This document shows positions 1-64,000 of a stretch of DNA of 64,000 nt, piece by piece (within the stretch, counting starts at the first letter, position 1; each line of letters opens with the position of its first letter). The stretch spans positions 1-64,000 of the forward strand of contig CADCVF010000069.1 in assembly GCA_902806095.1 (NCBI GenBank), given 5' to 3'. The notes beneath the pieces were generated by a model. That model was given only the letters and a program-made list of their open reading frames with translations. It did not search any database and was not told the origin of the DNA. The translations under genes were made by a program, and so were the position numbers. The DNA is from an uncultured Rubrobacteraceae bacterium (GTDB lineage Bacteria > Actinomycetota > Rubrobacteria > Rubrobacterales > Rubrobacteraceae).

Positions 1-303
1 GTATCCTCCGGGTTCTAGGAGAGGAAGATGTGCCGGGACCGGAGATGAAGGAGCCTAAGTGATGCTGTAGGGTGAATTCTAGGATGTTGGCATACGGGAT
101 CTTGCATAGATCGATGCCCGAGTGACTTGCAGGGCGCGCCATCTGCCTCCGGACCGCTACGGGCCGAAGATCAGTACAGGGAAGCGTGCGAACGAGGTGG
201 CAGGAGTAGGGTTGCGCTGTTGTGGATCAGGAGGATCTCCGATCTGTCAAGGACGGCGGTGGCGCAGAGGATCACACCCCGCGCCGAACATGAGGAGGTA
301 GCA
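1..303. other. Gene-free left edge
   Basis: No convincing coding region ends or begins here. An open frame runs in from position 127 into the next gene, but its first part is basic and unstructured, and the only good ribosome binding site is GAGGAGGT at 292-299. I treat the stretch as upstream sequence of the gene at 304. No repeat, tRNA or terminator was seen. Confidence 0.5.
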
Positions 304-684
304 ATGTACTATCGCAAGCTGGCCTTCATTGGCTTCGTACTTCTTCTCGCCCCGCTGTACTTCGTGTCGGCGTCCCTCCTGAAGTACGGGCTCGGAGTAG
401 GGTTTCTGTTCGATCCTCTGGAGGCCTTTCTCTCCGTCGCCGGTCGGCGGGTCGTATTCAACGTGGTCTCGCCATTCATGTTTCTCGGTGGACTGAGTCT
501 CGCACTGGTGATGAACACCTACGCTGTCGCGCGGTTGAACGTAAGAAGAGAAGAAGGAACGATCGTGAGTACCGTCAGGCTCAAGCCAAGGCTATCGAAC
601 ATCGCAGTCGCCGTCATGAGCATCCTGTTATTGGCGACGCTCGTAGGCTACGTGTTCCTCGAGAACTTCACATACCGTTACTGA
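304..684 (+). CDS. Small three-helix membrane protein
   Basis: This 126-residue protein has three hydrophobic segments at about residues 7-30, 50-72 and 98-120, so it should be an integral membrane protein. The start chosen is ATG 304 because GAGGAGGT lies 4 bases before it; a longer frame starting at 127 adds an unlikely Arg-rich leader. I do not recognise a family. No conserved catalytic or binding motif is visible, and the neighbour downstream is on the other strand, so context gives no function. Confidence 0.6.
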   Translation: MYYRKLAFIGFVLLLAPLYFVSASLLKYGLGVGFLFDPLEAFLSVAGRRVVFNVVSPFMFLGGLSLALVMNTYAVARLNVRREEGTIVSTVRLKPRLSNIAVAVMSILLLATLVGYVFLENFTYRY

Positions 685-758
685 TAGGGCGCTGTCGACC
701 GCTGAAATGGGCTCTGTAAACCCTACGTCTGGGGCGGTGCTTCGATGCCGGGCTGCCC

Positions 759-1130
759 TTACCGGGTCGATACGCGGTGGTCCTTGGCCACCTCGAGGAG
801 CCGGCGCAGGGCGGGGTCTTCGAGGTCTTCGGGTTCGGCTATCTTCGTGTGGCGCAGCACCTTCCCCGGCCCCTCCAGCAGGCCCTCGGGGTCGGGCAGC
901 TCCGCGCCCTGGTTGAAGCCCAGGTTCACGTGATCATCGTGGAGGGCGATGTAGCAGTAGTGCTCGCTCATCTTCTTCGGGCCCACGCCGTAGCCCGCAA
1001 CGTTCTGCCGCGGCCATGGTACCTCCACCACCTCAGGGTAGATGTCGACGATGAGGGCCCGAGTGCGCGCCGCCAGGTCGCGCACTCGGGGGCCGAAGGC
1101 CGCTGTCATCTGTTCGAGGTCGTTGCTCAT
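759..1130 (-). CDS. DUF1801 (YdhG-like) protein
   Basis: A 123-residue cytosolic protein resembling the DUF1801 family of small alpha/beta proteins. The visible family pattern is an N-terminal helix, then a P-W-P-x-Q-N-V-A-G-Y-G-V segment, then YCYIALHDDHVNLGFNQGA followed by a G-P-G-K-V-L-R-H motif. Full length for the family. The biochemical role of the family is not established. It is transcribed away from proS, with about 186 bases between the two starts. Confidence 0.75.
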   Translation of the reverse strand: MSNDLEQMTAAFGPRVRDLAARTRALIVDIYPEVVEVPWPRQNVAGYGVGPKKMSEHYCYIALHDDHVNLGFNQGAELPDPEGLLEGPGKVLRHTKIAEPEDLEDPALRRLLEVAKDHRVSTR

Positions 1131-1245
1131 GCCTCCTCCTATTCGCTAGGGGCATCCCGCCGCGAGCCGTAGCGCCGAGAGCGGTTCGCCCAGGCGGGCC
1201 AACGAATTCATCTTACAGGCCCTCCACCCCGGGCTCCACCACACC

Positions 1246-1275
1246 TTCGCCAGGAACGCGCCAGACGCTTATACT
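1246..1275 (+). promoter_or_regulatory. Candidate proS promoter
   Basis: A TATACT hexamer at 1270-1275 follows TTCGCC at 1246-1251 after 18 bases, about 40 bases before the proS start. The -10 matches well and the -35 is weak. Read by eye only. Confidence 0.4.
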
Positions 1276-1316
1276 CTCTTGCTGATCCGAGTTTCATCAG
1301 GAGAGGAGCGTCCACG

Positions 1317-2747
1317 ATGACAGAAGCGGTCGAGAAGCTGGTCAAGAAGAGCGAGGACCCGAGCAGGTGGTATCTGCAGCTCGTGCGGATGGCCAAGCTC
1401 GCTGACTACGGGCCCGTGCGGGGGACGTTTGCGATCCGGCCCTACGGGTTCGAGATCTGGGAGCGCGTCCAGCGCGACCTGGACGACCGCTTCAAGGCGA
1501 CGGGCCACAGGAATGCATATTTTCCGCTGCTCATCCCCGAGAGTTACCTCAAAAAGGAGGCCGAGCACGTCGAGGGTTTCGATCCAGAGCTCGCGTGGGT
1601 GACGATAGGAGGCAGAGAAGAACTGGAGGAGCGGCTCGCGATCCGTCCTACCTCAGAGAGCATCATCTGCGACTTCTACAGAAACTGGATCCAGAGCTAC
1701 AGGGACCTGCCGATCCTCATAAACCAGTGGTGTAACGTCCTGCGCTGGGAGAAGGTAACCCGTCCGTTCCTCAGGACCGCGGAGTTCCTCTGGCAGGAGG
1801 GCCACACCGTCCACGCGACGGCCCAGGAGGCGCGCGAGGAGACCCTGCGTATGCTAGGTGTCTACCGCGACTGCTTCTACGAGGCCATGGCTATTCCCGT
1901 CCTCACGGGCGCGAAGAGCGAATCCGAGCGCTTTGCCGGTGCCGTCGAGACCTACACCTGTGAGGGTCTGATGGGTGACGGACGCGCCCTGCAGGCTGCG
2001 ACCAGCCACGACCTCGGACAGAACTTCGCCCGCGCCTTCGACATCACGTTCCTCGATGAGAACCAGGACAGGGTCCATCCTTACCAGACCTCGTGGGGGT
2101 TTTCGACGCGGACGATAGGGGGTTTGATCCTGGTTCACGGCGACGACAGGGGTCTCAGGTTGCCGCCGAGGATCGCGCCGACCCAGGCTGTAATCGTCCC
2201 GATCTGGCGGGGCAAGAACAAGGGAGAGGTGCGCCGCGAGGCCGAGGCCCTATATAAGCAACTGGGGGATTCCGGCATACGGATTGAGGTCGACCTCGAC
2301 GAAGAGCACTCGCCGGGCTGGAAGTTCAACGAGCACGAGCTCAGGGGCGTGCCTGTGCGCGTCGAACTCGGGCCCAGAGACATCGAGAAGGGACAGGCCG
2401 TCCTCGTCAGGCGCGATACCGGCGAGAAGGAGTTCGTGGACCGGAAGGAGCTGGCTGAAAAGCTGGAGGGTTTGATGGGGGAGATACAGGAGAACATGCT
2501 CCGTCAGGCCGAAACATTCCGCGAAGATAACACCCGAAGGGCCGAAAGCTACGAGGAGTTCGAGGAGATCATTGCCCAAGAGCGCGGATTCGTAGTAGCC
2601 CCCTGGGACGGCACGGAGGAGACCGAGCAGAAGATAAAGGAAGACACTAAGGCCACGATCCGTCTCCTGCCCTTCGATCGGGAGGAGGGGAAAGACCTCG
2701 TCTCGGGAAGGCTGGGCCAGACCGCCATCTTCGCCAGGGCGTACTGA
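1317..2747 (+). CDS. proS: Prolyl-tRNA synthetase, archaeal/eukaryotic type
   Basis: A class II aminoacyl-tRNA synthetase that charges tRNA-Pro in the cytosol. The 476-residue protein has the type 3 (archaeal/eukaryotic-like) architecture without the long bacterial editing insertion. Visible signals are RPTSES near residue 110, the motif 2 region TRPFLRTAEFLWQEGHT at about 148-164, the motif 3 region with TIGGLILVHGDDRG near 268, an anticodon-binding domain after that, and a C-terminal Tyr typical of this type. Start ATG 1317 follows a purine-rich AGGAGAGG. The type is known in several actinobacteria and thermophiles. Confidence 0.95.
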   Translation: MTEAVEKLVKKSEDPSRWYLQLVRMAKLADYGPVRGTFAIRPYGFEIWERVQRDLDDRFKATGHRNAYFPLLIPESYLKKEAEHVEGFDPELAWVTIGGREELEERLAIRPTSESIICDFYRNWIQSYRDLPILINQWCNVLRWEKVTRPFLRTAEFLWQEGHTVHATAQEAREETLRMLGVYRDCFYEAMAIPVLTGAKSESERFAGAVETYTCEGLMGDGRALQAATSHDLGQNFARAFDITFLDENQDRVHPYQTSWGFSTRTIGGLILVHGDDRGLRLPPRIAPTQAVIVPIWRGKNKGEVRREAEALYKQLGDSGIRIEVDLDEEHSPGWKFNEHELRGVPVRVELGPRDIEKGQAVLVRRDTGEKEFVDRKELAEKLEGLMGEIQENMLRQAETFREDNTRRAESYEEFEEIIAQERGFVVAPWDGTEETEQKIKEDTKATIRLLPFDREEGKDLVSGRLGQTAIFARAY

Positions 2748-2758
2748 GAGCGATTCAG

Positions 2759-2976
2759 CCCGCCGCCTGTTCCAGGCGACTTGTCAGCATCTCAGCATTC
2801 GCGCGTGCACGTCCTTGCTGACATGCTGAAAGCGTAGCCCGAAGGGCGTAGCGTGCTGAGAAGCGAAGGCGAAGCCTGAGCGTGCTGAAGTGCTCGTCGT
2901 GCGGAAGACGCTTGAGCCTTCTGCACTACGACATGTTGATTCCGGGATCACGAGCGGTTAGCATTCGCGCGTTACA
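2759..2976. repeat. Dispersed TCAGCA/TGCTGA element, copy 1
   Basis: This is the first copy of a mosaic element found throughout the window. The left part carries TCAGCATCTCAGCA and the right part carries TGCTGACATGCTGAAA and GTGCTGA units, so the two parts are inverted relative to each other. Small hairpins such as GCCCGAAGGGC are embedded. A 13-base piece, AGCATTCGCGCGT, occurs at about 2794 and again near 2959. The copy begins shortly after the proS stop codon. Confidence 0.7.
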
Positions 2977-3027
2977 AGTAACATAACGTGGGCGCCTGGC
3001 TCTCGAGCGCCTGCCTGGGGGGTCACT

Positions 3028-4008
3028 GTGCAGTCTACCGTGCTATGCGCTGCGAGATGGTGTTTGTCGTCTCTAAGAGACAGAGGTGGCTGGCGAGCAC
3101 CCCTTGGGCTTCTCGCGCTGGTACCTGTCCTGATCCTGCTGGCCGGAGAACCTCTCGCCCTCGAGGCCGAGGACTACTCCGCATACTCGGATCCCAAGAA
3201 GCCCGTCATTGCCATCATCCTCTCCGAGCAGCGGAACATTGATCAGCTTCGGGAACATTTCGGTCTCAGCGACAGGCAGGTCGAGGAGGTCCTAGCTGCG
3301 ACCCGCCGCGAGAACCAGCTCTTGGCACAGGAGTTTCGTGAGAGTGAGCGTATGCTCGCTGCGAACAAAGATCTCCCCAAGAAAGAGATAGCGAAGAAGG
3401 TCGCCGCATCCGACTTCGACGAGAAGGTCGCCGCGGCCGTAGCACGAACGAAGAAGAAAGTCGAGGCCACCGTGCCGGAGGGTCAGAGATCCGAACTCGA
3501 GGGTTGGGTGGACGAGCAATGGGGTCAGGAGGTTCAGGCTGCTTCCACGGAAGACTTCACGGCCACCTCCGAGACCGACACATCCTCCTATCGCAGCGAC
3601 GGGATACTGTGCAAAGTCTTCGCCACGCAGTACCACGGGAACACCAGGTACGAGGTCGCCCTGCCGCATCGCAACCTCAAGTTCAGCCACCAGCGGAGGG
3701 TTCACATCCGGCGCGTCAGCGACGGGCCCAGGGTGGGGCCGAAGGTCAAGGAGGTCGGGCCGTGGAACACCTACGATAATTACTGGATGCGGAAGAAGTA
3801 CCGCACGAAGTTCAAACGCGTTCCGCGTTGCAAGCCGGAGGCGCAGCTCGCCTACTACCAGAACTTCAACGAGGGCAAGGACGAGTTCGGCAGGGAGGTC
3901 CTCAATCCTGCCGGAATCGACGTGACACTGGATGTCGCCCGCGGCATGGGCCTGGAGAAGTACCAGAATGCCTGGGTTTACGTACGTTTTCGCTGGGTCC
4001 ACAGGTAG
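3028..4008 (+). CDS. Secreted or membrane-anchored protein of unknown function
   Basis: A 326-residue protein with a basic N-terminus and a hydrophobic segment (LGLLALVPVLILLAG, about residues 26-40) that could be a signal peptide or anchor. Residues 55-165 are charged and helical, including the region around QVEEVLAATRRENQLLAQ, and could form a coiled coil. The C-terminal half is rich in Arg, Tyr and Trp with probable beta structure. I recognise no enzyme motif. Start GTG 3028 has no strong ribosome binding site, and an in-frame GTG at 3040 is an alternative. Confidence 0.65.
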   Translation: MQSTVLCAARWCLSSLRDRGGWRAPLGLLALVPVLILLAGEPLALEAEDYSAYSDPKKPVIAIILSEQRNIDQLREHFGLSDRQVEEVLAATRRENQLLAQEFRESERMLAANKDLPKKEIAKKVAASDFDEKVAAAVARTKKKVEATVPEGQRSELEGWVDEQWGQEVQAASTEDFTATSETDTSSYRSDGILCKVFATQYHGNTRYEVALPHRNLKFSHQRRVHIRRVSDGPRVGPKVKEVGPWNTYDNYWMRKKYRTKFKRVPRCKPEAQLAYYQNFNEGKDEFGREVLNPAGIDVTLDVARGMGLEKYQNAWVYVRFRWVHR

Positions 4009-4046
4009 TACGGGGTCAGCACTTTTCGCCAGAAGCCGCGTCCGGC

Positions 4047-4076
4047 TTGACGGGGCGCCCCCTGGTGTTTTAGCAT
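4047..4076 (+). promoter_or_regulatory. Promoter before the SAM riboswitch
   Basis: TTGACG at 4047-4052 and TAGCAT at 4071-4076 are separated by 18 bases. This would start transcription just before the first riboswitch helix at 4093, which is the spacing expected for a leader RNA. Confidence 0.5.
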
Positions 4077-4092
4077 CAACGCCTAGCGCGAA

Positions 4093-4217
4093 CTCGCATC
4101 GAGAGCGGTGGAGGGAACTGGCCCCGAGAAACCGCGGCAACCCACGGGTAGCTGTGAGCTACTCCCGCAAGGTGCCAAATCCAGCAGGACGGTCATTACC
4201 GTCCTGGAAGATGTGAG
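4093..4217 (+). promoter_or_regulatory. SAM-I (S-box) riboswitch
   Basis: The leader carries the S-box core: GGTGGAGGGAACTGGCCC, then GAAACCGCGGCAACCC, then AAGGTGCCAAATCC. The closing helix P1 pairs CTCGCATC (4093-4100) with GATGTGAG (4210-4217). P3 is a hairpin around GGGTAGC and GCTACTCCC, and P4 is a perfect hairpin CAGGACGG/CCGTCCTG at about 4185-4206. SAM-I riboswitches turn off methionine and SAM genes when S-adenosylmethionine is abundant. Downstream, TTCTACG near 4235 can pair with CGTAGAA near 4260. No obvious U-tract terminator is seen, so control may act on translation. Confidence 0.93.
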
Positions 4218-4301
4218 GAGAGGTGGGCAGCCTCTTCTACGAGCGGGTTGCGCGAGAGGCGTAGAACCCGATCACAGAAGGAGGCCGTATTACTACTGAG
4301 T

Positions 4302-8005
<3,704 letters not shown>

Positions 8006-8009
<4 letters not shown>

Positions 8010-9070
8010 GGCGGCTGGAGATAGTCCAGCTCGGCCTCGGGCACGTGGGAAGGGCCGTCGCCCAGATAGTCCTGGAAGAGCGCAAACGCTGGCTCGAACG
8101 CTGCGGCATCGAGGTGAGGTACCGCGCCGTCTCTGATACTTCGGGCGCGCTGGTCGGTGAGGAGTCGCTCCCGCAGGCGATACGTCTCAAGGAGGAAGGC
8201 GGCAGGCTCGCCGAGATTGGCGCCGAACCGCTCGAACACGTGCTCGGCTCGGAGCCCCAGCCAGGCTTCACGCGGGTGGTCGTCGACGTGGCAGTGCACG
8301 GCGGCACCTTCGACCTCGACTTGCTCGGGATAAGGGGCGGGGCCTATCTCGTGCTCTCCAACAAAGGACCGCTCTCGGGTAGCACGGCCCAGTACCGCCA
8401 GCTGATGCGCATGATCCCTGACCGTCTCTGGCACGAGGCCACGGTCGGGGCCGGCATGCCCATCATCTCGACCATGGGCGGCCTGCTGGAGACGGGGGAC
8501 GAAATCCTCGAGATACAAGCAAGCCCGAGCGGCACCCTCGGCTTCGTCATGAGCGCGGTCGAGGGTGGCCGGTCGTTCTCCGAGGCGGTGGGGGAGGCTG
8601 TAGATCTCCACTACGCCGAACCCGACCCCCGCGACGACCTCTCGGGGCTCGACGTGGCCCGCAAAGCCATTATCCTGGCGCGCATGATGGGAAGGGAGAT
8701 AGAACCCGAGGAGATCCCCTACGAGTCACTGGTCCCAGAAGTCCTCGAAGACGTCCCACTCGAGGAATTTATGGAGCGTCTCCCTGACCATGATGAGGCT
8801 TTCGCCGCGCGCTTCCTTGCCGTCGAAGAACACCACATGCTCCGCTACCTTGTACGCATCCCGAAGGAGGGCCCCATTACGGTCGGCCTGCAGGACACGC
8901 CGGTGGAGAGCCCCTTCGGGCCCATAAGCGGCCCCGAGAACGTCTTCGACTTCCGCACGCGCCGCTACTCGGATGTTACCCTCACCGTGCGCGGGCCTGG
9001 AGCTGGCCCGCAACGCACGGCGAGCGGCGTGGTCTGGGACCTGCTGGACATCGCGCACAAGGGCTTGTAG
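8006..9070 (+). CDS. hom: Homoserine dehydrogenase (no ACT domain)
   Basis: Reduces aspartate semialdehyde to homoserine with NAD(P)H, providing the substrate of MetX. The nucleotide-binding motif is QLGLGHVGRA at residues 8-17, and the catalytic-site segment VLSNKGPLSGS is near residue 115-125. At 354 residues it lacks the C-terminal ACT domain common in bacterial enzymes, so threonine feedback may be absent. The start GTG overlaps the aspartate kinase stop (GTGA), implying translational coupling. Confidence 0.92.
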
Positions 9071-9099
9071 GTGTCAGGTAGTTTATTGTGGAGGATCTT

Positions 9100-10071
9100 A
9101 TGAGTGATGGGTATACGGTAGCGATCGTCGGGGCCGGACTCGTGGGAGACAGGCTTGTAGCGGAGCTGAGGCGCAGGGACTTCCCGTTGGAGGAGCTACG
9201 CATCCTGGCCAGGAGCGCCCGTAGCGCGGTCCTCGCTGGGGAGAAGTTCGAGGTCGGAGTGGCGGAGCCGGAGGCCTTCGAGGGCGTGGACATAGCCTTC
9301 TTCGCCGGTACGGAAGGCGAGAAAGGGGCCGCCGTCCAGCTCGCTGATGAGGCAATCTCGCGCGGCGCAGTCGTCATCGACAACGGCAGCGACTTCAGGC
9401 TCGACCCCAAGGTGCCCCTCGTCGTCCCCGAGGTTAACGTGGCTTCGCTCGAAGGCCACGAAGGCCTCATCGCCAACGCCAATTGCTCCACCACCCAGAT
9501 GGTCGTCACGCTGGCACCGCTCGCGCGCGAGTTCGGCCTGAAGAAGGTCGTCGTCTCGACCTACCAGGCGGTCTCCGGCGCAGGACGCAGCGGGGTCGAG
9601 GCGCTGGAGAACGGCAGGGAGGATGCGTTCCCCAGGCCCATAGTCGGGAACGCGATACCCCAGATCGGCGGCTTCGGCGACGATGGCTACACCACCGAAG
9701 AGACCAAGATGCGGGAGGAGACCCGCAAGATCCTCTCTCTACCAGACCTCCCCGTGTTCGCGACCGCCGTCAGGATCCCGGTCCACACGGGCCACGCCGA
9801 GAGCGTCTACGTCGAGACGGAGCACGAGGCTGGGCTCACCGAGGTGCTCGAAGCCCTGGGAGCGGCGCCCGGCGTCTGGCTCGCTGATGACGCATCGGAA
9901 TTTCCGACGCCGCTCGAGGTCGCAGGAGAAGAGGGGACGTACGTCGGGCGGATACGAGTTGACGGGCGTGTGATCCAATACTGGTGCGTGGCCGATAACC
10001 TGCTCAAAGGGGCGGCGACGAACGCTGTCCAGATCGCCGAGTCGCTCATAGGCGTTCGCACGCTAGCGTAG
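9100..10071 (+). CDS. asd: Aspartate-semialdehyde dehydrogenase
   Basis: Converts aspartyl phosphate to aspartate semialdehyde, between the kinase and homoserine dehydrogenase. Conserved features are the N-terminal VAIVGAGLVG, the SDFRLDPKVPLVVPEVN segment, the catalytic Cys in NANCSTTQM near residue 129, and the His-containing RIPVHTGHAESV. Start ATG 9100 follows GGAGG (9090-9094) by 5 bases; an upstream in-frame GTG at 9088 would overlap that site. It is the last member of the five-gene aspartate-to-homocysteine cluster. Confidence 0.93.
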   Translation: MSDGYTVAIVGAGLVGDRLVAELRRRDFPLEELRILARSARSAVLAGEKFEVGVAEPEAFEGVDIAFFAGTEGEKGAAVQLADEAISRGAVVIDNGSDFRLDPKVPLVVPEVNVASLEGHEGLIANANCSTTQMVVTLAPLAREFGLKKVVVSTYQAVSGAGRSGVEALENGREDAFPRPIVGNAIPQIGGFGDDGYTTEETKMREETRKILSLPDLPVFATAVRIPVHTGHAESVYVETEHEAGLTEVLEALGAAPGVWLADDASEFPTPLEVAGEEGTYVGRIRVDGRVIQYWCVADNLLKGAATNAVQIAESLIGVRTLA

Positions 10072-10088
10072 CGTCAGCTTGGCCCATT

Positions 10089-10118
10089 TTGCGGGTGGTG
10101 TCTGCCGGTCGTTATACT
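10089..10118 (+). promoter_or_regulatory. Promoter for the 10165 gene
   Basis: TTGCGG at 10089-10094 and TATACT at 10113-10118 are 18 bases apart. A strong AAGGAGG at 10152-10158 precedes the GTG start at 10165. The position suggests that transcription restarts after the asd cluster. Confidence 0.5.
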
Positions 10119-10164
10119 GTGGGCGCACACTGGCGTCTTCGGACCAGGAACAAGGAGGACTCGA

Positions 10165-10443
10165 GTGCCGGAAGAGAGGAAGCAGAGATCTTTCTGGGAC
10201 AGGTTGTTTGGCCGCAATCAGCCTTCCGCGCGGGAGGAAAGGGTCGTCGAGTACATCATCCACCGCCTGGGCGAAGGGGCGCACCTTGGCGACGTGGTAC
10301 AGGAGGAGTACGTGCGGCGCAACGCCACGCCCCTCGAGATAGAGGAGATCTGCGCTGATCCCAGGCTCGTTGAGGCCGCCCGCGAGCATCTGAGGGAGGA
10401 CTTTGGCTCGGGTGAACTCGACCCTGGTCAGCGACCCAGATAA
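10165..10443 (+). CDS. Hypothetical acidic helical protein
   Basis: A 92-residue cytosolic protein without Cys or membrane segments. The middle (EERVVEYIIHRLGEGAHLGDVVQEEYVRRNAT) reads as a small helical bundle, possibly DNA- or protein-binding. I do not recognise the family. The GTG start is well supported by AAGGAGG 6 bases upstream, and a good promoter precedes it, so it is likely a real gene. It lies before the FmdB-like gene on the same strand. Confidence 0.65.
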   Translation: MPEERKQRSFWDRLFGRNQPSAREERVVEYIIHRLGEGAHLGDVVQEEYVRRNATPLEIEEICADPRLVEAAREHLREDFGSGELDPGQRPR

Positions 10444-10521
10444 CCGCCTGCTCGGGCGGGACCTTGAGTCTATCCAGCCTGTATAATTAGGATGCTCGCG
10501 AGCACCTACAATGGAGGCTGG

Positions 10522-10827
10522 ATGCCGATCTACGAATACAAGTGTGAGAACGGGCACGTCTTCGACGTGATGCAGAAGCTGTCCGAAGATCCCCTCGCGT
10601 CCTGCGTCGAGTGCGGCGCACCGGTCAGGAAAGTCCTCCATCCCGTCGGTATCTCGTTCAAGGGTTCGGGCTTCTATTCCACCGACTACAGCAAGAAGGG
10701 CCCGAAAGAGGCCGCACAGAAGGATACCTCCAAGAGCACCAACGGGGACAAGGGATCAGGCTCAGAAGACAAAAAGAGCAAAGAGAAGCCGGCCGAGTCC
10801 TCCACCAGCTCGGGAAAAAAGGACTGA
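10522..10827 (+). CDS. FmdB-family zinc-ribbon protein
   Basis: A small putative regulatory protein. The N-terminal 45 residues match the FmdB zinc ribbon: MPIYEYKCENGHVFD, then CVECGAPVRKVLHPVG, giving a CX2C-like pair and a lone upstream Cys. The rest is a low-complexity Lys/Ser/Glu-rich tail with no fold expected. Start ATG 10522 follows GGAGG by 4 bases; an in-frame ATG at 10492 is less likely. TATAAT at 10482-10487 may be its -10 box. The family's role is poorly known. Confidence 0.85.
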   Translation: MPIYEYKCENGHVFDVMQKLSEDPLASCVECGAPVRKVLHPVGISFKGSGFYSTDYSKKGPKEAAQKDTSKSTNGDKGSGSEDKKSKEKPAESSTSSGKKD

Positions 10828-10831
10828 AAAC

Positions 10832-11074
10832 GTGGCGCGTGGCGCCGGCCTACCGCAGAGCCGCCAGGACGGGATCGTCAGACGGGCACTTCGTGCGGTG
10901 GTGCTCGGGGTCACCTTCCTCTTCGTCGTTTCCGCCCTCGCCGTCTCCTGCGCCCTCGTCGTCTACACCGCCTGGCAACACGACTTCAGCCACGGCCTCT
11001 TCGCCCTCCTCTTCGCCGTCCTTAGCGCCCAGATAGCCCTCAACTGGTTCCTCTGGAAAGACGACGAGGAGTAA
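10832..11074 (+). CDS. Small two-helix membrane protein
   Basis: An 80-residue protein with two membrane segments, about residues 22-45 (VVLGVTFLFVVSALAVSCALVVY) read in pieces and 52-72, ending in an acidic KDDEE tail. It begins 4 bases after the FmdB-like gene and probably shares its transcript. Start GTG 10832. I recognise no family. Confidence 0.6.
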   Translation: MARGAGLPQSRQDGIVRRALRAVVLGVTFLFVVSALAVSCALVVYTAWQHDFSHGLFALLFAVLSAQIALNWFLWKDDEE

Positions 11075-11402
11075 GGCTTCAGGTATCGGCCGTCAGGTAA
11101 ATCGCCCGATACCAAGCCCAGACCCGCCAACCAACTCGCCAAGTACATCTCCGCAATACCGCGAAACACGCCCACCGGTGACCCTCGCGCCCCAAACTCC
11201 CTAATCTGATACCTGAAGCCCGTAACCTGAAACTTAAATGAAAAGTCCTGCAAAACATGCCTCAACTTGTGGTCGAGGGACTCTGGACAACGTGTGGTTG
11301 CGTGCCTTATAGTAGCCCGCGTCGGGTATCGACAGGGAGAACAGGCGACCGGCGGCGCCCTTTTCGGGGCGTCGCCGAAACCCGGGAGTAGAGGGAGGAA
11401 GG
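11075..11402. repeat. dnaE upstream region with 13-bp inverted repeat
   Basis: A gene-free stretch. GGCTTCAGGTATC at 11075-11087 is the exact reverse complement of GATACCTGAAGCC at 11208-11220, with 120 bases between. The right arm continues with another CCTGAAAC unit, so this is a copy of the repeat that ends metX. The last 130 bases hold a purine-rich GAGGGAGGAAGG just before the dnaE start. No convincing promoter was picked out. Confidence 0.6.
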
Positions 11403-14400
11403 TTGGCGGTTACGTCGGGCGGCGCTTTCGCGCACTTGCACTGTCATTCTGAGTATTCGATGCTCGACGGGGCGAGCCGCATCAGGGACCTCATCTCTTT
11501 TGCCAGGGATCAGGGGATGCCTGGGCTCGCGTTGACCGACCACGGTGTGATGTACGGCGCGGTCAAGTTCTACAAGGAGGCCAAAGACGCCGGCATAAAG
11601 CCCCTTGTGGGCTGCGAGGTCTACGTCACGGCCGACCGCAAAGATAGGAGCCGCGCACCTTATTACCACCTCACGCTCATCGCCAGGACCGCCGAGGGCT
11701 ACAGGAACCTTATGAAACTTTCGACCTGCGGGTTTCTGGAGGGCTTCTACTACAAGCCGCGGGTCGATATGGAGATGCTACGGAAGCACGGGCGGGGGAT
11801 CATTTGCCTCTCTGGCTGTCTTTCGGCGGAGGTGCCTACCAGGATACTGGAAGGGCGTCCCGATGAGGCGCGAAGCCTCCTGCTGGAGTATGCGGAGATT
11901 TTCGACGACGTATACCTGGAGCTGCAGGACCACGGCATCGAGCAGCAGCGGCGTGTCAACGAGGGTCTGGTGAAGTTACACAAAGAGACTGGCGTTCCGC
12001 TAGTCGCCGCCAATGATTCGCATTACACGACGAGGAACGATGCCAGGATGCACGACGTACTGCTCTGCATCGGGACAGGCAAGTTCTACAACGATCCGAA
12101 CAGGATGAAGTTCTCGGGCGAGGAGTTCTACGTCAAGACCGTAGAGGAGATGGCCAGGATCTTCCCCGACCATCCCGATGCGCTGGAGAACACGATCAAG
12201 GTCGTCGAGAGCGTCGAGGACGTCGGGATCGAGCTTGGCAAGACGCGCCTGCCGAACTTCCCCAAGCCGGAAGGGTACACCGCAGACCAGTATTTGAGGG
12301 AGCAGTGCGAGCGGGGACTGGTGACGCGCTACGGCGGAAGGGCGAAGAGCCGCGAGGTGCTGGGCAGGCTGGAGTTCGAGCTGGAGACTATCGGGAAGAT
12401 GGGCTTTGCGGACTACTTTCTTATCGTCTGGGACTTCGTCAAGTACGCCAAAGACAGGAAGATCGCGGTTGGTCCCGGCCGAGGATCTGCGGCCGGTTCC
12501 ATCGTTGCTTATGCGCTGGAGATCACGGACCTCGATCCCCTGGAATATTCTCTGCTCTTCGAGCGCTTTCTGAACCCTGACCGCATCAACATGCCAGATG
12601 TGGACATAGACTTCTCGGTCTCGGGGCGATCCGAAGTAATGCGCTACGTCACGGACAAGTACGGCGGCATCGAGCACGTAGCCCAGATCATCACTTTCGG
12701 GACCATCGGTGCGAAGGCGGCCATCAGGGACTCGGGGCGAATCTACCAGTATCCCTACTCGGACACGGATAAGCTAGCCAAGTTCATCCCGGAGAAGCCC
12801 GTCGGGACAACGCTCAAGGACGTGCTGCGCGCGGAGAACGGCTCCTATGTCGCAGGGGACAAACATCCCGGTCCTGCCCGCGAGATCATGCAGTTCGTAC
12901 AGCAGGATGAGGCCGCAAAGCGGGTACTCGACACCGCCTTCGAGATAGAGGGATTCGCCCGCCACGCGGGGACCCACGCCGCCGGCGTCGTCATCTCGGA
13001 GGAGCCGCTCACAGACATAGTGCCGCTTCAATTCACCAAGACCAGGGGAGCTTCAGTAGATGACGAAGAACTCCCCGTCATGGTCCAGCATCCCATGTCC
13101 GACGTGGAAGCGTTGGGGCTGCTCAAGGTAGATTTCCTCGGCCTGAGGAACCTCGATGTGATCGAAGAGACCCTCGAGACGATCCGGCGAGGCGGCGGTG
13201 AGGAGCCAGACATACGCTCGATCCCCCTGGACGACGAGAAGACCTTGAAGGTCTTCGCCAGGGGAGACACTTTCGGGGTCTTCCAGTTCGAGTCGAGTGG
13301 GATGCAGCGGATGCTCCAGGAGGTCAGGCCCGACCGCTTCGACGATCTCGTCGCCATGAACGCTCTCTACAGGCCCGGCCCGATGGACTACATCCCCACC
13401 TTCAAGCGCGGCAAGCACGACCCCGAGAGCGTCAAGTACCTGGACGAGCGACTAAAGCCGATCCTGGAGCCTACCTACGGCGTTGCCGCCTACCAGGAAC
13501 AGCTGATGGAGATCTCCAAGACTCTGGGAGGATTTACTCCGGGCGAGGCCGACACACTGCGCAAGGCCATAGGTAAGAAGAACGCGGCTATGCTGGCCAC
13601 GCTCAGGGACAAGTTCATGGCCGGTTGCGCGACGAGCGGCGTCTCTACGGAGGGTGCCGAGGAGCTGTGGAATTGGATGGAGAAGGCCGGAGGTTACTCT
13701 TTCAACAAGAGCCACAGCGCATGCTACTCGTTCCTGGCCTTCCAGACCGCCTACCTCAAGGCCCACTACCCCGAGGCGTACATGGCGGCCCTCATGAGCA
13801 GCGTGATGAACACCAAGGACAGGGTGCCCCAGTACGTCGCCGAGGCAAGGGCGATGAAGATACAGGTCCTCCCGCCGGATGTGAACGAGAGCGGGCGACG
13901 CTTTACTGTGGTTGGCGAGACCATCCGTTTCGGGCTCTCCGCCGTCAAGAACGTCGGGGACTCTTGCGTCGACTCGATCATCGCCGCTAGGGAGGAGGAC
14001 GGTCCCTTCGAGGACATCTTCGACTTCTGCGAGCGCGTCGACCCGAAGACCTACAACAAGCGTACGATCGAGTCGCTCATAAAGTGTGGCGCCTTCGACA
14101 ACGTCGGCCCATCGCGGGCCGCCATGGTCGAGGTCCACGCGAAGGCTGTCGAACGTTCTACCAGGGGCCTCAAGGGTGCGCACGAGGACCAGTTCTCGAT
14201 GTTCGATGCGGCCGAGCTCGCGCCGCCCAAGCCAGAGTTCCCGGAAGTCGAGGAAGACCAGCGCAGGAGCCTGGAGTGGGAGAAGGAGGCCCTTGGCCTC
14301 TACGTCTCCGATCACCCGCTGCGTCCCGTCTTGCACAAACTCAAGAAGCACACGGATACGACGGTCTCGGATCTCGAAGGTTGCAGGGATGGGGCCATCG

Positions 14401-14906
14401 TGTGGGTAGGGGGGCTGGCGACTTCGGTGCGAACCAACACGACGCGCAAGGGTGACATGATGGCCACGCTGCAGCTCGACGACACGCGGGGCTTCGCCGA
14501 GGTCATGGTCTTCCCGCGGGTCTACGCCAAATGCTCAGCGTGCGTGCGCGAGGATGCAGTCCTCAAGGTCAAGGGCAAAGTCGAGATGAAAGAAGGCATC
14601 CCGCGCATCGTGGCGCTGGAGATGGAGGAGTTGCACCTCGAGCCCGGGGCAGACCCCGTTTACCTCGACGCCGGCGCCTTCGTCGGCATCTCGCGGAAGG
14701 TCGCGCAGGAGGCGTTCGAGCTTCTGCGGCGGTATCCTGGCGAGAGCCCAGTCTTTCTCGTCTCCGGCACCGGCATGCTCGAGGAGAAGGTCGGTGCCAT
14801 CGCTGATACTTCCGACCTGCACGCCGAGCTCAAGCAACTCCTCGGAGCCAGATGTCTCACGTACACATCCCCCGCCGCCGAGCAGGAGATGGAGCAGGTA
14901 TCTTAG
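11403..14906 (+). CDS. dnaE: DNA polymerase III alpha subunit
   Basis: The replicative polymerase catalytic subunit, 1167 residues, the DnaE1 size. An N-terminal PHP domain begins with HLHCHSEYSMLDG. The polymerase active site includes GPGRGSAAGS near residue 358 and PDVDIDFS at about 398-405 with two catalytic Asp. FNKSHSACYSFLAFQTAYLKAH marks the fingers region, helix-hairpin-helix segments follow, and an OB fold lies near residue 1000 (IVWVGGLATSVR). Start TTG 11403 is supported by GGAGGAAGG immediately upstream and by the family N-terminus. Confidence 0.96.
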   Translation: MAVTSGGAFAHLHCHSEYSMLDGASRIRDLISFARDQGMPGLALTDHGVMYGAVKFYKEAKDAGIKPLVGCEVYVTADRKDRSRAPYYHLTLIARTAEGYRNLMKLSTCGFLEGFYYKPRVDMEMLRKHGRGIICLSGCLSAEVPTRILEGRPDEARSLLLEYAEIFDDVYLELQDHGIEQQRRVNEGLVKLHKETGVPLVAANDSHYTTRNDARMHDVLLCIGTGKFYNDPNRMKFSGEEFYVKTVEEMARIFPDHPDALENTIKVVESVEDVGIELGKTRLPNFPKPEGYTADQYLREQCERGLVTRYGGRAKSREVLGRLEFELETIGKMGFADYFLIVWDFVKYAKDRKIAVGPGRGSAAGSIVAYALEITDLDPLEYSLLFERFLNPDRINMPDVDIDFSVSGRSEVMRYVTDKYGGIEHVAQIITFGTIGAKAAIRDSGRIYQYPYSDTDKLAKFIPEKPVGTTLKDVLRAENGSYVAGDKHPGPAREIMQFVQQDEAAKRVLDTAFEIEGFARHAGTHAAGVVISEEPLTDIVPLQFTKTRGASVDDEELPVMVQHPMSDVEALGLLKVDFLGLRNLDVIEETLETIRRGGGEEPDIRSIPLDDEKTLKVFARGDTFGVFQFESSGMQRMLQEVRPDRFDDLVAMNALYRPGPMDYIPTFKRGKHDPESVKYLDERLKPILEPTYGVAAYQEQLMEISKTLGGFTPGEADTLRKAIGKKNAAMLATLRDKFMAGCATSGVSTEGAEELWNWMEKAGGYSFNKSHSACYSFLAFQTAYLKAHYPEAYMAALMSSVMNTKDRVPQYVAEARAMKIQVLPPDVNESGRRFTVVGETIRFGLSAVKNVGDSCVDSIIAAREEDGPFEDIFDFCERVDPKTYNKRTIESLIKCGAFDNVGPSRAAMVEVHAKAVERSTRGLKGAHEDQFSMFDAAELAPPKPEFPEVEEDQRRSLEWEKEALGLYVSDHPLRPVLHKLKKHTDTTVSDLEGCRDGAIVWVGGLATSVRTNTTRKGDMMATLQLDDTRGFAEVMVFPRVYAKCSACVREDAVLKVKGKVEMKEGIPRIVALEMEELHLEPGADPVYLDAGAFVGISRKVAQEAFELLRRYPGESPVFLVSGTGMLEEKVGAIADTSDLHAELKQLLGARCLTYTSPAAEQEMEQVS

Positions 14907-14907
14907 A

Positions 14908-14942
14908 GCATTTCAGCCGGTCAGCACTTCAGCATTTCAGTT
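14908..14942. repeat. Dispersed TCAGCA element, partial copy
   Basis: GCATTTCAGC, TCAGCACTTCAGCATTTCAG in tandem 8-base steps, directly after the dnaE stop. Only the left-orientation half is present; no TGCTGA half follows. Confidence 0.6.
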
Positions 14943-14997
14943 TGTTGTTCTCGCTCTTTGTTTCTCGTTCGTGGCCGAATGCGCGACTCGCGTAAGG

Positions 14998-15966
14998 TCA
15001 TAACGCTGTGGGCTGACCTCGATCCGGGGTGAGGGCGACGTACTCCCGCCTCCCTGCGAACCTCGCCCACCCTACCCTATCGAAGGCGGAGGCCATCGGT
15101 TCGTTGGCCACATCGGTGTCAGCCAGGAGGGGTTTGTCGTTGCCGTCTCTCTTTTGGGCCCCGAGAAGTGCTGCGGTACCGGCGGCGAGCAGGTCGTCTA
15201 CGTACCCCTGTCCTCGCATCCGGGGTACGACGCCGACGTAGAAGATGGTCAGGAAGCCTGGTGGCTCGGCCGGCATCACCAGGCCAACGAGCTCGCCGTC
15301 GGGTGTGAAAGCGAGCTGCCACCACGCGGGATCGTGCCTCACCCTGCGCGCGTCCTCGAAGAAATCGCGCGCCGCCCTTTGCTCCCCCAGCCTCTCGCGT
15401 TCACCCTGGATCTCACGGTCTAGCGTCCCTTCGGAGACCTCCCTCATCGCGTCGACGAACGCATCCTCACCGACCTCCTCCAGCGTGCGAAACGACAGAC
15501 GCCCGGGAACGGCGGGAGGCTCCCCTCCGCGCCACTCGAAACGCCCGGTGCCTCGACGGAAGGCGAACCCGACATCCTTCAGCAGTTCGACCCGCTTCTC
15601 CGGGTGGTGTTGGAACTGTGGCCGCATCGGCGGATCATCGACGACGTGCTCGATCTCCTCTGCGCCCAGAGCACGCGCCTCCTCCAACACGTCTTCGAGC
15701 AGGCGCGTGCCCACGCCCATATAGTCGCCCTCCCAGGGGACGTCAAGCAATACCAGGGCGAAGGGCTCCTCCATACCTGGCAGCGTCCAGAAGGCGACAC
15801 GTCCGAGGGGGCGATCTCCTTCCTCTTCGGCGACGAAGCACCACTCAGGGCGCATCGAGCCAGCGGCGAACATACTCTCCAGGTACTGCTCTACTTCTAT
15901 ACGTTGGTCGGGGGTGGCCCCGACGAAGAGGTCGAGATCGTCGGCACGTAAGGGACGAATGTGCAT
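14998..15966 (-). CDS. Tandem GNAT N-acetyltransferase
   Basis: A 322-residue protein with two GNAT-like halves. The first (about 1-150) begins MHIRPLRADDLDLF and contains GDYMGVGTRLLEDVLEEA, the acetyl-CoA pyrophosphate loop region. The second (about 155-322) contains FYVGVVPRMRGQGYVDDLLAAG, a canonical R-G-x-G-like loop, and ends with a D-R-V-G-W-A-R-F segment. GNAT proteins acetylate amines using acetyl-CoA; the substrate cannot be told. It is convergent with dnaE and separated from it by the partial repeat. Confidence 0.8.
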   Translation of the reverse strand: MHIRPLRADDLDLFVGATPDQRIEVEQYLESMFAAGSMRPEWCFVAEEEGDRPLGRVAFWTLPGMEEPFALVLLDVPWEGDYMGVGTRLLEDVLEEARALGAEEIEHVVDDPPMRPQFQHHPEKRVELLKDVGFAFRRGTGRFEWRGGEPPAVPGRLSFRTLEEVGEDAFVDAMREVSEGTLDREIQGERERLGEQRAARDFFEDARRVRHDPAWWQLAFTPDGELVGLVMPAEPPGFLTIFYVGVVPRMRGQGYVDDLLAAGTAALLGAQKRDGNDKPLLADTDVANEPMASAFDRVGWARFAGRREYVALTPDRGQPTAL

Positions 15967-16227
15967 CTATCTGGTCCTCCTGTTGCAGCGCGGTGGTGTG
16001 GCAAACAGCGGCCTGGAATCCGGACTGAGTGACCATGATGTATAGACGCACCGGCCGCCCGAAGGGGCTTGATCGCAGTATACGCGACCCGATCAGGCAC
16101 AGCCAGGAAGCGCGCCCTTGCTTAGCGAAGGTACGACCTAGATACTAGCTTCCCCGCTATCGCCCATTCGATACGCACGGTCGTGAGATCGGGCGAGAAT
16201 TGGAACAGGAAGTTTTGCCGCTTACTG

Positions 16228-16467
16228 TTACGGAGAGCCGCATGGCGTGAATGCGATGAGGCTCAGCGAGCCATCCTCTGTAACCTTGAGGTCCACGAAC
16301 CCGATTGTGACGCCGTCCTCGCGACTGACTTCGACGTCGAGCATTCGGCCATCGTCGTAGATAGTTGCTATGGTTCCCATTGTGCCGGCTTCGATCCCAA
16401 GTTCGGGGACGCTCTCGGGGATGGCGACCATCTCCAGCTCGCGGTATGTCGCGCTCGTCTTGGCCAT
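16228..16467 (-). CDS. DUF4926-like protein
   Basis: A 79-residue protein with the small beta-barrel pattern of DUF4926: an L-x-x-V/M-V-A-I-x-E segment, an E-A-G-T-M-G-T-I turn, then DDGRMLDVEVSREDG. It lies about 40 bases downstream of a DUF6883-like frame on the same strand. The two families occur together in other genomes as I recall them, which suggests a two-component module. Its molecular role is unknown. Confidence 0.65.
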   Translation of the reverse strand: MAKTSATYRELEMVAIPESVPELGIEAGTMGTIATIYDDGRMLDVEVSREDGVTIGFVDLKVTEDGSLSLIAFTPCGSP

Positions 16468-16507
16468 GGTGAGTCTATTTTAGCGCTTATAGACTCGGAC
16501 GGTCAGG

Positions 16508-16723
16508 TTACGGGACGCCGTGTGGGAGCGCGGTGGTGAGGTGGGGGAGGTCCCTGTCCGGATCGAGAGCCCAGGTGGTCAGCACCGGACTCACGTTACC
16601 GTTGGGTCCTCGAAAGTGCGGGATCACGAGTTCCCATCTGCGGAATGTCTTCGGTGGATCTCCTCTCCTCGTTACCGGCTCACGCTCTCGGGGACCCGCC
16701 TGCGGGAGTTGATCGCGGATCAA
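16508..16723 (-). CDS. DUF6883-like protein, probably N-terminally truncated
   Basis: The 71-residue frame has the typical C-terminal pattern of DUF6883 proteins: RRWELVIPHFRGPNGNV, then a V-L-T-T-W segment, then P-H-L-T-T-A near the end. Family members are about 110 residues and this one begins with a weak TTG at 16723. Reading upstream in the same frame continues plausibly for a few residues (RFARYLIRDQLP) and then meets TAG, so the gene may have lost its start. Same strand and directly upstream of the DUF4926-like gene. Confidence 0.45.
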   Translation of the reverse strand: MIRDQLPQAGPREREPVTRRGDPPKTFRRWELVIPHFRGPNGNVSPVLTTWALDPDRDLPHLTTALPHGVP

Positions 16724-16916
16724 ATATCGCGCGAACCGCTAGCAGTGGTCAATACTCGGCTACCTTCGCGCAGACTGAAACTTCCTGCAAAACCTGTACT
16801 TCTGAGCGATAGCAAGAGCACATCATTGTCTATAAGCAGATAGCGTCGCATGAGATCGCGCAAAATGCGCTGTAGGGGTCTCCGAACTGCTCACAGCTCT
16901 CCTAACCCCGCCCACG

Positions 16917-16941
16917 AAAAAGCCCCCGGCCGCCCGGGGGC
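16917..16941 (-). terminator. Rho-independent terminator for the PPOX gene
   Basis: On the minus strand the stem GCCCCCGGGCGGCCGGGGGC is followed by TTTTTCG. It lies about 30 bases past the stop codon of the gene at 16971-17375. Confidence 0.85.
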
Positions 16942-16970
16942 CGAACCGGTTATCGATGCCCGCGCTTTCC

Positions 16971-17375
16971 CTAATCTAGTCCTATCGCGTTGACCCTCTC
17001 GGGCGCTATCTTCAAGGTCACCCTCACCTCGTCGGGCTGGCGGTTCGGGTAGGAATCCACGTCCAGGTATTTCTTCGCCAGTTGATCTATCAGATCGTCC
17101 GCACCTTCGGTAGTTATGTCCACGACCCTCCCGCGAACCATCGCTATGCGCCAGGCGTCCGCGGTATCCACCACGTTGACCGCCACCCGCGGGTCGCGGC
17201 GCACATTGCGCTCCTTCTGCCTTCCCTCGGCCGTGTTGATAAGGATGTGCTCGCCGTCGGTGTCCACCCACACCTGGGTGATCTGGGGGGAGCCATCCGG
17301 CATGAGCGTGGATATCTGGCAGTAGGCCGGCTCGCTCAGGAGCTTCTCGAATCCGGGGGATATGGTGTCGGGCAT
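16971..17375 (-). CDS. PPOX-class F420-dependent oxidoreductase
   Basis: A 134-residue split-barrel flavin/deazaflavin-binding protein. Family features are YCQISTLMPDGSPQITQVWV, ILINTAEGRQKERNVRRDPRVAV, and MVRGRVVDIT. This pattern fits the F420-binding branch of the pyridoxamine-5-phosphate oxidase-like superfamily common in actinobacteria. It would reduce an unknown substrate with F420H2 in the cytosol. Start ATG 17375 has GAGGAGGGAAC just upstream. It has its own terminator. Confidence 0.87.
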   Translation of the reverse strand: MPDTISPGFEKLLSEPAYCQISTLMPDGSPQITQVWVDTDGEHILINTAEGRQKERNVRRDPRVAVNVVDTADAWRIAMVRGRVVDITTEGADDLIDQLAKKYLDVDSYPNRQPDEVRVTLKIAPERVNAIGLD

Positions 17376-17461
17376 TGTTCCCTCCTCTTGGCTTCAGGTG
17401 ACAAGCAGATACGCATAAGTATAAGCCGTTCACGTTCGTTGGCGAGTGCCCGATTGGGTCG

Positions 17462-17578
17462 CCCTCGCGCCTCAGGTTGGCCACGCAAAATAGTCGGCGA
17501 GACGACCACCCCTCCACCATGCGCAAGCTTGCCTCCGCCCTCGGCGTCGAGCCTTCCGAACTGGTCAGGGTGTCTTAG
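17462..17578 (+). pseudogene. Remnant of an XRE-type HTH regulator
   Basis: The frame ending at TAG 17576-17578 reads DDHPSTMRKLASALGVEPSE followed by LVRVS. This is the usual last helix of XRE-family regulators (pattern HPSTVRKLAxALGVEPxEL). Upstream residues SRR before it fit the end of the recognition-helix region only poorly, and no intact HTH precedes it. I read it as the 3' scrap of a lost gene. Confidence 0.45.
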
Positions 17579-17608
17579 TCACAGAAGATCGAGACGCGTC
17601 TTTGGCCC

Positions 17609-18461
17609 TTACGGTTCACCCTCGGCCCCACCACCCCACCTGAGCCTCCGTACTTCGCTCATCGGTGCCACCTTCGTGGTTCGCCCGAAGAGGTAGGGTA
17701 GCAGGACAGGGTCCGCCAGGTGCGGCACGGACGGCACGACCATTGTCAGCCGGGTGAGGAAATCGGCCAGGACGTCGTCCTCACTTAACTGTAAGAACCA
17801 ACCCGGCTCCGGCGGCTCGTCTTGCCTGAAGTAGTTGAAAGCCGGAAGCGGAAAATTGTGCAGTACCCCCACCCCATCGACGACTATGGCGTCGACCTGA
17901 TCCAAGGGGTCAATCTTGCGCTCGGCGTAGAAATCCATGACCTCTTCTATTGTGTCAAGGGGGTCCGCCTTTGCCTTCATCGCGAAGATGAAGTACGGCA
18001 CTCGGAGGGAATACTCGACCGCTGCTTTCCCTTCCCGCTCGGGCATAGCCAGGGTCGTTTCGGCCCTGCGCAGCTCCTTCACCGTCAATCCTTGCCACAA
18101 CCCCCCTGTACAGCGCGTACCTCTGAGATATGTCCGGCTTGACCTCGATCGCCGCATCTACGCCGTCGGCGAAGATCAGCTTGAAGTTCTCTCGGCGATC
18201 GATTGTGTACGGGTGCATTGGGTTGACCAAAATGCAATCCACCGAGTCCGACCTGCGACCGTACGAATCCACGATGCCGCCCTTGGCTACTCGGAATGGA
18301 AACGGGAAGTAGTTGCTCACGATGCCTTGCAAAGCCGTCTCCCTGAACGTTGCTATGTCCTGAGGAGTACCACGCCCCTGGATACTAGCTCTACCGAACT
18401 CCAGACGCAGTTCTTCCGCGTCGGTCCGAACTAGGGCGAACAAATCATCCATAGGTCGCAT
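17609..18461 (-). pseudogene. DUF6602-like (PD-(D/E)XK-type) gene split by a frameshift
   Basis: Two overlapping minus-strand frames form one protein. The first (from ATG 18461) contains DSVDCILVNP and DGVDAAIEVKPDIS, a D...ExK arrangement like nuclease-fold domains. The second continues from LWQGLTVKELRRAETTL through VEYSLRVPYFIFAMKAKADP to the stop at 17609. The join is at a run of six C (18101-18106, G6 on the coding strand): removing one G gives a continuous frame YRGLWQGLTVKEL. Joined length is about 283 residues. DUF6602 is the best family match I can name; its role is unknown. A sequencing error would look the same. Confidence 0.6.
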
Positions 18462-18559
18462 GATAGCCTACGAGTAACGGGAGGGCGATGTGACGCCCCA
18501 ACGTCGAGCTGTTCGGTTGTCGCCGGTACCTCACAACACCGTACCCACCTCCTTCCACG

Positions 18560-18584
18560 AAAAAGCCCCCGATCTCTCGGAGGC
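18560..18584 (-). terminator. Rho-independent terminator for the retropepsin gene
   Basis: On the minus strand GCCTCCGA-GAGA-TCGGGGGC is followed by TTTTTCG. It lies about 25 bases beyond the stop of the gene at 18609-18983. Confidence 0.8.
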
Positions 18585-18608
18585 CGAATTACCACAGTAT
18601 TGCTACCG

Positions 18609-18983
18609 CTATCTAGCTTTCGTCGACTTCCTAGCCCGAAACAGGACTTCGTTACGGTCGAAGTCTACGGTGACGTTGAACCTCTGCAAGAACGCGAGTC
18701 CGAGCAGCATGACCGGATTGAAACCGGCTCCCATTTGGTCCACAAGGATTGGCACCCCGTGCACCCTTGCGGTTCCTACCCTGATACGCTCCAAACGGTG
18801 GCGGTCCATCGTGCGCCACCCTCCGACGACACTTACCCGCTTCGTCCCCAGGCGGTTGCCCTTGTCGAAGCCCAGCAGCCGAGCCATGCGCCTCGGCACG
18901 ATGCAGTAGGTGGAGCCAGTATCCACTAACGCATCGACGTACTGCTCTCCGCCTATCACACCCAAAGCAACCTTGCGCACCAA
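18609..18983 (-). CDS. Retropepsin-like aspartic protease
   Basis: A 124-residue protein of the retroviral-type aspartic protease superfamily (clan AA). The catalytic motif is ALVDTGSTYCIVPRRMARLLG near residue 17-38, and the C-terminal LLGLAFLQRFNVTVDFDRNE is the conserved LG-x-x-F-L motif. Single-domain size implies it works as a dimer. Start ATG or GTG near 18983. It follows the small gene at 19055-19285 on the same strand by 71 bases and ends in its own terminator, so the two form a likely operon. Substrates of such bacterial proteins are not known. Confidence 0.85.
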   Translation of the reverse strand: MVRKVALGVIGGEQYVDALVDTGSTYCIVPRRMARLLGFDKGNRLGTKRVSVVGGWRTMDRHRLERIRVGTARVHGVPILVDQMGAGFNPVMLLGLAFLQRFNVTVDFDRNEVLFRARKSTKAR

Positions 18984-19054
18984 CAGGACCGATTCCGCCG
19001 CAGCGTTGGGGTCTATACCGACCTTACCGGGTATCGGCGAGGGGCAAACAAGTG

Positions 19055-19285
19055 CTACAAGGCGAAAGCCGGGAGTTTTTCGCCTTCGGCTAGAGCGTAG
19101 GTCAAATACAACGGGCCTTCCTCTACGCTACGAGGGTAAGCCCATTCCTCCAGTTCGGCATCTGCCGTCTCCGGGTCTTGGTGCGCCAGCAGCACGGTGC
19201 CTGTTTCGGCATCTGGACGATCGAGCCTGATAAGCAGCCACTTACCGGGGTGGCTCTCCCTTAGTTGTTCGAGTGTGCCGTGCAT
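19055..19285 (-). CDS. Small protein upstream of the retropepsin
   Basis: A 76-residue protein. The segment HPGKWLLIRLDRPDAETGTV followed by LLAHQD resembles DUF5678-like small domains (YPGKWVA... pattern), but the match is short. The C-terminal half is acidic. It is the first gene of a probable pair with the aspartic protease, whose partner or substrate it might be. A second short HLPGKWVLV-like stretch lies in the 100 bases upstream on the same strand, without a start, possibly a duplicate scrap. Confidence 0.55.
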   Translation of the reverse strand: MHGTLEQLRESHPGKWLLIRLDRPDAETGTVLLAHQDPETADAELEEWAYPRSVEEGPLYLTYALAEGEKLPAFAL

Positions 19286-19418
19286 TTGTGTCCTTGCCTT
19301 CCTCTAGCCCATCCTTGGACTAACAAGCACCCACTTCCCCGGCAGGTGCTACAGCAGATTATACGCGCAATTCGCTCCAAGGCGCTACCGTGTGGCTGCT
19401 GCGCAAGCGCGACGCCGC

Positions 19419-19958
19419 CTACACTTCTTCGAGCACGTCGCCGTAGCGGTTCGCTTGCGGTTTCGGGACCGTGCCTCTGACTTGCAAGAGCACCAGTCCG
19501 TCCTGGTAGAGGTGAGAATGTAGAGACGGGCCTATGGTCGGCATCTCCTCGATCTCCTTGTAGTAGTCGCGCATCACCTTCAGGTCGTCCTGAGACTCGT
19601 AGATAAACACCTGCGCCCCGTGGCCTTTTCCCTGGCCGGGAACATCGAAATGAGTACCCTCTTCGTAGGTCTTGGGTACGAGCGATTTCTCCCAACCATC
19701 TACCTGCCTGACCGGATAGGTTTCGCCCACCGGCAAGTCTTGATCCTCAAATGCCTGCACGATGGCTTCTGACGATGGTGTGCTGCCGCAGCCTACGCCC
19801 GTGCCCACGACAAGCTCCCCCATTGCTAGCAAGGTCAGAATCCGCCCCACGACAAGCTCCTCCCCAATCTCCTGATAGCAGCATTTACACATGCGGATAG
19901 CAGCTTGGCTATCTGGCTTGTGGGGCATCTGCTGTTTCCTATCAATAGAGGGGTTCAC
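19419..19958 (-). CDS. Putative lipoprotein-like protein coupled to tail genes
   Basis: The frame is 179 residues. Its GTG start shares a base with the TAG stop of the upstream gene (TAGTG), suggesting coupled translation. Residues about 42-60 (TLLAMGELVVGTGVGCGS) look like a lipoprotein signal with Cys in GVGC, so the mature protein may begin there and the first 40 residues, with a CKCC cluster, may be non-native. A 14-base piece, CCCACGACAAGCTC, occurs at 19804 and 19846 (42 bases apart), duplicating the ELVVG codons. The C-terminal part is soluble and unrecognised. Confidence 0.5.
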   Translation of the reverse strand: MNPSIDRKQQMPHKPDSQAAIRMCKCCYQEIGEELVVGRILTLLAMGELVVGTGVGCGSTPSSEAIVQAFEDQDLPVGETYPVRQVDGWEKSLVPKTYEEGTHFDVPGQGKGHGAQVFIYESQDDLKVMRDYYKEIEEMPTIGPSLHSHLYQDGLVLLQVRGTVPKPQANRYGDVLEEV

Positions 19959-20776
19959 TAGCGGGCCTGCACGGAGAAGGCGAAGTGCGGGGAGGTGCCC
20001 GCACCGTTGATGCCTACGACGCGCAGGATGACGTCGGCTTTTGCGGAGGCGTTCAGGTTGGCCCAGGAGCCGGCGTAGGTTGTCCCGCTCGTGCCGCCAA
20101 GCCCAACGGACGGACCCGCGGAGTGGTCGAGATAGTTCCAGGTAGACTCGTCGGTGGGATACTGGACGCGGAGTTCGGGCGAGAGGGCGGAAGCGGATCT
20201 GGTGACGAGGCGAAGGGAGATGCGGGCCTGGGTGACGTCAGTCAAGTCCACCACGCGGCGAAAGCTGATGCCGGTGGTTTGCGGGGGTCCGAACTCGGTT
20301 AGGGCGGTTGGCATGCCACTCCATAAGTGGACGCCGCCCCCCTGCCCGTCCATGATCGTAACGGGGATCAGAATGGAGCCCCCCCCGCCGCCACTCACCG
20401 CCTCATCAACCCAGTTGCCTGAAGAGGAGTCGTACACAAGCGCCTGGCCGTCGGAGGGCGAACTGATCGCCACGTCCCGCACGTCATCCACCGGCAGGTC
20501 GATACTCTCCGCTGTAATGTGCCAGTTGCTCCCATCGGAGACGAAGGTCAGACATTCGTTGGGGTAGCGGATGTTCCAGGGCGGAGCAGCCCCGTCTATG
20601 GTCTGTGAGGGGGTGGTCTGCACCGCCACGACGTTCGCCGAGGCATCGGTCTTCTTTGCAACGTACTCCTTGCCCGCCCTTCCGACCGCTGTAGGCAGCG
20701 TAAGCGTGCGCACGCCGCTTGAGGCGTTGACGAGGTAGGTCCTCTCGGCGGCATCGGCTGAGGTGTTGGCGCTCAC
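19958..20776 (-). CDS. Phage tail-fibre-like protein
   Basis: A 272-residue protein in the style of phage or prophage tail appendages. The N-terminal part contains RTYLVNASSGVRTLTLPTA and a W-N-I-R-Y-P-N-E-C segment with FVSDGSNWHI, followed by SPSDGQALVYDSSSGNWVDE and a Gly run. This 'LVYDSSSGNWV' pattern is common in tail fibres. The C-terminal domain is beta-rich (about 130 residues) and may bind a receptor or polysaccharide. The GTG start overlaps the TGA of the upstream tail-like gene (GTGA). No capsid, portal or integrase genes are nearby. Confidence 0.65.
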   Translation of the reverse strand: MSANTSADAAERTYLVNASSGVRTLTLPTAVGRAGKEYVAKKTDASANVVAVQTTPSQTIDGAAPPWNIRYPNECLTFVSDGSNWHITAESIDLPVDDVRDVAISSPSDGQALVYDSSSGNWVDEAVSGGGGGSILIPVTIMDGQGGGVHLWSGMPTALTEFGPPQTTGISFRRVVDLTDVTQARISLRLVTRSASALSPELRVQYPTDESTWNYLDHSAGPSVGLGGTSGTTYAGSWANLNASAKADVILRVVGINGAGTSPHFAFSVQAR

Positions 20777-21443
20777 TGACTCGGGGGGACTAAGTGGCCC
20801 GGTTCGTATTGATTTACGAAGTTCGTACCGTCGTAGAACAGGCCCTGCCTCGCCTCAGAGCTCGACACGGCGGCATCAGTAAGCTCGTCGAGGCTTTGCG
20901 CCCCCCGCCCGTTTCATCCGCACCACAAGAGACACCAAGTGTTACCGCTGCTCCAGAAGCTACTCCGTTCGAATCTACGGAGTGGACCCTGATATCGAGG
21001 TCATCACCCCGGGCGAAGGGGATCTCAAGCCCCGATAGAGTCTGCGAGACTGATCCCGTGGGGAACGTAATGGTCTGAACGTTCGCGCCGTTCTTCCGCA
21101 CCTGCAGGACGCTTGCGGAGCCCGTACCAGCGGTCTCGAGCCTCGCCTCTATATTCCTTACGGTGAACGGCGTCGTAACGGGCTGTCCATTCGAGTTACC
21201 TGCCGCAAGTACACCAGGGCGATGGAACGACACCTGTCCTAAGCCGCTATTCCTGTAGGCGACCTCCAGCGTAACCGAGGCGCCTGAGGCCACGCCGTTT
21301 GAGTCGGCGGAGTTGACCCGAATGGCGAAATCGCCGCCGCAAATCCGTAACCGACTGCAAGTTTGAGCCTACAGCGAACGTGATGGTCTGGACGTTCACG
21401 TCGTTCTTCAGGATGTGGATTACGCTCGAAGAGCCGGTGCCCG
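20773..21443 (-). pseudogene. Degenerate tail-fibre gene with a duplicated domain
   Basis: Minus-strand frames join into one gene. The second repeat reads VRKNGANVQTITFPTGS through GDDLDIRVHSVDSNGVASGA; the first reads IHILKNDVNVQTITFAVGS through DFAIRVNSADSNGVASGA, so a domain of about 95 residues is duplicated. The frame breaks near 21340 (first repeat) and at the C6 run 20901-20906, after which a third frame continues QSLDELTDAAVSSSEARQG to FYDGTNFVNQYEPGHLVPPS and TGA 20773-20775. The 5' end is missing: the homology stops at the CRISPR-like repeat at 21444. Confidence 0.65.
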
Positions 21444-21551
21444 GTTGCGCCCGGCCCTCGGGTCGGGCGAGGATTGGAACATCATCCAGAAGAGCACCGC
21501 CTCGGGTATAAGCAGTTGCGCCCGGCCTTCGGGTCTGGCGGGGATTGGAAC
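21444..21551 (+). CRISPR. Two-repeat CRISPR-like array
   Basis: Two 37-base repeats lie at 21444-21480 and 21515-21551, separated by a unique 34-base spacer. Both start GTTGCGCCCGGCC and end GGATTGGAAC; they match at 34 of 37 positions (differences at repeat positions 14, 22 and 27). Each has an internal hairpin CGCCCGGCC with GGTCGGGCG (fully paired in the first copy), and the 3' end resembles the common ATTGAAAC CRISPR end. No cas gene is in the window and no third clear repeat follows. Probably a relic or isolated mini-array; its strand is assigned from the repeat end. Confidence 0.65.
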
Positions 21552-21663
21552 TTCGCGGACGATGGACGGTGCCGCACGTTACCACCGGATTCAGGGGTTG
21601 CGTTGTGGCGCGGGCCGGGCGATGATGCAGGTTTCCCGGATCTAGAAGTGGAGGCTCGTAAAC

Positions 21664-22752
21664 GTGGCAGATAAGATCGTCTTTACCCGCGGGGTACCAC
21701 CGCCCGAGGCGTTCCCGACCGAGGAACTCGGGGCGTGTTTCGATGCGGCGGTCAGGGAGAATCCCGGCGTCGTGCTGCAGTACGGCCAGCAACCTGGCTA
21801 CGCGCCGCTGCGCGAGGAGCTGGCTAGAGAATACGGGGTCTCGCCACAAGAGATCCTGATCGGCAACGGCTCCTTGCAGTTGCAGGACCTCGTCTCGTCC
21901 TACCTCGTCAAAGCAGGGGCGGCGGTGTATACGGAGCAACCTAGCTACGACCGGGCGATCAAGACGTTCAGGCGCCGCGGGGCGCGCGCCGTCGGCATCC
22001 CGCTGGAAGAAGACGGGATCATTATCGAGCGGCTCGAGGCGGCGCTGAGACGCGAGGTCCCTGCATTCTTGTACCTCGTGCCTGACTTCCAGAACCCTGC
22101 GGGGGCGACCATTTCCCTGGAGAAGCGGCGGAGGGTCGTGGAACTTGCGGACGAATACGGCTTCTGGGTGATCGAAGACATCCCTTACCGCAAGCTGCGC
22201 TACGAGGGCGAGGATATTCCGCTGCTGCGGGAGATCGACCCCTCACACGTCATCACGATGAGCTCGTTCAGCAAGCTCCTCAGCCCTGGCATAAGGGTGG
22301 GGTTCATGATCTCACCCGAGAACCTCATAAACGAGGTGACTGCGCTTGGCGAGGACACGTACCTCTCGCCCGTACTCCCCACGCAGGCGGCGGTCGCCGA
22401 GTACCTGCGCCGCGGGCTTCTCGGGCCGAATATAGAGCGGTTGAAGGACCTCTACACACCGCGCTGGAAAACCATGTCAGGTGCGGTACGACGCGAGCTG
22501 CCCGGTGCCCAGGCGTTTATCCCTTCGGGTGGTTTCTTCGTGAGCGTGATGCTGCCCGAGGACGCCAATACGCAGAACCTCGCGGGCCGGGCAAAGGACA
22601 TCGGGCTCGTACTTACCCCAGGCGCGGCTTTCTTCGCAGATCCCGAGGAGGGGGAAAAGGCCGAAGGCGACAGGTTCGTGCGCCTGCCTTTCTGCGCCGT
22701 GACGCCAGAACAGATAGAAGAGGGCGTGAGGCGTCTAGCAAGCCTGGTTTAG
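21664..22752 (+). CDS. PLP-dependent aminotransferase (MocR/LysN-like, class I)
   Basis: A 362-residue fold-type I aminotransferase resembling 2-aminoadipate/multi-substrate transaminases without the GntR-type HTH domain. Motifs are YGQQPGYAPLREELA, GNGSLQLQD, PDFQNPAGATI, and the Schiff-base Lys in SSFSKLLSPGIRVGF near residue 202. It transfers amino groups between an amino acid and a 2-oxo acid; the substrate is not evident. Start GTG 21664. The stop is followed directly by a dispersed repeat. Confidence 0.88.
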   Translation: MADKIVFTRGVPPPEAFPTEELGACFDAAVRENPGVVLQYGQQPGYAPLREELAREYGVSPQEILIGNGSLQLQDLVSSYLVKAGAAVYTEQPSYDRAIKTFRRRGARAVGIPLEEDGIIIERLEAALRREVPAFLYLVPDFQNPAGATISLEKRRRVVELADEYGFWVIEDIPYRKLRYEGEDIPLLREIDPSHVITMSSFSKLLSPGIRVGFMISPENLINEVTALGEDTYLSPVLPTQAAVAEYLRRGLLGPNIERLKDLYTPRWKTMSGAVRRELPGAQAFIPSGGFFVSVMLPEDANTQNLAGRAKDIGLVLTPGAAFFADPEEGEKAEGDRFVRLPFCAVTPEQIEEGVRRLASLV

Positions 22753-22881
22753 CACGCTCCGACCTTTCAGGTCTCCGCTTGTCAGCATTCCAGCGAGGAC
22801 TACCCAGGCTGACTAGCTGAATTGCTGACAAGTCGTCCGGCGAAGCTGGGCGACGTGCTGACAAGCCGCGAAGCGGCGTGC
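22753..22881. repeat. Dispersed TCAGCA/TGCTGA element, copy 3
   Basis: The element fills the whole gap between two convergent stop codons. It has GTCAGCATTCCAGC on the left, GCTGACTAGCTGAATTGCTG on the right, and a second TGCTGACAAGC followed by the small hairpin CGCGAAGCGGCG. A diverged ACCTTTCAGGT palindrome lies near 22772. Confidence 0.7.
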
Positions 22882-23268
22882 TTATTGCGCCGCGAAGAGG
22901 TCGACCTGGTTGCCGTCAGGGTCCTTGACGGAAGCGTACCGCTGTCCCCAGAACGCGTCCCAGGGATCTTTGTGCCCGAAGCCGAGGGCGGCAAGTTCCT
23001 CGTACTTCGCGTCGACAATCGCGGGGTCGGGGCAGAGGAAGGCGAGTGCCACGCGGTGTCCTCCCGAGGGATCGGTCCACTCGGGGTCTATCTGCCGTAT
23101 GAGCTCGGCGGTGTCCCAGGCGACGCGCAGGCCTGAGGGTGTTGTCGCTTCGGCGTGTGGCTCTTCCTCAGCACCCTCGGGGATGTCCAGGCCGAGCCGG
23201 CGGTAGAACTCCAGCGAGGCTGCCATATCGCGCACGACGATGCCAACGAGGTCCAGTCGTAGATCCAC
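22882..23268 (-). CDS. VOC-family (glyoxalase/bleomycin-resistance fold) protein
   Basis: A 128-residue protein with the paired beta-alpha-beta-beta-beta modules of the vicinal oxygen chelate superfamily. It begins LDLVGIVVRDMAASLEFYRR and ends RYASVKDPDGNQVDLFA, the typical start and end. It may be a metal-dependent lyase, dioxygenase or binding protein. I chose GTG 23268 because AAGGAGG (23274-23280) lies 5 bases before it; an in-frame ATG at 23289 would put that site inside the gene. Confidence 0.8.
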   Translation of the reverse strand: MDLRLDLVGIVVRDMAASLEFYRRLGLDIPEGAEEEPHAEATTPSGLRVAWDTAELIRQIDPEWTDPSGGHRVALAFLCPDPAIVDAKYEELAALGFGHKDPWDAFWGQRYASVKDPDGNQVDLFAAQ

Positions 23269-23463
23269 TTCTTCCTCCTTGTCGCTCATCCCGAAAATAC
23301 AGGAAAGCGGGCGCCTTACCAACACAAGATCTGACTCCTGTGCTGCACGAAAGAAATCTACTGCGTCTCTCGTGAAGACGACACGTAGTTCATGTAACAT
23401 GGGAGCTGGAATGGTAAAGGGAGGCCTTTCGGTTACGGCCGGCGGGCAGGGGAGGTAGGGTCG

Positions 23464-24831
23464 ATGGACGAACATGTATCCCACGCGACCGAACATGCGG
23501 ATCTAAAACGCGGCATCGGTCCGTGGTTGCTGTTTTTCTTCGTCCTCGGCGACATCGTCGGGGCCGGGATCTACGCGCTGGTCGGCGAGGTCGGGGCCGT
23601 TATCGGAGGCGCGATCTGGGTCGCGTTTCTGTGTGCTTTTGTACTCGCGATCTTCACCGCGACCTCCTACGCCGAGCTTGTTACCAAGTATCCTCGGGCT
23701 GGCGGGTCAGCCACCTACGTCAACAACGCCTTTCAGAACTCGTTCGTGAGCTTTATGGTGGCCTTCGCCGTGGCGGCGGCCAGCCTCACTTCCGCGAGCG
23801 TTCTGAGCCTGGCCTTCTCCGGTGATTACCTCTTGCAGTTCATAAGCGTGCCGAGCGTTCTCGCCGCGCTCGTGTTCGTGGTGGTGATAGGGTTCATCAA
23901 CTTCTACGGCATCTCCGAGTCGGTCAGGCTCAACCTGATATTCACTTGCGTCGAGATCACAGGCCTGGTGCTTATAGTCGTGATCGGGTTCGTGGCACTC
24001 GGCTCAGGGACCGGCGAGCCGGCCAGGGCCTTCGAGTTCAAGGAGGGCGCGAGTATACTTCCGGCCATCCTGGCAGGAACGGTCCTTTCGTTCTACGCCC
24101 TGATCGGCTTCGACGACTCGGTCAACGTGGCCGAGGAGGTACGCCATCCCAGCCGGATCTACCCCCGCGCTATCTTCGGCGGGTTGCTCGCCGCCGGCGT
24201 CATCTACCTGCTCGTAACTTTCACCGCCTCGATGGTGGTTCCTACGGCCCAGCTCGCCGAGTCCAGTGGACCCCTGCTCGAGGTCGTAGAGAGAGCCCCT
24301 CTGGCGATCCCGACCCAACTGTTCGCACTCATAGCGCTCATAGCAGTCTCCAACGGGGCGCTTATCAACCTGATCATGGCCTCCAGGGTCATCTATGGCA
24401 TGGCAGACCAGGGTGTCTTGCCTGCTGTGTTCTCCAGGGTCCACCCGAACCGCCGTACACCCTGGGTCGCCATCCTCTTCGCCACCCTCGTGGTCTTCAC
24501 TCTCCTCGCCACTATCGGCCAGAACCCCACCGCGCTCGACACCCTCTCGACCACCACCGTGGTGCTCCTCCTCCTGGCGTTCATCATGGTGAATATCTCC
24601 GTCCTCGCGCTGCGGGGCGACGAGGTGGAGCACGAGCATTTCCACGCACCGAGCGTGTTCCCCATCCTTGGTATCGTTGTCTCGGCGGCACTCCTTGTAT
24701 ATACCGCTATAGACGACTGGACCGTCTTCGGACTGGCCGGACTGCTGCTTGGGATTGGCCTCGTCCTGTACGGCGTGAATGTCCTGGTGAAGAGGAGCCT
24801 GGACCGGCAACCTCCACAGGCAGGAGAGTAG
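23464..24831 (+). CDS. APC-family amino acid permease
   Basis: A 455-residue integral membrane transporter with about 12 helices. The family signature GDIVGAGIYALVGEVG lies in helix 1, followed by FTATSYAELVTKYPRAGGSA in helix 2 and the G-F-D-D-S-V-N-V-A-E-E segment near residue 215. Members exchange or symport amino acids or polyamines; the substrate is unknown. Start ATG 23464 follows GGGAGGTAGGG. Confidence 0.9.
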   Translation: MDEHVSHATEHADLKRGIGPWLLFFFVLGDIVGAGIYALVGEVGAVIGGAIWVAFLCAFVLAIFTATSYAELVTKYPRAGGSATYVNNAFQNSFVSFMVAFAVAAASLTSASVLSLAFSGDYLLQFISVPSVLAALVFVVVIGFINFYGISESVRLNLIFTCVEITGLVLIVVIGFVALGSGTGEPARAFEFKEGASILPAILAGTVLSFYALIGFDDSVNVAEEVRHPSRIYPRAIFGGLLAAGVIYLLVTFTASMVVPTAQLAESSGPLLEVVERAPLAIPTQLFALIALIAVSNGALINLIMASRVIYGMADQGVLPAVFSRVHPNRRTPWVAILFATLVVFTLLATIGQNPTALDTLSTTTVVLLLLAFIMVNISVLALRGDEVEHEHFHAPSVFPILGIVVSAALLVYTAIDDWTVFGLAGLLLGIGLVLYGVNVLVKRSLDRQPPQAGE

Positions 24832-24833
24832 TG

Positions 24834-24862
24834 TCAGCAAGAAGCTGAAATGCTGAGGGCTC
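24834..24862. repeat. Dispersed TCAGCA/TGCTGA element, short copy
   Basis: GTCAGCAAGAAGCTGAAATGCTGAGG, a minimal copy with one left and two right motifs, placed right after the permease stop and 15 bases before the end of the convergent peptidase gene. Confidence 0.6.
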
Positions 24863-24876
24863 GTCGTGGATGAAGC

Positions 24877-26400
24877 TCAAACCTCATCCACGAAACCATA
24901 GAGCTCGCCGAACTTAGACTCCAGGTAGCGCAGATATGGGCCGGTCTCTGGGGGACGGCCTGTGGCACGTTCGATCAGGTCGTCTGGTTCGTACTTCTTC
25001 CCGTGGCAGTAGACGTTCTCTCGTAGCCACCCGAGGAGCGTGCCGAACTGGCCGCGCTCCATCTCGGGCAGGATCTCGGGCCGCCCTTCGACAGCGGCCT
25101 CGAATAGCTGGACGGAGAGTACGTTGCCTACTGAGTAGGAGGGGAAGTATCCGAAGTACCCGATGGCCCAATGGGTGTCTTGCAAGACACCTAGCGCGTC
25201 GTTCTCCGGGACGATGCCAAGGTACTCTTCCATCTTCGCGTTCCACGCTTCTGGGAGGTCGGCGACGGAGAGACCGTTCTCGAAGAGATCCACCTCGAGC
25301 TCGAAGCGCAGCAGGACGTGGAGGTCGTAGGTGAGCTCGTCAGCTTCCGTCCTTATCTCCGACGGTCTGACGGCGTTTACTGCCCTGTAGAACGTCTCGA
25401 TGTCGCCCGAGACGCCGGGGAATGCGTCCCGTAGCCTGGGATAGAAGTGGGACCAGAATGGCCTGGAGCGGGCGACCAGGTTCTCCCACAAACGCGACTG
25501 GGATTCGTGGACACCCATCGAGACGCCGCCGGCGAGAGGCGTGCGTGAGTAGGAGGGGTCCACACCCTGCTCGTAGAGGGCGTGGCCGGCCTCGTGGCAG
25601 GTGCCGAAGAGCCCTACCGGGAGCAGCCTAGGGTCGAAGCGGGTCGTGATCCTTACGTCACCGGGAGCGCCGAAGTTGACGCAGAACGGGTGGACTGCCC
25701 TGTCTTGGCGTCCCTTGCCCCAATCGTAGCCGAAGCTGGAGATAACATCGCGTCCGAACGCTTCCTGGGCCGCCTCGTCGAAGCAGCCCCTGAGTGGCGC
25801 GGTGCGGTCTTCCCCGAGCTTTGTGGAGATGTCGCGCACGAGCGGGACGATGCCCGCTTTCAGCTCTCTGAACATGCTTCGCAGTCGATGCGTGCTCGAG
25901 CCAGGGTCGTAGCGGTCGAGCATAGCATCGTATGGATGCTCGCCGTCCAGGTAGCTTGCCTCTTCCTGTTTGAGTGTCAGGACCCGCTCCATATGTGGTG
26001 CGAAAAGGGACCAGTCGGATTCGTCCCGCGCCTGGATCCAGGCCGGCTCGGCGAGCGCCGTTACGCGTGAGGTCTCGGCCACCAGGCGGGCCGGCAGCCT
26101 GCTCGCCCGCTCATACTCCCGCCTGGCGAGACGCAGGAGGGCGGCCTCGTCAGAGCCAGGCTCCCGCCCGCCAGCGTGTTCGAGGAGTTCTCCAGTCTTG
26201 GGCGAGACGAGCATCTCGTGGGCGAGACGGGCCAGGGTCGCGAGTTGCTCGGCGCGGCCCACGACGCCGCCCTCTGGCATGTACGTCTGCCTGTCCCACG
26301 CCAGTACCGAGGCGGCGGAGTAGACGTCGCTGATCGTCGCCAGGCGTTCTTCGAGTAGTCGAAAGGTGTCGTCCAGTCGGGCGGTACTCACACGCGCCAT
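24877..26400 (-). CDS. Carboxypeptidase M32 (Taq type)
   Basis: A 507-residue zinc metallocarboxypeptidase that removes C-terminal residues from peptides in the cytosol. Zinc ligands are in HEAGHALYEQG, with the downstream M32 motifs GVHESQSRLWENLV and, near the N-terminus, a long helical region. The SIGYFGYFPSY-like segment (WAIGYFGYFPSYSVGN) and DEL/TYDLH motifs match the family. Full length, ATG start. Confidence 0.93.
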   Translation of the reverse strand: MARVSTARLDDTFRLLEERLATISDVYSAASVLAWDRQTYMPEGGVVGRAEQLATLARLAHEMLVSPKTGELLEHAGGREPGSDEAALLRLARREYERASRLPARLVAETSRVTALAEPAWIQARDESDWSLFAPHMERVLTLKQEEASYLDGEHPYDAMLDRYDPGSSTHRLRSMFRELKAGIVPLVRDISTKLGEDRTAPLRGCFDEAAQEAFGRDVISSFGYDWGKGRQDRAVHPFCVNFGAPGDVRITTRFDPRLLPVGLFGTCHEAGHALYEQGVDPSYSRTPLAGGVSMGVHESQSRLWENLVARSRPFWSHFYPRLRDAFPGVSGDIETFYRAVNAVRPSEIRTEADELTYDLHVLLRFELEVDLFENGLSVADLPEAWNAKMEEYLGIVPENDALGVLQDTHWAIGYFGYFPSYSVGNVLSVQLFEAAVEGRPEILPEMERGQFGTLLGWLRENVYCHGKKYEPDDLIERATGRPPETGPYLRYLESKFGELYGFVDEV

Positions 26401-26499
26401 ACTAGCATCGCCTGCCGTGTACGTTGCGGCTTACGGCATCGGGAGGATGGGTACATGAGAATGTATGGCCAAAGTACCTAAGAGAATGTGGAGGGCGCG

Positions 26500-27870
26500 A
26501 TGAACGGTTTGCTCAAGGGGGCGCTCGCCGCCGGTGGCGGGGCGGTCGGTATAGAGGTCTTGCGACGGGCCATGTTCTCCAGCGCGCGACGGAGGTACGA
26601 GCCCTGGGAGAGGTCACCCTACAGAGACTTCCCGAACAAGGTGCTCATCGTTGGCGGCGGGTTCGCCGGCTACAAGGCAGCCCAGACTCTCTGCGAGTTC
26701 GCCAGGAACCGCGACGACGTCGGAGTCATGCTCATCTCACGGGAGAACTACTTTACCTACTGGCCGATGCTGGCCAGCGTCATCGGCGGCGACGTGGCGA
26801 CCCAGAACGTCGCGCAGCCCTTGCGCCGGACCCTGATCCGGCTCGGCGCCAGCTTCAGGCGGGCGCCTCTGGACAGGGTCGACCTCGCAAGGCGGTTGGT
26901 GGTAGCTGGTGGAAGGGAGTTCCCCTATGAGCACCTGGTGCTTTCGCTAGGGGCCGAGCCTGCCTACTTCGGCATACCAGGCGTGGAGGAGCACTGCATC
27001 AGCATAACGGGGATCGGCGCCGGTGAGGCGATAGTCGATAGGGTTATCGAGCGCTACGAGGAGGTGACGCTGGCCGGGGGCGAGATCCCCGACTCCAAGT
27101 TGACCTTCATGGTTATCGGGGGCGGGGCCACAGGGGTCGAGGTGGCCTCCGAACTGCACAGCCTGGTCAGGGATCTCCTCGTGCCTGACTATCCCAATAT
27201 CAATCCGAACCGCGTCAAGATAATCCTCGTCGACGCCAACAAGGAGATCCTCAAGGAGCTCGACCCCGCCCTGAGGAGGGTCGCGCGCAAGAAGCTGGCC
27301 GACCTGCAAATAGAGGTGATCAACAACGTCAAGGCGAAGGAGGTCACGGCGGACAGGGTGATCCTCGGCGACGGGCGCGAGATCATGGTCGAGAACGTGA
27401 TCTGGACGGCGGGCGCCAGGGCGAGCGTCAAGCTCGACGAGATCGACCTCCCTCACGACGAGCGCAAGGGGCTTACAGTGGACCACTATATGCGGGTCCT
27501 GGGCCACGACAACGTGTGGGGGATCGGTGACTGCGCGGCGACCGTGAACGAAGATGGCGATCCGGTGCCACCCAACGCCCAGGCCGCTGTGCAGGAGGGT
27601 GAGGCCGTCGCCAGAAACATCCTCGCCGTGATAGACGGCGAGGAGCCGAGGCCCTTTCGGTACAAGTCGCTCGGGCAGCTCGTCGAGCTCGGTAGCGAGT
27701 TCGCTGTCAACGAGGTCATGGGCGTCAAGTTCAGCGGCCAGATAGCCGCCCTGTTCTGGCGCCTGACATACCTCTACAAGCTGGAGAGCCCAGAGAGCCG
27801 GGCCAGGATCGCCGTCGATTGGCTTCTCGACATCTTCTACGACCCGCCCGTCACCCAGATCCGGCGCTAG
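26500..27870 (+). CDS. NDH-2-like NAD(P)/FAD oxidoreductase
   Basis: A 456-residue flavoprotein of the type II NADH dehydrogenase superfamily. The FAD-binding motif is LIVGGGFAGYKAA near residue 50, the NAD-binding motif is VIGGGATGVEVASEL near residue 205, and the FAD-contacting WGIGDCA is near residue 340. An N-terminal GALAAGGGAVGIEVL helix and a C-terminal FWRLTYLYKL segment may attach it to the membrane, where it would pass electrons from NADH to quinone without pumping. Start ATG 26500 follows GGAGGG by 4 bases. Confidence 0.87.
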   Translation: MNGLLKGALAAGGGAVGIEVLRRAMFSSARRRYEPWERSPYRDFPNKVLIVGGGFAGYKAAQTLCEFARNRDDVGVMLISRENYFTYWPMLASVIGGDVATQNVAQPLRRTLIRLGASFRRAPLDRVDLARRLVVAGGREFPYEHLVLSLGAEPAYFGIPGVEEHCISITGIGAGEAIVDRVIERYEEVTLAGGEIPDSKLTFMVIGGGATGVEVASELHSLVRDLLVPDYPNINPNRVKIILVDANKEILKELDPALRRVARKKLADLQIEVINNVKAKEVTADRVILGDGREIMVENVIWTAGARASVKLDEIDLPHDERKGLTVDHYMRVLGHDNVWGIGDCAATVNEDGDPVPPNAQAAVQEGEAVARNILAVIDGEEPRPFRYKSLGQLVELGSEFAVNEVMGVKFSGQIAALFWRLTYLYKLESPESRARIAVDWLLDIFYDPPVTQIRR

Positions 27871-27946
27871 CCGGAGGGTCGTAGGCTACGATCTCGGTCT
27901 GGGCGCGGCTCGCGTCCTCTCCGACGAACGGCTAACATACTCGCAT

Positions 27947-28891
27947 ATGGCGACAACGGTGTACAGGGCGCGTGGCAAACGGCGGCCAGCATCCTACGCT
28001 CTCCGGCGTGCCCGCCATCGTCGCTTTATGGTTCGGCGCATCTCGTTCGTCCTCGCGCTCTTCTTCATGGTGGTACTTCTCACCTTCTTGGCGCAGCTCT
28101 ACAGCTCCTCCAAAAGGGTATATACACGGGCCGTATTGCCGCAGGCAGAGATCTTTCCCGAGCCTTCCGACCCGCGACAGCCCGACATGGGGCGGGTCTG
28201 GGACGCTGCGATAGCCCAGGATCGTTGGCCCGATCTGGCGACCCACGGCTGGACCGGGACCTTTGGTCGTAGGATCGCCCTGACCTTCGACGACGGCCCT
28301 GATCCGCGCACCACCCCGCGGATCCTCGACTCGCTGCGGGAGCACGACCTGAAGGCAACCTTCTTCGTGCTCGGGCGCCGGGTCAAGGAGAGGCCCGGCT
28401 TGTTGCGACAGATCGTGACGGAAGGCCACACCATCGGAAACCACACCTACAACCACACCGACATGTCCGACCTGAGCCAGAAGCGAATGCGGCTCGAGCT
28501 GCGGCGCACCCAGAAGGCTGTGGACGATGCCCTTGGATACCATTATCCGATGGTGCTGATGCGGCCGCCTTACGGGAACCCCTATCTGGGCGGCTCGGAC
28601 GCGCTGGGGGTATTCAGGAAGGTCGTCCGTGACCAGGAGCTTTTCCCCATACTTTGGACGGCCGATCCGAGGGACTACCGGCTCATTGGCCGTCCCGAGA
28701 GCGTGGTGCGGAGCATCGTACGCGCGGACGAGACAGGGCGAAAAGGGAAGAGGGACCAGGTGTTGCTCTTGCACGACACCCACAGGCAAACCGCGGAGGC
28801 GTTGCCGCAGATCTTCGACCACTACGAGAGATCCGGCCGTCGATTCGCAGACCTTGGCGAGTTGCTGGCTGACAAGTATGCCGAACCCTAG
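27947..28891 (+). CDS. Polysaccharide deacetylase (NodB domain)
   Basis: A 314-residue membrane-anchored enzyme. An N-terminal helix (about residues 30-48) is followed by a linker and the NodB homology domain: the metal-binding motif TFDDGPDPRTTPRILDSL near 113, the HTIGNHTYNHTDMS motif near 163 and RPPYG near 205. It probably removes acetyl groups from peptidoglycan or exopolysaccharide outside the membrane. Start ATG 27947. It is close to the NDH-2-like gene but likely independent. Confidence 0.88.
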   Translation: MATTVYRARGKRRPASYALRRARHRRFMVRRISFVLALFFMVVLLTFLAQLYSSSKRVYTRAVLPQAEIFPEPSDPRQPDMGRVWDAAIAQDRWPDLATHGWTGTFGRRIALTFDDGPDPRTTPRILDSLREHDLKATFFVLGRRVKERPGLLRQIVTEGHTIGNHTYNHTDMSDLSQKRMRLELRRTQKAVDDALGYHYPMVLMRPPYGNPYLGGSDALGVFRKVVRDQELFPILWTADPRDYRLIGRPESVVRSIVRADETGRKGKRDQVLLLHDTHRQTAEALPQIFDHYERSGRRFADLGELLADKYAEP

Positions 28892-29029
28892 ATCATCCGC
28901 CCTGGCGCGTGAGTGAATCTCAGGGATGCTTTCTTGCCCACATAGATGCTATGCTGCTCTCGTAGCTGTATCCGGGGCGGGGGTCTGACACCTTTCTCTC
29001 TACCGTCTCGCCACGAAAGGGTATTCGAC

Positions 29030-30448
29030 ATGATAAGGACCGTCTTGTTGTCGGTTACGTTGGCCCTAGCCGTACTGCTCCTGTCGGGCGTCTGGGGCAG
29101 TGGCTTGCGCGAAGCCAGGGGAGCTTCCACAAAGCCCAATATCGTCTTCATTCTGGCCGACGACATGCGCAATGACGACCTGAAATACATGCCGAAAACC
29201 CGCTCTGTGCTGAAGGACAGGGGCATGAGCTTCCTGAACGCCTACGTCTCCAATCCCCTGTGCTGCCCCTCCAGGGCTACCACCTTGAGGGGCCAGTACG
29301 CCCACAACACCGGGGTGTGGAACATTCGTGCTCCACGCGGCGGCTGGCAAACGTACCGGACCAACGGCCTCGAGCGGGATAACGTGGCCACGCGTCTCGA
29401 TGCGGCAGGTTACAGAACCGCCCTCATCGGAAAGTACCTCAACGGATACGCAGGCATCAAGAACGTACCGCCGGGCTGGGACAGATGGTTCGCACACACG
29501 GACGGCGCCCATTACTACAACTACAAGATCAATGACGATGGCACCTTGCGTCGTTTTGGCTCGCGTACCCCCGACTACGAAACGGATGTGATAGCCAACC
29601 GCACCAAGACCTTCATCAGCACATCCGCGAAGAAGGGCAAGCCCTTCTTCGCCTACGTCGCACCCAAGGCACCGCACAAGCCGTATTTATCCGCCCCGCG
29701 CGACAGGCATACGTTTGATGGACTCAAGGCCCTACGCCCGCCCTCCTTCAACGAGCGGGACGTCTCCGACAAGCCCCCCTGGATACGGGGGCTGCCGAGG
29801 CTCAGCGATGCCAAAAAGGCGAAAGTCGACGACCGCGCCGAACAGCGGGCCGAAACGCTGCAGGCGCTGGATGATCTCGTGGCTGGGGTGGTAGGCGGGC
29901 TGAAGGACAGGGGTGTACTCTCCAACACCTACATCTTCTTCACTGCGGACAACGGCTTCCATTTAGGGGAACATCGCATACTTGGAGGGAAGGGTCGTCC
30001 CTACGAGGAGAGCGTCCACGTGCCGCTCCTGGTGCGTGGCCCCGGCGTGGGAGCGGGATCGGCCACCCACAAGCTGGCCCTAAATACCGACTACCTGCCA
30101 ACCTTCACGGACCTGGGAGACGCGCAGACGCCTGGCTACGCGGATGGACGATCCCTACAGCCTATACTCGAGGGTAACGCCACCGCCTGGAGGAGTGCCG
30201 TTTTGCTCGAAGCCGATCGAACGACGGGTGGTTCTACCCCTCCTTATTCTGGCATCCACACTAGCAGCGGGCGCAAGTACCTGAGGTACGCGGACGGCAG
30301 GAAAGAGCGGTACCACATCGGACGCGACCCCTACGAGCTTCGCGACTCTTACAACCCCAAATCCCCACCCGCCACACTGGCAAAGCGCCTGCAGGCGTTG
30401 AAGACCTGTGCTGCGGCCAGTTGCCGGGCAGCCGAGAATGGACGGTAG
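29030..30448 (+). CDS. Secreted Cys-type sulfatase
   Basis: A 472-residue type I sulfatase. A signal peptide (VLLSVTLALAVLLLSGVWGSG) precedes PNIVFILADDMRNDD with metal-binding Asp. The sulfatase signature CCPSRATTLRG near residue 83 holds the Cys that a formylglycine-generating enzyme must convert to formylglycine; no such enzyme is in the window. FFTADNGFHLGEH is the second metal site. It would hydrolyse sulfate esters outside the cell. Start ATG 29030 is chosen because the signal peptide begins there. Confidence 0.9.
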   Translation: MIRTVLLSVTLALAVLLLSGVWGSGLREARGASTKPNIVFILADDMRNDDLKYMPKTRSVLKDRGMSFLNAYVSNPLCCPSRATTLRGQYAHNTGVWNIRAPRGGWQTYRTNGLERDNVATRLDAAGYRTALIGKYLNGYAGIKNVPPGWDRWFAHTDGAHYYNYKINDDGTLRRFGSRTPDYETDVIANRTKTFISTSAKKGKPFFAYVAPKAPHKPYLSAPRDRHTFDGLKALRPPSFNERDVSDKPPWIRGLPRLSDAKKAKVDDRAEQRAETLQALDDLVAGVVGGLKDRGVLSNTYIFFTADNGFHLGEHRILGGKGRPYEESVHVPLLVRGPGVGAGSATHKLALNTDYLPTFTDLGDAQTPGYADGRSLQPILEGNATAWRSAVLLEADRTTGGSTPPYSGIHTSSGRKYLRYADGRKERYHIGRDPYELRDSYNPKSPPATLAKRLQALKTCAAASCRAAENGR

Positions 30449-30627
30449 TCCAGTCAGGCCTGGCAATCTAGTTGCCCTCCGCTGTCTTGACGGGTCGACG
30501 CGTCCGCGCGCAGGCCTCGAGCGCGTCCAGCCTGGAGGAGAGGCGGGAGAGTAGATTCCCTCCAAAGCGTAGCCATTTCTTGCTGGGGCCTTCACGGCTT
30601 CGTGCATCGGTTAAGATAGCCTCTCCT

Positions 30628-31875
30628 ATGAATCGTGAGACGCCTCGTAAATTCGCCACCACGCCAGGCACGCGCGACGTGCTGCCGCCCGAGTCCACGC
30701 GGTTGCTCGGGGTGCAGGGCAGGATCAGGGAGCGGTTCAGACTTTTCGGGTTCAGGGAGGTTCTCACACCCGCTCTCGAGTACTCTGAGGTGATCGAGGA
30801 GCATAACCTCAGGGACGTCTCTTACAAGCTCTTCGACCAGGACAACCAGATGCTCCTCCTAAGGCCGGAGATGACCACCCCCATAGCCCGCCTCATCTCT
30901 CAGCGCCTGGCGGGCAGTCCGCCGCCGCACAAGATCTCCTACGTCCTCCCCGCATACCGCCGTGCGAGCGTGGGCCGCGGGCAGAGCGCGGAGCTCTACC
31001 AGGCAGGCGTCGAGGTCGTCGGCTCCGCAAGTTCCAGGGAGGACGCCTCCACCATCGCGCTCCTCGTCGACGTGCTGCAGAGCCTCGGCCTCGACGCCCC
31101 TACGGATTACGCCGTCGTCCTCGGCCAGTCGGGCTTCTACGCGGGTTATCTACGGTACGCCGCCCCCGACGCCGCAACGGCCGTAACCAGTGCCCTGGCC
31201 GCGAAGGACCTCGTTGCCGTCGATGCTATAGCCAGGGAGCTGCCGGCCAACGCCGCCGCCGGCGTGCGCGGCATCCCGCGCATCGTCGGTCCTGCGAAGG
31301 ATGAATCCATTATCGAGGAGGCCGGGCGTTTCGCGGTGGGGGAGGAGGCGAAGGAGGCCCTCGAGAACCTGCGGGAGATACTGCGCCACCTCGAGGCGCA
31401 TGGGGCGCTCGGGGCTGTCATCCTCGACCTCGGACTCTCCGGTCGTCACGACTACTACACGGGCGTGGTCTACGAGGCGTACGCCGCCGGGCTCGGGTTC
31501 ACCGTCGCCAACGGCGGGCGCTACGACAACCTCCTCAGACGTTTCGGGAAGGAGCTGCCGGCGACCGGCTTCGCCATCTACCTGGAGAGGCTGCTCTCCG
31601 TGCTTCCCGAGGAGAAGCAGCAGCCCCTACTCGTCCTCGTCGGCGGAGACGTGGATGGTATCGAGGCTGCGGCCGGGCTGCGGAGTCTCGGCGTGCCCGT
31701 GTTGCATCTTTCAGATGACCTTCCGCAGGAGGCCGCAGTGGAATACGCCAGGAGCGTGGAGGCGGCCTGGATCTCCTACCCGGCCGCGGGGGGCGTCGAG
31801 CTCGCTACCACGGATCCTCCCGGAGAGTTCGTTTTCATGAGCCCTGAGTCCGCCGCGAGGACAGTTCTCCCATGA
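30628..31875 (+). CDS. hisZ: ATP phosphoribosyltransferase regulatory subunit
   Basis: A histidyl-tRNA synthetase paralogue of 415 residues without tRNA charging function, which forms the hetero-octamer with short HisG. It has class II synthetase folds (PGTRDVLPPESTRLL, LRPEMTTPIARLIS, YRRASVGRGQSAELYQAGVE, and YYTGVVYEAYAAGLG with a GGRYDNL motif). The immediately following hisG is the short form, which needs HisZ, so hisZ is preferred over hisS. ATG 30628 is the first start that matches the family. Its end overlaps hisG by 4 bases. Confidence 0.88.
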   Translation: MNRETPRKFATTPGTRDVLPPESTRLLGVQGRIRERFRLFGFREVLTPALEYSEVIEEHNLRDVSYKLFDQDNQMLLLRPEMTTPIARLISQRLAGSPPPHKISYVLPAYRRASVGRGQSAELYQAGVEVVGSASSREDASTIALLVDVLQSLGLDAPTDYAVVLGQSGFYAGYLRYAAPDAATAVTSALAAKDLVAVDAIARELPANAAAGVRGIPRIVGPAKDESIIEEAGRFAVGEEAKEALENLREILRHLEAHGALGAVILDLGLSGRHDYYTGVVYEAYAAGLGFTVANGGRYDNLLRRFGKELPATGFAIYLERLLSVLPEEKQQPLLVLVGGDVDGIEAAAGLRSLGVPVLHLSDDLPQEAAVEYARSVEAAWISYPAAGGVELATTDPPGEFVFMSPESAARTVLP

Positions 31876-32519
31876 GTGGACTGCGTGTCGCCGTGCCGAA
31901 GGGTGCTATCTTCTCTGACTCGCTCGTGGCGCTCGAGAGTGCAGGGCTACCGGCGGCCGTCGTCCGCGAGAACGGACGGAGGCTTATCTACAGGGTGGCA
32001 GGCACCGAGTTTATAGTCAGCCGGCCCTCCGACGTACCAGTCTTCGTCGAGTACGGGGCCGCGGATATCGGTATCGTCGGCAAGGACGTGCTCGATGAGC
32101 AGAAGCCGAACGTGGTCGAGCTAAAGGACCTCGGGACGGGGAGGTGCCGTATGATCCTGGCCGCCCCGGAAGGTAGGGCCGAAGACGTGCGGCGGGCCAT
32201 CCGCCATGCCGAGGTCGTCAGGGTTGCGACCAAGTTCCCCGACACCGCCAGGCGCTACTTCGAGCGCATGGGCCGTCAGGCCGAGGTTATAGAGCTGCAC
32301 GGCTCCATCGAGCTCGCTCCCCTCGTCGGCCTCGCAGAGTGCATCGTAGACCTCACCGCGACGGGCACGACGCTGCGCGAGAACGATCTCGTGGTGCTCG
32401 ATGAGATCTCCACTTCGACGGCGCGTCTGATCTCCAACCGAGGCGCCTACCGCCTGCGCCACCGCGAGGTCGTGGCCCTGGCCGATGCGATGCACGGGAG
32501 CGACGAGCCCGTTGGTTAG
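31872..32519 (+). CDS. hisG: ATP phosphoribosyltransferase, short form
   Basis: Catalyses the first step of histidine synthesis, joining ATP and PRPP. The 215-residue protein is the short type lacking the C-terminal regulatory domain. Motifs are LRVAVPKGAIFSDSL, GAADIGIVGKDVL, and the PRPP loop VDLTATGTTLREN near residue 158-170. ATG start overlaps the hisZ stop (ATGA), and the two subunits work together. Confidence 0.93.
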   Translation: MSGLRVAVPKGAIFSDSLVALESAGLPAAVVRENGRRLIYRVAGTEFIVSRPSDVPVFVEYGAADIGIVGKDVLDEQKPNVVELKDLGTGRCRMILAAPEGRAEDVRRAIRHAEVVRVATKFPDTARRYFERMGRQAEVIELHGSIELAPLVGLAECIVDLTATGTTLRENDLVVLDEISTSTARLISNRGAYRLRHREVVALADAMHGSDEPVG

Positions 32520-33759
32520 AAAGCTAGACGCGAGGAGGAGGGACCCACGCGAGGTTATCGGCGAATTGCGCCGTCCTGGGGGCTTTCTCTCCGAGGAGGT
32601 CCGCGACGCCGCGCGCCGGATCGTCGAGGATGTGCGCGAGCGGGGCGATGAAGCCGTCCTGGAGTACACCAAACGCTTCAGCGGCGCACGCCCCGAGCCG
32701 ATGCGGGTCCCGCCGGAGGAGATCGAGCGGGCGCGAGAGGCGCTCCCGGCGGAGATCGAGGAAAGCTTCAGGGTAGCTATCGAGAACGTGCGTTTCTTCC
32801 ACAAACGGGAGATGGGCCGTTCGTGGGAGGCGAGCCGGGGCGGGGCGACGGTGGGGCAGAGGGTACGGGCTCTGAGGCGGATCGGTATCTACGTTCCAGG
32901 TGGACATGGGGCGTATCCGAGCTCATTGTTCATGTCGGCCGCACCGGCTCAGGTAGCTGGCGTTCGGGAGATCTGCGTCTGCGTCCCTCCCGGCCTCGAC
33001 GGGAAGGTGAACAAGTGGGTGCTCGCCGTGGCTGGGCTTCTGGGGCTGGAGGAGGTCCATGCCGCCGGAGGGACACAGGCGATGGGCGCGATGGCCTTCG
33101 GCACCGAGAGCATCGCTCCGGTCAACAAGATCGTGGGCCCCGGCAACGACTACGTCACAGCGGCCAAACTAGAGGTCTTCGGGGTCGTCGGCATAGATGC
33201 TCCGCAGGGGCCGAGCGACGTGGTCGTCATCGCGGACTCGAGCGCTTTCCCCGAGCGGGTCGCCCGCGACCTCATGGCACAGGCCGAGCACCTCTCCGGA
33301 GCTTCTTCCGTCCTCATTTCCCCTAGCGCGGAGCTCGTCGAGGCCGTTGAGCCGCTCCTGTCGGGCGAGCCCGCGGAGAACGTATCCCTGGTACGGGTAC
33401 GAGACCTGGCCCAGGCCGCCGAGATCTCCAACCACTATGCTCCGGAGCACGCGCACGTCATCTCCGAGGACTGGGAAGCGGTGATGAACGACCTTCGGGA
33501 GGTCGGTATGGTCGGCGTCGGTGACTTCAGCCCCATCGCGCTCAGCGACTACGCCGCCGGACCTTCCCACGTCCTGCCCACCGACGGAACGGCGGCCTGG
33601 GCCTCGCCCCGAAGCGTCAACGACTTCGTCACTCACACCAACTACATGCACTTCACGCAGGAAGCCCTCGAAGGCCTCGCCCCCCATGTAGAACGGCTTG
33701 CCCGTCTAGAGGGACTCGAAAACCACGCCGAAAGCGTGGCGGTGCGGCGAAAGAACTGA
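32485..33759 (+). CDS. hisD: Histidinol dehydrogenase
   Basis: Oxidises histidinol to histidine in two NAD-dependent steps. Zinc enzyme, about 424 residues. Conserved segments are IGIYVPGGHGAYPSSLFMSA, AAGGTQAMGAMAFGT, VGPGNDYVTAAK, and the catalytic Glu/His in NHYAPEHAH near residue 318. The ATG at 32485 gives a 35-base overlap with hisG. TTG 32512, giving MVRKLDARRRDP, is an alternative that fits the family N-terminus better. Confidence 0.93.
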   Translation: MRCTGATSPLVRKLDARRRDPREVIGELRRPGGFLSEEVRDAARRIVEDVRERGDEAVLEYTKRFSGARPEPMRVPPEEIERAREALPAEIEESFRVAIENVRFFHKREMGRSWEASRGGATVGQRVRALRRIGIYVPGGHGAYPSSLFMSAAPAQVAGVREICVCVPPGLDGKVNKWVLAVAGLLGLEEVHAAGGTQAMGAMAFGTESIAPVNKIVGPGNDYVTAAKLEVFGVVGIDAPQGPSDVVVIADSSAFPERVARDLMAQAEHLSGASSVLISPSAELVEAVEPLLSGEPAENVSLVRVRDLAQAAEISNHYAPEHAHVISEDWEAVMNDLREVGMVGVGDFSPIALSDYAAGPSHVLPTDGTAAWASPRSVNDFVTHTNYMHFTQEALEGLAPHVERLARLEGLENHAESVAVRRKN

Positions 33760-33770
33760 TGGAGGACGGG

Positions 33771-34355
33771 ATGACACGGATCGGCAAGGCGGAGCGGAAG
33801 ACAGGTGAGACGTCCGTGCGGGTGCGTCTGGAGCTCGACGGCGAGGGCACGGCCGAGGTCTCCACGGGCGTCGGGTTCTTCGACCACGTCCTCCACCTGC
33901 TGGCCCACCACTCCGGCATGGACCTCGCCGTCGAAGCCGAAGGCGACACGTGGGTGGATGACCACCATACTGTCGAGGACACGGGGCTCGTGCTCGGGCG
34001 CGCCTTCGATGAGGCAATCGGAGACCGTTCAGGCCTCACGCGCTTCGCCGACGCGAGCACGCCGCTCATCGAGGCTCTCAGTACGGTCGTTGTCGACCTC
34101 GGCGGGCGTTCGCACCTGACCTGCAACCTTGGACCGATGCCAGAGAAGATCGGGACCTTCGATGTAGAGCTTTTCCCTGAGTTCCTGCGGGCCTTCACCC
34201 AGTACGGTCACTTCACCCTACACCTCAACTGCCACTACGGCGAGAACGCCCACCACAAGGTCGAGTCCGGCGTCAAGGCCCTGGCCGTCGCACTACGGGT
34301 CGCCGTCTCCCCGAGAAGTAGTGGCAGCGCCTCCACGAAGGGGGTAATCGATTGA
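33771..34355 (+). CDS. hisB: Imidazoleglycerol-phosphate dehydratase
   Basis: Removes water from imidazole glycerol phosphate. The 194-residue monofunctional form lacks the phosphatase domain. Metal-binding signatures are DHVLHLLAHHSGMDL, DDHHTVEDTGLVLG and HHKVES. Start ATG 33771 follows GGAGG (33761-33765) by 5 bases; ATG 33759 overlapping the hisD stop is less likely. It is the last gene before a large dispersed repeat that separates it from hisH. Confidence 0.92.
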   Translation: MTRIGKAERKTGETSVRVRLELDGEGTAEVSTGVGFFDHVLHLLAHHSGMDLAVEAEGDTWVDDHHTVEDTGLVLGRAFDEAIGDRSGLTRFADASTPLIEALSTVVVDLGGRSHLTCNLGPMPEKIGTFDVELFPEFLRAFTQYGHFTLHLNCHYGENAHHKVESGVKALAVALRVAVSPRSSGSASTKGVID

Positions 34356-34359
34356 GCCT

Positions 34360-34546
34360 TTCAGCACGCTACGCCCTTCGGGCTTCGCTTGTCAGCACTT
34401 CAGCACACTGCCTCCCTTCGGTCGTCGGCTTGTCAGGCAGTCAGCAAGGGCTTGCGCACGCGGAAGCTGAAATGCTGACAAGGCGGCGCAGCCGCCTTGC
34501 TGACAAGCGGAGGCGTCAGCCGTAGCGTGCTGAGATGCTGACTAGC
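34360..34546. repeat. Dispersed TCAGCA/TGCTGA element between hisB and hisH
   Basis: A long copy. The left half has TTTCAGCACGCTACGCCCTT, then GTCAGCACTTCAGCAC; the right half has AAGCTGAAATGCTGACAAGG, GCTGACAAGC and a final GAGATGCTGACTAGC. Embedded small hairpins are GCCCTTCGGGC and GGCGGCGCAGCCGCC. The last unit runs into hisH and holds its ATG. Confidence 0.75.
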
Positions 34547-35161
34547 TTGAGCGTAGCGATCGTCGACTACGATGCGGGCAACACATTGTCCGTCACGCGG
34601 GCGCTTGAGAGAGTTGGTGCTGGTGTGGAGCTTACGCAAGATCCCGACCGGGTAGCTTTCGCAGACGCGGTCGTACTTCCTGGCGTAGGGGCTTTCGGCG
34701 ACTGCATGAGAAAGCTGCGGGAGCGTGGGATGGACGAGGCGTGCGGTGAGGCGTTCGTGTCGGGCAAGCCTTTCCTCGGGGTCTGCGTCGCCCTGCAGGT
34801 CGTCTTCGAGGCCTCCGAGGAGTCGCCAGGGGTGGAGGGTCTTGGGCTCATGCCAGGGGGAGTTGTGCGCTTTATGGTCAGTGACCTCAAGGTACCGCAC
34901 ATCGGGTGGAACGAGATCTCTGTAGTGCGGGATCATCCTGTCCTCAAGGGTCTCGACGGTGAGGCGTTCTACTTCGTCCACTCCTACTACCCCGTGCCGG
35001 AGGATTCAGGGGATCTCATCGGCGAGACGGAATACGGGACGCGTTTCTGTTCAGCGGCAGGGAGGGAGAACCTCGTCGCCGTCCAGTTCCATCCAGAGAA
35101 GAGTAGCAGGGCAGGCCTGAAGCTGTACGAGAATTTCCTGGCCTGGGTTGGATCGGTTTGA
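34535..35161 (+). CDS. hisH: Imidazole glycerol phosphate synthase, glutaminase subunit
   Basis: Supplies ammonia from glutamine to HisF. Class I glutamine amidotransferase of 208 residues: PGVGAFGDCM, nucleophile Cys in FLGVCVALQ near residue 86, and the His/Glu of VQFHPEKSSRAG. Start ATG 34535 lies within the end of the dispersed repeat, and no strong ribosome binding site is near it. TTG 34547 (giving MSVAIVDYDAGN) is a possible alternative, which would lie just past the repeat. hisF is not in the window. Confidence 0.9.
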   Translation: MLTSLSVAIVDYDAGNTLSVTRALERVGAGVELTQDPDRVAFADAVVLPGVGAFGDCMRKLRERGMDEACGEAFVSGKPFLGVCVALQVVFEASEESPGVEGLGLMPGGVVRFMVSDLKVPHIGWNEISVVRDHPVLKGLDGEAFYFVHSYYPVPEDSGDLIGETEYGTRFCSAAGRENLVAVQFHPEKSSRAGLKLYENFLAWVGSV

Positions 35162-35904
35162 GTGACTTTACCGTCTATCCTGCTATCGACCTGCGCGGCG
35201 GGCGATGTGTGCGTCTCAAGCAGGGGGACTTCGGGCGGGCCAAGGAGTATGATGCCGACCCCGTCGAGCGCGCCCGCGAGTGGGAGCGTCAGGGAGCTCG
35301 GGCGATACACGTCGTCGACCTCGACGGCGCCCAAGAGGGCAGGCCCGTACAGCTCGAGCTCATCCACCGTATCGTTAGATCGGTCAGCGTCCCGCTCCAG
35401 GTTGGGGGGGGGCTCCGCTCCATCGAAGACCTGCGCGCCGTGCGGGGTGCCGGCGCCCGGCGGGTCGTAATGGGGACTGCGGCGGTCGAAGACAGGGACC
35501 TGCGGCTCAGGGCGGTCGAGGAGGCAGGCGACTCTGTGGTGGTGGCCGTCGACGCCAGCGAGGGAGTCGTCGCGACGCACGGTTGGCGAAGGTCCAGCGG
35601 GGTCTCCGTCGTGGATCTCTCGAAAGAGCTGGTCGCTGACGGTGTCGCCTCGGTCCTCTACACCGATATCGCGCGCGACGGCATGAACGCAGGGGCTGCC
35701 CTCGAAGGGACCGCGACCGTAGCGCAGATAATCCCCACCGTCGCCAGCGGGGGCGTCCGCGGTCCTGAGGATGTGGCCGCGCTGTCAAGAACTCCCGGCG
35801 TGGTCGGCGTGGTGGTCGGCACCGCACTCTACGAACGTAGGGTCACACTTAAGGAACTGCTCGCGACCGTCCAGACTCCTCAAAGCGGTATGCGGAAGAC
35901 CTGA
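35158..35904 (+). CDS. hisA: ProFAR isomerase
   Basis: A 248-residue TIM barrel that isomerises N-(5-phospho-D-ribosylformimino)-AICAR ribonucleotide. The catalytic Asp lies in YPAIDLRGGRCVRLKQGDF, and phosphate-binding loops are DLDGAQEGRP, VGGGLRSIED and SGGVRGPEDV. The start TTG overlaps the hisH stop (TTGA). In some actinobacteria the HisA homologue PriA also acts in tryptophan synthesis; this cannot be decided here. Confidence 0.9.
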   Translation: MSDFTVYPAIDLRGGRCVRLKQGDFGRAKEYDADPVERAREWERQGARAIHVVDLDGAQEGRPVQLELIHRIVRSVSVPLQVGGGLRSIEDLRAVRGAGARRVVMGTAAVEDRDLRLRAVEEAGDSVVVAVDASEGVVATHGWRRSSGVSVVDLSKELVADGVASVLYTDIARDGMNAGAALEGTATVAQIIPTVASGGVRGPEDVAALSRTPGVVGVVVGTALYERRVTLKELLATVQTPQSGMRKT

Positions 35905-35925
35905 GCCCTACGATCGACGGGCCCA

Positions 35926-36040
35926 TCAGCTTGTAAGGTCTTCAGCATTCGCGCGTGCGAGTCCTGGCTGACAAGGCGGCGAAGCCGCCGTGCTGAGATG
36001 CTGACAAGCGAAGGCCGCAAGGCCTGAGCGTGCTGACTTG
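35926..36040. repeat. Dispersed TCAGCA/TGCTGA element after hisA
   Basis: TTCAGCATTCGCGCGTGCGA on the left, GTGCTGAGATGCTGACAAGC on the right, with the embedded hairpins GGCGGCGAAGCCGCC and GGCCGCAAGGCC. It ends just before the convergent gene's stop. The AGCATTCGCGCGTGC piece also occurs in the copy after proS. Confidence 0.75.
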
Positions 36041-36043
36041 CTT

Positions 36044-36352
36044 TTAGTATTCGAGGCTGGAAGATCTTGCCTCGCCCAGTTCGTACTTGGCGGATTGGAT
36101 CGCGCGCCAGGAGAACTTGGAGAGGGCCTCGTCTGTGGGGCCTCTCAGGTCGGGGTCAGCCTCGGCGATGGCTTCCCTGGCCACCTCCACCGCGGCGTCG
36201 ATGGCGGCGTTTATCTCGTAAGCCCGCGCGGCCTGGTACTTGATCCGCAACCCGCGCGGGGTCGCCTGCCCTACCGCGTAGGCGATCTCGTACTCCTCCG
36301 TACGGCTCTCGTGGTCGCCGACGCGCCTGACCGTGCAACTCAACTCCGGCAT
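36044..36352 (-). CDS. Hypothetical protein
   Basis: A 102-residue protein with no membrane segment. It has an N-terminal beta-rich part (MPELSCTVRRVGDHESRTEE) and a long helix with repeated Ala/Glu (AIDAAVEVAREAIAEADPDL). I recognise no family. It is divergent from the PBP gene and convergent with hisA. Codon usage is like the neighbours, and the ATG start and length suggest a real gene. Confidence 0.55.
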   Translation of the reverse strand: MPELSCTVRRVGDHESRTEEYEIAYAVGQATPRGLRIKYQAARAYEINAAIDAAVEVAREAIAEADPDLRGPTDEALSKFSWRAIQSAKYELGEARSSSLEY

Positions 36353-36445
36353 GCACGCATCCTACCATCTGCTTGACCGCGTGCTTTCCGGTCTGGCTTG
36401 CTCGACCGCCCCGACCCGATTCGGGTAGACTAGGGTCGGAGGGCC

Positions 36446-38416
36446 GTGAACAACTTCTTCGAAACCAGCAAAAAGAAGCCGAAGACGCGCCGGCTCGGGC
36501 GCTCGGCACGCAGAGGACTACGTGCCCTCTTCAACCTCGTTCTGATCCTCGGTGTGTCCGCCGGGGTGATTATCGCCTGCCTCTATCTGTTCGTCGTCAG
36601 GGAGTACGAGGACGACCTCGACCGAATCTATCCAGCGCTTGCCGAGAACTCCTACGTCTACGACGTGGACGGGAACAGGATAGGAGTGATCCCCGTCACC
36701 GAGAGCCGCGAGACCGTTGGCTTCAGAGGTCTCGGGGAGCATCTCCCCGAGGCCGTCGTCGCCGTCGAGGACCGTCGCTTCTACGGCCACTTCGGTGTCG
36801 ACTTCGAGGGACTCGCCCGTGCGGCCTGGACGGACCTGAGATCCTGGGAGGTACAGGAGGGAGGTTCCACCATCACGGAGCAACTCATGAAGAACCTCTA
36901 CGTTCCCGAGGACCAGCGCCTCGACATCACTTTTCGCAGGAGATTCGTCCAGTCCGCACTCGCGTTCACCTACGAGCGCAAGCACACCAAGAACGAGGTC
37001 CTGACCGCCTACTCGAACACCGTGTACTTCGGGGACGGCGCCTACGGCGCTGAGGAGGCGGCGCAGCGCTACTTCGGAAAGAGCGCCAGAGATCTCGACC
37101 TCTCGGAGGCGGCGATGCTCGCCGGCTTGCTTCATGCCCCCTCGGCCTATGCGACCTTGGAGGGTGACATTATCGTGGAGCCGGTACGCGAGCGCCGCGA
37201 CAGGGTACTAATGCTGATGCAGGAACAGGGTATGATCTCCCCCCAAGAGCGCGAGGAGGCCGAGGCCGCGCCACTGGAGTTCGCCCCCGACCCGCCGCCG
37301 GAAGACCCGGCGTACACGCCTTTCCTCGAGAAAGTCGGGCGGGAGGTGGAGGAGAAGCTAGGGCCACGGGCCCTACAACTCGGGGGACTGCGAATTCACA
37401 CGACGATGGATCCAGACTTCCAGCACGCGGCCGTCGAGACCTCGGATGAGGTACTCTTCGAGCCGACCGACCCTTCTGCCGCCGTCGTGACGATAGAGCC
37501 TCAGAGCGGCGCCCTACGCGCCCTGGCGGGACAGGAGGGAGACTTCAACCTCGCTCTCGACGCCAGACGTCAACCAGGCAGCTCCTTCAAGCCTATCGTG
37601 CTCGCTGCTGCCCTCGAGCAAGACATCTCCCCGGAGAGCATCTACATCTCCCAAGATCTGACTTTCGACTTCGAGGACGAGTACTACGAGATACACAACT
37701 ACGACTATGTAGAGCGGGGAGAGATCTCCGTGTCCGAAGCCATGGCTGAGTCGGACAACACGGTCTTCGTGCAGCTCGCCGCCGACGTTGGATTGGACAA
37801 CGTCGTCGAGTCCGCAGAAGACCTTGGCATCACTACGCCTGTCGACCCCTACCCGTCGACCGCGATAGGCGGCCTGGGTTCGGGTGTCAGTCCGCTCGAC
37901 ATGGCCTCTGCCTACTCGACTTTCGCCGGTGGCGGCGTCCATCGCGAGCCTTACTCCATCGAGAGTATCGACCGGAATAGCTACGGCGAGGTCGAGACGG
38001 TCTACGACCATCAGATCAGCGGTCGGCGCGTGCTCACGGGCAACGAGGCGGCGGTTGCGACCCAGGTCCTCAGGGGAGTTGTGAAGGATGGGACGGCCTC
38101 GATGTTCCACGACCTTGACGAGGAGATCGGACATCCCTCAGCGGGCAAGACGGGTACCACGGACAACTTCGCCGACGCCTGGTACGTCGGCTACACTCCC
38201 CGTCTTTGCACCTCCGTATGGGTCGGTTATGCGGAAGCCCAACGCTCCCTCGTCGGCGTCCACGGCTTGCAGGAGCCCAACGGAGAGACCCTACCCATGG
38301 ACATCTGGTCTGGTTACATGGCCACAGCTACAGCCAGGGACCTGGACCTCGAGTTCCCCGAAGCCGACACAGGCGAACTCTACACCGTCGAAGGCGGCTC
38401 TTCGAGCGGCTTCTGA
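36446..38416 (+). CDS. Class A penicillin-binding protein
   Basis: A bifunctional peptidoglycan synthase of 656 residues, anchored by one helix near residues 28-52. The GT51 glycosyltransferase domain has VEDRRFYGHFGVDFEGLARA and GGSTITEQLMKNLY. The transpeptidase domain has the Ser-x-x-Lys motif in GSSFKP near residue 378, the SDN motif in MAESDNTVFVQL, and KTGTTDN near residue 568. It builds cell wall on the outer face of the membrane. Start GTG 36446 follows GGAGGG. Confidence 0.92.
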   Translation: MNNFFETSKKKPKTRRLGRSARRGLRALFNLVLILGVSAGVIIACLYLFVVREYEDDLDRIYPALAENSYVYDVDGNRIGVIPVTESRETVGFRGLGEHLPEAVVAVEDRRFYGHFGVDFEGLARAAWTDLRSWEVQEGGSTITEQLMKNLYVPEDQRLDITFRRRFVQSALAFTYERKHTKNEVLTAYSNTVYFGDGAYGAEEAAQRYFGKSARDLDLSEAAMLAGLLHAPSAYATLEGDIIVEPVRERRDRVLMLMQEQGMISPQEREEAEAAPLEFAPDPPPEDPAYTPFLEKVGREVEEKLGPRALQLGGLRIHTTMDPDFQHAAVETSDEVLFEPTDPSAAVVTIEPQSGALRALAGQEGDFNLALDARRQPGSSFKPIVLAAALEQDISPESIYISQDLTFDFEDEYYEIHNYDYVERGEISVSEAMAESDNTVFVQLAADVGLDNVVESAEDLGITTPVDPYPSTAIGGLGSGVSPLDMASAYSTFAGGGVHREPYSIESIDRNSYGEVETVYDHQISGRRVLTGNEAAVATQVLRGVVKDGTASMFHDLDEEIGHPSAGKTGTTDNFADAWYVGYTPRLCTSVWVGYAEAQRSLVGVHGLQEPNGETLPMDIWSGYMATATARDLDLEFPEADTGELYTVEGGSSSGF

Positions 38417-38418
38417 AG

Positions 38419-38454
38419 GCGGGTTGAGCAAGGGTTGAGCCTTCCTCAACCCGC
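38419..38454 (+). terminator. Terminator-like hairpin after the PBP gene
   Basis: GCGGGTTGAG at 38419-38428 pairs perfectly with CTCAACCCGC at 38445-38454, and the loop can pair AAGG with CCTT. No T-tract follows, so it may act as an RNA end-stabiliser or weak terminator. Confidence 0.5.
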
Positions 38455-38459
38455 GCATG

Positions 38460-38631
38460 TCAGCCAGTCAGCACACTCCAGCCTTCGGCTTCCGCTTGTC
38501 AGCATTTCAACATGCGCCCTGACGGGCGCTTTCAGCACTAGCCTGCGCGAGCCCTGACTGACAAGCTGAAATGCTGACAAGTCGCTTGGAACAGGCGACG
38601 TGCTGACTAGCTGACAAGCTGAGATGCTGAT
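38460..38631. repeat. Dispersed TCAGCA/TGCTGA element after the PBP gene
   Basis: Left motifs GTCAGCCAGTCAGCACA and GTCAGCATTTCAACATGCG, then right motifs GCTGAAATGCTGACAAG, GTGCTGACTAGCTGAC and AAGCTGAGATGCTGA. CGCCCTGACGGGCG and TTCCAGGCGAC-type pieces are embedded. Confidence 0.75.
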
Positions 38632-38644
38632 TTAGAATAGCTCT

Positions 38645-39097
38645 GTGGACTTGCAGAAGCTCTATGCTGGATCATTTATAGACTGGGAGGTGGTCGCCGC
38701 CTCCTGGAACAAGCGCACCGTCCCTTCACGGCTGCTGCTCTTCGCAGCCCGCCGCTACCTGGAAGAAGGGGCCGGTAGGGTCGATTCCGGGCGCGTCGAG
38801 ATGCTGGCGTCAGCTCCGCTCCCGGAAGAGATCAAACACGCTTTCGCCTCACCGCCAGAACTCGACGCGCCTGCATCGCGCCTCTGGGGCGAGTTCGTCG
38901 ACGCCGCCATCACCGCCGAGCTGGAGATGGTCTCGTACGGCGAGCGACCGCCGCTGTTGCACGAGTTGCGGGCCGGCCTCGAACGGGCCGCTGGGGAGGC
39001 TGGCCCCCTCACCGAACCGGGAAGATGGTTCCTCGCCAGGCGCGACGCCCTTCCGGGAACCGATCTTCCCGAAGATCCTGGATATCTGCCAATCTAA
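38645..39097 (+). CDS. Hypothetical protein
   Basis: A 150-residue soluble protein starting at GTG 38645. It is mainly helical and acidic, with LWGEFVDAAITAELEMVSYG near residue 80 and a Pro-rich C-terminus. I do not recognise it and no motif is visible. The gene is bracketed by two large dispersed repeats, so it is probably a monocistronic unit. No good ribosome binding site is seen before the GTG. Confidence 0.5.
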   Translation: MDLQKLYAGSFIDWEVVAASWNKRTVPSRLLLFAARRYLEEGAGRVDSGRVEMLASAPLPEEIKHAFASPPELDAPASRLWGEFVDAAITAELEMVSYGERPPLLHELRAGLERAAGEAGPLTEPGRWFLARRDALPGTDLPEDPGYLPI

Positions 39098-39297
39098 GCA
39101 TTTCAGCACGCTCAGGCTTTGCCTTCGCTTGTCAGCCCGGCGGCTTTGCCGCCTTGTCAGGACGTCAGCAAGGACTCGCGCACGCGACAAGCTGAAATGG
39201 TGACAAGCGAGGCCGTAGGCCGAAGCGTGCTGAAATGCTGAAAGCGGAGCCCGAAGGGCGGAGTGTGCTGAGAAGGCGCGAAGCGCCGGGCTGACAT
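39098..39297. repeat. Dispersed TCAGCA/TGCTGA element before malic enzyme
   Basis: GCATTTCAGCACGCTCAGGC directly follows a stop codon. The right half has AAGCTGAAATGGTGACAAGC, GTGCTGAAATGCTGAAAGCG and GTGCTGAGAAGGCGC. Embedded hairpins include GGCGGCTTTGCCGCC and GCCCGAAGGGC. One of the longest copies. Confidence 0.75.
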
Positions 39298-39353
39298 ACA
39301 ATCACCCTCATGCCACGAGTGGGGCGGGCCAATGACCGAGAGGGGTTACAGAG

Positions 39354-40799
39354 ATGGAATCGATACCCAGTGCGAGTTACAGTCTCACCTTGAGGGTCGA
39401 GTTTCCGCACGAGGCGGGAGCGCTTGGCAAGATTCTGACGGTCATAGGGGAGGCGGATGGGCTTGTCGGTGCTGTCGATATCGTGCGGATGCGCCAGGAC
39501 AGGACCGTCCGCGACATAACCGTCAACGCCCGTGACTCGGAGCATGGCCAGCAGGTGGTCAAGGTCGTGGAGGAACTGTCCCAGGTCAAGGTCATCAACG
39601 TCTCGGACAGGACGTTCCTCATGCACCTTGGGGGTAAGATCGAAGTCCGCTCCAAGCTACAGATCCGCACGCGCGACGATCTGTCTATGGTCTATACGCC
39701 GGGTGTAGCCCGCGTGTGCAGGGCGATAGCCAGCGACCCGGAGAGGGCTTTCAACCTTACCATCAAGCGCAATACGGTCGCTGTCGTCTCTGACGGCACG
39801 GCCGTCCTCGGCCTTGGGGACATTGGGCCGCGGGCCGCGATGCCCGTGATGGAGGGCAAGGCGGCGCTCTTCAAGCAGTTCGCGAACGTCGACGCGTTCC
39901 CGATCTGCCTCGACACCAAGGATGCTGATGCGATAGTCGAGACCGTCAAGAACCTGGCGCCAGCATTCGGCGGCATAAATCTCGAGGACATCTCGGCCCC
40001 GCGGTGCTTCGAGGTCGAGGAGCGCCTGAAGAAGGAGCTCGACATCCCCGTCTTCCACGACGACCAGCACGGCACGGCTGTCGTCGTACTGGCGGCCCTG
40101 ATCAACTCCCTGAAGATCGTGGACAAGGAGGTGGAAGGGCTCCACATAGTCGTAAACGGCGTTGGCGCCTCGGGGGTGGCTTGCGCCAAGATCATCATGG
40201 CGGCGGGCGCGAAGAACATCGTCGGCTGCGACTCGAAGGGCATCGTCCACGAGGGGCGCGATGACCTCAACGAGTCCAAGCGGTGGTTCGCCGAGAACAC
40301 CAACCCCGAGGGAAGGACCGGCGACCTCTCGGACGCAGTCTCGGGGGCCGACCTCTTCCTCGGGCTCTCCGTGCCCGACGTGCTCACCCTCGAGCACGTC
40401 GAGAGCATGAACCAGGACCCGGTCATATTCGCCATGGCCAACCCCGATCCTGAGATAAGGCCCGAGGTCGCGATGGGGAAGGCGAGGATCATCGCCACAG
40501 GACGCAGCGACTACCCGAACCAGATCAACAACGTCCTCTGCTTCCCCGGCATCTTCAGGGGCGCCCTCGACGTCAGGGCCCACGAGATAGACGAGCCGAT
40601 GAAGCTCTCCGCCGCCGAGGCGATAGCCGGCGTGATCCCGGGTGAAGACCTCTCGGAGGACTATATAATCCCCTCCGTCTTCGACGAGCGGGTCGCCCCC
40701 GCCGTCGCGGAAGCGGTCGCCGAGAGGGCCAGGGAGACGGGCACGGCCAGGCGCATCCAGGATCGCGCCGAGACCGGCCTGACGGTGACGAGCTTCTAA
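39354..40799 (+). CDS. Malic enzyme with N-terminal ACT-like domain
   Basis: Oxidative decarboxylation of malate to pyruvate, making NAD(P)H. The 481-residue protein has an N-terminal ACT-like domain of about 85 residues (SLTLRVEFPHEAGALGKILT), then the malic domain with the Tyr of VYTPGVARVC, the Lys of EGKAALFKQF and the metal ligands of DDQHGTA, then the NAD-binding domain (NGVGASGVACAKII). ACT-malic enzymes are known from several phyla; the effector is not known here. The ATG start at 39354 is preceded by AGAGAT. A long palindrome follows the stop. Confidence 0.9.
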   Translation: MESIPSASYSLTLRVEFPHEAGALGKILTVIGEADGLVGAVDIVRMRQDRTVRDITVNARDSEHGQQVVKVVEELSQVKVINVSDRTFLMHLGGKIEVRSKLQIRTRDDLSMVYTPGVARVCRAIASDPERAFNLTIKRNTVAVVSDGTAVLGLGDIGPRAAMPVMEGKAALFKQFANVDAFPICLDTKDADAIVETVKNLAPAFGGINLEDISAPRCFEVEERLKKELDIPVFHDDQHGTAVVVLAALINSLKIVDKEVEGLHIVVNGVGASGVACAKIIMAAGAKNIVGCDSKGIVHEGRDDLNESKRWFAENTNPEGRTGDLSDAVSGADLFLGLSVPDVLTLEHVESMNQDPVIFAMANPDPEIRPEVAMGKARIIATGRSDYPNQINNVLCFPGIFRGALDVRAHEIDEPMKLSAAEAIAGVIPGEDLSEDYIIPSVFDERVAPAVAEAVAERARETGTARRIQDRAETGLTVTSF

Positions 40800-40800
40800 A

Positions 40801-40834
40801 GCGGTTTTGGGAAGGGCGCCCTTCCCAAAACCGC
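40801..40834 (+). terminator. 34-bp perfect palindrome after malic enzyme
   Basis: GCGGTTTTGGGAAGGGC at 40801-40817 is followed without a gap by its exact reverse complement. It begins one base after the malic enzyme stop. It can form a 17-base-pair stem, with a tight loop, and is likely a terminator or an mRNA 3'-end stabiliser. No T-run follows. Confidence 0.7.
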
Positions 40835-40979
40835 GGCATCAGGCAACAGGGAGGCCCGAGCGAGGTAGTGAGCCTACTCGCCTCCCCCTGCGAGTCGATC
40901 CCATACCTGGACAGGGCTCGCGCTAGAGGCACCTGAAGCCTCTCTTGGACTTCTTCTGGTTGCGGCATAGAATCTGGGT

Positions 40980-41255
40980 ATGAGGAAGGTGTGCCAGATC
41001 TTCGTTTGCTCCACACCAGGTGAGGGACGCTGCGGCGCGAAGGGGGGTGGCGAACTGCTCGCGGCTTTCAGAGACCAGGTGGAACTGCGTGGCATACCGC
41101 CTTCTACCGTGCTCCGCAACGTTTGCACCCGCCGCCATGAGGAAGGTCCTGTCGTCTTCGTCTACCCCGACGACGTCTGGTACACCAGCGTAACATCAGA
41201 GGACGTGGAAGGAATAGTCGAACGCCACCTGGCGCCGATGCGGGTAGAGACGTAG
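40980..41255 (+). CDS. Thioredoxin-like [2Fe-2S] ferredoxin-like protein missing one Cys
   Basis: A 91-residue protein resembling the thioredoxin-like ferredoxin family ((2Fe-2S) ferredoxin domain). It has FVCSTPGEGRCGAKGG for the first two cluster Cys and NVCTRRHEEGPVVFVYPDDV for the third. Family members usually have C-x3-C here (CLGxC); in this protein His sits where the fourth Cys is expected. Either His is a cluster ligand or the cluster is lost. Start ATG 40980. Confidence 0.7.
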   Translation: MRKVCQIFVCSTPGEGRCGAKGGGELLAAFRDQVELRGIPPSTVLRNVCTRRHEEGPVVFVYPDDVWYTSVTSEDVEGIVERHLAPMRVET

Positions 41256-41399
41256 GTCAGCACTTCAGCACGCTGCGCCCTTCGGGCTTCGCTTGTCAGC
41301 AGGGCGGCTCTGCCGCCTTGTCAGCCAGCGCTCGCGTACGGAAAGCTGAAATGCTGACAAGCTGCCCGCAGGGCGGCGCGCTGACTAGCTGACTGGCTG
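41255..41399. repeat. Dispersed TCAGCA/TGCTGA element overlapping the NDH-2-like gene end
   Basis: GTCAGCACTTCAGCACGCTG on the left, GAAAGCTGAAATGCTGACAA and GCTGACTAGCTGACTGGCTG on the right. Embedded are GCCCTTCGGGC, GGCGGCTCTGCCGCC and GCCCGCAGGGC hairpins. The right end lies inside the 3' end of the convergent gene at 41385. Confidence 0.75.
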
Positions 41400-42656
41400 A
41401 TGCCCAAACCCCAGCCGACCGAGCGTTCGCTCCATCGCCCAGTCTGCACCCGTGAGTATCCTGTCACGCCGGCTCTTCATGTAGTAAAGGAGAACGCTTC
41501 TGTAGAGCGCCTGTGCCGCAGGGCCCCGCAGCCTGAGGCCGACGGCGTCGGCAACGGCGCTCTCGGGGCCGAGGCTCACGACGTAGCCCCGGTCGAAGAA
41601 GCGGAAAGGCGGCCTGCCGCGTTTGCTCCGTGCGCCACGAAGGCGGCGCTTGAGGTCGCGTGCGACCCACGGTCCCTGCTGCACGGCCACGGAGGCGGTA
41701 GGTGGCAGGGGACCGAGGCGCGGGTCGGTGTACACTCCGGCGTCACCGAGAACGTAGACCTCGGGATGATCGTGCAGGGTGAGGTGCTCGCTCACGTGCG
41801 CGCGGCCTGCCGCGTCGTGCTCCCCTGGCAACGCCAGCACCAGTGGCGGAGCCACTACACCGGCCGTCCACACCCGGGTGGCGGCCTTCAACCAGTCTTG
41901 GCCGGCAAGGACGCCCTCGGCGCTCGCCTTCTCTACCGGCGAGTTCAGGCGTACCTCGACGCCGAGACCCGAGAGCGTCTTCCTTGCCACCTTATCGAAG
42001 AAGGGGTCGAGCCAGTCCATCAAGCGGTGCGTACCCTCGATTAGCACCACCCGCGGTTCTTCGGACGGCCTTCGGTGGGATCGCTTTCCCAGATAGTCGA
42101 AGAGGGCGGCCACCTCGGCCGCCACCTCCACGCCGGTCGCCCCGCCGCCGACGATGGCCACGGTCAGGGTGCCAGGTGGCGGCGGCGGTCCAGGGCTCGT
42201 GGCGCGATGCCAGGCATCGCTCAGGGTGCCGCGCAGGCGCAGCGCATCGTCCACGGTCCAGAAGGGTTGGAAGTAATCCTGTAGTCGCGGCCCCGGTTCG
42301 GCCTCGACGCTGCCAGGACTTAGGATCAGGTACTCGTAGCCAACGGGGCCTTCCGGGGTTTCCAGGGTCTTCTGGGCGAGGTCTATACCCGAGACTTCCG
42401 AGCGCAGGAACTCGCAGCCGCCAGCGCACAAGGGTGCGATGGGTGAGCTTACGCTCTTCGGATGCACGCGGCCGACCGCGACCTCGTGGATCAGGGGCAC
42501 GAAAGTGTACTCTTTCCTGCGGTCGATCAGCAGAGTCTCGCCTGGCTTACGCAGAACCGGAGGGAGGTGCCTTAGCACAGATGCTCCGGCGAACCCGGCG
42601 CCGAGGACGACCACGCGCGCACCGCGCCGGACGCTCACGCTACGGGCCATCCGCAA
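41385..42656 (-). CDS. NDH-2-like FAD/NAD oxidoreductase
   Basis: A 423-residue flavoprotein of the same superfamily as the protein at 26500. It has VVVLGAGFAGASVLRHL near residue 15, VAIVGGGATGVEVAAEVAAL near 167 and VYVLGDAGVYTDPRLGPL near 305 for FAD and NAD binding. The C-terminal RSVLLYYMKSRRDRIL region may touch the membrane. Its last residues (QPVS) and stop codon are encoded by the dispersed repeat. Starts ATG 42656 and ATG 42650 are both possible. Confidence 0.83.
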   Translation of the reverse strand: MRMARSVSVRRGARVVVLGAGFAGASVLRHLPPVLRKPGETLLIDRRKEYTFVPLIHEVAVGRVHPKSVSSPIAPLCAGGCEFLRSEVSGIDLAQKTLETPEGPVGYEYLILSPGSVEAEPGPRLQDYFQPFWTVDDALRLRGTLSDAWHRATSPGPPPPPGTLTVAIVGGGATGVEVAAEVAALFDYLGKRSHRRPSEEPRVVLIEGTHRLMDWLDPFFDKVARKTLSGLGVEVRLNSPVEKASAEGVLAGQDWLKAATRVWTAGVVAPPLVLALPGEHDAAGRAHVSEHLTLHDHPEVYVLGDAGVYTDPRLGPLPPTASVAVQQGPWVARDLKRRLRGARSKRGRPPFRFFDRGYVVSLGPESAVADAVGLRLRGPAAQALYRSVLLYYMKSRRDRILTGADWAMERTLGRLGFGHQPVS

Positions 42657-42864
42657 AAGCGTCCTTCCAGCACGTTCCTCTCTTTCGACACACCCAACAT
42701 CTTCCGGGAGTATATCGGTCGTGGTGTCTTGTCTCGGCGAGACGCTTTACAAAACGCGCCCCCGAACGTAGACTGCACGGACCGCCAGCGGAAGGAGCGC
42801 CGGCGGCCTAAGGGGTGTCAGGAAAACGGGGAATGACCCCTCCGGGGGCTAGAAAGGGACCGTC

Positions 42865-43191
42865 TTGGTGATGAAGGAGGGAATGGGACTGGGAGATATC
42901 GCTCCCGGGCTCATCGTGAGGCACACCAACCGTCGTCTGGGAAAACTCGATCCGTGCGATGCGTGCGAACGTTTGATCTCTGGCCGCATCTCGTTTTCGG
43001 AGTTCGTGGATCAGGTCGGCGAAGAGTACAAGGAGCTCCTTGATTTCATGATGGACAACGATCTGCACCCTGGACGCCCCGAGGAGGTGCTTTTCTGCAT
43101 AGACTGCCACGCAGGCCTCTATGACCGTACCATCCTTCGCTCCCAGCTGGAGTACCTCTACAGCCACGACAGGCGTGAGAAGTTCGGCTGA
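42865..43191 (+). CDS. Hypothetical protein with two Cys pairs
   Basis: A 108-residue cytosolic protein. It contains DPCDACERL near residue 30 and FCIDCHAG near residue 77, two CxxC motifs that could bind one zinc or an iron-sulfur cluster. The middle is acidic and helical. I do not recognise the family. Possible starts are TTG 42865, GTG 42868 and ATG 42871, with GAAAGGGA upstream. Confidence 0.55.
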   Translation: MVMKEGMGLGDIAPGLIVRHTNRRLGKLDPCDACERLISGRISFSEFVDQVGEEYKELLDFMMDNDLHPGRPEEVLFCIDCHAGLYDRTILRSQLEYLYSHDRREKFG

Positions 43192-43380
43192 GCGGGAACG
43201 AAGTCGAGACGGTGTAGAACCTTCGCCCTGGTCTGCGCAGAGACCGGGAGGTACCGTACCATGAACGACGAGATGCAGAAGCGTGTGAACTTCCGGTGGG
43301 TCGTCTACAGCCGCCGGGGTCCATAAAGAGGAGGGCGGCACACCCGCGGATCATGCGAGAGCCCCCGTTCTTGCGTTATC

Positions 43381-44694
43381 ATGGCTTCCATGGGCATCAC
43401 ATTGATAGTCTTGTTCGTCGCGGTTGCTGTGATACTCGCCGCCTCCGTCGCGCTCGGGCGCGACGCCAGGGAAGTGGAGAGCGCCCGCGACACGGAGTAT
43501 CTGGAACTCGAGGGGACCTGGATCCGCTACAACGTCATCGGCGGGGGGCCCGCGGTCGTACTCGTACACGGCTGGTTATCCTCGTCCCGCATCTGGGAGC
43601 AGCTCGCAGGACGCCTGGCGCAGCGCTTCACCGTGTATACCCTCGACCTCAGCGGTTTCGGGGAATCTGACAAGCCCCTCTCCGGATACGGGATACGAAA
43701 CGGGAGCAGGCTTCTCTACGCATTCTGCGCCCACTTCGGCCTGACCCGCACCAACATCATCGGCCACGACCTCGGCGGGGCCATGGCCGTAAAGCTCGCG
43801 GCCGATCATCCCGACGTCGTAGGACGCCTCGTCCTCATCGCGACCCCGGCCGACGAGAACCAGATCGACCTTCCGACCATGCTGTGGCTAGTCACCGTGC
43901 CCGTCGTCGGCCCCATCTTTTACGCCTTGGGACGTGTGGCGCGTCCTATACGCCGCCTCTGGATGCGGCCCTTCGTCGCCGATTCTGACGACCTCACAGA
44001 GATAGTAGTGGATGACGCTGGGCGGTCCACGCCCGCCGCCGTCTCCAAGACCCTTAGTATCTCGAGGCGTGAGCTCTCCCGCGGCCGGCTCGCCAGGCAG
44101 GCCAGGATAATAAAGATCCCGCTCCTCGTCGTCTCGGGGGAGGAGGACCAGATAGTCGACCCTCAATCGGTCGGGGCGTGGGCCGGGGGCGTGGACAAGT
44201 CCGAGATCTGCCTTATAGACGAATGCGGCCACCTGCCCATGATCGAGCGTATTGCTGAGTTCAACGCCCAGATTCTCGCCTTCCTGACGGGCGACGCCAG
44301 GTACCTGGATTACGTCAACCCGGCCCCGGAGACGAGCGACGAGGCCGAAACCCACTACGTGGACGAGGCCGGCGATACGCAACCCTCTACGGACACCACA
44401 GGCCCACCGGACGACACGGTCGATCTCAGCCCACGCCCCACGGTGTTCGAAGCCGAACGTGACAACGTGCCTAGGGTCGTCCGTAAACACGGGGGAAGAT
44501 ACCCCGCCAGAATCCCGCCTCCGCAGGCGTACCCAGACGATCAAGAGGAGCCACCGACATCGAGCGGCCGAGCCAGACGCGAGCCCTCTGATGAAGATTT
44601 CTTACCCGAGCTGCCCGAAGACCTCTTCGACTGGCCCGAGACGCGGCGCGAGTTCGGCCCACGCGAGCGGCGCGAGGACGACGATACCAGCTAG
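43381..44694 (+). CDS. Membrane-anchored alpha/beta hydrolase with Asp nucleophile
   Basis: A 437-residue protein. Residues 4-24 form a membrane helix. The catalytic domain (about 40-305) has the oxyanion segment LVHGWLSSSRIWE, the nucleophile elbow IIGHDLGGAMAV with Asp instead of Ser, and ECGHLPMIE for the catalytic His. An Asp nucleophile is typical of epoxide hydrolases and haloalkane dehalogenases, so it may hydrolyse such substrates. About 130 residues after 305 are acidic, Pro-rich and probably disordered. The stop overlaps the following repeat (AGCTAGTCAGCA). Confidence 0.75.
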   Translation: MASMGITLIVLFVAVAVILAASVALGRDAREVESARDTEYLELEGTWIRYNVIGGGPAVVLVHGWLSSSRIWEQLAGRLAQRFTVYTLDLSGFGESDKPLSGYGIRNGSRLLYAFCAHFGLTRTNIIGHDLGGAMAVKLAADHPDVVGRLVLIATPADENQIDLPTMLWLVTVPVVGPIFYALGRVARPIRRLWMRPFVADSDDLTEIVVDDAGRSTPAAVSKTLSISRRELSRGRLARQARIIKIPLLVVSGEEDQIVDPQSVGAWAGGVDKSEICLIDECGHLPMIERIAEFNAQILAFLTGDARYLDYVNPAPETSDEAETHYVDEAGDTQPSTDTTGPPDDTVDLSPRPTVFEAERDNVPRVVRKHGGRYPARIPPPQAYPDDQEEPPTSSGRARREPSDEDFLPELPEDLFDWPETRREFGPRERREDDDTS

Positions 44695-44820
44695 TCAGCA
44701 TGTCAGCACGCTTCGGGCCTTCTAGGCCCTCGCTCTCAGCAAAGCAACAAGCTGACAAGCTGAATTGCTGACCAGCGAAGGCGAAGCCTGAGCGTGCTGA
44801 CATGCGCGATCTGCTGAAAG
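44690..44820. repeat. Dispersed TCAGCA/TGCTGA element after the hydrolase
   Basis: CTAGTCAGCATGTCAGCACG on the left, AAGCTGACAAGCTGAATTGC and GTGCTGACATGCG on the right, with the hairpin GGGCCTTCTAGGCCC embedded. It overlaps the stop codon of the upstream gene. Confidence 0.75.
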
Positions 44821-44828
44821 CAGATCGC
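44806..44828. terminator. Perfect hairpin at a convergent gene end
   Basis: GCGATCTGCT, loop GAA, AGCAGATCGC. The 10-base-pair stem lies just past the stop of the GNAT gene (on the minus strand) and at the right end of the dispersed repeat. No T-tract, so a terminator role is only likely. Confidence 0.5.
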
Positions 44829-44829
44829 T

Positions 44830-45453
44830 CTAGAGCTCCTTTTTCAGATACAGCCACTCGCGGATGTCCAGAAACCAGGCCGCGATAATGGATCTCTGTC
44901 GTGATACCTCTACGTAACCCTCTGCCTCGTAGAGTCGTAGAGCGCCCAGGTTGTCGCCGGTTACGTGCAATCCTACGGTCCTTTTGCCCGCGTCCCTGGC
45001 GAGATCTTCTGCCGCCGCAAGCAGGCGCCGCGCCATTCCCTGGCGCCTGAAGGAAGGGGAGATCACGAGCCGCTCGACGTAGGCCTCTGAGTCGACAGAG
45101 GAGTATGTCGGGTAGGAGAGCAGGGTCGTCGCCCAAACCGCCCGCGGAATACCGAGGTTGCGGGTGAGAGATCTCCACAGACCACGGGCGAGGATGTCTT
45201 CCCTCGAGATTTCGGTCCTGACACCGATGCTGCCGGCGATCTCCGCATCCGCGTACCCTTCGACCACCAGGGATCTCACCCCGCCCGAGGCATGTTCCAG
45301 GCAGACCCACCGCTCCATGATCTTGATTGCGCGGTCCATCCTGCCGCCGAATACGTGCCTGAACTGGTCCATGAATCCCTCTACGACGAGGGCGGCGATA
45401 GCCTGGTCATCATCAAGGCGGGCGAGGCGTACGGTGAACTGCTCGGCCTCCAT
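44830..45453 (-). CDS. GNAT N-acetyltransferase
   Basis: A 207-residue acetyl-CoA-dependent transferase. The family acetyl-CoA loop is in LVISPSFRRQGMARRLLAAA near residues 130-150, followed by VGLHVTGDNLGALRLYEAEG, the typical motif B. The N-terminal part (FTVRLARLDDDQAIAALVVE) fits GNAT. The substrate is unknown. It follows the ABC permease gene on the same strand by only 26 bases and may be co-transcribed. Confidence 0.82.
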   Translation of the reverse strand: MEAEQFTVRLARLDDDQAIAALVVEGFMDQFRHVFGGRMDRAIKIMERWVCLEHASGGVRSLVVEGYADAEIAGSIGVRTEISREDILARGLWRSLTRNLGIPRAVWATTLLSYPTYSSVDSEAYVERLVISPSFRRQGMARRLLAAAEDLARDAGKRTVGLHVTGDNLGALRLYEAEGYVEVSRQRSIIAAWFLDIREWLYLKKEL

Positions 45454-45479
45454 CGGGTCATCCTACCAGAGTCTCGACC

Positions 45480-46277
45480 TCAGCCGATGAGCCGCGTGCG
45501 CATGATCTGGACCGGGATCAAGGCCAGCACGCTGGTAAACACGAGAATCCAGGCTATGTCGGCGAGTACCGCCGGCGACGGGCCCGTGGCTAGCTCCCTG
45601 CACACGTTGACCGCGTGGTAGAGCGGCGTGAACCAGGCGACCTGTGGGACTGGCGCGGGAAAGTCGTCTACGGGGAAGAAGACGCCAGACAACAGAAATA
45701 GCGGCGTCACGACCAGGGTAAAGTAGTAGGCGTAGAGGTCTATGCGTTCGATAAGGCTTGTAAACAGCGTGCCCATCACGCTGAACATAACGCCGATCAC
45801 CAGCAACATCGGGGGCAGGAGCAGGGCCCACCACGACGTGACGAGCGGCTGCCCGAACATGATCCCGAGCACCACGATGGTCGCGAGGAACGCCGTGCCG
45901 TAGAGCGCCGCTCGCGTCCCCGCCCACAGATACTCACCGCCAACCACATCCTCCGCGTTGACGGGCGTGGTTATTATGGCGTCGTAGATCTTGTCTATCT
46001 TGAGCTTGACGAATGTGTTGAACGTGCTCTCGAAGGAGGCGGCGAACATGGCGTTGCTCGCAAGAAGCCCAGGGGCTACGAACTGGACGTAGGGCTGGCC
46101 GTTGATGCCTCCCTGCTGGATGAATGCTCCGAGCCCGAGCCCGAGGGCTACGAGATATAATAGCGGTTCGACGAAGTTGGGGAACAGGATGCTCTTCCAG
46201 TACTTCCGGAATATGGTGATGTTACGCTGCCATACCCTGAACGATCCGCGCGCCGAGGGTATCCTTATCGTGCCCAC
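45480..46277 (-). CDS. ABC-2 type transporter permease
   Basis: A 265-residue integral membrane protein with six hydrophobic segments, in the ABC-2/NodJ-like family. Conserved segments are QFVAPGLLASNAMFAASFES, DAIITTPVNAEDVVGGEYLW and LSGVFFPVDDFPAPVPQVAW. It should pair with the ATP-binding protein encoded directly upstream (the genes touch at 46277) to export a lipid, drug or polysaccharide. Substrate unknown. Confidence 0.9.
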   Translation of the reverse strand: MGTIRIPSARGSFRVWQRNITIFRKYWKSILFPNFVEPLLYLVALGLGLGAFIQQGGINGQPYVQFVAPGLLASNAMFAASFESTFNTFVKLKIDKIYDAIITTPVNAEDVVGGEYLWAGTRAALYGTAFLATIVVLGIMFGQPLVTSWWALLLPPMLLVIGVMFSVMGTLFTSLIERIDLYAYYFTLVVTPLFLLSGVFFPVDDFPAPVPQVAWFTPLYHAVNVCRELATGPSPAVLADIAWILVFTSVLALIPVQIMRTRLIG

Positions 46278-47242
46278 TATTCGACCAGCCTCCTGCCTGT
46301 CAACCGCAGGAAGACGTCCTCGAGCCCGGCCTGGCGGTAAACGGTGTTCTCGATCTTCGCCCCCGAGCCCCGCACTCTCTCCAGGAGCGCATCCGCGTCT
46401 TCGGTGTAGGCGAGGATCGACTCATCACCTGTCCGTTCGACGGCGTCGGAGGCCGCCTCGATAATAGGAACGAGCTCTTCGAGTGACCTGTGGTCCGTCC
46501 TGAACTCGAGGACCTGAGGGCTGACGTGCTCTTCGACCAGCGCCCCAGGGGTCCCTTCGGCGATGATCAAACCGCCTTCCATAATGACGAGCCTGTCACA
46601 CAACCGCGCAGCCTCCTCCATGTAGTGGGTGGTTAGGATGAGGGTCTTGCCCTCGGCCGTGAGCTCGCGCAACCTGTCCCAGACGAGCAGGCGCGCCTGC
46701 GGGTCGAGCCCCGTGGTCGGCTCGTCGAGGACGACGATCTCTGGGTCGTTGAGCAGGGCCCTGGCGATGAGCAAGCGCCGCTTCATGCCGCCAGAGAGCT
46801 GCTCGACCGTCGCCTCGGCCTTCTCGGAGAGCTGCATGAAGTCGAGAAGCTCCTCGGCCCTCCTGAGCACCAGCTTGCGCGGAAGGTCGTAGTACCTGCC
46901 GTAGATGAGCAGATTCTCCTCCACCTTCAGCTCGTCGTCGAGGTTGTTCTCCTGCGGGACTACCCCGATGCGGCGTTTGATCTCCCGCTCGTGATGGTAG
47001 ACGTCTAGGCCCGCTACAGTGAGCTCGCCGCCCGTCGGTATTACGGCCCCGTAGATCATCTTCATCGTCGTGGTCTTGCCAGCCCCATTCGGCCCCAAGA
47101 AACCGAAACACTCTCCACCGGATACTCTGAAGTCGACGCCCTTGACCGCCTCGAAGCCCGCGTAGCTCTTCTTGAGCCCCAGCGCCACAAGGGTGTGCTC
47201 CCCGGACAGGGTCCCCGTGGTTCTCTCAGTCTCCGTGTTCAA
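46277..47242 (-). CDS. ABC transporter ATP-binding protein
   Basis: A 321-residue ATPase of the DrrA/NodI class. Walker A is GPNGAGKTTT near residue 52, Q-loop PQENNLDDEL, signature LSGGMKRRLLIA, Walker B EIVVLDEPTTGLDP, H-loop TLILTTHYMEEA. A C-terminal extension of about 80 residues is typical for this class. It energises the permease whose gene follows immediately. Start ATG 47242. Confidence 0.93.
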   Translation of the reverse strand: MNTETERTTGTLSGEHTLVALGLKKSYAGFEAVKGVDFRVSGGECFGFLGPNGAGKTTTMKMIYGAVIPTGGELTVAGLDVYHHEREIKRRIGVVPQENNLDDELKVEENLLIYGRYYDLPRKLVLRRAEELLDFMQLSEKAEATVEQLSGGMKRRLLIARALLNDPEIVVLDEPTTGLDPQARLLVWDRLRELTAEGKTLILTTHYMEEAARLCDRLVIMEGGLIIAEGTPGALVEEHVSPQVLEFRTDHRSLEELVPIIEAASDAVERTGDESILAYTEDADALLERVRGSGAKIENTVYRQAGLEDVFLRLTGRRLVE

Positions 47243-47611
47243 CCGCCAACCTCTCTATAGTCTTGGAAACGATGACCGGTTCCCATCACCAGGTAACCGC
47301 CGCCGGATGCCCGAACACGGCCGCTGTTTCGGACAACGCCACGGCCGGGGAGATCTCGGGAACAGCATATATACTACCCTATCTCGGCTATCGGACCAGT
47401 GCCAGGGGACCGGCGTTCCTCTGAGTATAAGGCCAGCCAGGCTGCCTGCCAGCAGCGCAGAAGCGTTGCCAATTATTAAGAGATGTTTATCAACTGCTCT
47501 ATCGCTTTGCGAAAAGTGCTGCTAAAATCTCGCGCATGTTTCGTTCGGCGAAGCGGCAGCGAAGCGGATCAAGAGCAGCTTTTGCGCGGGTGAGAAGAAC
47601 GGAGAGGATAC
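47243..47611. other. Divergent intergenic region before sortase
   Basis: No gene is evident. It separates the minus-strand ABC operon from the plus-strand sortase gene, so promoters for both are expected here. TAAAAT at about 47523, TATATACT near 47370 and AATTATTAAG near 47470 are locally AT-rich candidates, but no well-spaced pair was picked. A short inverted pair GAAGCGG/GCGAAGCGG lies near 47560. Confidence 0.4.
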
Positions 47612-48454
47612 ATGGGCAAAAGGTCTGACCGACGCAAGTTCAGGAGGCGACGCCGGTGGGCCGGGTTCTTCCTGCTCTTGTCGTTTTCCCTTGTGGTCTC
47701 CGGCGTGATGTTGATCAGGGACATGACTTCCCCTGACTTGCAAACGATCGCCTCAGGGAGCGTAGACAAGGTGAGTGTGGCGAGGGTAGCGTCTGTGCGC
47801 GTGCCCGATGCCCCTGAGGATACGGAGGACAAGGCTGAGTTCCTTGCCTCAGCAGAAGAGGGCAAGAAGACCGCTGCAGAGAAGAACGAAGTCGACATAG
47901 AGGCCGGGCAGAAAGCTGATGAGAAAGTGGCCGCCAGGGATCAGGCGGAGCAAAGGGCGAAGGAGCCTGACCAGAAGCCGCCTGCGATACCGACGCCGCC
48001 GACGGACGACCTTTGGATGTCCATTCCGGCGCTCGGACTCTACGACAACTACGTGACGAACACGGGCGACTTCTCGGCGATGGACTACGGGGCCATCAAG
48101 TTGCCCGAGACAGGCTTCCCGTGGCAGGACAACGCGAACACCTACATAGCGGCCCACAGGCTAGGGTGGCCAGGCACGGCGAGCAACCATCAGTTCTACG
48201 ATCTGCCGCTTCTGGCCAAGGGGGATGTGATCTACCTCGGCGACGTCAACGGGACCACCTACACCTACGAGGTTACTGGGTTCAAAGAGATAACGGCGAA
48301 CGAGACCTGGGTCACGGCGCCGCAGGCCGGCAGGGACATGGTCTCTTTGCAGACTTGCATAGAGAACTTCGGCGACTACTGGACGATGGGCCCGAACTGG
48401 TACGTGCGCTACATCGTGCAGGCTGACAGGGTCTCTGTGGACGTCGCCAAGTAA
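47612..48454 (+). CDS. Sortase (class E-like)
   Basis: A membrane-anchored transpeptidase of 280 residues. A basic N-terminus and one helix (about 17-36) are followed by a charged linker rich in Glu/Lys and the sortase barrel (about 130-280). The catalytic residues are His in YIAAHRLGW, Cys in SLQTCIENF and Arg in NWYVRYIVQ. Class E is likely from the TC motif and the actinobacterial context. It would join surface proteins to the wall or pili; no substrate with a sorting signal is next to it. Confidence 0.85.
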   Translation: MGKRSDRRKFRRRRRWAGFFLLLSFSLVVSGVMLIRDMTSPDLQTIASGSVDKVSVARVASVRVPDAPEDTEDKAEFLASAEEGKKTAAEKNEVDIEAGQKADEKVAARDQAEQRAKEPDQKPPAIPTPPTDDLWMSIPALGLYDNYVTNTGDFSAMDYGAIKLPETGFPWQDNANTYIAAHRLGWPGTASNHQFYDLPLLAKGDVIYLGDVNGTTYTYEVTGFKEITANETWVTAPQAGRDMVSLQTCIENFGDYWTMGPNWYVRYIVQADRVSVDVAK

Positions 48455-48520
48455 GCATTTCAGCTGGTCAGCACTTCAGCACGCTACGCCCTTCGGGCTT
48501 CGCTTGTCAGCATTTCAGCT
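48455..48520. repeat. Dispersed TCAGCA element after sortase
   Basis: GCATTTCAGCTGGTCAGCAC, then CTTCAGCACGCTACGCCCTT, then TTGTCAGCATTTCAGC. Only the left-orientation half is present. It begins at the base after the sortase stop. The CACGCTACGCCCTTCGGGCT piece is identical to that in the hisB-hisH copy. Confidence 0.7.
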
Positions 48521-48619
48521 TCTTGTTTTCGCTGAACGCTGATCGCCTATAGTCGGATGCGCGATTCGCAGAATGTCGATATCTCTGCGAGGCAGGGCGC
48601 CCCTGCGGGGCACTACTTT

Positions 48620-48648
48620 TTGGTGCTACGCGCAATAGCGTCTATACT
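48620..48648 (+). promoter_or_regulatory. Promoter for aldolase
   Basis: TTGGTG at 48620-48625 and TATACT at 48643-48648 are 17 bases apart, about 57 bases before the aldolase start. Confidence 0.6.
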
Positions 48649-48704
48649 TGCCGCTCCTGTCAAGGTGGCAGGTCCTGGTACTTTGAGATAGGAGTGTGAC
48701 TAAC

Positions 48705-49733
48705 ATGGCACTGGTTACGATGCGTCAGCTTCTGGACGAGGCGGCGAACGGCGGCTACGGTGTCGGGGCTTTCAACGTCAACAACCTGGAGCAGGTACAG
48801 GCGATCATGGAGGCCGCGCGCGAGACGGGGTCTCCGGTCATCATCCAGGCCTCGCGGGGGGCACGAAAGTACGCCAACGACCGCTTTTTGTACCATCTCA
48901 TGGAGGCCGCAACGGAGGTCTACCCCGAGATCTCCGTCGCCCTGCACCAGGACCACGGCAACTCCCCCGAGACCTGCAAGAGCGCCATAGATCTGGGCTT
49001 TACCAGCGTCATGATGGACGGCTCGCTGAGGGACGACGGCAAGACCCCTGCGGACTTCGAGTACAACGTGGGTGTCACGCGCGAGGTCGTCGAGATGGCG
49101 CACGCGTCCGGCGTCACCGTGGAGGGCGAGCTTGGGACGCTCGGAGGCATAGAGGACGACGTTGGCTCGGGTGAGGTGAACCTGACGGACCCAGACCAGG
49201 CCGTTGAGTTCGTCGAGCGGACGGGGGTGGATGCTTTGGCGGTCGCCATCGGGACGAGCCACGGCGCTTACAAGTTCACCAAGGAGCCTGACCGCGAGGT
49301 CCTCGCCATGCACATCATCGAGGAGATCAACGAGCGGCTTCCGACCACGCACCTCGTCATGCACGGCTCCTCCAGCGTGCCCAGGGAGCTCGTCGACATT
49401 ATCAACGAGTACGGCGGCGACATACAGCCAACGTGGGGCGTACCAGTGCGGGAGATCCAGGAGGGCATCAAGCACGGCGTGAGGAAGATCAACGTCGACA
49501 CCGACCTGCGCCTGGCGGCGACGGGCGCGATCCGCAGGGCCTTCGCCGAAGACCCTTCGGAGTTCGACCCTCGCTACTACCTGAAGCCCGCAAGGGCAGC
49601 GATGCTGAACGTCGTAAAGGCGCGCATGGAGGCTTTCGGACAGGCAGGGCATGCCAAGGATTATGATCCCATCTCGCTCCCCGATATGGCAGTCCGCTAC
49701 AAAGAACAGGGCCACCAGCTCACTGTGACGTAA
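48705..49733 (+). CDS. fba: Class II fructose-bisphosphate aldolase
   Basis: Zinc-dependent aldolase of glycolysis and gluconeogenesis, splitting fructose-1,6-bisphosphate. 342 residues. Zinc and active-site motifs are [46 protein letters not shown] and [10 protein letters not shown], ending with [11 protein letters not shown]. Start ATG 48705 is chosen because AGGAG ends 10 bases before it; GTG 48696 is too close to that site. The symbol is generic. Confidence 0.92.
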
Positions 49734-49850
49734 GCGAGAACCAGTCGGGCTGCTCTGAAGCGGCCGGGGGTATGGAATGCCCACAGTCGCAGCTCAAGCG
49801 CCTGTGCCCCCCTCCCGATCGATAGCGGCGCCAGAAGGGTAGAGATTACC

Positions 49851-50108
49851 ATGAGATCGTCGGGCGTTTCGACGAGCATGGTGACCGTGGTCGGGGACCG
49901 CTGCGTAGGCGACGAGGATGAATCGCTGCGTCACCACGCGAGAAGTCTCGCCAGCGCTGCCAGCGTCGCACTACTTGCGGTTCGCTTCGCCGGCAGCACC
50001 TCCGGCGCGCGCTTTGTCGACGCCAACCTGTGGCCACGTTTGGATGACGATCTGACCGAAGCCATCTTCGCCTACCTGGGCGAGCAGAAGGCGGAGCGGA
50101 AGTCGTGA
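49851..50108 (+). CDS. Small protein resembling an ATP-grasp C-lobe
   Basis: An 85-residue protein whose stop overlaps the GTG start of the ATP-grasp gene (GTGA), so the two are coupled. The segment HHARSLASAASVALLAVRFA followed by GARFVDANLWPRLDDDLTEA looks like the last lobe of RimK-type ATP-grasp enzymes, where the pattern LA-x-x-L-G-x-x-L-x-G-V-D is followed by F-x-E-V-N. Here Asp-Ala-Asn replaces Glu-Val-Asn. I do not recognise a named family. It could be a partner subunit, a scrap of a duplicated gene, or a peptide substrate. Confidence 0.5.
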   Translation: MRSSGVSTSMVTVVGDRCVGDEDESLRHHARSLASAASVALLAVRFAGSTSGARFVDANLWPRLDDDLTEAIFAYLGEQKAERKS

Positions 50109-51037
50109 TCCTCTTGTGGGACCTACCCCGCGATGATCCGCTTCTGCGGGTGCGCGAGGCGCTCGAACAGACTGGCGCACAGGTTGCCTTCTTCGACCAG
50201 CGCGCGCTCCCTGACACTCGGATGACCCTGACCGTGGACGCCACGGTCAGCGGCGTTCTGCAGACGCCCGAGCAGGCCGTCGATCTCGGAGCGGTGAGGC
50301 CGGCCTACCTGCGATCCTACGACTGCCGACGTATCCCGGCCGTGCGACGGGCAGGGCCTGGCAGCGCCCTATGGCAGCACGCACTCGACCTCGAAGCCGC
50401 TTTGTCGTGCTGGTCTGATCTAACATCTGCGCTGGTAGTGAACCGGCCCGCGATGATGGCCAGCAACAACTCCAAACCCTACCAGGCACAACAGAGCCGG
50501 GCTCTTGGCTTCGCCATCCCCGACACGCTTGTGACGACCGACCCCGACGCCGTCCTCGCGTTCTGGCGGCGTCACGGGTCGGTGGTCTACAAATCCAATA
50601 GTGGAATCCGCAGCATAGTCTCCCGCCTCACGGACGCGCACCGCGACCGGCTCGGCGACGTGGCCCAGTGCCCGACGCAGTTCCAGGAGTACATTCCAGG
50701 CGTCGATCTTCGCGTGCATGTTGTTGGGGACGATGTTTTCGCCTCCGAAGTGCGCGCCGCGCCAGGTGAAGGTACGTACGATGACTACCGATACGCCATC
50801 CGCGACGGCGTCCAGATTACGATCCGCCCATCTATCCTACCCGACGACGTTGCCCAACGTTGCCGGGAACTCGCCGCCCATCTGGGACTCTCGCTGGTTG
50901 GCATCGATCTGCGGTGTACGCCCTCGGGCGAGTGGTTTTGCTTCGAGGTGAACCCATCCCCGGCATTTACCTTTTATCAGGACGCTACCAACCAGCCAAT
51001 CGCTGAAGCCGTCGCCGCACTCCTGGCAGCGGCCTGA
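50105..51037 (+). CDS. RimK-like ATP-grasp ligase
   Basis: A 310-residue ATP-grasp enzyme that would join a carboxylate to an amine or hydroxyl group using ATP. The N-terminal domain (1-100) is the pre-ATP-grasp fold. The ATP-binding part has VVYKSNSGIRSIV near residue 160, FQEYIPGVDLRVHVVGDDVF near 195-214 and the metal ligands in CFEVNPSPAFTFY near 283-295. This is the organisation of MvdC/MvdD-type graspetide ligases and of the related maturases; the substrate is unknown. Confidence 0.75.
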   Translation: MILLWDLPRDDPLLRVREALEQTGAQVAFFDQRALPDTRMTLTVDATVSGVLQTPEQAVDLGAVRPAYLRSYDCRRIPAVRRAGPGSALWQHALDLEAALSCWSDLTSALVVNRPAMMASNNSKPYQAQQSRALGFAIPDTLVTTDPDAVLAFWRRHGSVVYKSNSGIRSIVSRLTDAHRDRLGDVAQCPTQFQEYIPGVDLRVHVVGDDVFASEVRAAPGEGTYDDYRYAIRDGVQITIRPSILPDDVAQRCRELAAHLGLSLVGIDLRCTPSGEWFCFEVNPSPAFTFYQDATNQPIAEAVAALLAAA

Positions 51038-51179
51038 GACAACCCGGCGGCCGCCAGTACGCCTGTCAGGAGCTCATGCGAGAGGTCACCGCAAGAGGGG
51101 TGTAGCGGACGGGAGCGCTGCTGGTAGCGGAGGACGACTCGCCGTTCGATGTCCTCGGGTTTCTCGAGGCTCTACACTA

Positions 51180-51854
51180 CTACGACGTAAGATCGAGTGC
51201 GGCAGGCTCGGGCAGGGGGAAGAGCGAGAGGAAGCGTTCGACCGCCGCCTCGTCGCCTTCGATCTTCACGTCCCCCGACCGCAGCGCCTCCCCCAGGGGG
51301 CGGCCACTGTAGACCAGCTCGGCCAGCGTGGCCGAGTCGGCCTCGATGGTAGCATCGGGCCGCTCTGCGCTGCCGCGGTCGATCTCGAAGTCGTCCCCCA
51401 TCACCTCGGCCCGGAAGCGGTCCTCGCCCATTCTCAGCTCGTAGCTCGCCTCCAGACCCTCGGCGGCGCCAGCGTCGAACATCGTCCGGAAGGAGAGGAT
51501 CAGGGAGTCAACACCGAGAGGCGCGTCGTCGGGTTTGGACGGCGAGCGGGCACCCCACCTGCCGAGCCTGACGATCACTGGCTCCAACTCCTCGCCCCAG
51601 TCCGTCAACTCGTAGATCTTCGACGCCGCGGGCGGAGGGAGCCTGCGGCGACGCACGATCCCAGCCTCCTCCAACCCGCGCAACCGCTCGGCGAGGACGT
51701 TGGGACTGGCGTTGGGCAACCCAGCCCGCAGATCCGTGAACCGCTTCGGCCCCAACAGCAACTCTCGTACCACCAAAAGCGCCCAGCGCTCGCCGACGAG
51801 GTCGAGCGCATGTGCCGCCGCACACCCGTCATCGTATGTGCGTTTTGTCGCCAT
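51180..51854 (-). CDS. HxlR-family regulator with SCP2-like C-terminus
   Basis: A 224-residue DNA-binding protein. Residues 1-100 are the winged helix of the HxlR family: CAAAHALDLVGERWALLVVREL, then PKRFTDLRAGLPNASPNVLAERLRGLEEAGIV. Residues 110-224 resemble a sterol carrier (SCP2) ligand domain. It is divergent from the MFS transporter gene at 52033, so it probably controls that pump and itself. A putative operator lies between them. Confidence 0.82.
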   Translation of the reverse strand: MATKRTYDDGCAAAHALDLVGERWALLVVRELLLGPKRFTDLRAGLPNASPNVLAERLRGLEEAGIVRRRRLPPPAASKIYELTDWGEELEPVIVRLGRWGARSPSKPDDAPLGVDSLILSFRTMFDAGAAEGLEASYELRMGEDRFRAEVMGDDFEIDRGSAERPDATIEADSATLAELVYSGRPLGEALRSGDVKIEGDEAAVERFLSLFPLPEPAALDLTS

Positions 51855-51873
51855 AGTGCAGAGTATATCATCG

Positions 51874-51893
51874 TAAGTACTGATATCTACTTA
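51874..51893. promoter_or_regulatory. Candidate HxlR operator
   Basis: TAAGTA-N8-TACTTA, a perfect 6-base inverted repeat in the AT-rich space between the regulator and the MFS gene. HxlR-type regulators bind such dyads. It lies 20-40 bases from the regulator start, over its likely promoter. Confidence 0.55.
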
Positions 51894-52032
51894 TGTAGTT
51901 AGATATTCTAGAATTTATGGTTGTTTTTTAGGACTATTACCGTATTGTCTAACTAATGATACTGCAGTCTCGGGAAGCGGAGTAGAGGGAAATGACGAAG
52001 CGAGAGGTAAGAACGTGCGAGGAGGAGAACCA

Positions 52033-53475
52033 GTGACAGACAAGAACCGTTGGATCGCCCTGTATGTGCTCTGTGTAGGTATGCTCATGATCGTTCTTGA
52101 TGCCACGGTGGTGAACGTGGCCCTGCCGGCGATCCAGGACGACCTTGGTTTCACGCAGTCTGGCCTTGCCTGGGTCGTGAACGCGTATCTGATCGCCTTC
52201 GGCGGTTTGCTGCTGCTCGCAGGGCGGCTCGGGGATCTGACCTCCCGCAGGGGGATGTTCCTGGTGGGACTCGGAGTGTTTACACTGGCCTCGCTGCTTT
52301 GTGGTGTCGCGCAGAGCCAGGGGCTGTTGGTGGCGGCCCGCTTTGTTCAGGGCGCTGGCGGGGCCATGACCTCAGCCGTGATCCTCGGCATGATCGTCAC
52401 CATGTTCCCGGAGCCGCGGGAGCAGGCGAAGGCAATCGGCGTCTTCGCCTTCGTCGCCTCCGCCGGTGGCGCGGTTGGTCTACTCGTCGGCGGCGTGCTT
52501 ACCCAGTCCATAAGCTGGCACTGGATCTTCTTCGTGAACGTCCCTATCGGTATCGCGACTGCTGTGCTCGCCTGGCGGCTGATCGAGCCTGATAAGGGCA
52601 TCGGGTTCGGTGACGGCGCGGACGTCTCAGGTGCTGTCCTCATTACTGGTTCGCTGATGCTAGGCGTCTACACGATCGTCAATCCGGCCGCAGAATACGG
52701 CTGGGGCGCCGGCCGCACGTTGGCGTTGGGGGCCATCTCGCTAGTGCTTTTGGCGGCCTTCGTCGCCCGCGAGGCGACCGCGCGCAACCCCCTGATGCCG
52801 CTGCGGATCTTCCGCTCGCGCAACATTGCGGGGGCTAACCTGGTCCAGGTGCTGAGCGTCGCCGGGATGTTCGGGATGTTCTTCCTTGGTGCCCTGTACC
52901 TGCAGAGAATCCTCGCCTACGATGCCCTGCAGACCGGTCTCGCGTTCCTGCCCGTCACGATACTGATGGGGACGCTGTCTGTCCGCTATACCGACCGCCT
53001 GGTAATGCGCTTTGGGGCCAGGAAGTTGGTGCTCGGTGGCCTCGCGCTCTTCATGGCCGGGCTCGCACTGTTCGCGCGGGCGCCGGTCGACGGAGATTAC
53101 GTGGTCGACATCCTGCCTGTGATGGTCCTTCTCGGCATTGGGGCCGGCCTATGCTTCCCGGCGCTCATGACGCTTGCGATGTCTGGTGTCACACCCAGCG
53201 ACGCGGGCCTGGCCTCGGGCCTGATCAACACGACAGCGCAGGTCGGCGGCGCCCTTGGTCTGGCCGTGCTCGCTACCCTCTCCGCGTCGCGGAGCAACGC
53301 ACTGATCGGGGCCGGAGAGTCCACGGCGGCGGCGTTGACGAGCGGCTACCATCTCGCGTTCGCGATCGGAGCCGGACTCGTCGTCGTGGCGATCGCCATC
53401 GCCGTGATGGTACTGCAGCCCGCAGACCAGGCAAAGGAAGAGATCGAAGACCCCGTCGACTGCGAAGCGGCGTAG
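52033..53475 (+). CDS. MFS transporter, DHA2/EmrB-like
   Basis: A 480-residue, 14-helix major facilitator of the drug:H+ antiporter 2 group. Motifs are LDATVVNVALPAIQDDLGF in helix 1 and LLLLAGRLGDLTSRRGMFLVG (pieces) in the first cytoplasmic loop. It probably exports drugs or metabolites by proton antiport. Start GTG 52033 follows GGAGGAG by 5 bases; GTG 52015 lies before that site. It is the first gene of a plus-strand run with the SDR and serine hydrolase. Confidence 0.9.
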   Translation: MTDKNRWIALYVLCVGMLMIVLDATVVNVALPAIQDDLGFTQSGLAWVVNAYLIAFGGLLLLAGRLGDLTSRRGMFLVGLGVFTLASLLCGVAQSQGLLVAARFVQGAGGAMTSAVILGMIVTMFPEPREQAKAIGVFAFVASAGGAVGLLVGGVLTQSISWHWIFFVNVPIGIATAVLAWRLIEPDKGIGFGDGADVSGAVLITGSLMLGVYTIVNPAAEYGWGAGRTLALGAISLVLLAAFVAREATARNPLMPLRIFRSRNIAGANLVQVLSVAGMFGMFFLGALYLQRILAYDALQTGLAFLPVTILMGTLSVRYTDRLVMRFGARKLVLGGLALFMAGLALFARAPVDGDYVVDILPVMVLLGIGAGLCFPALMTLAMSGVTPSDAGLASGLINTTAQVGGALGLAVLATLSASRSNALIGAGESTAAALTSGYHLAFAIGAGLVVVAIAIAVMVLQPADQAKEEIEDPVDCEAA

Positions 53476-53515
53476 GTTCCAGGCTGCCGAGAATCCAATG
53501 CACAGGAGGATGAAC

Positions 53516-54292
53516 ATGCTGCTCGAGGGTAAGAACGCCGTGATCTACGGAGGTGGAGGAAAAGTAGGCGGCGCAGTCGCCTGTGCTTTCGCCAGGGAGG
53601 GGGCTAGTGTCTTTCTCACCGGACGCACCATTGCTACCCTCGACGAGGTCGCCGAGGATATAACCTCTGCTGGAGGAGTCGCCGAGACGTCGCAGGTAGA
53701 TGCGCTCGACGAACGGGCCGTCGAGGAACACATCGGCGAGGTGGTGGAGCGAGCGGGGAGCGTTGATGTCTCCTTCAACGCCATCTCGATACAGGACGTA
53801 CAGTCGATCCCGCTCGTGGAGATGTCACGCGAGGACTTTGTGCGCCCGATCTGCACAGGCACGACGACGCATTTCCTGACTGCCAGGGCGGCGGCGCGGC
53901 GCATGGCCACGCAGGGCTCGGGCGTGATCCTGACGTTCTCCGCCTCGGCCGTCCGCGCGTTCTTCCCTGGCGTCTACGTAGGAGGATTCGGGATCGCATG
54001 CACGGCGATCGAAGCCCTCACAAAGCAGCTCGCGGCGGAGGTCGGGCCAAGCGGCATCCGCGTGAACTGCCTGCGTTCGGAAGGGATACCGGAGTCCTGG
54101 GAGGGTGCTTCGACCGAGGACTGGTCGGCTCCTACAGAGGAAGTGGAGGCGTTCTTGAAGGAAAGGTCGCTGCTGGGCCGGGTGACGACGCTGGCCGATG
54201 TGGGTAACGCAGCGGTGTTTCTGGCCTCGGACCGGGCCGGCGCGACGACAGGGACTGTCTTCAACCTGACCTCCGGCACGGTCGTCGACTAG
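53516..54292 (+). CDS. Short-chain dehydrogenase-fold protein lacking the catalytic YxxxK
   Basis: A 258-residue Rossmann-fold protein of the SDR superfamily. The cofactor loop is VIYGGGGKVGGAVACAFARE. The catalytic helix, aligned through EALTKQLAAEVGPSGIRVNC, reads FGIACTAIEAL: Phe replaces Tyr and Cys replaces Lys of Y-x-x-x-K, while the preceding Ser region (TFSASAV) remains. It may bind a dinucleotide without usual dehydrogenase chemistry. Start ATG 53516 follows AGGAGG by 6 bases. Confidence 0.8.
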   Translation: MLLEGKNAVIYGGGGKVGGAVACAFAREGASVFLTGRTIATLDEVAEDITSAGGVAETSQVDALDERAVEEHIGEVVERAGSVDVSFNAISIQDVQSIPLVEMSREDFVRPICTGTTTHFLTARAAARRMATQGSGVILTFSASAVRAFFPGVYVGGFGIACTAIEALTKQLAAEVGPSGIRVNCLRSEGIPESWEGASTEDWSAPTEEVEAFLKERSLLGRVTTLADVGNAAVFLASDRAGATTGTVFNLTSGTVVD

Positions 54293-54350
54293 AGAGGATT
54301 GCCGGTAACCCGTGGAGCCCGTCGATCCACCATCGAGAGGGGTAAAGCTA

Positions 54351-55463
54351 ATGACCGACATTCAGAATGAGGTCCAGGAAGCCATCGACGAGCTGGTCGA
54401 GTCCGGCGCCGAGCGCGGCCTGCAGGTCACCGTACACCAAAATGGCGAGCAGGTGGCTGACGCCGTTGCCGGCGTCGCCGACCCGGAGACCGGACGTCTC
54501 GTCACGCCGGACACTCCCTTCTACGCCTACTCGGTCGGCAAGGGTGCGACGGCGACCGTGGCGCATGTGCTCGTAGAGCGCGGCGCCTTCGGCTACGAGA
54601 CGAGAATCGTGGAACTGTGGCCCGAGTTCGGCGCCCGCGGGAAGGAGGCGGCGACCGTGCGGCACGTCCTGACGCACACGGTCGGCGTGCCAGGTATACC
54701 GGCTGGCACCACGCCGGAGGACCTGTGCGACTGGGACAAGATGTGCGCCATGATCGCGGATGCGGAGCCGTGGTGGGAGCCGGGCGCAAAGACCGCCTAT
54801 CACGCATATCCGTTCGGCTACATCATCGGCGAGATCGTCCGCCGGACCACTGGCAAGCCTATCTCGCAGGTACTTAGGGAGGACGTAGCCGGGCCGCTCG
54901 GCGTAGAAAACGAAGTCTACTTCGGCATGCCCGAGTCTGAGCATGGCAGGCTCGCTCGCCTGGAAGACATGGAGGGTAGCGCGGAGTTTCTCGCCTCGAT
55001 GCCGGACGATTCGCCGTTCTTCGAGTTGGGGCCGCGGGCGACCACCCCGACCGCTGAGTTCGGCAACCGCACCGACATCCTGAACGCCGACATCCCGGCC
55101 GGCGGCAAGATGTCCGCGCGTGCGATGGCACGCATGTACACCGCGCTGCTCGGGGAGGTGGACGGCGTCAGGCTCATATCGCCCGAACGGCTGCGCGAAA
55201 TTTCCGCCCCGGCCTTCAGCGGGGAGGACCAGATCATGGGCAACCCTGTCACGTGGGCTTTGGGTTACGCTATCGGCCGCATCGGGACCGAAGCGCACGA
55301 GACGCCGAGCGTGTTCGGGTGGGGAGGTGTCGGAGGGAGTTACGCGTGCGCCGACACCGCCACGGGGACCACGTTTGCGCTGACCAAGAACCGCCTCACC
55401 CCTGATTTCGGCGCCGCCGAACAAATCGCCGGGATCGTCGCGAAGGCTGTAGCAGAGAGTTAG
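54351..55463 (+). CDS. Beta-lactamase-family serine hydrolase
   Basis: A 370-residue serine hydrolase of the class C beta-lactamase/EstB fold. The Ser-x-x-Lys motif is in YSVGKGATAT near residue 64-68, and a Tyr motif is in YHAYPFGYIIGE near residue 150. The FGWGGVGGSYACAD segment near the C-terminus fits the family. No signal peptide, so a cytosolic esterase or peptidase is likely rather than a beta-lactamase. Start ATG 54351 follows GAGAGGGG. Confidence 0.85.
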   Translation: MTDIQNEVQEAIDELVESGAERGLQVTVHQNGEQVADAVAGVADPETGRLVTPDTPFYAYSVGKGATATVAHVLVERGAFGYETRIVELWPEFGARGKEAATVRHVLTHTVGVPGIPAGTTPEDLCDWDKMCAMIADAEPWWEPGAKTAYHAYPFGYIIGEIVRRTTGKPISQVLREDVAGPLGVENEVYFGMPESEHGRLARLEDMEGSAEFLASMPDDSPFFELGPRATTPTAEFGNRTDILNADIPAGGKMSARAMARMYTALLGEVDGVRLISPERLREISAPAFSGEDQIMGNPVTWALGYAIGRIGTEAHETPSVFGWGGVGGSYACADTATGTTFALTKNRLTPDFGAAEQIAGIVAKAVAES

Positions 55464-55513
55464 ACGGCGGCACGGTCAGGAGACGGATGTGATTAAGGTA
55501 CGAAGGAGGTTTG

Positions 55514-56074
55514 ATGAGAAGACTCATGGCAATAGAGTTGGTGTCGGTCGATGGCGTCATGGAGTCGCCGGGAGAGTGGGCTTTCTCATACTCTGACGAC
55601 GAGATGGAGCGAGAGAACGCGGCGGGGATGGACGCGTCAGACGCGTTGTTGCTGGGGAGGACGACGTACGAGGAGTTCGCCTCCTTCTGGCCCAACCAAC
55701 CGGGGGGCACGCAAATGGTGGACTACATAAACGGCGTGCAGAAATTGGTCGTCTCGGGGACGTTGGAGGAGTCCCTCGAGTGGAATAACTCGACCCTGAT
55801 CAAGGGTGACGTCGCGGAGGAAATAGCCAGGCTGAAACGGCAGCCCGGCAAGAACATTACGATCACGGGCAGCGTCACCCTAGTCCGGTCGCTGATACGA
55901 GCCAGGCTTCTCGACGAGCTTAGGCTCATGGTACATCCCGTGATTCTGGGCAACGGGAAGCGTCTCTTCGAGGACGGTGGACATCGGGAAGTTCTGGAAC
56001 TCGTAGACTCGAAGACCTTTGGCACAGGCGTCGTCTCTCTCACCTACCGGCCGTCGAGTGAACAGGGTTCTTAG
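55514..56074 (+). CDS. RibD C-terminal-like (dihydrofolate reductase family) protein
   Basis: A 186-residue NADPH-binding protein of the RibD C-terminal/DHFR-like superfamily. Motifs are the N-terminal ELVSVDGVMESPGEWAFSY, DALLLGRTTYEEFASFWP and KNITITGSVTLVRSLI. Probably a reductase of unknown substrate. ATG 55514 follows AAGGAGG; ATG 55526 is possible. The TAG stop coincides with the left end of the neighbouring insertion sequence (TA at 56072-56073). Confidence 0.82.
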   Translation: MRRLMAIELVSVDGVMESPGEWAFSYSDDEMERENAAGMDASDALLLGRTTYEEFASFWPNQPGGTQMVDYINGVQKLVVSGTLEESLEWNNSTLIKGDVAEEIARLKRQPGKNITITGSVTLVRSLIRARLLDELRLMVHPVILGNGKRLFEDGGHREVLELVDSKTFGTGVVSLTYRPSSEQGS

Positions 56075-56081
56075 TGCATGA

Positions 56082-56702
56082 TCAAGCGACCTCCTGTGGA
56101 ATGGAGAGATGCTCGTGATGCGGACAGCCAAACGCCCCGCAAACCCTGTCGGCCAATTCGTAGGACCCCAGCAGCCCGTCGAACTCGACGACCCTCCGTT
56201 TGCCATGAACCCACTTGGGCTCGATGGCGTTCAGCCAAGGGCTCTGCTTCGGAAGGAGGCAGCTCACGATCCTCACTCCCTCGCCGCTCTCCTTGACTTC
56301 TCGGTGGTGTTTTCCGAGCCATCTCTTGACCTCTTTGGAGATGTGCCAGCTCGCGTTGTCCCAGATCAGAAGCAGGGTCTTCTTGCCCAGTCCTTCGAGT
56401 TCCTCGCAGCACCACGAGAGGAATTGCGTCGTTATGGAACTCACGGGCCGACCATCGACGAACCTCAGCCACATGTCGCCGAGGGGTCGGGGCAGGTAGA
56501 GTCCGTAACAGGATATGGCCTTCGGCTCGGGGTCGTCTTTGGCGACCGACCGCTGGATCATGCGATCGGGCTTCTTCTCCTCGGAGAAGCTGCTCAACGT
56601 GGGCAGGGCGACCCGGCTCCACCAGCACTCGTCCTGGAAGCCTACTGCCCACTCCTCCGGGTTGGCCTCCGCCACCTCCATCAGTCGGTCGCGCCTCCTT
56701 TT
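56082..56702 (-). CDS. IS630 transposase, catalytic frame (OrfB)
   Basis: The DDE catalytic domain, read as continuation of OrfA in the -1 frame: KKRRRDRLMEVAEANPEEWA, then Asp in GFQDECWW, Asp in LLIWDNASWHISK, and Glu in LNAIEPKWVHGKRR. The frame is open further upstream but the part before KKRRRD is antisense noise. The reading suggests a full DDE set and a potentially functional transposase if frameshifting occurs. It ends at 56082. Confidence 0.8.
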   Translation of the reverse strand, partial: KRRRDRLMEVAEANPEEWAVGFQDECWWSRVALPTLSSFSEEKKPDRMIQRSVAKDDPEPKAISCYGLYLPRPLGDMWLRFVDGRPVSSITTQFLSWCCEELEGLGKKTLLLIWDNASWHISKEVKRWLGKHHREVKESGEGVRIVSCLLPKQSPWLNAIEPKWVHGKRRVVEFDGLLGSYELADRVCGAFGCPHHEHLSIPQEVA

Positions 56703-57211
56703 TTTCGTTCGTACAGGGGGTCTGGGGAAGTGATCCAGCGTTTGGCCCGCTGCCAGCGTATCCCGAGCAGACGCGAGAGGGTGGCGCGGATGGTCTCCCC
56801 CGAGACCCGCCTCCCGCTGAGCCCTTCCTCGAAAGCGACCTCCGCGGCCATCTCCAAAGTCCACAGGCTACTCTGGTATCCGAACTCCCTCGGGGAGCGG
56901 TGCAAAAGCCCCCTCAATGCTTCGGCGCCCTCCCCGTCGAAGGCGGCGTGTACATGCTTCGGGCGCGAGGAGCCTGGGGTGAGGGCGTCCATGCCCCTCT
57001 GGTTGAAGGCGTGGATGGCGTTGCGCGCCGTCTGCGAGCCGCACCCGAGGCTCTCGGCGATCTTGGGCGGCGAGAGGCCGCGGGCGCTGGCGAGCAGTAT
57101 CTGGCATCGGCGCATCACGAAGGTCTCCCTGGAGCGCAGCCCCGCTTCGAGGCTCTCACGCTCTTGCTTTGACAGTTCCCGGACAAAGATCGGAGGTTTC
57201 ATGGAAGCCAC
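56681..57211 (-). CDS. IS630 transposase, N-terminal frame (OrfA)
   Basis: A 176-residue DNA-binding part. It has a helix-turn-helix region with RGLSPPKIAESLGCGSQTAR and a second GLSGRRVSGETIRATLSRLL, typical of IS630 N-terminal domains. It ends at YERKKGGATD just after a run of seven A on the coding strand (T7 at 56699-56705), where a -1 frameshift would join it to the catalytic frame. Confidence 0.8.
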   Translation of the reverse strand: MASMKPPIFVRELSKQERESLEAGLRSRETFVMRRCQILLASARGLSPPKIAESLGCGSQTARNAIHAFNQRGMDALTPGSSRPKHVHAAFDGEGAEALRGLLHRSPREFGYQSSLWTLEMAAEVAFEEGLSGRRVSGETIRATLSRLLGIRWQRAKRWITSPDPLYERKKGGATD

Positions 57212-57254
57212 TATAGCTCATCGCACACAACCCTCTCTGAGGATGCATTAGGTG

Positions 57255-57332
57255 ATGGAGCCCGACGGCAACGGCTGGGTCAGCCTCGCCCGTGACTGGG
57301 CGGCAGTGGAGAGACAGGATACGGGGCCGTGA
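57255..57332 (+). CDS. Small coupled reading frame or gene scrap
   Basis: A 25-residue frame, MEPDGNGWVSLARDWAAVER then QDTGP, that overlaps the start of the next gene (CCGTGA, GTG of 57329). It starts 5 bases right of the insertion sequence, so it may be the 3' scrap of a gene that the element separated. No family recognised. Confidence 0.3.
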   Translation: MEPDGNGWVSLARDWAAVERQDTGP

Positions 57333-57730
57333 GTGAGCGGCTGAGATCGGTCGTCGAGCAACTGGGCATCCGGCCGGATGACCGGGTGCTGGAGATCGGG
57401 TGCGGACACGGGGTCGCGGCGACATTGGTTTGCGAGCGGCTCGAAGAAGGCCATCTCACCGCCGTAGACCGCTCGGCGAAGATGATCGAAGCCGCGACGC
57501 GCCGAAATGCGGCGCACATCGAAGCCGGCAGGGCCGAGTTCCTCGTCGCTGACCTCGAGGATCTCGACCTTGGACACCGTCGCTTCGACAAGATCTTCGC
57601 GGTCCGTGTGGGCCACTTTCACCGCGAGCCCGAGCGTGCACGCGGCATCGCGGAGAGATGGCTCGCGCCCGGCGGAGCAGTCTTCGTTGTGTTCGACCAG
57701 CCGGCAACCAGGAGGAAAGAGAACCCGTGA
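57329..57730 (+). CDS. SAM-dependent class I methyltransferase, short
   Basis: A 133-residue protein with the SAM-binding core: RVLEIGCGHGVAATLV (motif I) near residue 19-34, then HLTAVDRSAKMIEAA and VADLEDLDLG. Class I methyltransferases usually exceed 200 residues; this one stops after motif IV-V (WLAPGGAVFVVFDQP), so it may be truncated or a minimal form. The start GTG 57329 is coupled to the preceding small frame, and its stop overlaps the next start. Confidence 0.75.
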   Translation: MSERLRSVVEQLGIRPDDRVLEIGCGHGVAATLVCERLEEGHLTAVDRSAKMIEAATRRNAAHIEAGRAEFLVADLEDLDLGHRRFDKIFAVRVGHFHREPERARGIAERWLAPGGAVFVVFDQPATRRKENP

Positions 57731-58272
57731 GAAAACAAGTGCTGTTCATCCACGGCGGCGGAGAAGGAGCATACGAAGAAGACAAGAAGCTGGCGGCGAG
57801 CCTGCTGGATGCACTTGGGACCGCATACGACGTGTGGTGTCCACAAATGCCGGATGAAGGCAGCCCCGAGTATGAGGCATGGAAAGATCAGATAGCAGAA
57901 GAACTCACCACGCTGGACGGCGAGGTGATCCTTGTCGGGCATTCTTTGGGAGCTTCGATCCTGTTGAAGTACCTTTCTGAAGAAAAGGTGGAAGATCGAG
58001 TTCCCGGGCTTTTCCTTATCGCGCCACCCTACTGGGGCACCGAGGATTGGGAAGTCAGCGAGTACGCGCTGCACGAAGACTTTGCGTCGAAGCTCCCCGA
58101 AGAGTTGCCAATGTTCTTCTACCACAGCCGCGATGACGAATGGGTGCCGTTAGTACACCTTGCGCTGTACGCGGAAAGACTCCCGCGGGCGACCATTCAC
58201 GAGTTTGATGATCGCGGACATCAGTTCGACGACGATCTGTCCGAAGTCGCTCGTGACATCGAAGGGCTGTAA
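57727..58272 (+). CDS. RBBP9/YdeN-like alpha/beta hydrolase
   Basis: A 181-residue serine hydrolase-fold protein. Motifs are QVLFIHGGGEGAYEEDKKLA, the nucleophile elbow LVGHSLGASILLKYL near residue 78, and FDDRGHQFDDD for the catalytic His. This matches the small RBBP9/YdeN group. Start GTG 57727 overlaps the methyltransferase stop (GTGA), with AGGAGG 11 bases upstream. Confidence 0.85.
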   Translation: MRKQVLFIHGGGEGAYEEDKKLAASLLDALGTAYDVWCPQMPDEGSPEYEAWKDQIAEELTTLDGEVILVGHSLGASILLKYLSEEKVEDRVPGLFLIAPPYWGTEDWEVSEYALHEDFASKLPEELPMFFYHSRDDEWVPLVHLALYAERLPRATIHEFDDRGHQFDDDLSEVARDIEGL

Positions 58273-58282
58273 AGGAGACGAA

Positions 58283-59311
58283 ATGAAGGATGAGCCGAAA
58301 GGCAACTACGCTGAGGTGAACGGCCTAAATATGTACTACGAGGTCCATGGCACGGGACAGCCGTTGGTCTTGCTGCACGGCGCCTACATGACGATCGACG
58401 CAATGGGAGAGATCATGCCGGGGCTTGCTGAGAGCAGGCAGGTCATCGCCGTCGAGCTTCAGGGTCACGGGCGCACTGCGGACGTAGATCGTCCGCTTAC
58501 CTATGAGCAGATGGCCGACGACGTGGCCGCTCTGCTGCGCCACATTGACATCGCGAGCGTCGACGTCTTCGGCTACAGCATGGGCGGCGGCGTCGCGTTT
58601 CAGCTCGCGATCCGGCATCCAGAACTGGTACGCAAGCTGGTGGCCGCCTCGGTCTCCTACACGCACGACGGCATGCACCCCGAACTGCTCACGATGTTCC
58701 CGGCCATCACACCCGCTCTTTTTGCCGGGTCGCCTCTCGAAGAGGCTTACCTCCAGACCGCGCCGAACCCCGAAGATTTCCCCACGTTGGTCGAGAAACT
58801 GAAGCAGCTCGACTCGACGCCCTACGCATGGCCGGCGGAGGACATCCGAGGTATCGCGGCGCCCACTTTGTTCATCGTCGGCGATTCCGACGCCGTTCGG
58901 CTCGAGCACGCCGTCGAGCTGTTTCGGCTGCTCGGCGGCGGCGTGATGGGAGATCTGACCGGCCTCCCGAAATCCCAACTCGCGGTGCTCCCTGGCACCA
59001 CCCACTTCGTCCCCCCCGATAACGGCGTCCTGGACCGCGCGCTTTGGTTGCTCCCCATGATCGGCGAGTTTCTCGACGTGCCCATGCCGGAAGAGGAGGA
59101 ACGTAGCGATGAACAGGAGAGCGACCTTCCGGGCGAGTTAGGCAGGCCGGCGCGACGGGCGCTCACCGGGGCGGGATACGTGCGGCTCGAACAGCTCACC
59201 AGTCTCAGCGAGGCCGAAGTCCTGAAGTTGCATGGCATGGGACCCAGAGCGCTGGATCAGATCCGCCGCGCCCTCGCCGCCAGGGGCCAATCATTCGCCG
59301 ACGGCTCTTGA
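58283..59311 (+). CDS. Alpha/beta hydrolase fused to a helix-hairpin-helix-like tail
   Basis: A 342-residue protein. Residues 1-265 are an alpha/beta hydrolase (LVLLHGAYMTID; nucleophile in DVFGYSMGGGVAFQLA; His in PGTTHFVPP). The last 70 residues, after an acidic linker EEEERSDEQ, read GRPARRALTGAGYVRLEQLT followed by a L-H-G-M-G-P-R-A-L motif. This resembles the helix-hairpin-helix of RNA polymerase alpha C-terminal-type domains. ATG 58283 follows AAAGGAG. Confidence 0.8.
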   Translation: MKDEPKGNYAEVNGLNMYYEVHGTGQPLVLLHGAYMTIDAMGEIMPGLAESRQVIAVELQGHGRTADVDRPLTYEQMADDVAALLRHIDIASVDVFGYSMGGGVAFQLAIRHPELVRKLVAASVSYTHDGMHPELLTMFPAITPALFAGSPLEEAYLQTAPNPEDFPTLVEKLKQLDSTPYAWPAEDIRGIAAPTLFIVGDSDAVRLEHAVELFRLLGGGVMGDLTGLPKSQLAVLPGTTHFVPPDNGVLDRALWLLPMIGEFLDVPMPEEEERSDEQESDLPGELGRPARRALTGAGYVRLEQLTSLSEAEVLKLHGMGPRALDQIRRALAARGQSFADGS

Positions 59312-59351
59312 CTGCCTCATACCGAAAGGATAAAGGAGGCGGGAACCAACC

Positions 59352-59512
59352 ATGACCGACGACGAGATCCGAGCTTCTCACGCCAAGGGCGAGACTGAAC
59401 TGCACGGGGATTCTGGCCGGTCGGCGTGATGCGCCGCTATGAGCGAGACGCCGATGGCAGCGGATGGCACGACGGGCAACTCATGGACCTCCTCGCCGAG
59501 GAGCTAAGATAA
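59352..59512 (+). pseudogene. Two short coupled frames, likely a gene remnant
   Basis: A 25-residue frame (MTDDEIRASHAKGETELHGD...) from ATG 59352, well placed after AAGGAGG, stops at TGA 59427-59429. ATG 59429 overlaps that stop (TGATG) and opens a 27-residue frame with DADGSGWHDGQLMDLLAEEL. Together they look like a small gene split by a frameshift. The IS200/IS605 element lies right after it. Family not recognised. Confidence 0.35.
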
Positions 59513-59635
59513 AGGGTCGTACGACCCCGGCGGGTTCACAAGAGCCGTCGCCGGAGTCCAGGGGCTAACCATGCTCCAGGAGCGAAGTAGAGAAGGAGGA
59601 TCGTGACGACTCTGCCAGCTAAAGCAGGCAGCTTC
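59513..59635 (-). ncRNA. Candidate omega RNA / right end of the IS605 element
   Basis: The 3' flank of tnpB carries compact stems: CTGCC/GGCAG at 59612-59631 right past the stop, CCGGCG/CGCCGG at 59527-59554, and GGGTCGTACGACCC at 59514-59527. TnpB proteins use RNA made from this region as guide, ending at the element border. The RNA would run on the minus strand with the guide read from the flank beyond 59513. Confidence 0.45.
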
Positions 59636-60766
59636 TCAGGCAACGCTTGCGGCAACCCGCTGCGTTCGCACCTGATCGCTCCGTCCGAGCGAGAGGATGT
59701 TCTTGGCGGCGTTGACGTCCCGGTCGGCCACGTAGCCACAAGAGCACACATGCATCCGATCCGAGAGTGTCTTCTTCACCTCCCCCATAGCACCACACGA
59801 GCTACACGCCTGCGTGGTGTTGCGAGGATCGACCGCTATAATCCTCGTACCAGCTTCTTCCGCTTTGTACGAGAGGATGTTGACGAACTGCGCCCAACCA
59901 GCATCGTGCGTGGACTTGGCGAGGCAGGTCCTGGCGAGTCCCTTCACGTTCAGCGCTTCGACCGCTATCAGCCTATGCTCGTCTACTAGCTTGCGGGCTT
60001 CCTTGTGGTGAAAGTCTCGTCGTTGGTTGGCCGTCTTCTCGTGCAGACGAACAGCCTTCTGTCGAGCCTTGCGGCGGCGGTTAGAACCCTTCTGCTTCCG
60101 AGAGACGGAGCGTTGCGCCACCCGAAGCTGCTTCTGGGCCTTGCGGTAGTAGCGTGGTGGTCGAACGGACTCACCATCAGACGTCACGAGGAACGCCTTC
60201 AGCCCGAGGTCTATTCCAACCTCCGGCCCGTCTTGTACCGGTTCGGGGGCTTCTCCGAGGTCGCACGAGAAGATAACATACCACTTGCCGCACGCCTTCT
60301 TCAGCGAGACGGTTTTGATAGTCCCTTCGACCGGGCGATGCAGCTTGACCTTGATGTGCCCGATGTGCTGGACGTAGAGCCTGTGGTTGTCTTTCAGGCG
60401 GCACCCATCGCCGTAGGAAGGGAACTCAACAGTCCTGAAGCGGTCCTCGCCCTTGAACCGAGAATAGCCGGGACACTCTCCGGCCTTTGCCCTGCGGAAG
60501 AACGCCTTGAACGCCTTATCCAGTCTGCGAAGCGTCGCCTGGGCAGACGAGAAATTGGTCGCCGCGAAACTCGCGAGAACCTTCCGGGACTCCTTGAACC
60601 GGGCCGACTGTTCTCCGTAGGAGACGGAGCGTTCTCCACCCTCGTAAGTATCGCGCCTGTCCCTGAGAGCGAGGTTGTAGAGCCTGCGGTGCGTGGCGAG
60701 CATCGTGTCGAGAGCTTCGGCTTGGGAACGGTTCGGATAGAGTCGGTACTTGAACGCCTTCCTCAC
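59636..60766 (-). CDS. tnpB: TnpB RNA-guided nuclease/transposase accessory protein
   Basis: A 376-residue protein of the TnpB/OrfB family. RuvC motifs are VGIDLGLKAFLV (first Asp), LIAVEALNVKGL (Glu) and DRDVNAAKNIL (last Asp), so the catalytic set is complete. The zinc motif is CSSCGAMGE with VCSCG. TnpB is an RNA-guided DNA nuclease that keeps the element at its donor site. Start GTG 60766 touches the tnpA stop. Confidence 0.92.
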   Translation of the reverse strand: MRKAFKYRLYPNRSQAEALDTMLATHRRLYNLALRDRRDTYEGGERSVSYGEQSARFKESRKVLASFAATNFSSAQATLRRLDKAFKAFFRRAKAGECPGYSRFKGEDRFRTVEFPSYGDGCRLKDNHRLYVQHIGHIKVKLHRPVEGTIKTVSLKKACGKWYVIFSCDLGEAPEPVQDGPEVGIDLGLKAFLVTSDGESVRPPRYYRKAQKQLRVAQRSVSRKQKGSNRRRKARQKAVRLHEKTANQRRDFHHKEARKLVDEHRLIAVEALNVKGLARTCLAKSTHDAGWAQFVNILSYKAEEAGTRIIAVDPRNTTQACSSCGAMGEVKKTLSDRMHVCSCGYVADRDVNAAKNILSLGRSDQVRTQRVAASVA

Positions 60767-61165
60767 CTAGCCGCTCCTCGTCTGCTGGGCTGCAATGTAG
60801 CGAGCTATAGTCTTATCCGAGACATGTCCGGCAGCACCCACGTAGTAGCTACGGCTCCACAGGGACGGCATACGGCTCACGAGGTGAGCGTAGCGCTCAC
60901 GGAGGATGCGGGACGTGTAGCCCTTCAGCCGATGCGCTATCTGGGCCGGAGAGAGGTCGGGCGGAGCCTTCACGAACAGGTGTACGTGGTCAGGGCGGAT
61001 AGCAAGATGCTTCACCTCGACATCAAGCTCGGAGGCTTTCTCCCTGAGCAATGCTTCGAGGTCTTCAGCAACCTCCTCAATCAACACTGGCAGACGGTAC
61101 TTCGGACACCACACGAGGTGATAGTTGAGGTTGCTAACGCCGCCCGATGTATGCCGAAGCTCCAC
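60767..61165 (-). CDS. tnpA: TnpA Y1 transposase (IS200 type)
   Basis: A 132-residue HUH single-strand transposase. The HUH motif is in PDHVHLFVKAPP near residue 59-70, and the catalytic Tyr lies in LWSRSYYVGAAG near residue 107-118. It cuts and joins single-stranded ends at the terminal hairpins. Its stop (TAG) is followed at once by the GTG of tnpB. Confidence 0.93.
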   Translation of the reverse strand: MELRHTSGGVSNLNYHLVWCPKYRLPVLIEEVAEDLEALLREKASELDVEVKHLAIRPDHVHLFVKAPPDLSPAQIAHRLKGYTSRILRERYAHLVSRMPSLWSRSYYVGAAGHVSDKTIARYIAAQQTRSG

Positions 61166-61275
61166 ACTATAAGTATACTGCAGATGCTAGACAGAGACCA
61201 TCTATCTAACAGGAAGGAGGTGCTGCGGGATTTCCTCTGTCGCTTGAAAACGACAGTCCCCGTCCCGCACTAATA

Positions 61276-61689
61276 ATGGATTGGAAGCTAGAGGTAGTCA
61301 CGGTCCCTGTATCGGATGTTGGTCGTGCCAGAGATTTCTATGCGGAGAAGGTCGGGTTCAACGTGGACATAGACCACAGGATCAGCGACGAGGTTCGGCT
61401 CGTCCAACTGACCCCGCCAGGGTCGGCTTGTTCGATCCACCTCGGACTCAGGACCGTTGATATGGAGCCTGGCTCCATCGATGGTGTGTTCCTGGTCGTC
61501 ACGGACCTCCGCGCCGCCCGCGCCCAGCTGGTCGAGAGAGGTGTGGATGTCGGCGAGTTCCTCGTCTTCGCCGAAGGCGCTTACCGTCAGGCTCAGGAGG
61601 GCGAAGGGCTCGACCTCGTCGGGTGCGTCTTCTTCAGAGATCCAGACGGCAACCGCTGGTGCATCCAGCAGATACCCGCCCGCGATTAG
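61276..61689 (+). CDS. VOC-family protein
   Basis: A 137-residue vicinal-oxygen-chelate fold protein: KLEVVTVPVSDVGRARDFYA at the start and VFFRDPDGNRWCIQQI at the end, with GSACSIHLG in the middle. Likely a metal-dependent enzyme or binding protein. ATG 61276 starts just after the IS605 left end, so its former promoter may have been displaced. Confidence 0.83.
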   Translation: MDWKLEVVTVPVSDVGRARDFYAEKVGFNVDIDHRISDEVRLVQLTPPGSACSIHLGLRTVDMEPGSIDGVFLVVTDLRAARAQLVERGVDVGEFLVFAEGAYRQAQEGEGLDLVGCVFFRDPDGNRWCIQQIPARD

Positions 61690-61716
61690 GACAGAGAACG
61701 AAAGGACGGTAGGGAA

Positions 61717-62337
61717 ATGGGCAAGGTAACTGCGGGACTCACGATGTCGCTGGACGGGTTCATCGCCGGGCCGAACGACGGGCCGGACCATCCCCTGGGT
61801 GAAGGAGGAATGCGGCTCTTCGACTGGTACACGAGCGGCGACACCGATTACGTCGTGCCGAGCGGAGGGATGACGTTCAAAATCTCGTCTCGAGCCGCAG
61901 AGATGCTGCAGGAGGTGTTCTCGTCGATAGGAGCTATCGTGACGGGACGCAGGACGTTCGACATCACGAACGGTTGGGGCGGCACTCACCCCATAGGCGA
62001 ACACGTCCCGATCTTCGTCGTCACCCACTCCGTCCCAGAAGGATGGGACTACGAAGGGACGCCGTTCACCTTCGTAACGGACGGCGTGGAGAGCGCGGTC
62101 GAACAAGCGCGGGCGGCGGCGGGCGATAAGAACGTCGCTGTTAGTGCGGCAAGCGTCATCCAACAGTGCCTGAGGGCGGGACTTCTAGACGAAGTACATG
62201 TTGACCTGGTCCCCGTGCTTCTCGGGGATGGGGTAAGGATGTTCGATCATCTGGGGAGAGAGCATATCGAGCTGGAGAGGACCAGGATAATAGAAGATCC
62301 AGACGTGACCCACCTGACCTTCCGGGTCGTCAGGTAG
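61717..62337 (+). CDS. Dihydrofolate reductase-family (RibD-like) protein
   Basis: A 206-residue protein of the same superfamily as that at 55514: GLTMSLDGFIAGPNDGPDHP, IGAIVTGRRTFDITNGWGG and KNVAVSAASVIQQCL. Probably an NADPH-dependent reductase of unknown substrate. It follows the VOC gene by 27 bases and may be in the same transcript. Confidence 0.85.
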   Translation: MGKVTAGLTMSLDGFIAGPNDGPDHPLGEGGMRLFDWYTSGDTDYVVPSGGMTFKISSRAAEMLQEVFSSIGAIVTGRRTFDITNGWGGTHPIGEHVPIFVVTHSVPEGWDYEGTPFTFVTDGVESAVEQARAAAGDKNVAVSAASVIQQCLRAGLLDEVHVDLVPVLLGDGVRMFDHLGREHIELERTRIIEDPDVTHLTFRVVR

Positions 62338-62353
62338 CGGAATCTGCCTGTAA

Positions 62354-63361
62354 CAGCCGTTGGCATAAGTATTGATCCTATGCTAGCGTGCGGGCATGAA
62401 ACCTTACTCGAAGGACCTAAGGATCAGGGTACTTGCCGCGGTCGACCGTGGCCTACCAAGGAAAGAGGCAGCGAAGACCTTCTCGGTCTCGGTGCCCACC
62501 ATCAAGCGCTGGCTCAGGCGCCGCCGCCAGACCGGAGGGGTCGAAACCATCCCCATCCCTGGCCGCCCGCGCCTTAAGGGGGCAGCCTTAAAAGAGTGGC
62601 TGCCCGGACACTTGCAAAGCAACCCCGACCTCACCCTGGAGGAGCACCGCGAGGCCTTCGAGGAGGCCCACGAGGAGGGCACCAAGGTCTCCGCCTCGAC
62701 GGTTGGGCGGGCGATCCGCCGGCTTCCGGGCGGCTGGCCGCTCAAAAAAAGTCCCCCTAGCCACCGAGCGCGACGAGGGTTTGCGGGGCTTGTGGAGGTG
62801 GCTGGCCGCCCGCTTCGATGCCAGGAGGTTGGTGTTCGTCGAGGAGTCAGGCTTCCACACGTCCATGACGCGCCTTAGAGCCAGGGCGCCTAGGGGAGAG
62901 CGAGCATACGGCAAGGTGCCAAGGAAGCGGGGCAAGAACCAGACCCTCCTAGCCTCGATCACTCTGCAGGGGCCATGTGCGAGTCGATCTCGATCGAGGG
63001 AGCCACCGACTCCGAGCTCTTCGAGACTTACGTCGAGGAGTTCTTGGCACCATCGCTTTGTAAAGGGCCGGTGGTGGTGCTAGACGGTCTGGGGGCACAC
63101 AGGACGGCCAGGGTGAGGGACCTCATAGAACAGCGGGGAGCGGATCTCTTGTTCTTGCCGCCCTACTCGCCGGACCTGAACCCCATAGAGGAGGCTTTCA
63201 GCAAGATAAAGAGCATCGTAAGGAAAGCCGGAGCGCGTACCCGCGAGGCGTTGGACGAAGCCATAGGCGAGGCGCTATCGGCCGTCAGCCCGGAAGACGC
63301 GGCGGGTTGGTTCGCCCACTGTGGCTACCGAGTTCAAGATCAATACTTGTGAATACCGCTG
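62354..63361 (+). mobile_element. Second IS630-type element, degenerate
   Basis: About 1008 bases with inverted ends. The left end reads CAGCCGTTGGCATAAGTATT and the right end, reversed, CAGCGGTATTCACAAGTATT; both continue GATC. TAA flanks both sides (62351-62353 and 63362-63364), consistent with TA-type target duplication. The transposase inside is broken. Confidence 0.75.
62396..63352 (+). pseudogene. IS630 transposase split by two frame breaks
   Basis: The HTH part (MKPYSKDLRIRVLAAVDRGL to RLPGGWPLKK) starts at ATG 62396. At an A7 run near 62745 the frame moves to KVPLATERDEGLRGLWRWLA and VFVEESGFHTSM. A second break near 62970, apparently one missing G before MCESISIEGATDSELF, leads to the last part with VVLDGLGAHRTAR and SPDLNPIEEAFSKIKS ending at 63352. 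The A7 could be programmed; the second break should be inactivating. Confidence 0.8.
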
Positions 63362-63371
63362 TAACCTGAAG

Positions 63372-63394
63372 TGCTGACTGGCTGAAATGCTACG
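63372..63394. repeat. Dispersed TGCTGA element, partial copy
   Basis: GTGCTGACTGGCTGAAATGC, the right-orientation half only, between the second IS630 and the stop of the transporter gene. The small TAACCTGAAG repeat adjoins it. Confidence 0.5.
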
Positions 63395-63841
63395 CTAAAA
63401 CCTCTGGACGATGGCGACCCCGATGATGATTAGGAGCGCGCCAAGGAGACGCGGTATGCCAGCCGGTTGCACGGGGACGCCGAGCAGGCCGAAATGGTCT
63501 ATCGCAATGGATGCGATGACCTGCCCCGCCAGGAACAGGCCAACCGTCGTCGCCGCCCCGAGGCGTGGGGTGAGTATGATCGAGGCGCACACGAAGAAGG
63601 CCCCGAGTAGGCCGCCGAGCCACATCCACCAGGGCGCGTTCATGATCGGTCCTAGCTCGGGCACGGAGCGGCGCACGATAGCGGTCGTCGCGAAGAGGAT
63701 CACAGTCCCAACGAGGAATGAGAGCGCGGCCGCCAGTACAGGGCCGCCTACGACCTGGCGCAGCTGGCTGTTGATAGCGAACTGCGTGGGGGCTGCCATC
63801 CCTGCGGCGAGCGCCACGGGTAGCAAGAGTAGCCAGGTCAT
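63395..63841 (-). CDS. YdcZ/DMT-type small transporter
   Basis: A 148-residue membrane protein with five hydrophobic segments, in the DUF606/YdcZ branch of the drug/metabolite transporter superfamily. It begins TWLLLLPVALAAGMAAPTQF and includes INSQLRQVVGGPVLAAALSF, the family signature with a conserved N-x-x-L. These often act in pairs. ATG 63841 follows GAGGAGGG by 3 bases. Confidence 0.83.
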   Translation of the reverse strand: MTWLLLLPVALAAGMAAPTQFAINSQLRQVVGGPVLAAALSFLVGTVILFATTAIVRRSVPELGPIMNAPWWMWLGGLLGAFFVCASIILTPRLGAATTVGLFLAGQVIASIAIDHFGLLGVPVQPAGIPRLLGALLIIIGVAIVQRF

Positions 63842-63874
63842 ATTCCCTCCTCGCTTCACTAGGTTTTCATACGC

Positions 63875-64000
63875 TCAGCGCGGCTCGTAGACGTCGTAGA
63901 GGATCGGCTCGATGCCGTCGTCTCCGACCCCTGAGCGGTACTGGATGTAGCGGGCGCGCTGGAGGTAGGCGAGGGCCGTTTTCATCCGGCTTTCGAGGCC
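63875..64000 (-). CDS. 3' end of an unidentified gene (partial)
   Basis: The last 41 codons of a frame that enters from beyond the window: it includes MKTALAYLQRARYIQYRSGV and DDGIEPILYDVYEPR followed by TGA. It is in good coding register with its neighbours. The product is not recognisable from this piece. Confidence 0.5.
   Translation of the reverse strand, partial: GLESRMKTALAYLQRARYIQYRSGVGDDGIEPILYDVYEPR

Follow-up and report, generated by a model that had tools for sequence, protein, structure and literature searches.

A composite palindromic intergenic repeat built on TCAGC units in Rubrobacteraceae, probably a lineage-specific family of the BIME, REPIN, and BOX kind

Composite intergenic repeats are common, yet their spread and their mutual likeness are in general an open question. 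The locus described here raises it for a genome of the Rubrobacteraceae. What is the repeat that begins just behind a prolyl-tRNA synthetase gene, and how did similar but unequal copies come to lie behind other genes? The window is the whole stretch of DNA that was analyzed, 64,000 nt of contig CADCVF010000069.1. The genome that carries it, that of a soil bacterium, is called G000.

An earlier note on this DNA had named a dozen sites in the window and stated that nearly all copies follow stop codons. All 12 sites are real, and an independent parser recovered exactly these in the window. All 12 lie behind the stop codon of the left-hand gene. The copies, with the parts of the focal element, are as follows.

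2755 to 2888, unstranded: focal element, with left arm 2755-2796, 20-nt center 2797-2816, and right arm 2817-2888
2760 to 2783, + strand: hairpin cassette CCGCCGCCTGTTCCAGGCGACTTG, between two TCAGC units of the focal left arm
2797 to 2816, unstranded: short-center class ATTCGCGCGTGCACGTCCTT, the center of the focal element
2830 to 2853, - strand: hairpin cassette AAGCGTAGCCCGAAGGGCGTAGCG, in the focal right arm
14908 to 14934, + strand: left-arm-only copy, behind a stop at 14906
22776 to 22865, unstranded: two-armed copy, with a convergent gene pair around it
24834 to 24856, unstranded: minimal copy of one TCAGCA, an AAGAA loop, and a GCTGA array, 2 nt past a stop
34361 to 34541, unstranded: two-armed copy; same cassettes in the nearest relative (G008), with altered 8-bp units
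35926 to 36036, unstranded: two-armed copy, with a convergent gene pair around it; no element in G008
38460 to 38630, unstranded: two-armed copy; outer units kept in G008, interior different
39103 to 39294, unstranded: two-armed copy, compared below with the orthologous spacers of relatives
41257 to 41400, unstranded: two-armed copy; outer arms common to G008, interior replaced; no element in G002
44695 to 44817, unstranded: two-armed copy, abutting a TAG stop; no element in G002
48455 to 48520, + strand: left-arm copy of several units and one hairpin; a single TCAGCT unit in G008
63372 to 63385, unstranded: short right-arm copy, behind a DDE_3 transposase-fragment ORF

The focal element begins 7 nt past the stop codon of the prolyl-tRNA synthetase ORF (1317-2747). 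It had been placed at 2759-2976. The element is real, but its units reach only from about 2755 to 2888. Positions 2889-2976 contain no further units, just a TTAGCATTCGCGCG remnant. At the copy at 44695-44817, the upstream reading frame stops earlier in G000 than in G008. The DDE_3 transposase fragment (62975-63352, + strand) lies directly upstream of the copy at 63372.

The search covered the whole G000 genome of 3.83 Mb. It gave 841 matches to TCAGCANNTCAGCA with at most one mismatch, against 12 for the reversed control. The window contained 26 such matches against 0.23 expected from shuffles. The genome-wide total is estimated at about 300 elements, from a parsed sample scaled by exact pairs. 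That sample contained 119 parsed elements in 816 kb, with a median length of 114 bp, and it was partly picked for element-rich stretches, so absolute element densities lean upward. Genes in the sample were called with our own simple caller.

Each full element contains two facing arms of TCAGC units, with hairpin cassettes interspersed and one of several center sequences between the arms. The order that had been described, TCAGCA on the left and TGCTGA on the right, was borne out by 73 of the 86 two-armed elements in the 816 kb; 4 were opposite and 9 mixed. The 8-base step was also upheld. Same-strand TCAGC units were 8 bp apart in 321 cases, 7 bp in one, and 9 bp in one. Wider spacings house the variable small hairpins that the earlier note had placed between the units. 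Most of these cassettes have the form AC-stem-TTG, and a TCAGC unit stands on either side of each. The sample contained 220 instances, of which 175 were distinct. Their stems covary: 91% of pairs were Watson-Crick (20-nt class and best 26-nt frame) against 67% (standard deviation, 3 to 4%) with the halves swapped. The remaining length classes are small and have a weaker covariation excess or none, and the 24- to 25-nt class has little or none. Whole elements folded with a median z of -4.7 against shuffles; control spacers gave 0.2.

Several kinds of center occur. One is an A-rich loop of about 5 to 11 nt, and another is a 20-nt sequence like CAGGGCTTGCGCACGCGAAA. Two long classes measure about 92 nt and, with four copies, about 90 to 110 nt; the remaining centers are singletons. 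Both the 20-nt and the 92-nt classes occur in either orientation. Many two-armed copies carry AGC(A/T)NNTCAGC as the outer end on both sides, which gives them terminal inverted repeats like those of MITEs. The 92-nt center was considered as a conserved structured RNA and rejected; the RNAalifold covariation term for 11 sequences was +0.38, which is no support. A model built from this center, R1, was detected in G000, G008, and G002. Its matches in G006, G014, G015, and G004 were weaker and partly driven by the TCAGC arms. Centers of about 70 to 95 nt were also seen in G006, G014, and G002, including another genus, and some of them begin with AAGTCGTC and finish with GAA before GCTGA. This common start and end across genomes hints at an old shared center.

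No element lies inside a called gene (0/119 in the 816 kb). The contexts were 43 convergent, 62 tandem, and 12 divergent gaps, whereas the background of gaps of at least 30 bp contained 89, 319, and 120. Convergent gaps are preferred and divergent gaps are avoided. Clustering at gene 3' ends had been put forward as a check, and it was found: 41 of 125 stop-facing element ends lie within 0 to 9 nt against 23 expected from uniform placement (maximum of 36 in 2,000 simulations), these start positions near stop codons being dependent on the called gene ends. Only 1 of 83 start-facing ends lies within 0 to 9 nt, against 10.1 expected. The outer end often overlaps the stop codon, as TAA followed by GCATTTCAGC or AGCTAG followed by TCAGC. 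In filled convergent gaps, the DNA outside the element had a median of 45 bp, and unfilled gaps had a median of 42.5 bp. This near equality is what additive insertion predicts.

The repeats are unevenly distributed among relatives. Exact TGCTGANNTGCTGA pairs numbered 287 in G000, 155 in G008, 22 in G002, and 12 in G006, with 0 to 1 in the rest of the genus. Triple TCAGC arrays in 8-bp and 7-bp steps numbered 198 and 5 in G000, 185 and 2 in G008, 134 and 394 in G006, and 28 and 5 in G002. Within one genus, some genomes contain hundreds of copies and others none. Several other genera of the same family contained tens of triple arrays each. Almost no arrays were found in the genomes sampled outside the family, save apparent simple tandem repeats in G061. 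The reversed controls of this survey were at or near zero. Exact 23-mer matches in named genomes came from the Rubrobacteraceae MAG MGR_bin48 and from an actinobacterial MAG with the same architecture. A further exact match, in one proteobacterial MAG, is probably due to chance; it is a single unit pair with no surrounding array. From the named matches we infer that the family is Rubrobacteraceae, within which the distribution is patchy. One array in G006 (C1:1313224-1313269) is unusually regular, with TGCTGA units separated by alternating GA and CC spacers.

Comparison with the relatives shows how the copies differ at shared sites. The comparison is between species and not within a population. 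In G008, whose flanks are mostly 91 to 95% identical to those of G000 (range, 84 to 100%), TCAGC units lie at the same place in 13 of 14 compared sites, usually with different content. The content was altered by exchange at el14, 38460, 39098, 41255, 44690, el66, el104, and el110. At el61, the outer cassettes are common to both genomes, and one genome carries about 111 bp of the interior in inverted orientation (88% identity). At el66, the center is of the 92-nt class in G000, and by eye the G008 center is the reversed center of the G000 element at C3 43964. The spacers orthologous to 39103-39294 contain TCAGC elements with other cassettes and centers in G008, G002, G006, and G004, and a degenerate one in G003. 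In G006, a more distant relative, 6 of 7 window sites carry TCAGC units by eye, most of them spaced in 7-bp steps. G002 lacks an element at most compared sites. At the sites orthologous to about 38420-38640, a small ORF that starts with MTSGNIQMGPDP is present in G002, G003, G004, and G006, and the element is present instead in G000 and G008.

Within G000, 202 distinct exact segments of at least 26 bp are common to different loci. The longest, of 69 bp, links the focal element with the element at C18b 15777 and covers the focal units, center, and right hairpin. The ends of shared segments fall at a unit in 55% of cases; random windows drawn from the same elements gave 19%. Segments are shared as often in inverted as in the same orientation. 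Because two relatives about 93% identical in their flanks hold the same sites with contents exchanged, expanded, or inverted, fast repeat turnover can be read here directly. No clean preinsertion site with a target duplication was found; the element-free sites of G002 also differ in nearby bases. By eye, no target site duplication of the MITE kind was seen in comparison with these G002 sites, which are not clean.

The earlier note knew of no named family like this one, and Rfam at gathering scores matched none, nor did searches of the literature that used the sequence or Rubrobacter terms. Rfam placed no family on an element. In four element-rich stretches it found nothing, and in the window it found just a SAM riboswitch (RF00162, 83 bits) at 4093-4217 on the + strand, upstream of the gene at 4302. 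The literature searches returned nothing relevant; the exact-sequence matches were unrelated papers, apparently chance primer matches.

BIMEs of enterobacteria are mosaics of palindromic units between genes and are frequent at 3' ends. They are composite (PMC3049150), as is the palindromic intergenic mosaic described here, which differs in unit, grammar, and lineage and has centers of about 90 nt in part of its copies. REPINs, the REP doublets of Pseudomonas, are mobilized by RAYT transposases (PMC3116915). They share a pair of inverted repeats that enclose a less conserved spacer, a long hairpin with compensatory changes, and hundreds of extragenic copies. Their ends are a conserved REP 16-mer, whereas each end here repeats a 5-bp core at intervals of 8 or 7 bp and takes in inserted hairpin cassettes; no RAYT was found, and interiors are exchanged between loci and inverted. 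The GTAG- and CGTC-tagged REP superfamilies (PMC3733652) are likewise short hairpins, intergenic and in high copy, and CGTC REPs have no dedicated transposase either. The cassettes here differ from these in being bounded by TCAGC on both sides, and GTAG or GTGG was found just 5' of the hairpin in 0 of 197 modules on either strand. A CGTC tag at the stem-loop end was absent among the counted flanks, which were mostly TCAGCAC and GCTGACAA. BOX elements of Streptococcus pneumoniae (PMC3049150) were compared by their published architecture. They resemble the elements here in fixed ends with a variable number of internal modules, an excess between convergent genes, and a stable RNA fold. BOX copies have both terminal inverted repeats and target duplications. 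For the elements here, a duplication was not established, and the modules are many different hairpins. The neisserial intergenic mosaic elements (PMC3049150), set beside ours by description, are also composite, intergenic, and 70 to 200 bp long, but the repeat units here are different.

The earlier interpretation holds in part. The element is a dispersed, REP-like intergenic mosaic at gene 3' ends. By the counts given above, it is a high-copy extragenic palindromic repeat, often in inverted pairs, as REPs and REPINs are. It does not belong to the RAYT-linked, tagged REP classes. Since it is like REPINs, GTAG and CGTC REPs, and BOX in architecture and not a member of those tested, we consider it probable that it is a new, lineage-specific family of composite palindromic noncoding intergenic repeats, BIME/REPIN/BOX-like, that spread additively and was later diversified by recombination. 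Copies would enter gaps of ordinary size by simple addition and would persist at the least damaging positions, downstream of genes and clear of their starts. The later turnover may come from recombination or strand switching among the repeated units and the facing arms, which would swap, duplicate, delete, and flip cassettes. Elements that are transcribed would form strong hairpins in the 3' untranslated RNA; this side effect may be tolerated or, in some cases, put to use.

The same positions could reflect selection if the elements are 3'-end devices (nonclassical bidirectional terminators, RNA-decay barriers, or supercoiling sites) whose function keeps structure and place while the sequence turns over. 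The preference for convergent gaps and for the bases just past a stop, the strong folding with stem covariation, and the places common to G006 at 6 of 7 window sites despite a different repeat type all argue for it, as does the rarity of classical terminators in G000, with or without elements. It is the main rival reading, and we nevertheless hold it to be unlikely. G002 is closer than G006 and lacks the element at most compared sites, elements occupy only 36 to 48% of convergent gaps (by gap cutoff), and genomes of a single genus differ from hundreds of copies to none. Downstream of the element at 48455, a terminator-like hairpin common to relatives persists. Insertion tolerance gives the same positional bias, as was argued for pneumococcal repeats (PMC3049150). 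The terminator class that had been suggested is not supported in its classical form. Hairpin-plus-T-run sites, with the GC hairpin and immediate T run of an intrinsic terminator, are present at 0 to 3% of element-bearing and 1 to 5% of element-free 3' ends; the count for element-bearing ends was 2 of 147. A third possibility had been mentioned, and the TCAGC arrays may be candidate binding sites for a chromosomal protein, with palindrome and hairpins incidental. An invariant TCAGC core that recurs strictly every 8 bp in one lineage and every 7 bp in another would fit such sites. The period nevertheless shifts between relatives, whole cassettes break up the arrays, and a double-stranded site would have no need of covarying stems; this reading is very improbable.

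Other explanations concern how cassettes move. Each cassette could be a tiny transposon that moves as a single strand, with TCAGC as the cleavage site of an IS200/IS605-type or other HUH enzyme, which would make a new TCAGC-tagged REP class. Cassettes are hairpins with TCAGC on both flanks; they turn up at many loci, in either orientation, and end at the units, and within the genus a Y1 transposase is present only in the two genomes richest in 8-bp arrays. A REP-associated transposase had been named as something to look for, and the search turned up none. In G000, both Y1 genes are of the IS605 type and adjoin TnpB. The stretches examined around these genes and around the Y1 genes of G008 contain no TCAGC arrays, so a RAYT association was rejected. 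One of the G000 genes is in the window.

59636 to 61165, - strand: IS605-type pair, TnpA (Y1_Tnp) at 60767-61165 and TnpB (OrfB_IS605/Cas12f1-like TNB) at 59636-60766

The second IS605-type TnpA/TnpB pair is on contig C5. IS605 was the family examined for a transposon with the same ends as the repeat, and its copies carry no arrays. G006 is near complete (2 contigs) and contains 528 arrays but no Y1 transposase match, and other array-bearing relatives have no Y1 transposase either. Together with the missing GTAG/GTGG tag, this makes the single-strand transposon improbable. The lack of a RAYT in a near-complete, repeat-rich relative is an argument that REP-like repeats can persist as a population when their presumed enzyme is missing. 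TCAGC might still be the cut or crossover site of a cellular activity that moves and flips cassettes among hundreds of post-gene loci without a recognized transposase, a speculation that we regard as rather doubtful. Errors of metagenome assembly could also mimic exchanged interiors, given 640 contigs in G008 and 85 in G000. The same architecture is present in the 2 contigs of G006, and ordinary reads should span elements with a median of 114 bp; assembly error is extremely unlikely.

A second recurring palindrome, for example GCGATCTGCTGAAAGCAGATCGC, was observed at 44812-44829 in the window, between the element and the gene stop. It was seen again at C24 near 113200 and 175000 and at C5 near 7738. 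In G008 it carries the matching compensatory change GCGAGCCGCT/AGCGGCTCGC.

Follow-up and report, generated by a model that had tools for sequence, protein, structure and literature searches.

In an intact type I-C CRISPR array, transcription proceeds from the leader and Cas5c cuts at the hairpin of the repeat to give crRNAs, which are loaded on Cascade, the complex that recruits Cas3. Losses of CRISPR-Cas systems of the kind considered here are ordinary.

Isolated or orphan arrays, which have no nearby cas genes, are the closest described parallel to the locus analyzed here, and that they are remnants of lost systems is one of the explanations given in the relevant part of PMC5294841. A second parallel is provided by CreR, a crRNA-like cas autorepressor of repeat-spacer-repeat form, which the portion of PMC12737573 on this subject describes as widely distributed in type I systems. 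Our search for literature combining Rubrobacter, CRISPR and type I-C found no paper; a broader literature on CRISPR in Rubrobacter exists.

We analyzed a repeat pair in a stretch of 64,000 nucleotides from an uncultured Rubrobacteraceae bacterium (hereafter the window). We consider it about 90% probable that the pair is an inert, leader-distal stub of a type I-C system that was lost from between dnaE and a block of aminotransferase, permease and M32 peptidase genes. Like the orphan arrays, it is an array without nearby cas genes; unlike them, as far as that part of PMC5294841 describes them, it has a synteny with relatives that tells both the lost subtype and the former position of the cas genes. 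It shares the 37-base repeat and the spacer-length class with the type I-C systems of other Rubrobacteraceae (genomes G013, G018, G019, G030, G037 and G038), and the chromosomal neighbourhood with most of them; however, those systems have cas genes and a leader, whereas the window lacks both and retains two repeats plus one decayed copy. The features of the locus are as follows.

11403 to 14906, + strand: dnaE (DNA polymerase III alpha, named by eye), which borders the type I-C operon in relatives
14907 to 21443: stretch in place of the cas operon and leader, or of the short gap, of relatives; no detectable cas homology
16170 to 16206, + strand: decayed third repeat, on the dnaE side of the pair, mismatching the family consensus at 9 of 37 bases
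19961 to 21441, - strand: broken phage-tail-like gene or genes with internal repeats, matching PHROG tail families (E 1e-4 to 1e-5)
21407 to 21443, + strand: TTC plus the 34 bases up to repeat 1, a hypothetical PAM and protospacer inside the tail-like gene
21444 to 21480, + strand: CRISPR repeat 1, differing from the family consensus by one base, which lies in the hairpin loop
21481 to 21514, + strand: single 34-base spacer between repeats 1 and 2, no protospacer found
21515 to 21551, + strand: CRISPR repeat 2, two bases off the consensus, one stem pair broken
21664 to 22752, + strand: PLP aminotransferase (named by eye), a syntenic marker that adjoins repeats in relatives
23464 to 24831, + strand: amino-acid permease (named by eye), a syntenic marker
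24877 to 26400, - strand: M32-type carboxypeptidase (named by eye), a syntenic marker that adjoins the arrays of G038 and G019

Repeat copies in the genome

The two 37-base repeats, identical at 34 of 37 positions, and the unique 34-base spacer of the original prediction were all recovered. The repeats start 71 bases apart, and the array consists of just these units: two regularly spaced repeats and one spacer. A covariance model trained on 11 variants of the repeat, repeats 1 and 2 among them, gave these two E = 2e-12 and 2e-11 in the 3.83 Mb genome. The third repeat, which was left out of model building, lies 5.2 kb from the pair on the same strand and scored E = 0.005 over the whole genome (E = 0.0005 over 387 kb), while the best place outside the interval from dnaE to the pair reached E = 0.54. 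The genome thus has three convincing copies, all within 5.4 kb, and the two-repeat array that had been called isolated is real but is accompanied by a decayed third repeat. A dispersed non-CRISPR repeat, the outcome named beforehand as speaking against an array, was ruled out by these three copies in a single interval. A chance repeat was ruled out by the genome-wide covariance-model E-values and by shuffle counts: three single-strand mononucleotide shuffles of the window gave no place with 11 or fewer mismatches. The two repeats of the pair are genuine CRISPR repeats.

A 9-pair hairpin is predicted for the consensus and for repeat 1, each folded alone. Selection on structure had been proposed to explain the perfect stem of repeat 1; that proposal is not supported, because repeat 1 departs from the consensus by a single loop base and so is simply the near-canonical form. 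The decay sits in repeat 2, where G22T breaks a stem pair. The leader-distal terminal repeats of the G030 and G038 arrays are also degenerate, and the broken pair of repeat 2 fits such a terminal place. Repeat 2 is therefore probably the leader-distal terminal repeat, and the best reading of the pair is that it comprises the two repeats farthest from the leader, with the oldest spacer between them.

The spacer is of ordinary length, within the 33 to 39 bases of the spacers of relatives (n = 143, with 25 of them 34 long), and its target was searched for widely. Phages and plasmids gave partial matches only, none covering 80% of the query, and the 39 family genomes had no protospacer with up to three mismatches. 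In IMG/VR, the first 18 bases occurred at 26 places (at best 25 of 34 bases matched) and the last 18 bases at none. Conversely, the 143 spacers of relatives, compared with the loci fetched, had no convincing target in the window, the one match being of 16 bases at 55623.

Type I-C systems and decayed arrays in related genomes

A degenerate pattern (at most two mismatches) located the same repeat in 9 of 39 family genomes. Copy numbers are highest in G030 (22) and G038 (15), followed by G019 and G031 (8 each). A relaxed scan gave 38 repeat units in G019 and at least 62 in G018, a genome that the degenerate pattern had missed. The arrays of relatives adjoin operons of the order cas3-cas5-cas8-cas7-cas4-cas1; for the G031 array, no cas gene was seen within 12 kb beside it. 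NCBIfam subtype models were applied to the proteins of G038 and to the Cas8c of G013. They identified the G038 proteins as type I-C (Cas1c, Cas7/Csd2, Cas8c/Csd1 and Cas5c, with Cas3 and Cas4 matching general models) and the G013 protein as Csd1. Repeats 1 and 2 differ by one and two of 37 bases, respectively, from the repeat of G030, which is linked to type I-C because the cas genes of G030 match those of G038. Cas8c is present in 8 of the 39 family genomes.

Upstream of the type I-C operon we found dnaE in five loci (G013, G018, G030 contig C158, G037 and G038). The operon of G019 has no dnaE within 10 kb, and in G015, G016 and the second G030 operon that side is unreadable, as the contigs end too early. 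In G013, contig C157 carries dnaE, terC, one repeat and cas3 to cas1, and contig C235 carries the end of cas1, a cas2-like stretch (by eye), one repeat, and then the aminotransferase, permease and M32 peptidase genes; we infer that the two contigs join across the break. The order in the window runs from dnaE through the decayed repeat, a stretch of 5.2 kb and the repeat pair to the aminotransferase, permease and M32 peptidase genes; gene order and strands equal those of G013, with the cas operon gone.

Orthologues of the aminotransferase (at least 71% identity) occur in 17 of the 39 genomes. Repeats stand ahead of it not only in the window but also in G013, G002, G036 and G034. Those of the last three genomes are decayed (three, one and two repeats, respectively), and Cas8c was found in none of them; G034 has a distant Cas3-like match (33% identity). 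The decayed array of G002 (contig C510, 430-1127, L035) contains two small genes between its second and third repeats, HicB/HicA-like by eye, with no NCBIfam match at 1e-5. Eight other genomes (G006, G007, G008, G014, G015, G016, G017 and G028) have dnaE next to the aminotransferase, and no repeat was found between the two. The nearest of these by aminotransferase identity (91%) is G007; its gap is of about 420 bases, and compared with it the extra sequence of the window runs from the end of dnaE to about 21594. The aminotransferase of G038 is located elsewhere, so that the right border is not uniform among relatives.

A lone near-canonical repeat is found in another neighbourhood in G010 (contig C126, 10024-10060, - strand, L038), no cas gene having been found near it; by eye, it appears to break up a DsbA/FrnE-like gene. 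Among the nine genomes of the genus, Cas1 was found only in G001 (L040 and L041), where NCBIfam assigns it to type I-B; the genus thus has at least one other CRISPR type.

The interval between dnaE and the repeat pair

The original prediction saw no cas genes, and tblastn with 17 Cas queries agreed, giving no cas homology within the window at E up to 1e-3. The same queries found no decayed cas pseudogenes in 14907-21443. Extending the search for cas genes and other arrays to the genome, a 98.6% complete assembly, added no repeat copy beyond the three in their one interval and no match to Cas1, Cas3, Cas8c or the type III RAMP family; Cas5c and Cas7 were looked for in the window. A leader sequence is common to six intact arrays of relatives; searched for upstream of both repeat 1 and the decayed repeat, and across 14900-21660, it gave no convincing match (best E 0.04 and 0.16).

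The - strand of 14907-21443 carries GNAT, PNPOx, DUF6602 and aspartyl-protease genes together with the tail-like fragments, and parts of the stretch match other places in relatives. Directly after dnaE, 14907-14955 is a short dispersed repeat, with several copies at 86-97% identity in the genome and in relatives. Further upstream, on the other side of dnaE, a SAM riboswitch lies at 4093-4217 (+ strand; Rfam RF00162, 83 bits).

Repeat identity, synteny and the lack of both the leader and the cas genes looked for are direct observations; taken together, they strongly support the view that the pair is a remnant array. An ancestor of the species would have had a type I-C array between dnaE and the aminotransferase-permease-M32 block, the operon having stood at this site in the lineage of the window itself and not only in its relatives. 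The cas3-cas5c-cas8c-cas7-cas4-cas1-cas2 operon, the leader and the leader-near repeats would then have been lost, and the interval would have become filled with a mixture of degraded genes, some phage-like and others host-like, although this order of loss and insertion is conjectural. With no leader, no Cas proteins found and one spacer, what remains most likely does nothing and is drifting. The third repeat, in the right interval and on the right strand, and the decayed repeats ahead of the aminotransferase in G002, G036 and G034 support the loss of a type I-C system. On the other hand, the third repeat is weak taken alone (E = 0.005 genome-wide), the right border varies (as in G038), and Cas8c was found in none of the other eight genomes of the genus, four of which are less than 90% complete. 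Further, given the eight relatives with no repeat in the gap and the short gap of G007, repeated loss, or gain and loss, is needed.

Read as a lost type I-C system, the locus would exemplify CRISPR-Cas loss clearly, with relatives revealing where the system stood, which subtype it belonged to and how it was oriented. The site downstream of dnaE appears to be one where type I-C systems recur and decay in Rubrobacteraceae, and the decayed repeats at the equal site in other genomes would make rates and routes of CRISPR loss measurable.

Other readings of the locus

The tail-like gene is likely of phage origin, judging from its PHROG matches, which are weak; its proteins had no relatives in phages or IMG/VR, and the other family genomes gave one weak match (G009, E 1e-3). 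It had been described as stopping exactly at the first repeat. The gene does meet repeat 1, but its internal homology ends at 21441, two bases short, and, as it reads on the - strand, it is its truncated upstream (N-terminal) side that abuts the repeat. That contact suggests that the array might have been broken when one of its spacers recombined with the matching protospacer in an infecting phage, joining phage DNA to repeat 1 exactly at the end of the spacer; the 34 bases before repeat 1 would be the old protospacer with its PAM still in place, and the host would have lost the cas operon. A TTC lies exactly 34 bases upstream of repeat 1, a distance equal to the length of the neighbouring spacer, and TTC is the PAM reported for type I-C of Xanthomonas in the part of PMC8406640 that concerns it. 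If true, this would be a route by which phages dismantle an array that targets them. However, a TTC at any spacer-length distance (33 to 39 bases) has an 11% chance of occurring. Besides, one crossover should have placed a copy of these 34 bases behind the left repeat too, and the ungapped comparison gave 12 of 34 (p = 0.17). Gapped comparisons of the same pair gave p = 0.007-0.07 depending on the scheme, and the match takes several indels while the adjoining repeat has none; an initial test was more favourable (p = 0.0008-0.003), but its gap costs had been chosen once the data had been inspected. Nor was a relative of the tail proteins found in phages or IMG/VR. We regard such recombination as very improbable. 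The related suggestion that the array was the target of a tail-gene insertion may fit the junction, which is within three bases of the repeat boundary, but the predicted second copy of the spacer at the left border is not convincingly there.

The pair might instead be a functional guide. A stand-alone mini-array whose Cas proteins are supplied in trans from other loci of the cell, as had been suggested, would accord with the near-canonical repeat 1, its perfect hairpin and the normal spacer length, and the Cas proteins could sit on a plasmid outside the assembly. Nevertheless, the leader of the six intact arrays is missing, and the lack of any Cas1, Cas3, Cas8c or RAMP match in so complete an assembly (Cas9, Cas12 and Cas10 lay outside the direct search) makes this very improbable. 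Two repeats around one spacer are also the minimal form of the CreR- and CreA-like regulatory guides, which provide no immunity, and such an element seems to occur in the family (see below). The window pair shares the repeat-spacer-repeat form with CreR as described in the consulted portion of PMC12737573, but it is found at the far, array end of the former operon and lacks a promoter target, whereas the CreR-like element of G037 lies on the cas3 side. Its spacer, tested as a seed from 21481, matched nearby targets no better than chance (p = 0.40), as did the sequence after 16206 (best match p = 0.42), and the genome-wide search found no Cas8c, the Cascade protein, to bind it. A regulatory role for the pair is thus hardly credible, and the leader-distal stub of a lost type I-C system is the reading we prefer.

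The element of G037 (contig C43, about 7320-7428, L099) is a degenerate repeat-spacer-repeat directly upstream of a type I-C cas3: the degenerate repeat ends at about 7361, the second repeat spans 7398-7428, and cas3 homology starts at 7473. Positions 6 and 12 of a guide are those flipped out in Cascade. The first 16 bases of the G037 spacer match an upstream site at about 7287-7302, which is preceded by TTC, with mismatches at positions 1, 6 and 12; leaving aside positions 6 and 12, 13 of 14 positions are matched. The same test, run on seven further seeds (two from the window), turned up nothing above chance. For the G037 seed, a match first spotted by eye, none of 200 shuffles scored as high, and we consider this element a convincing CreR-like autorepressor guide.
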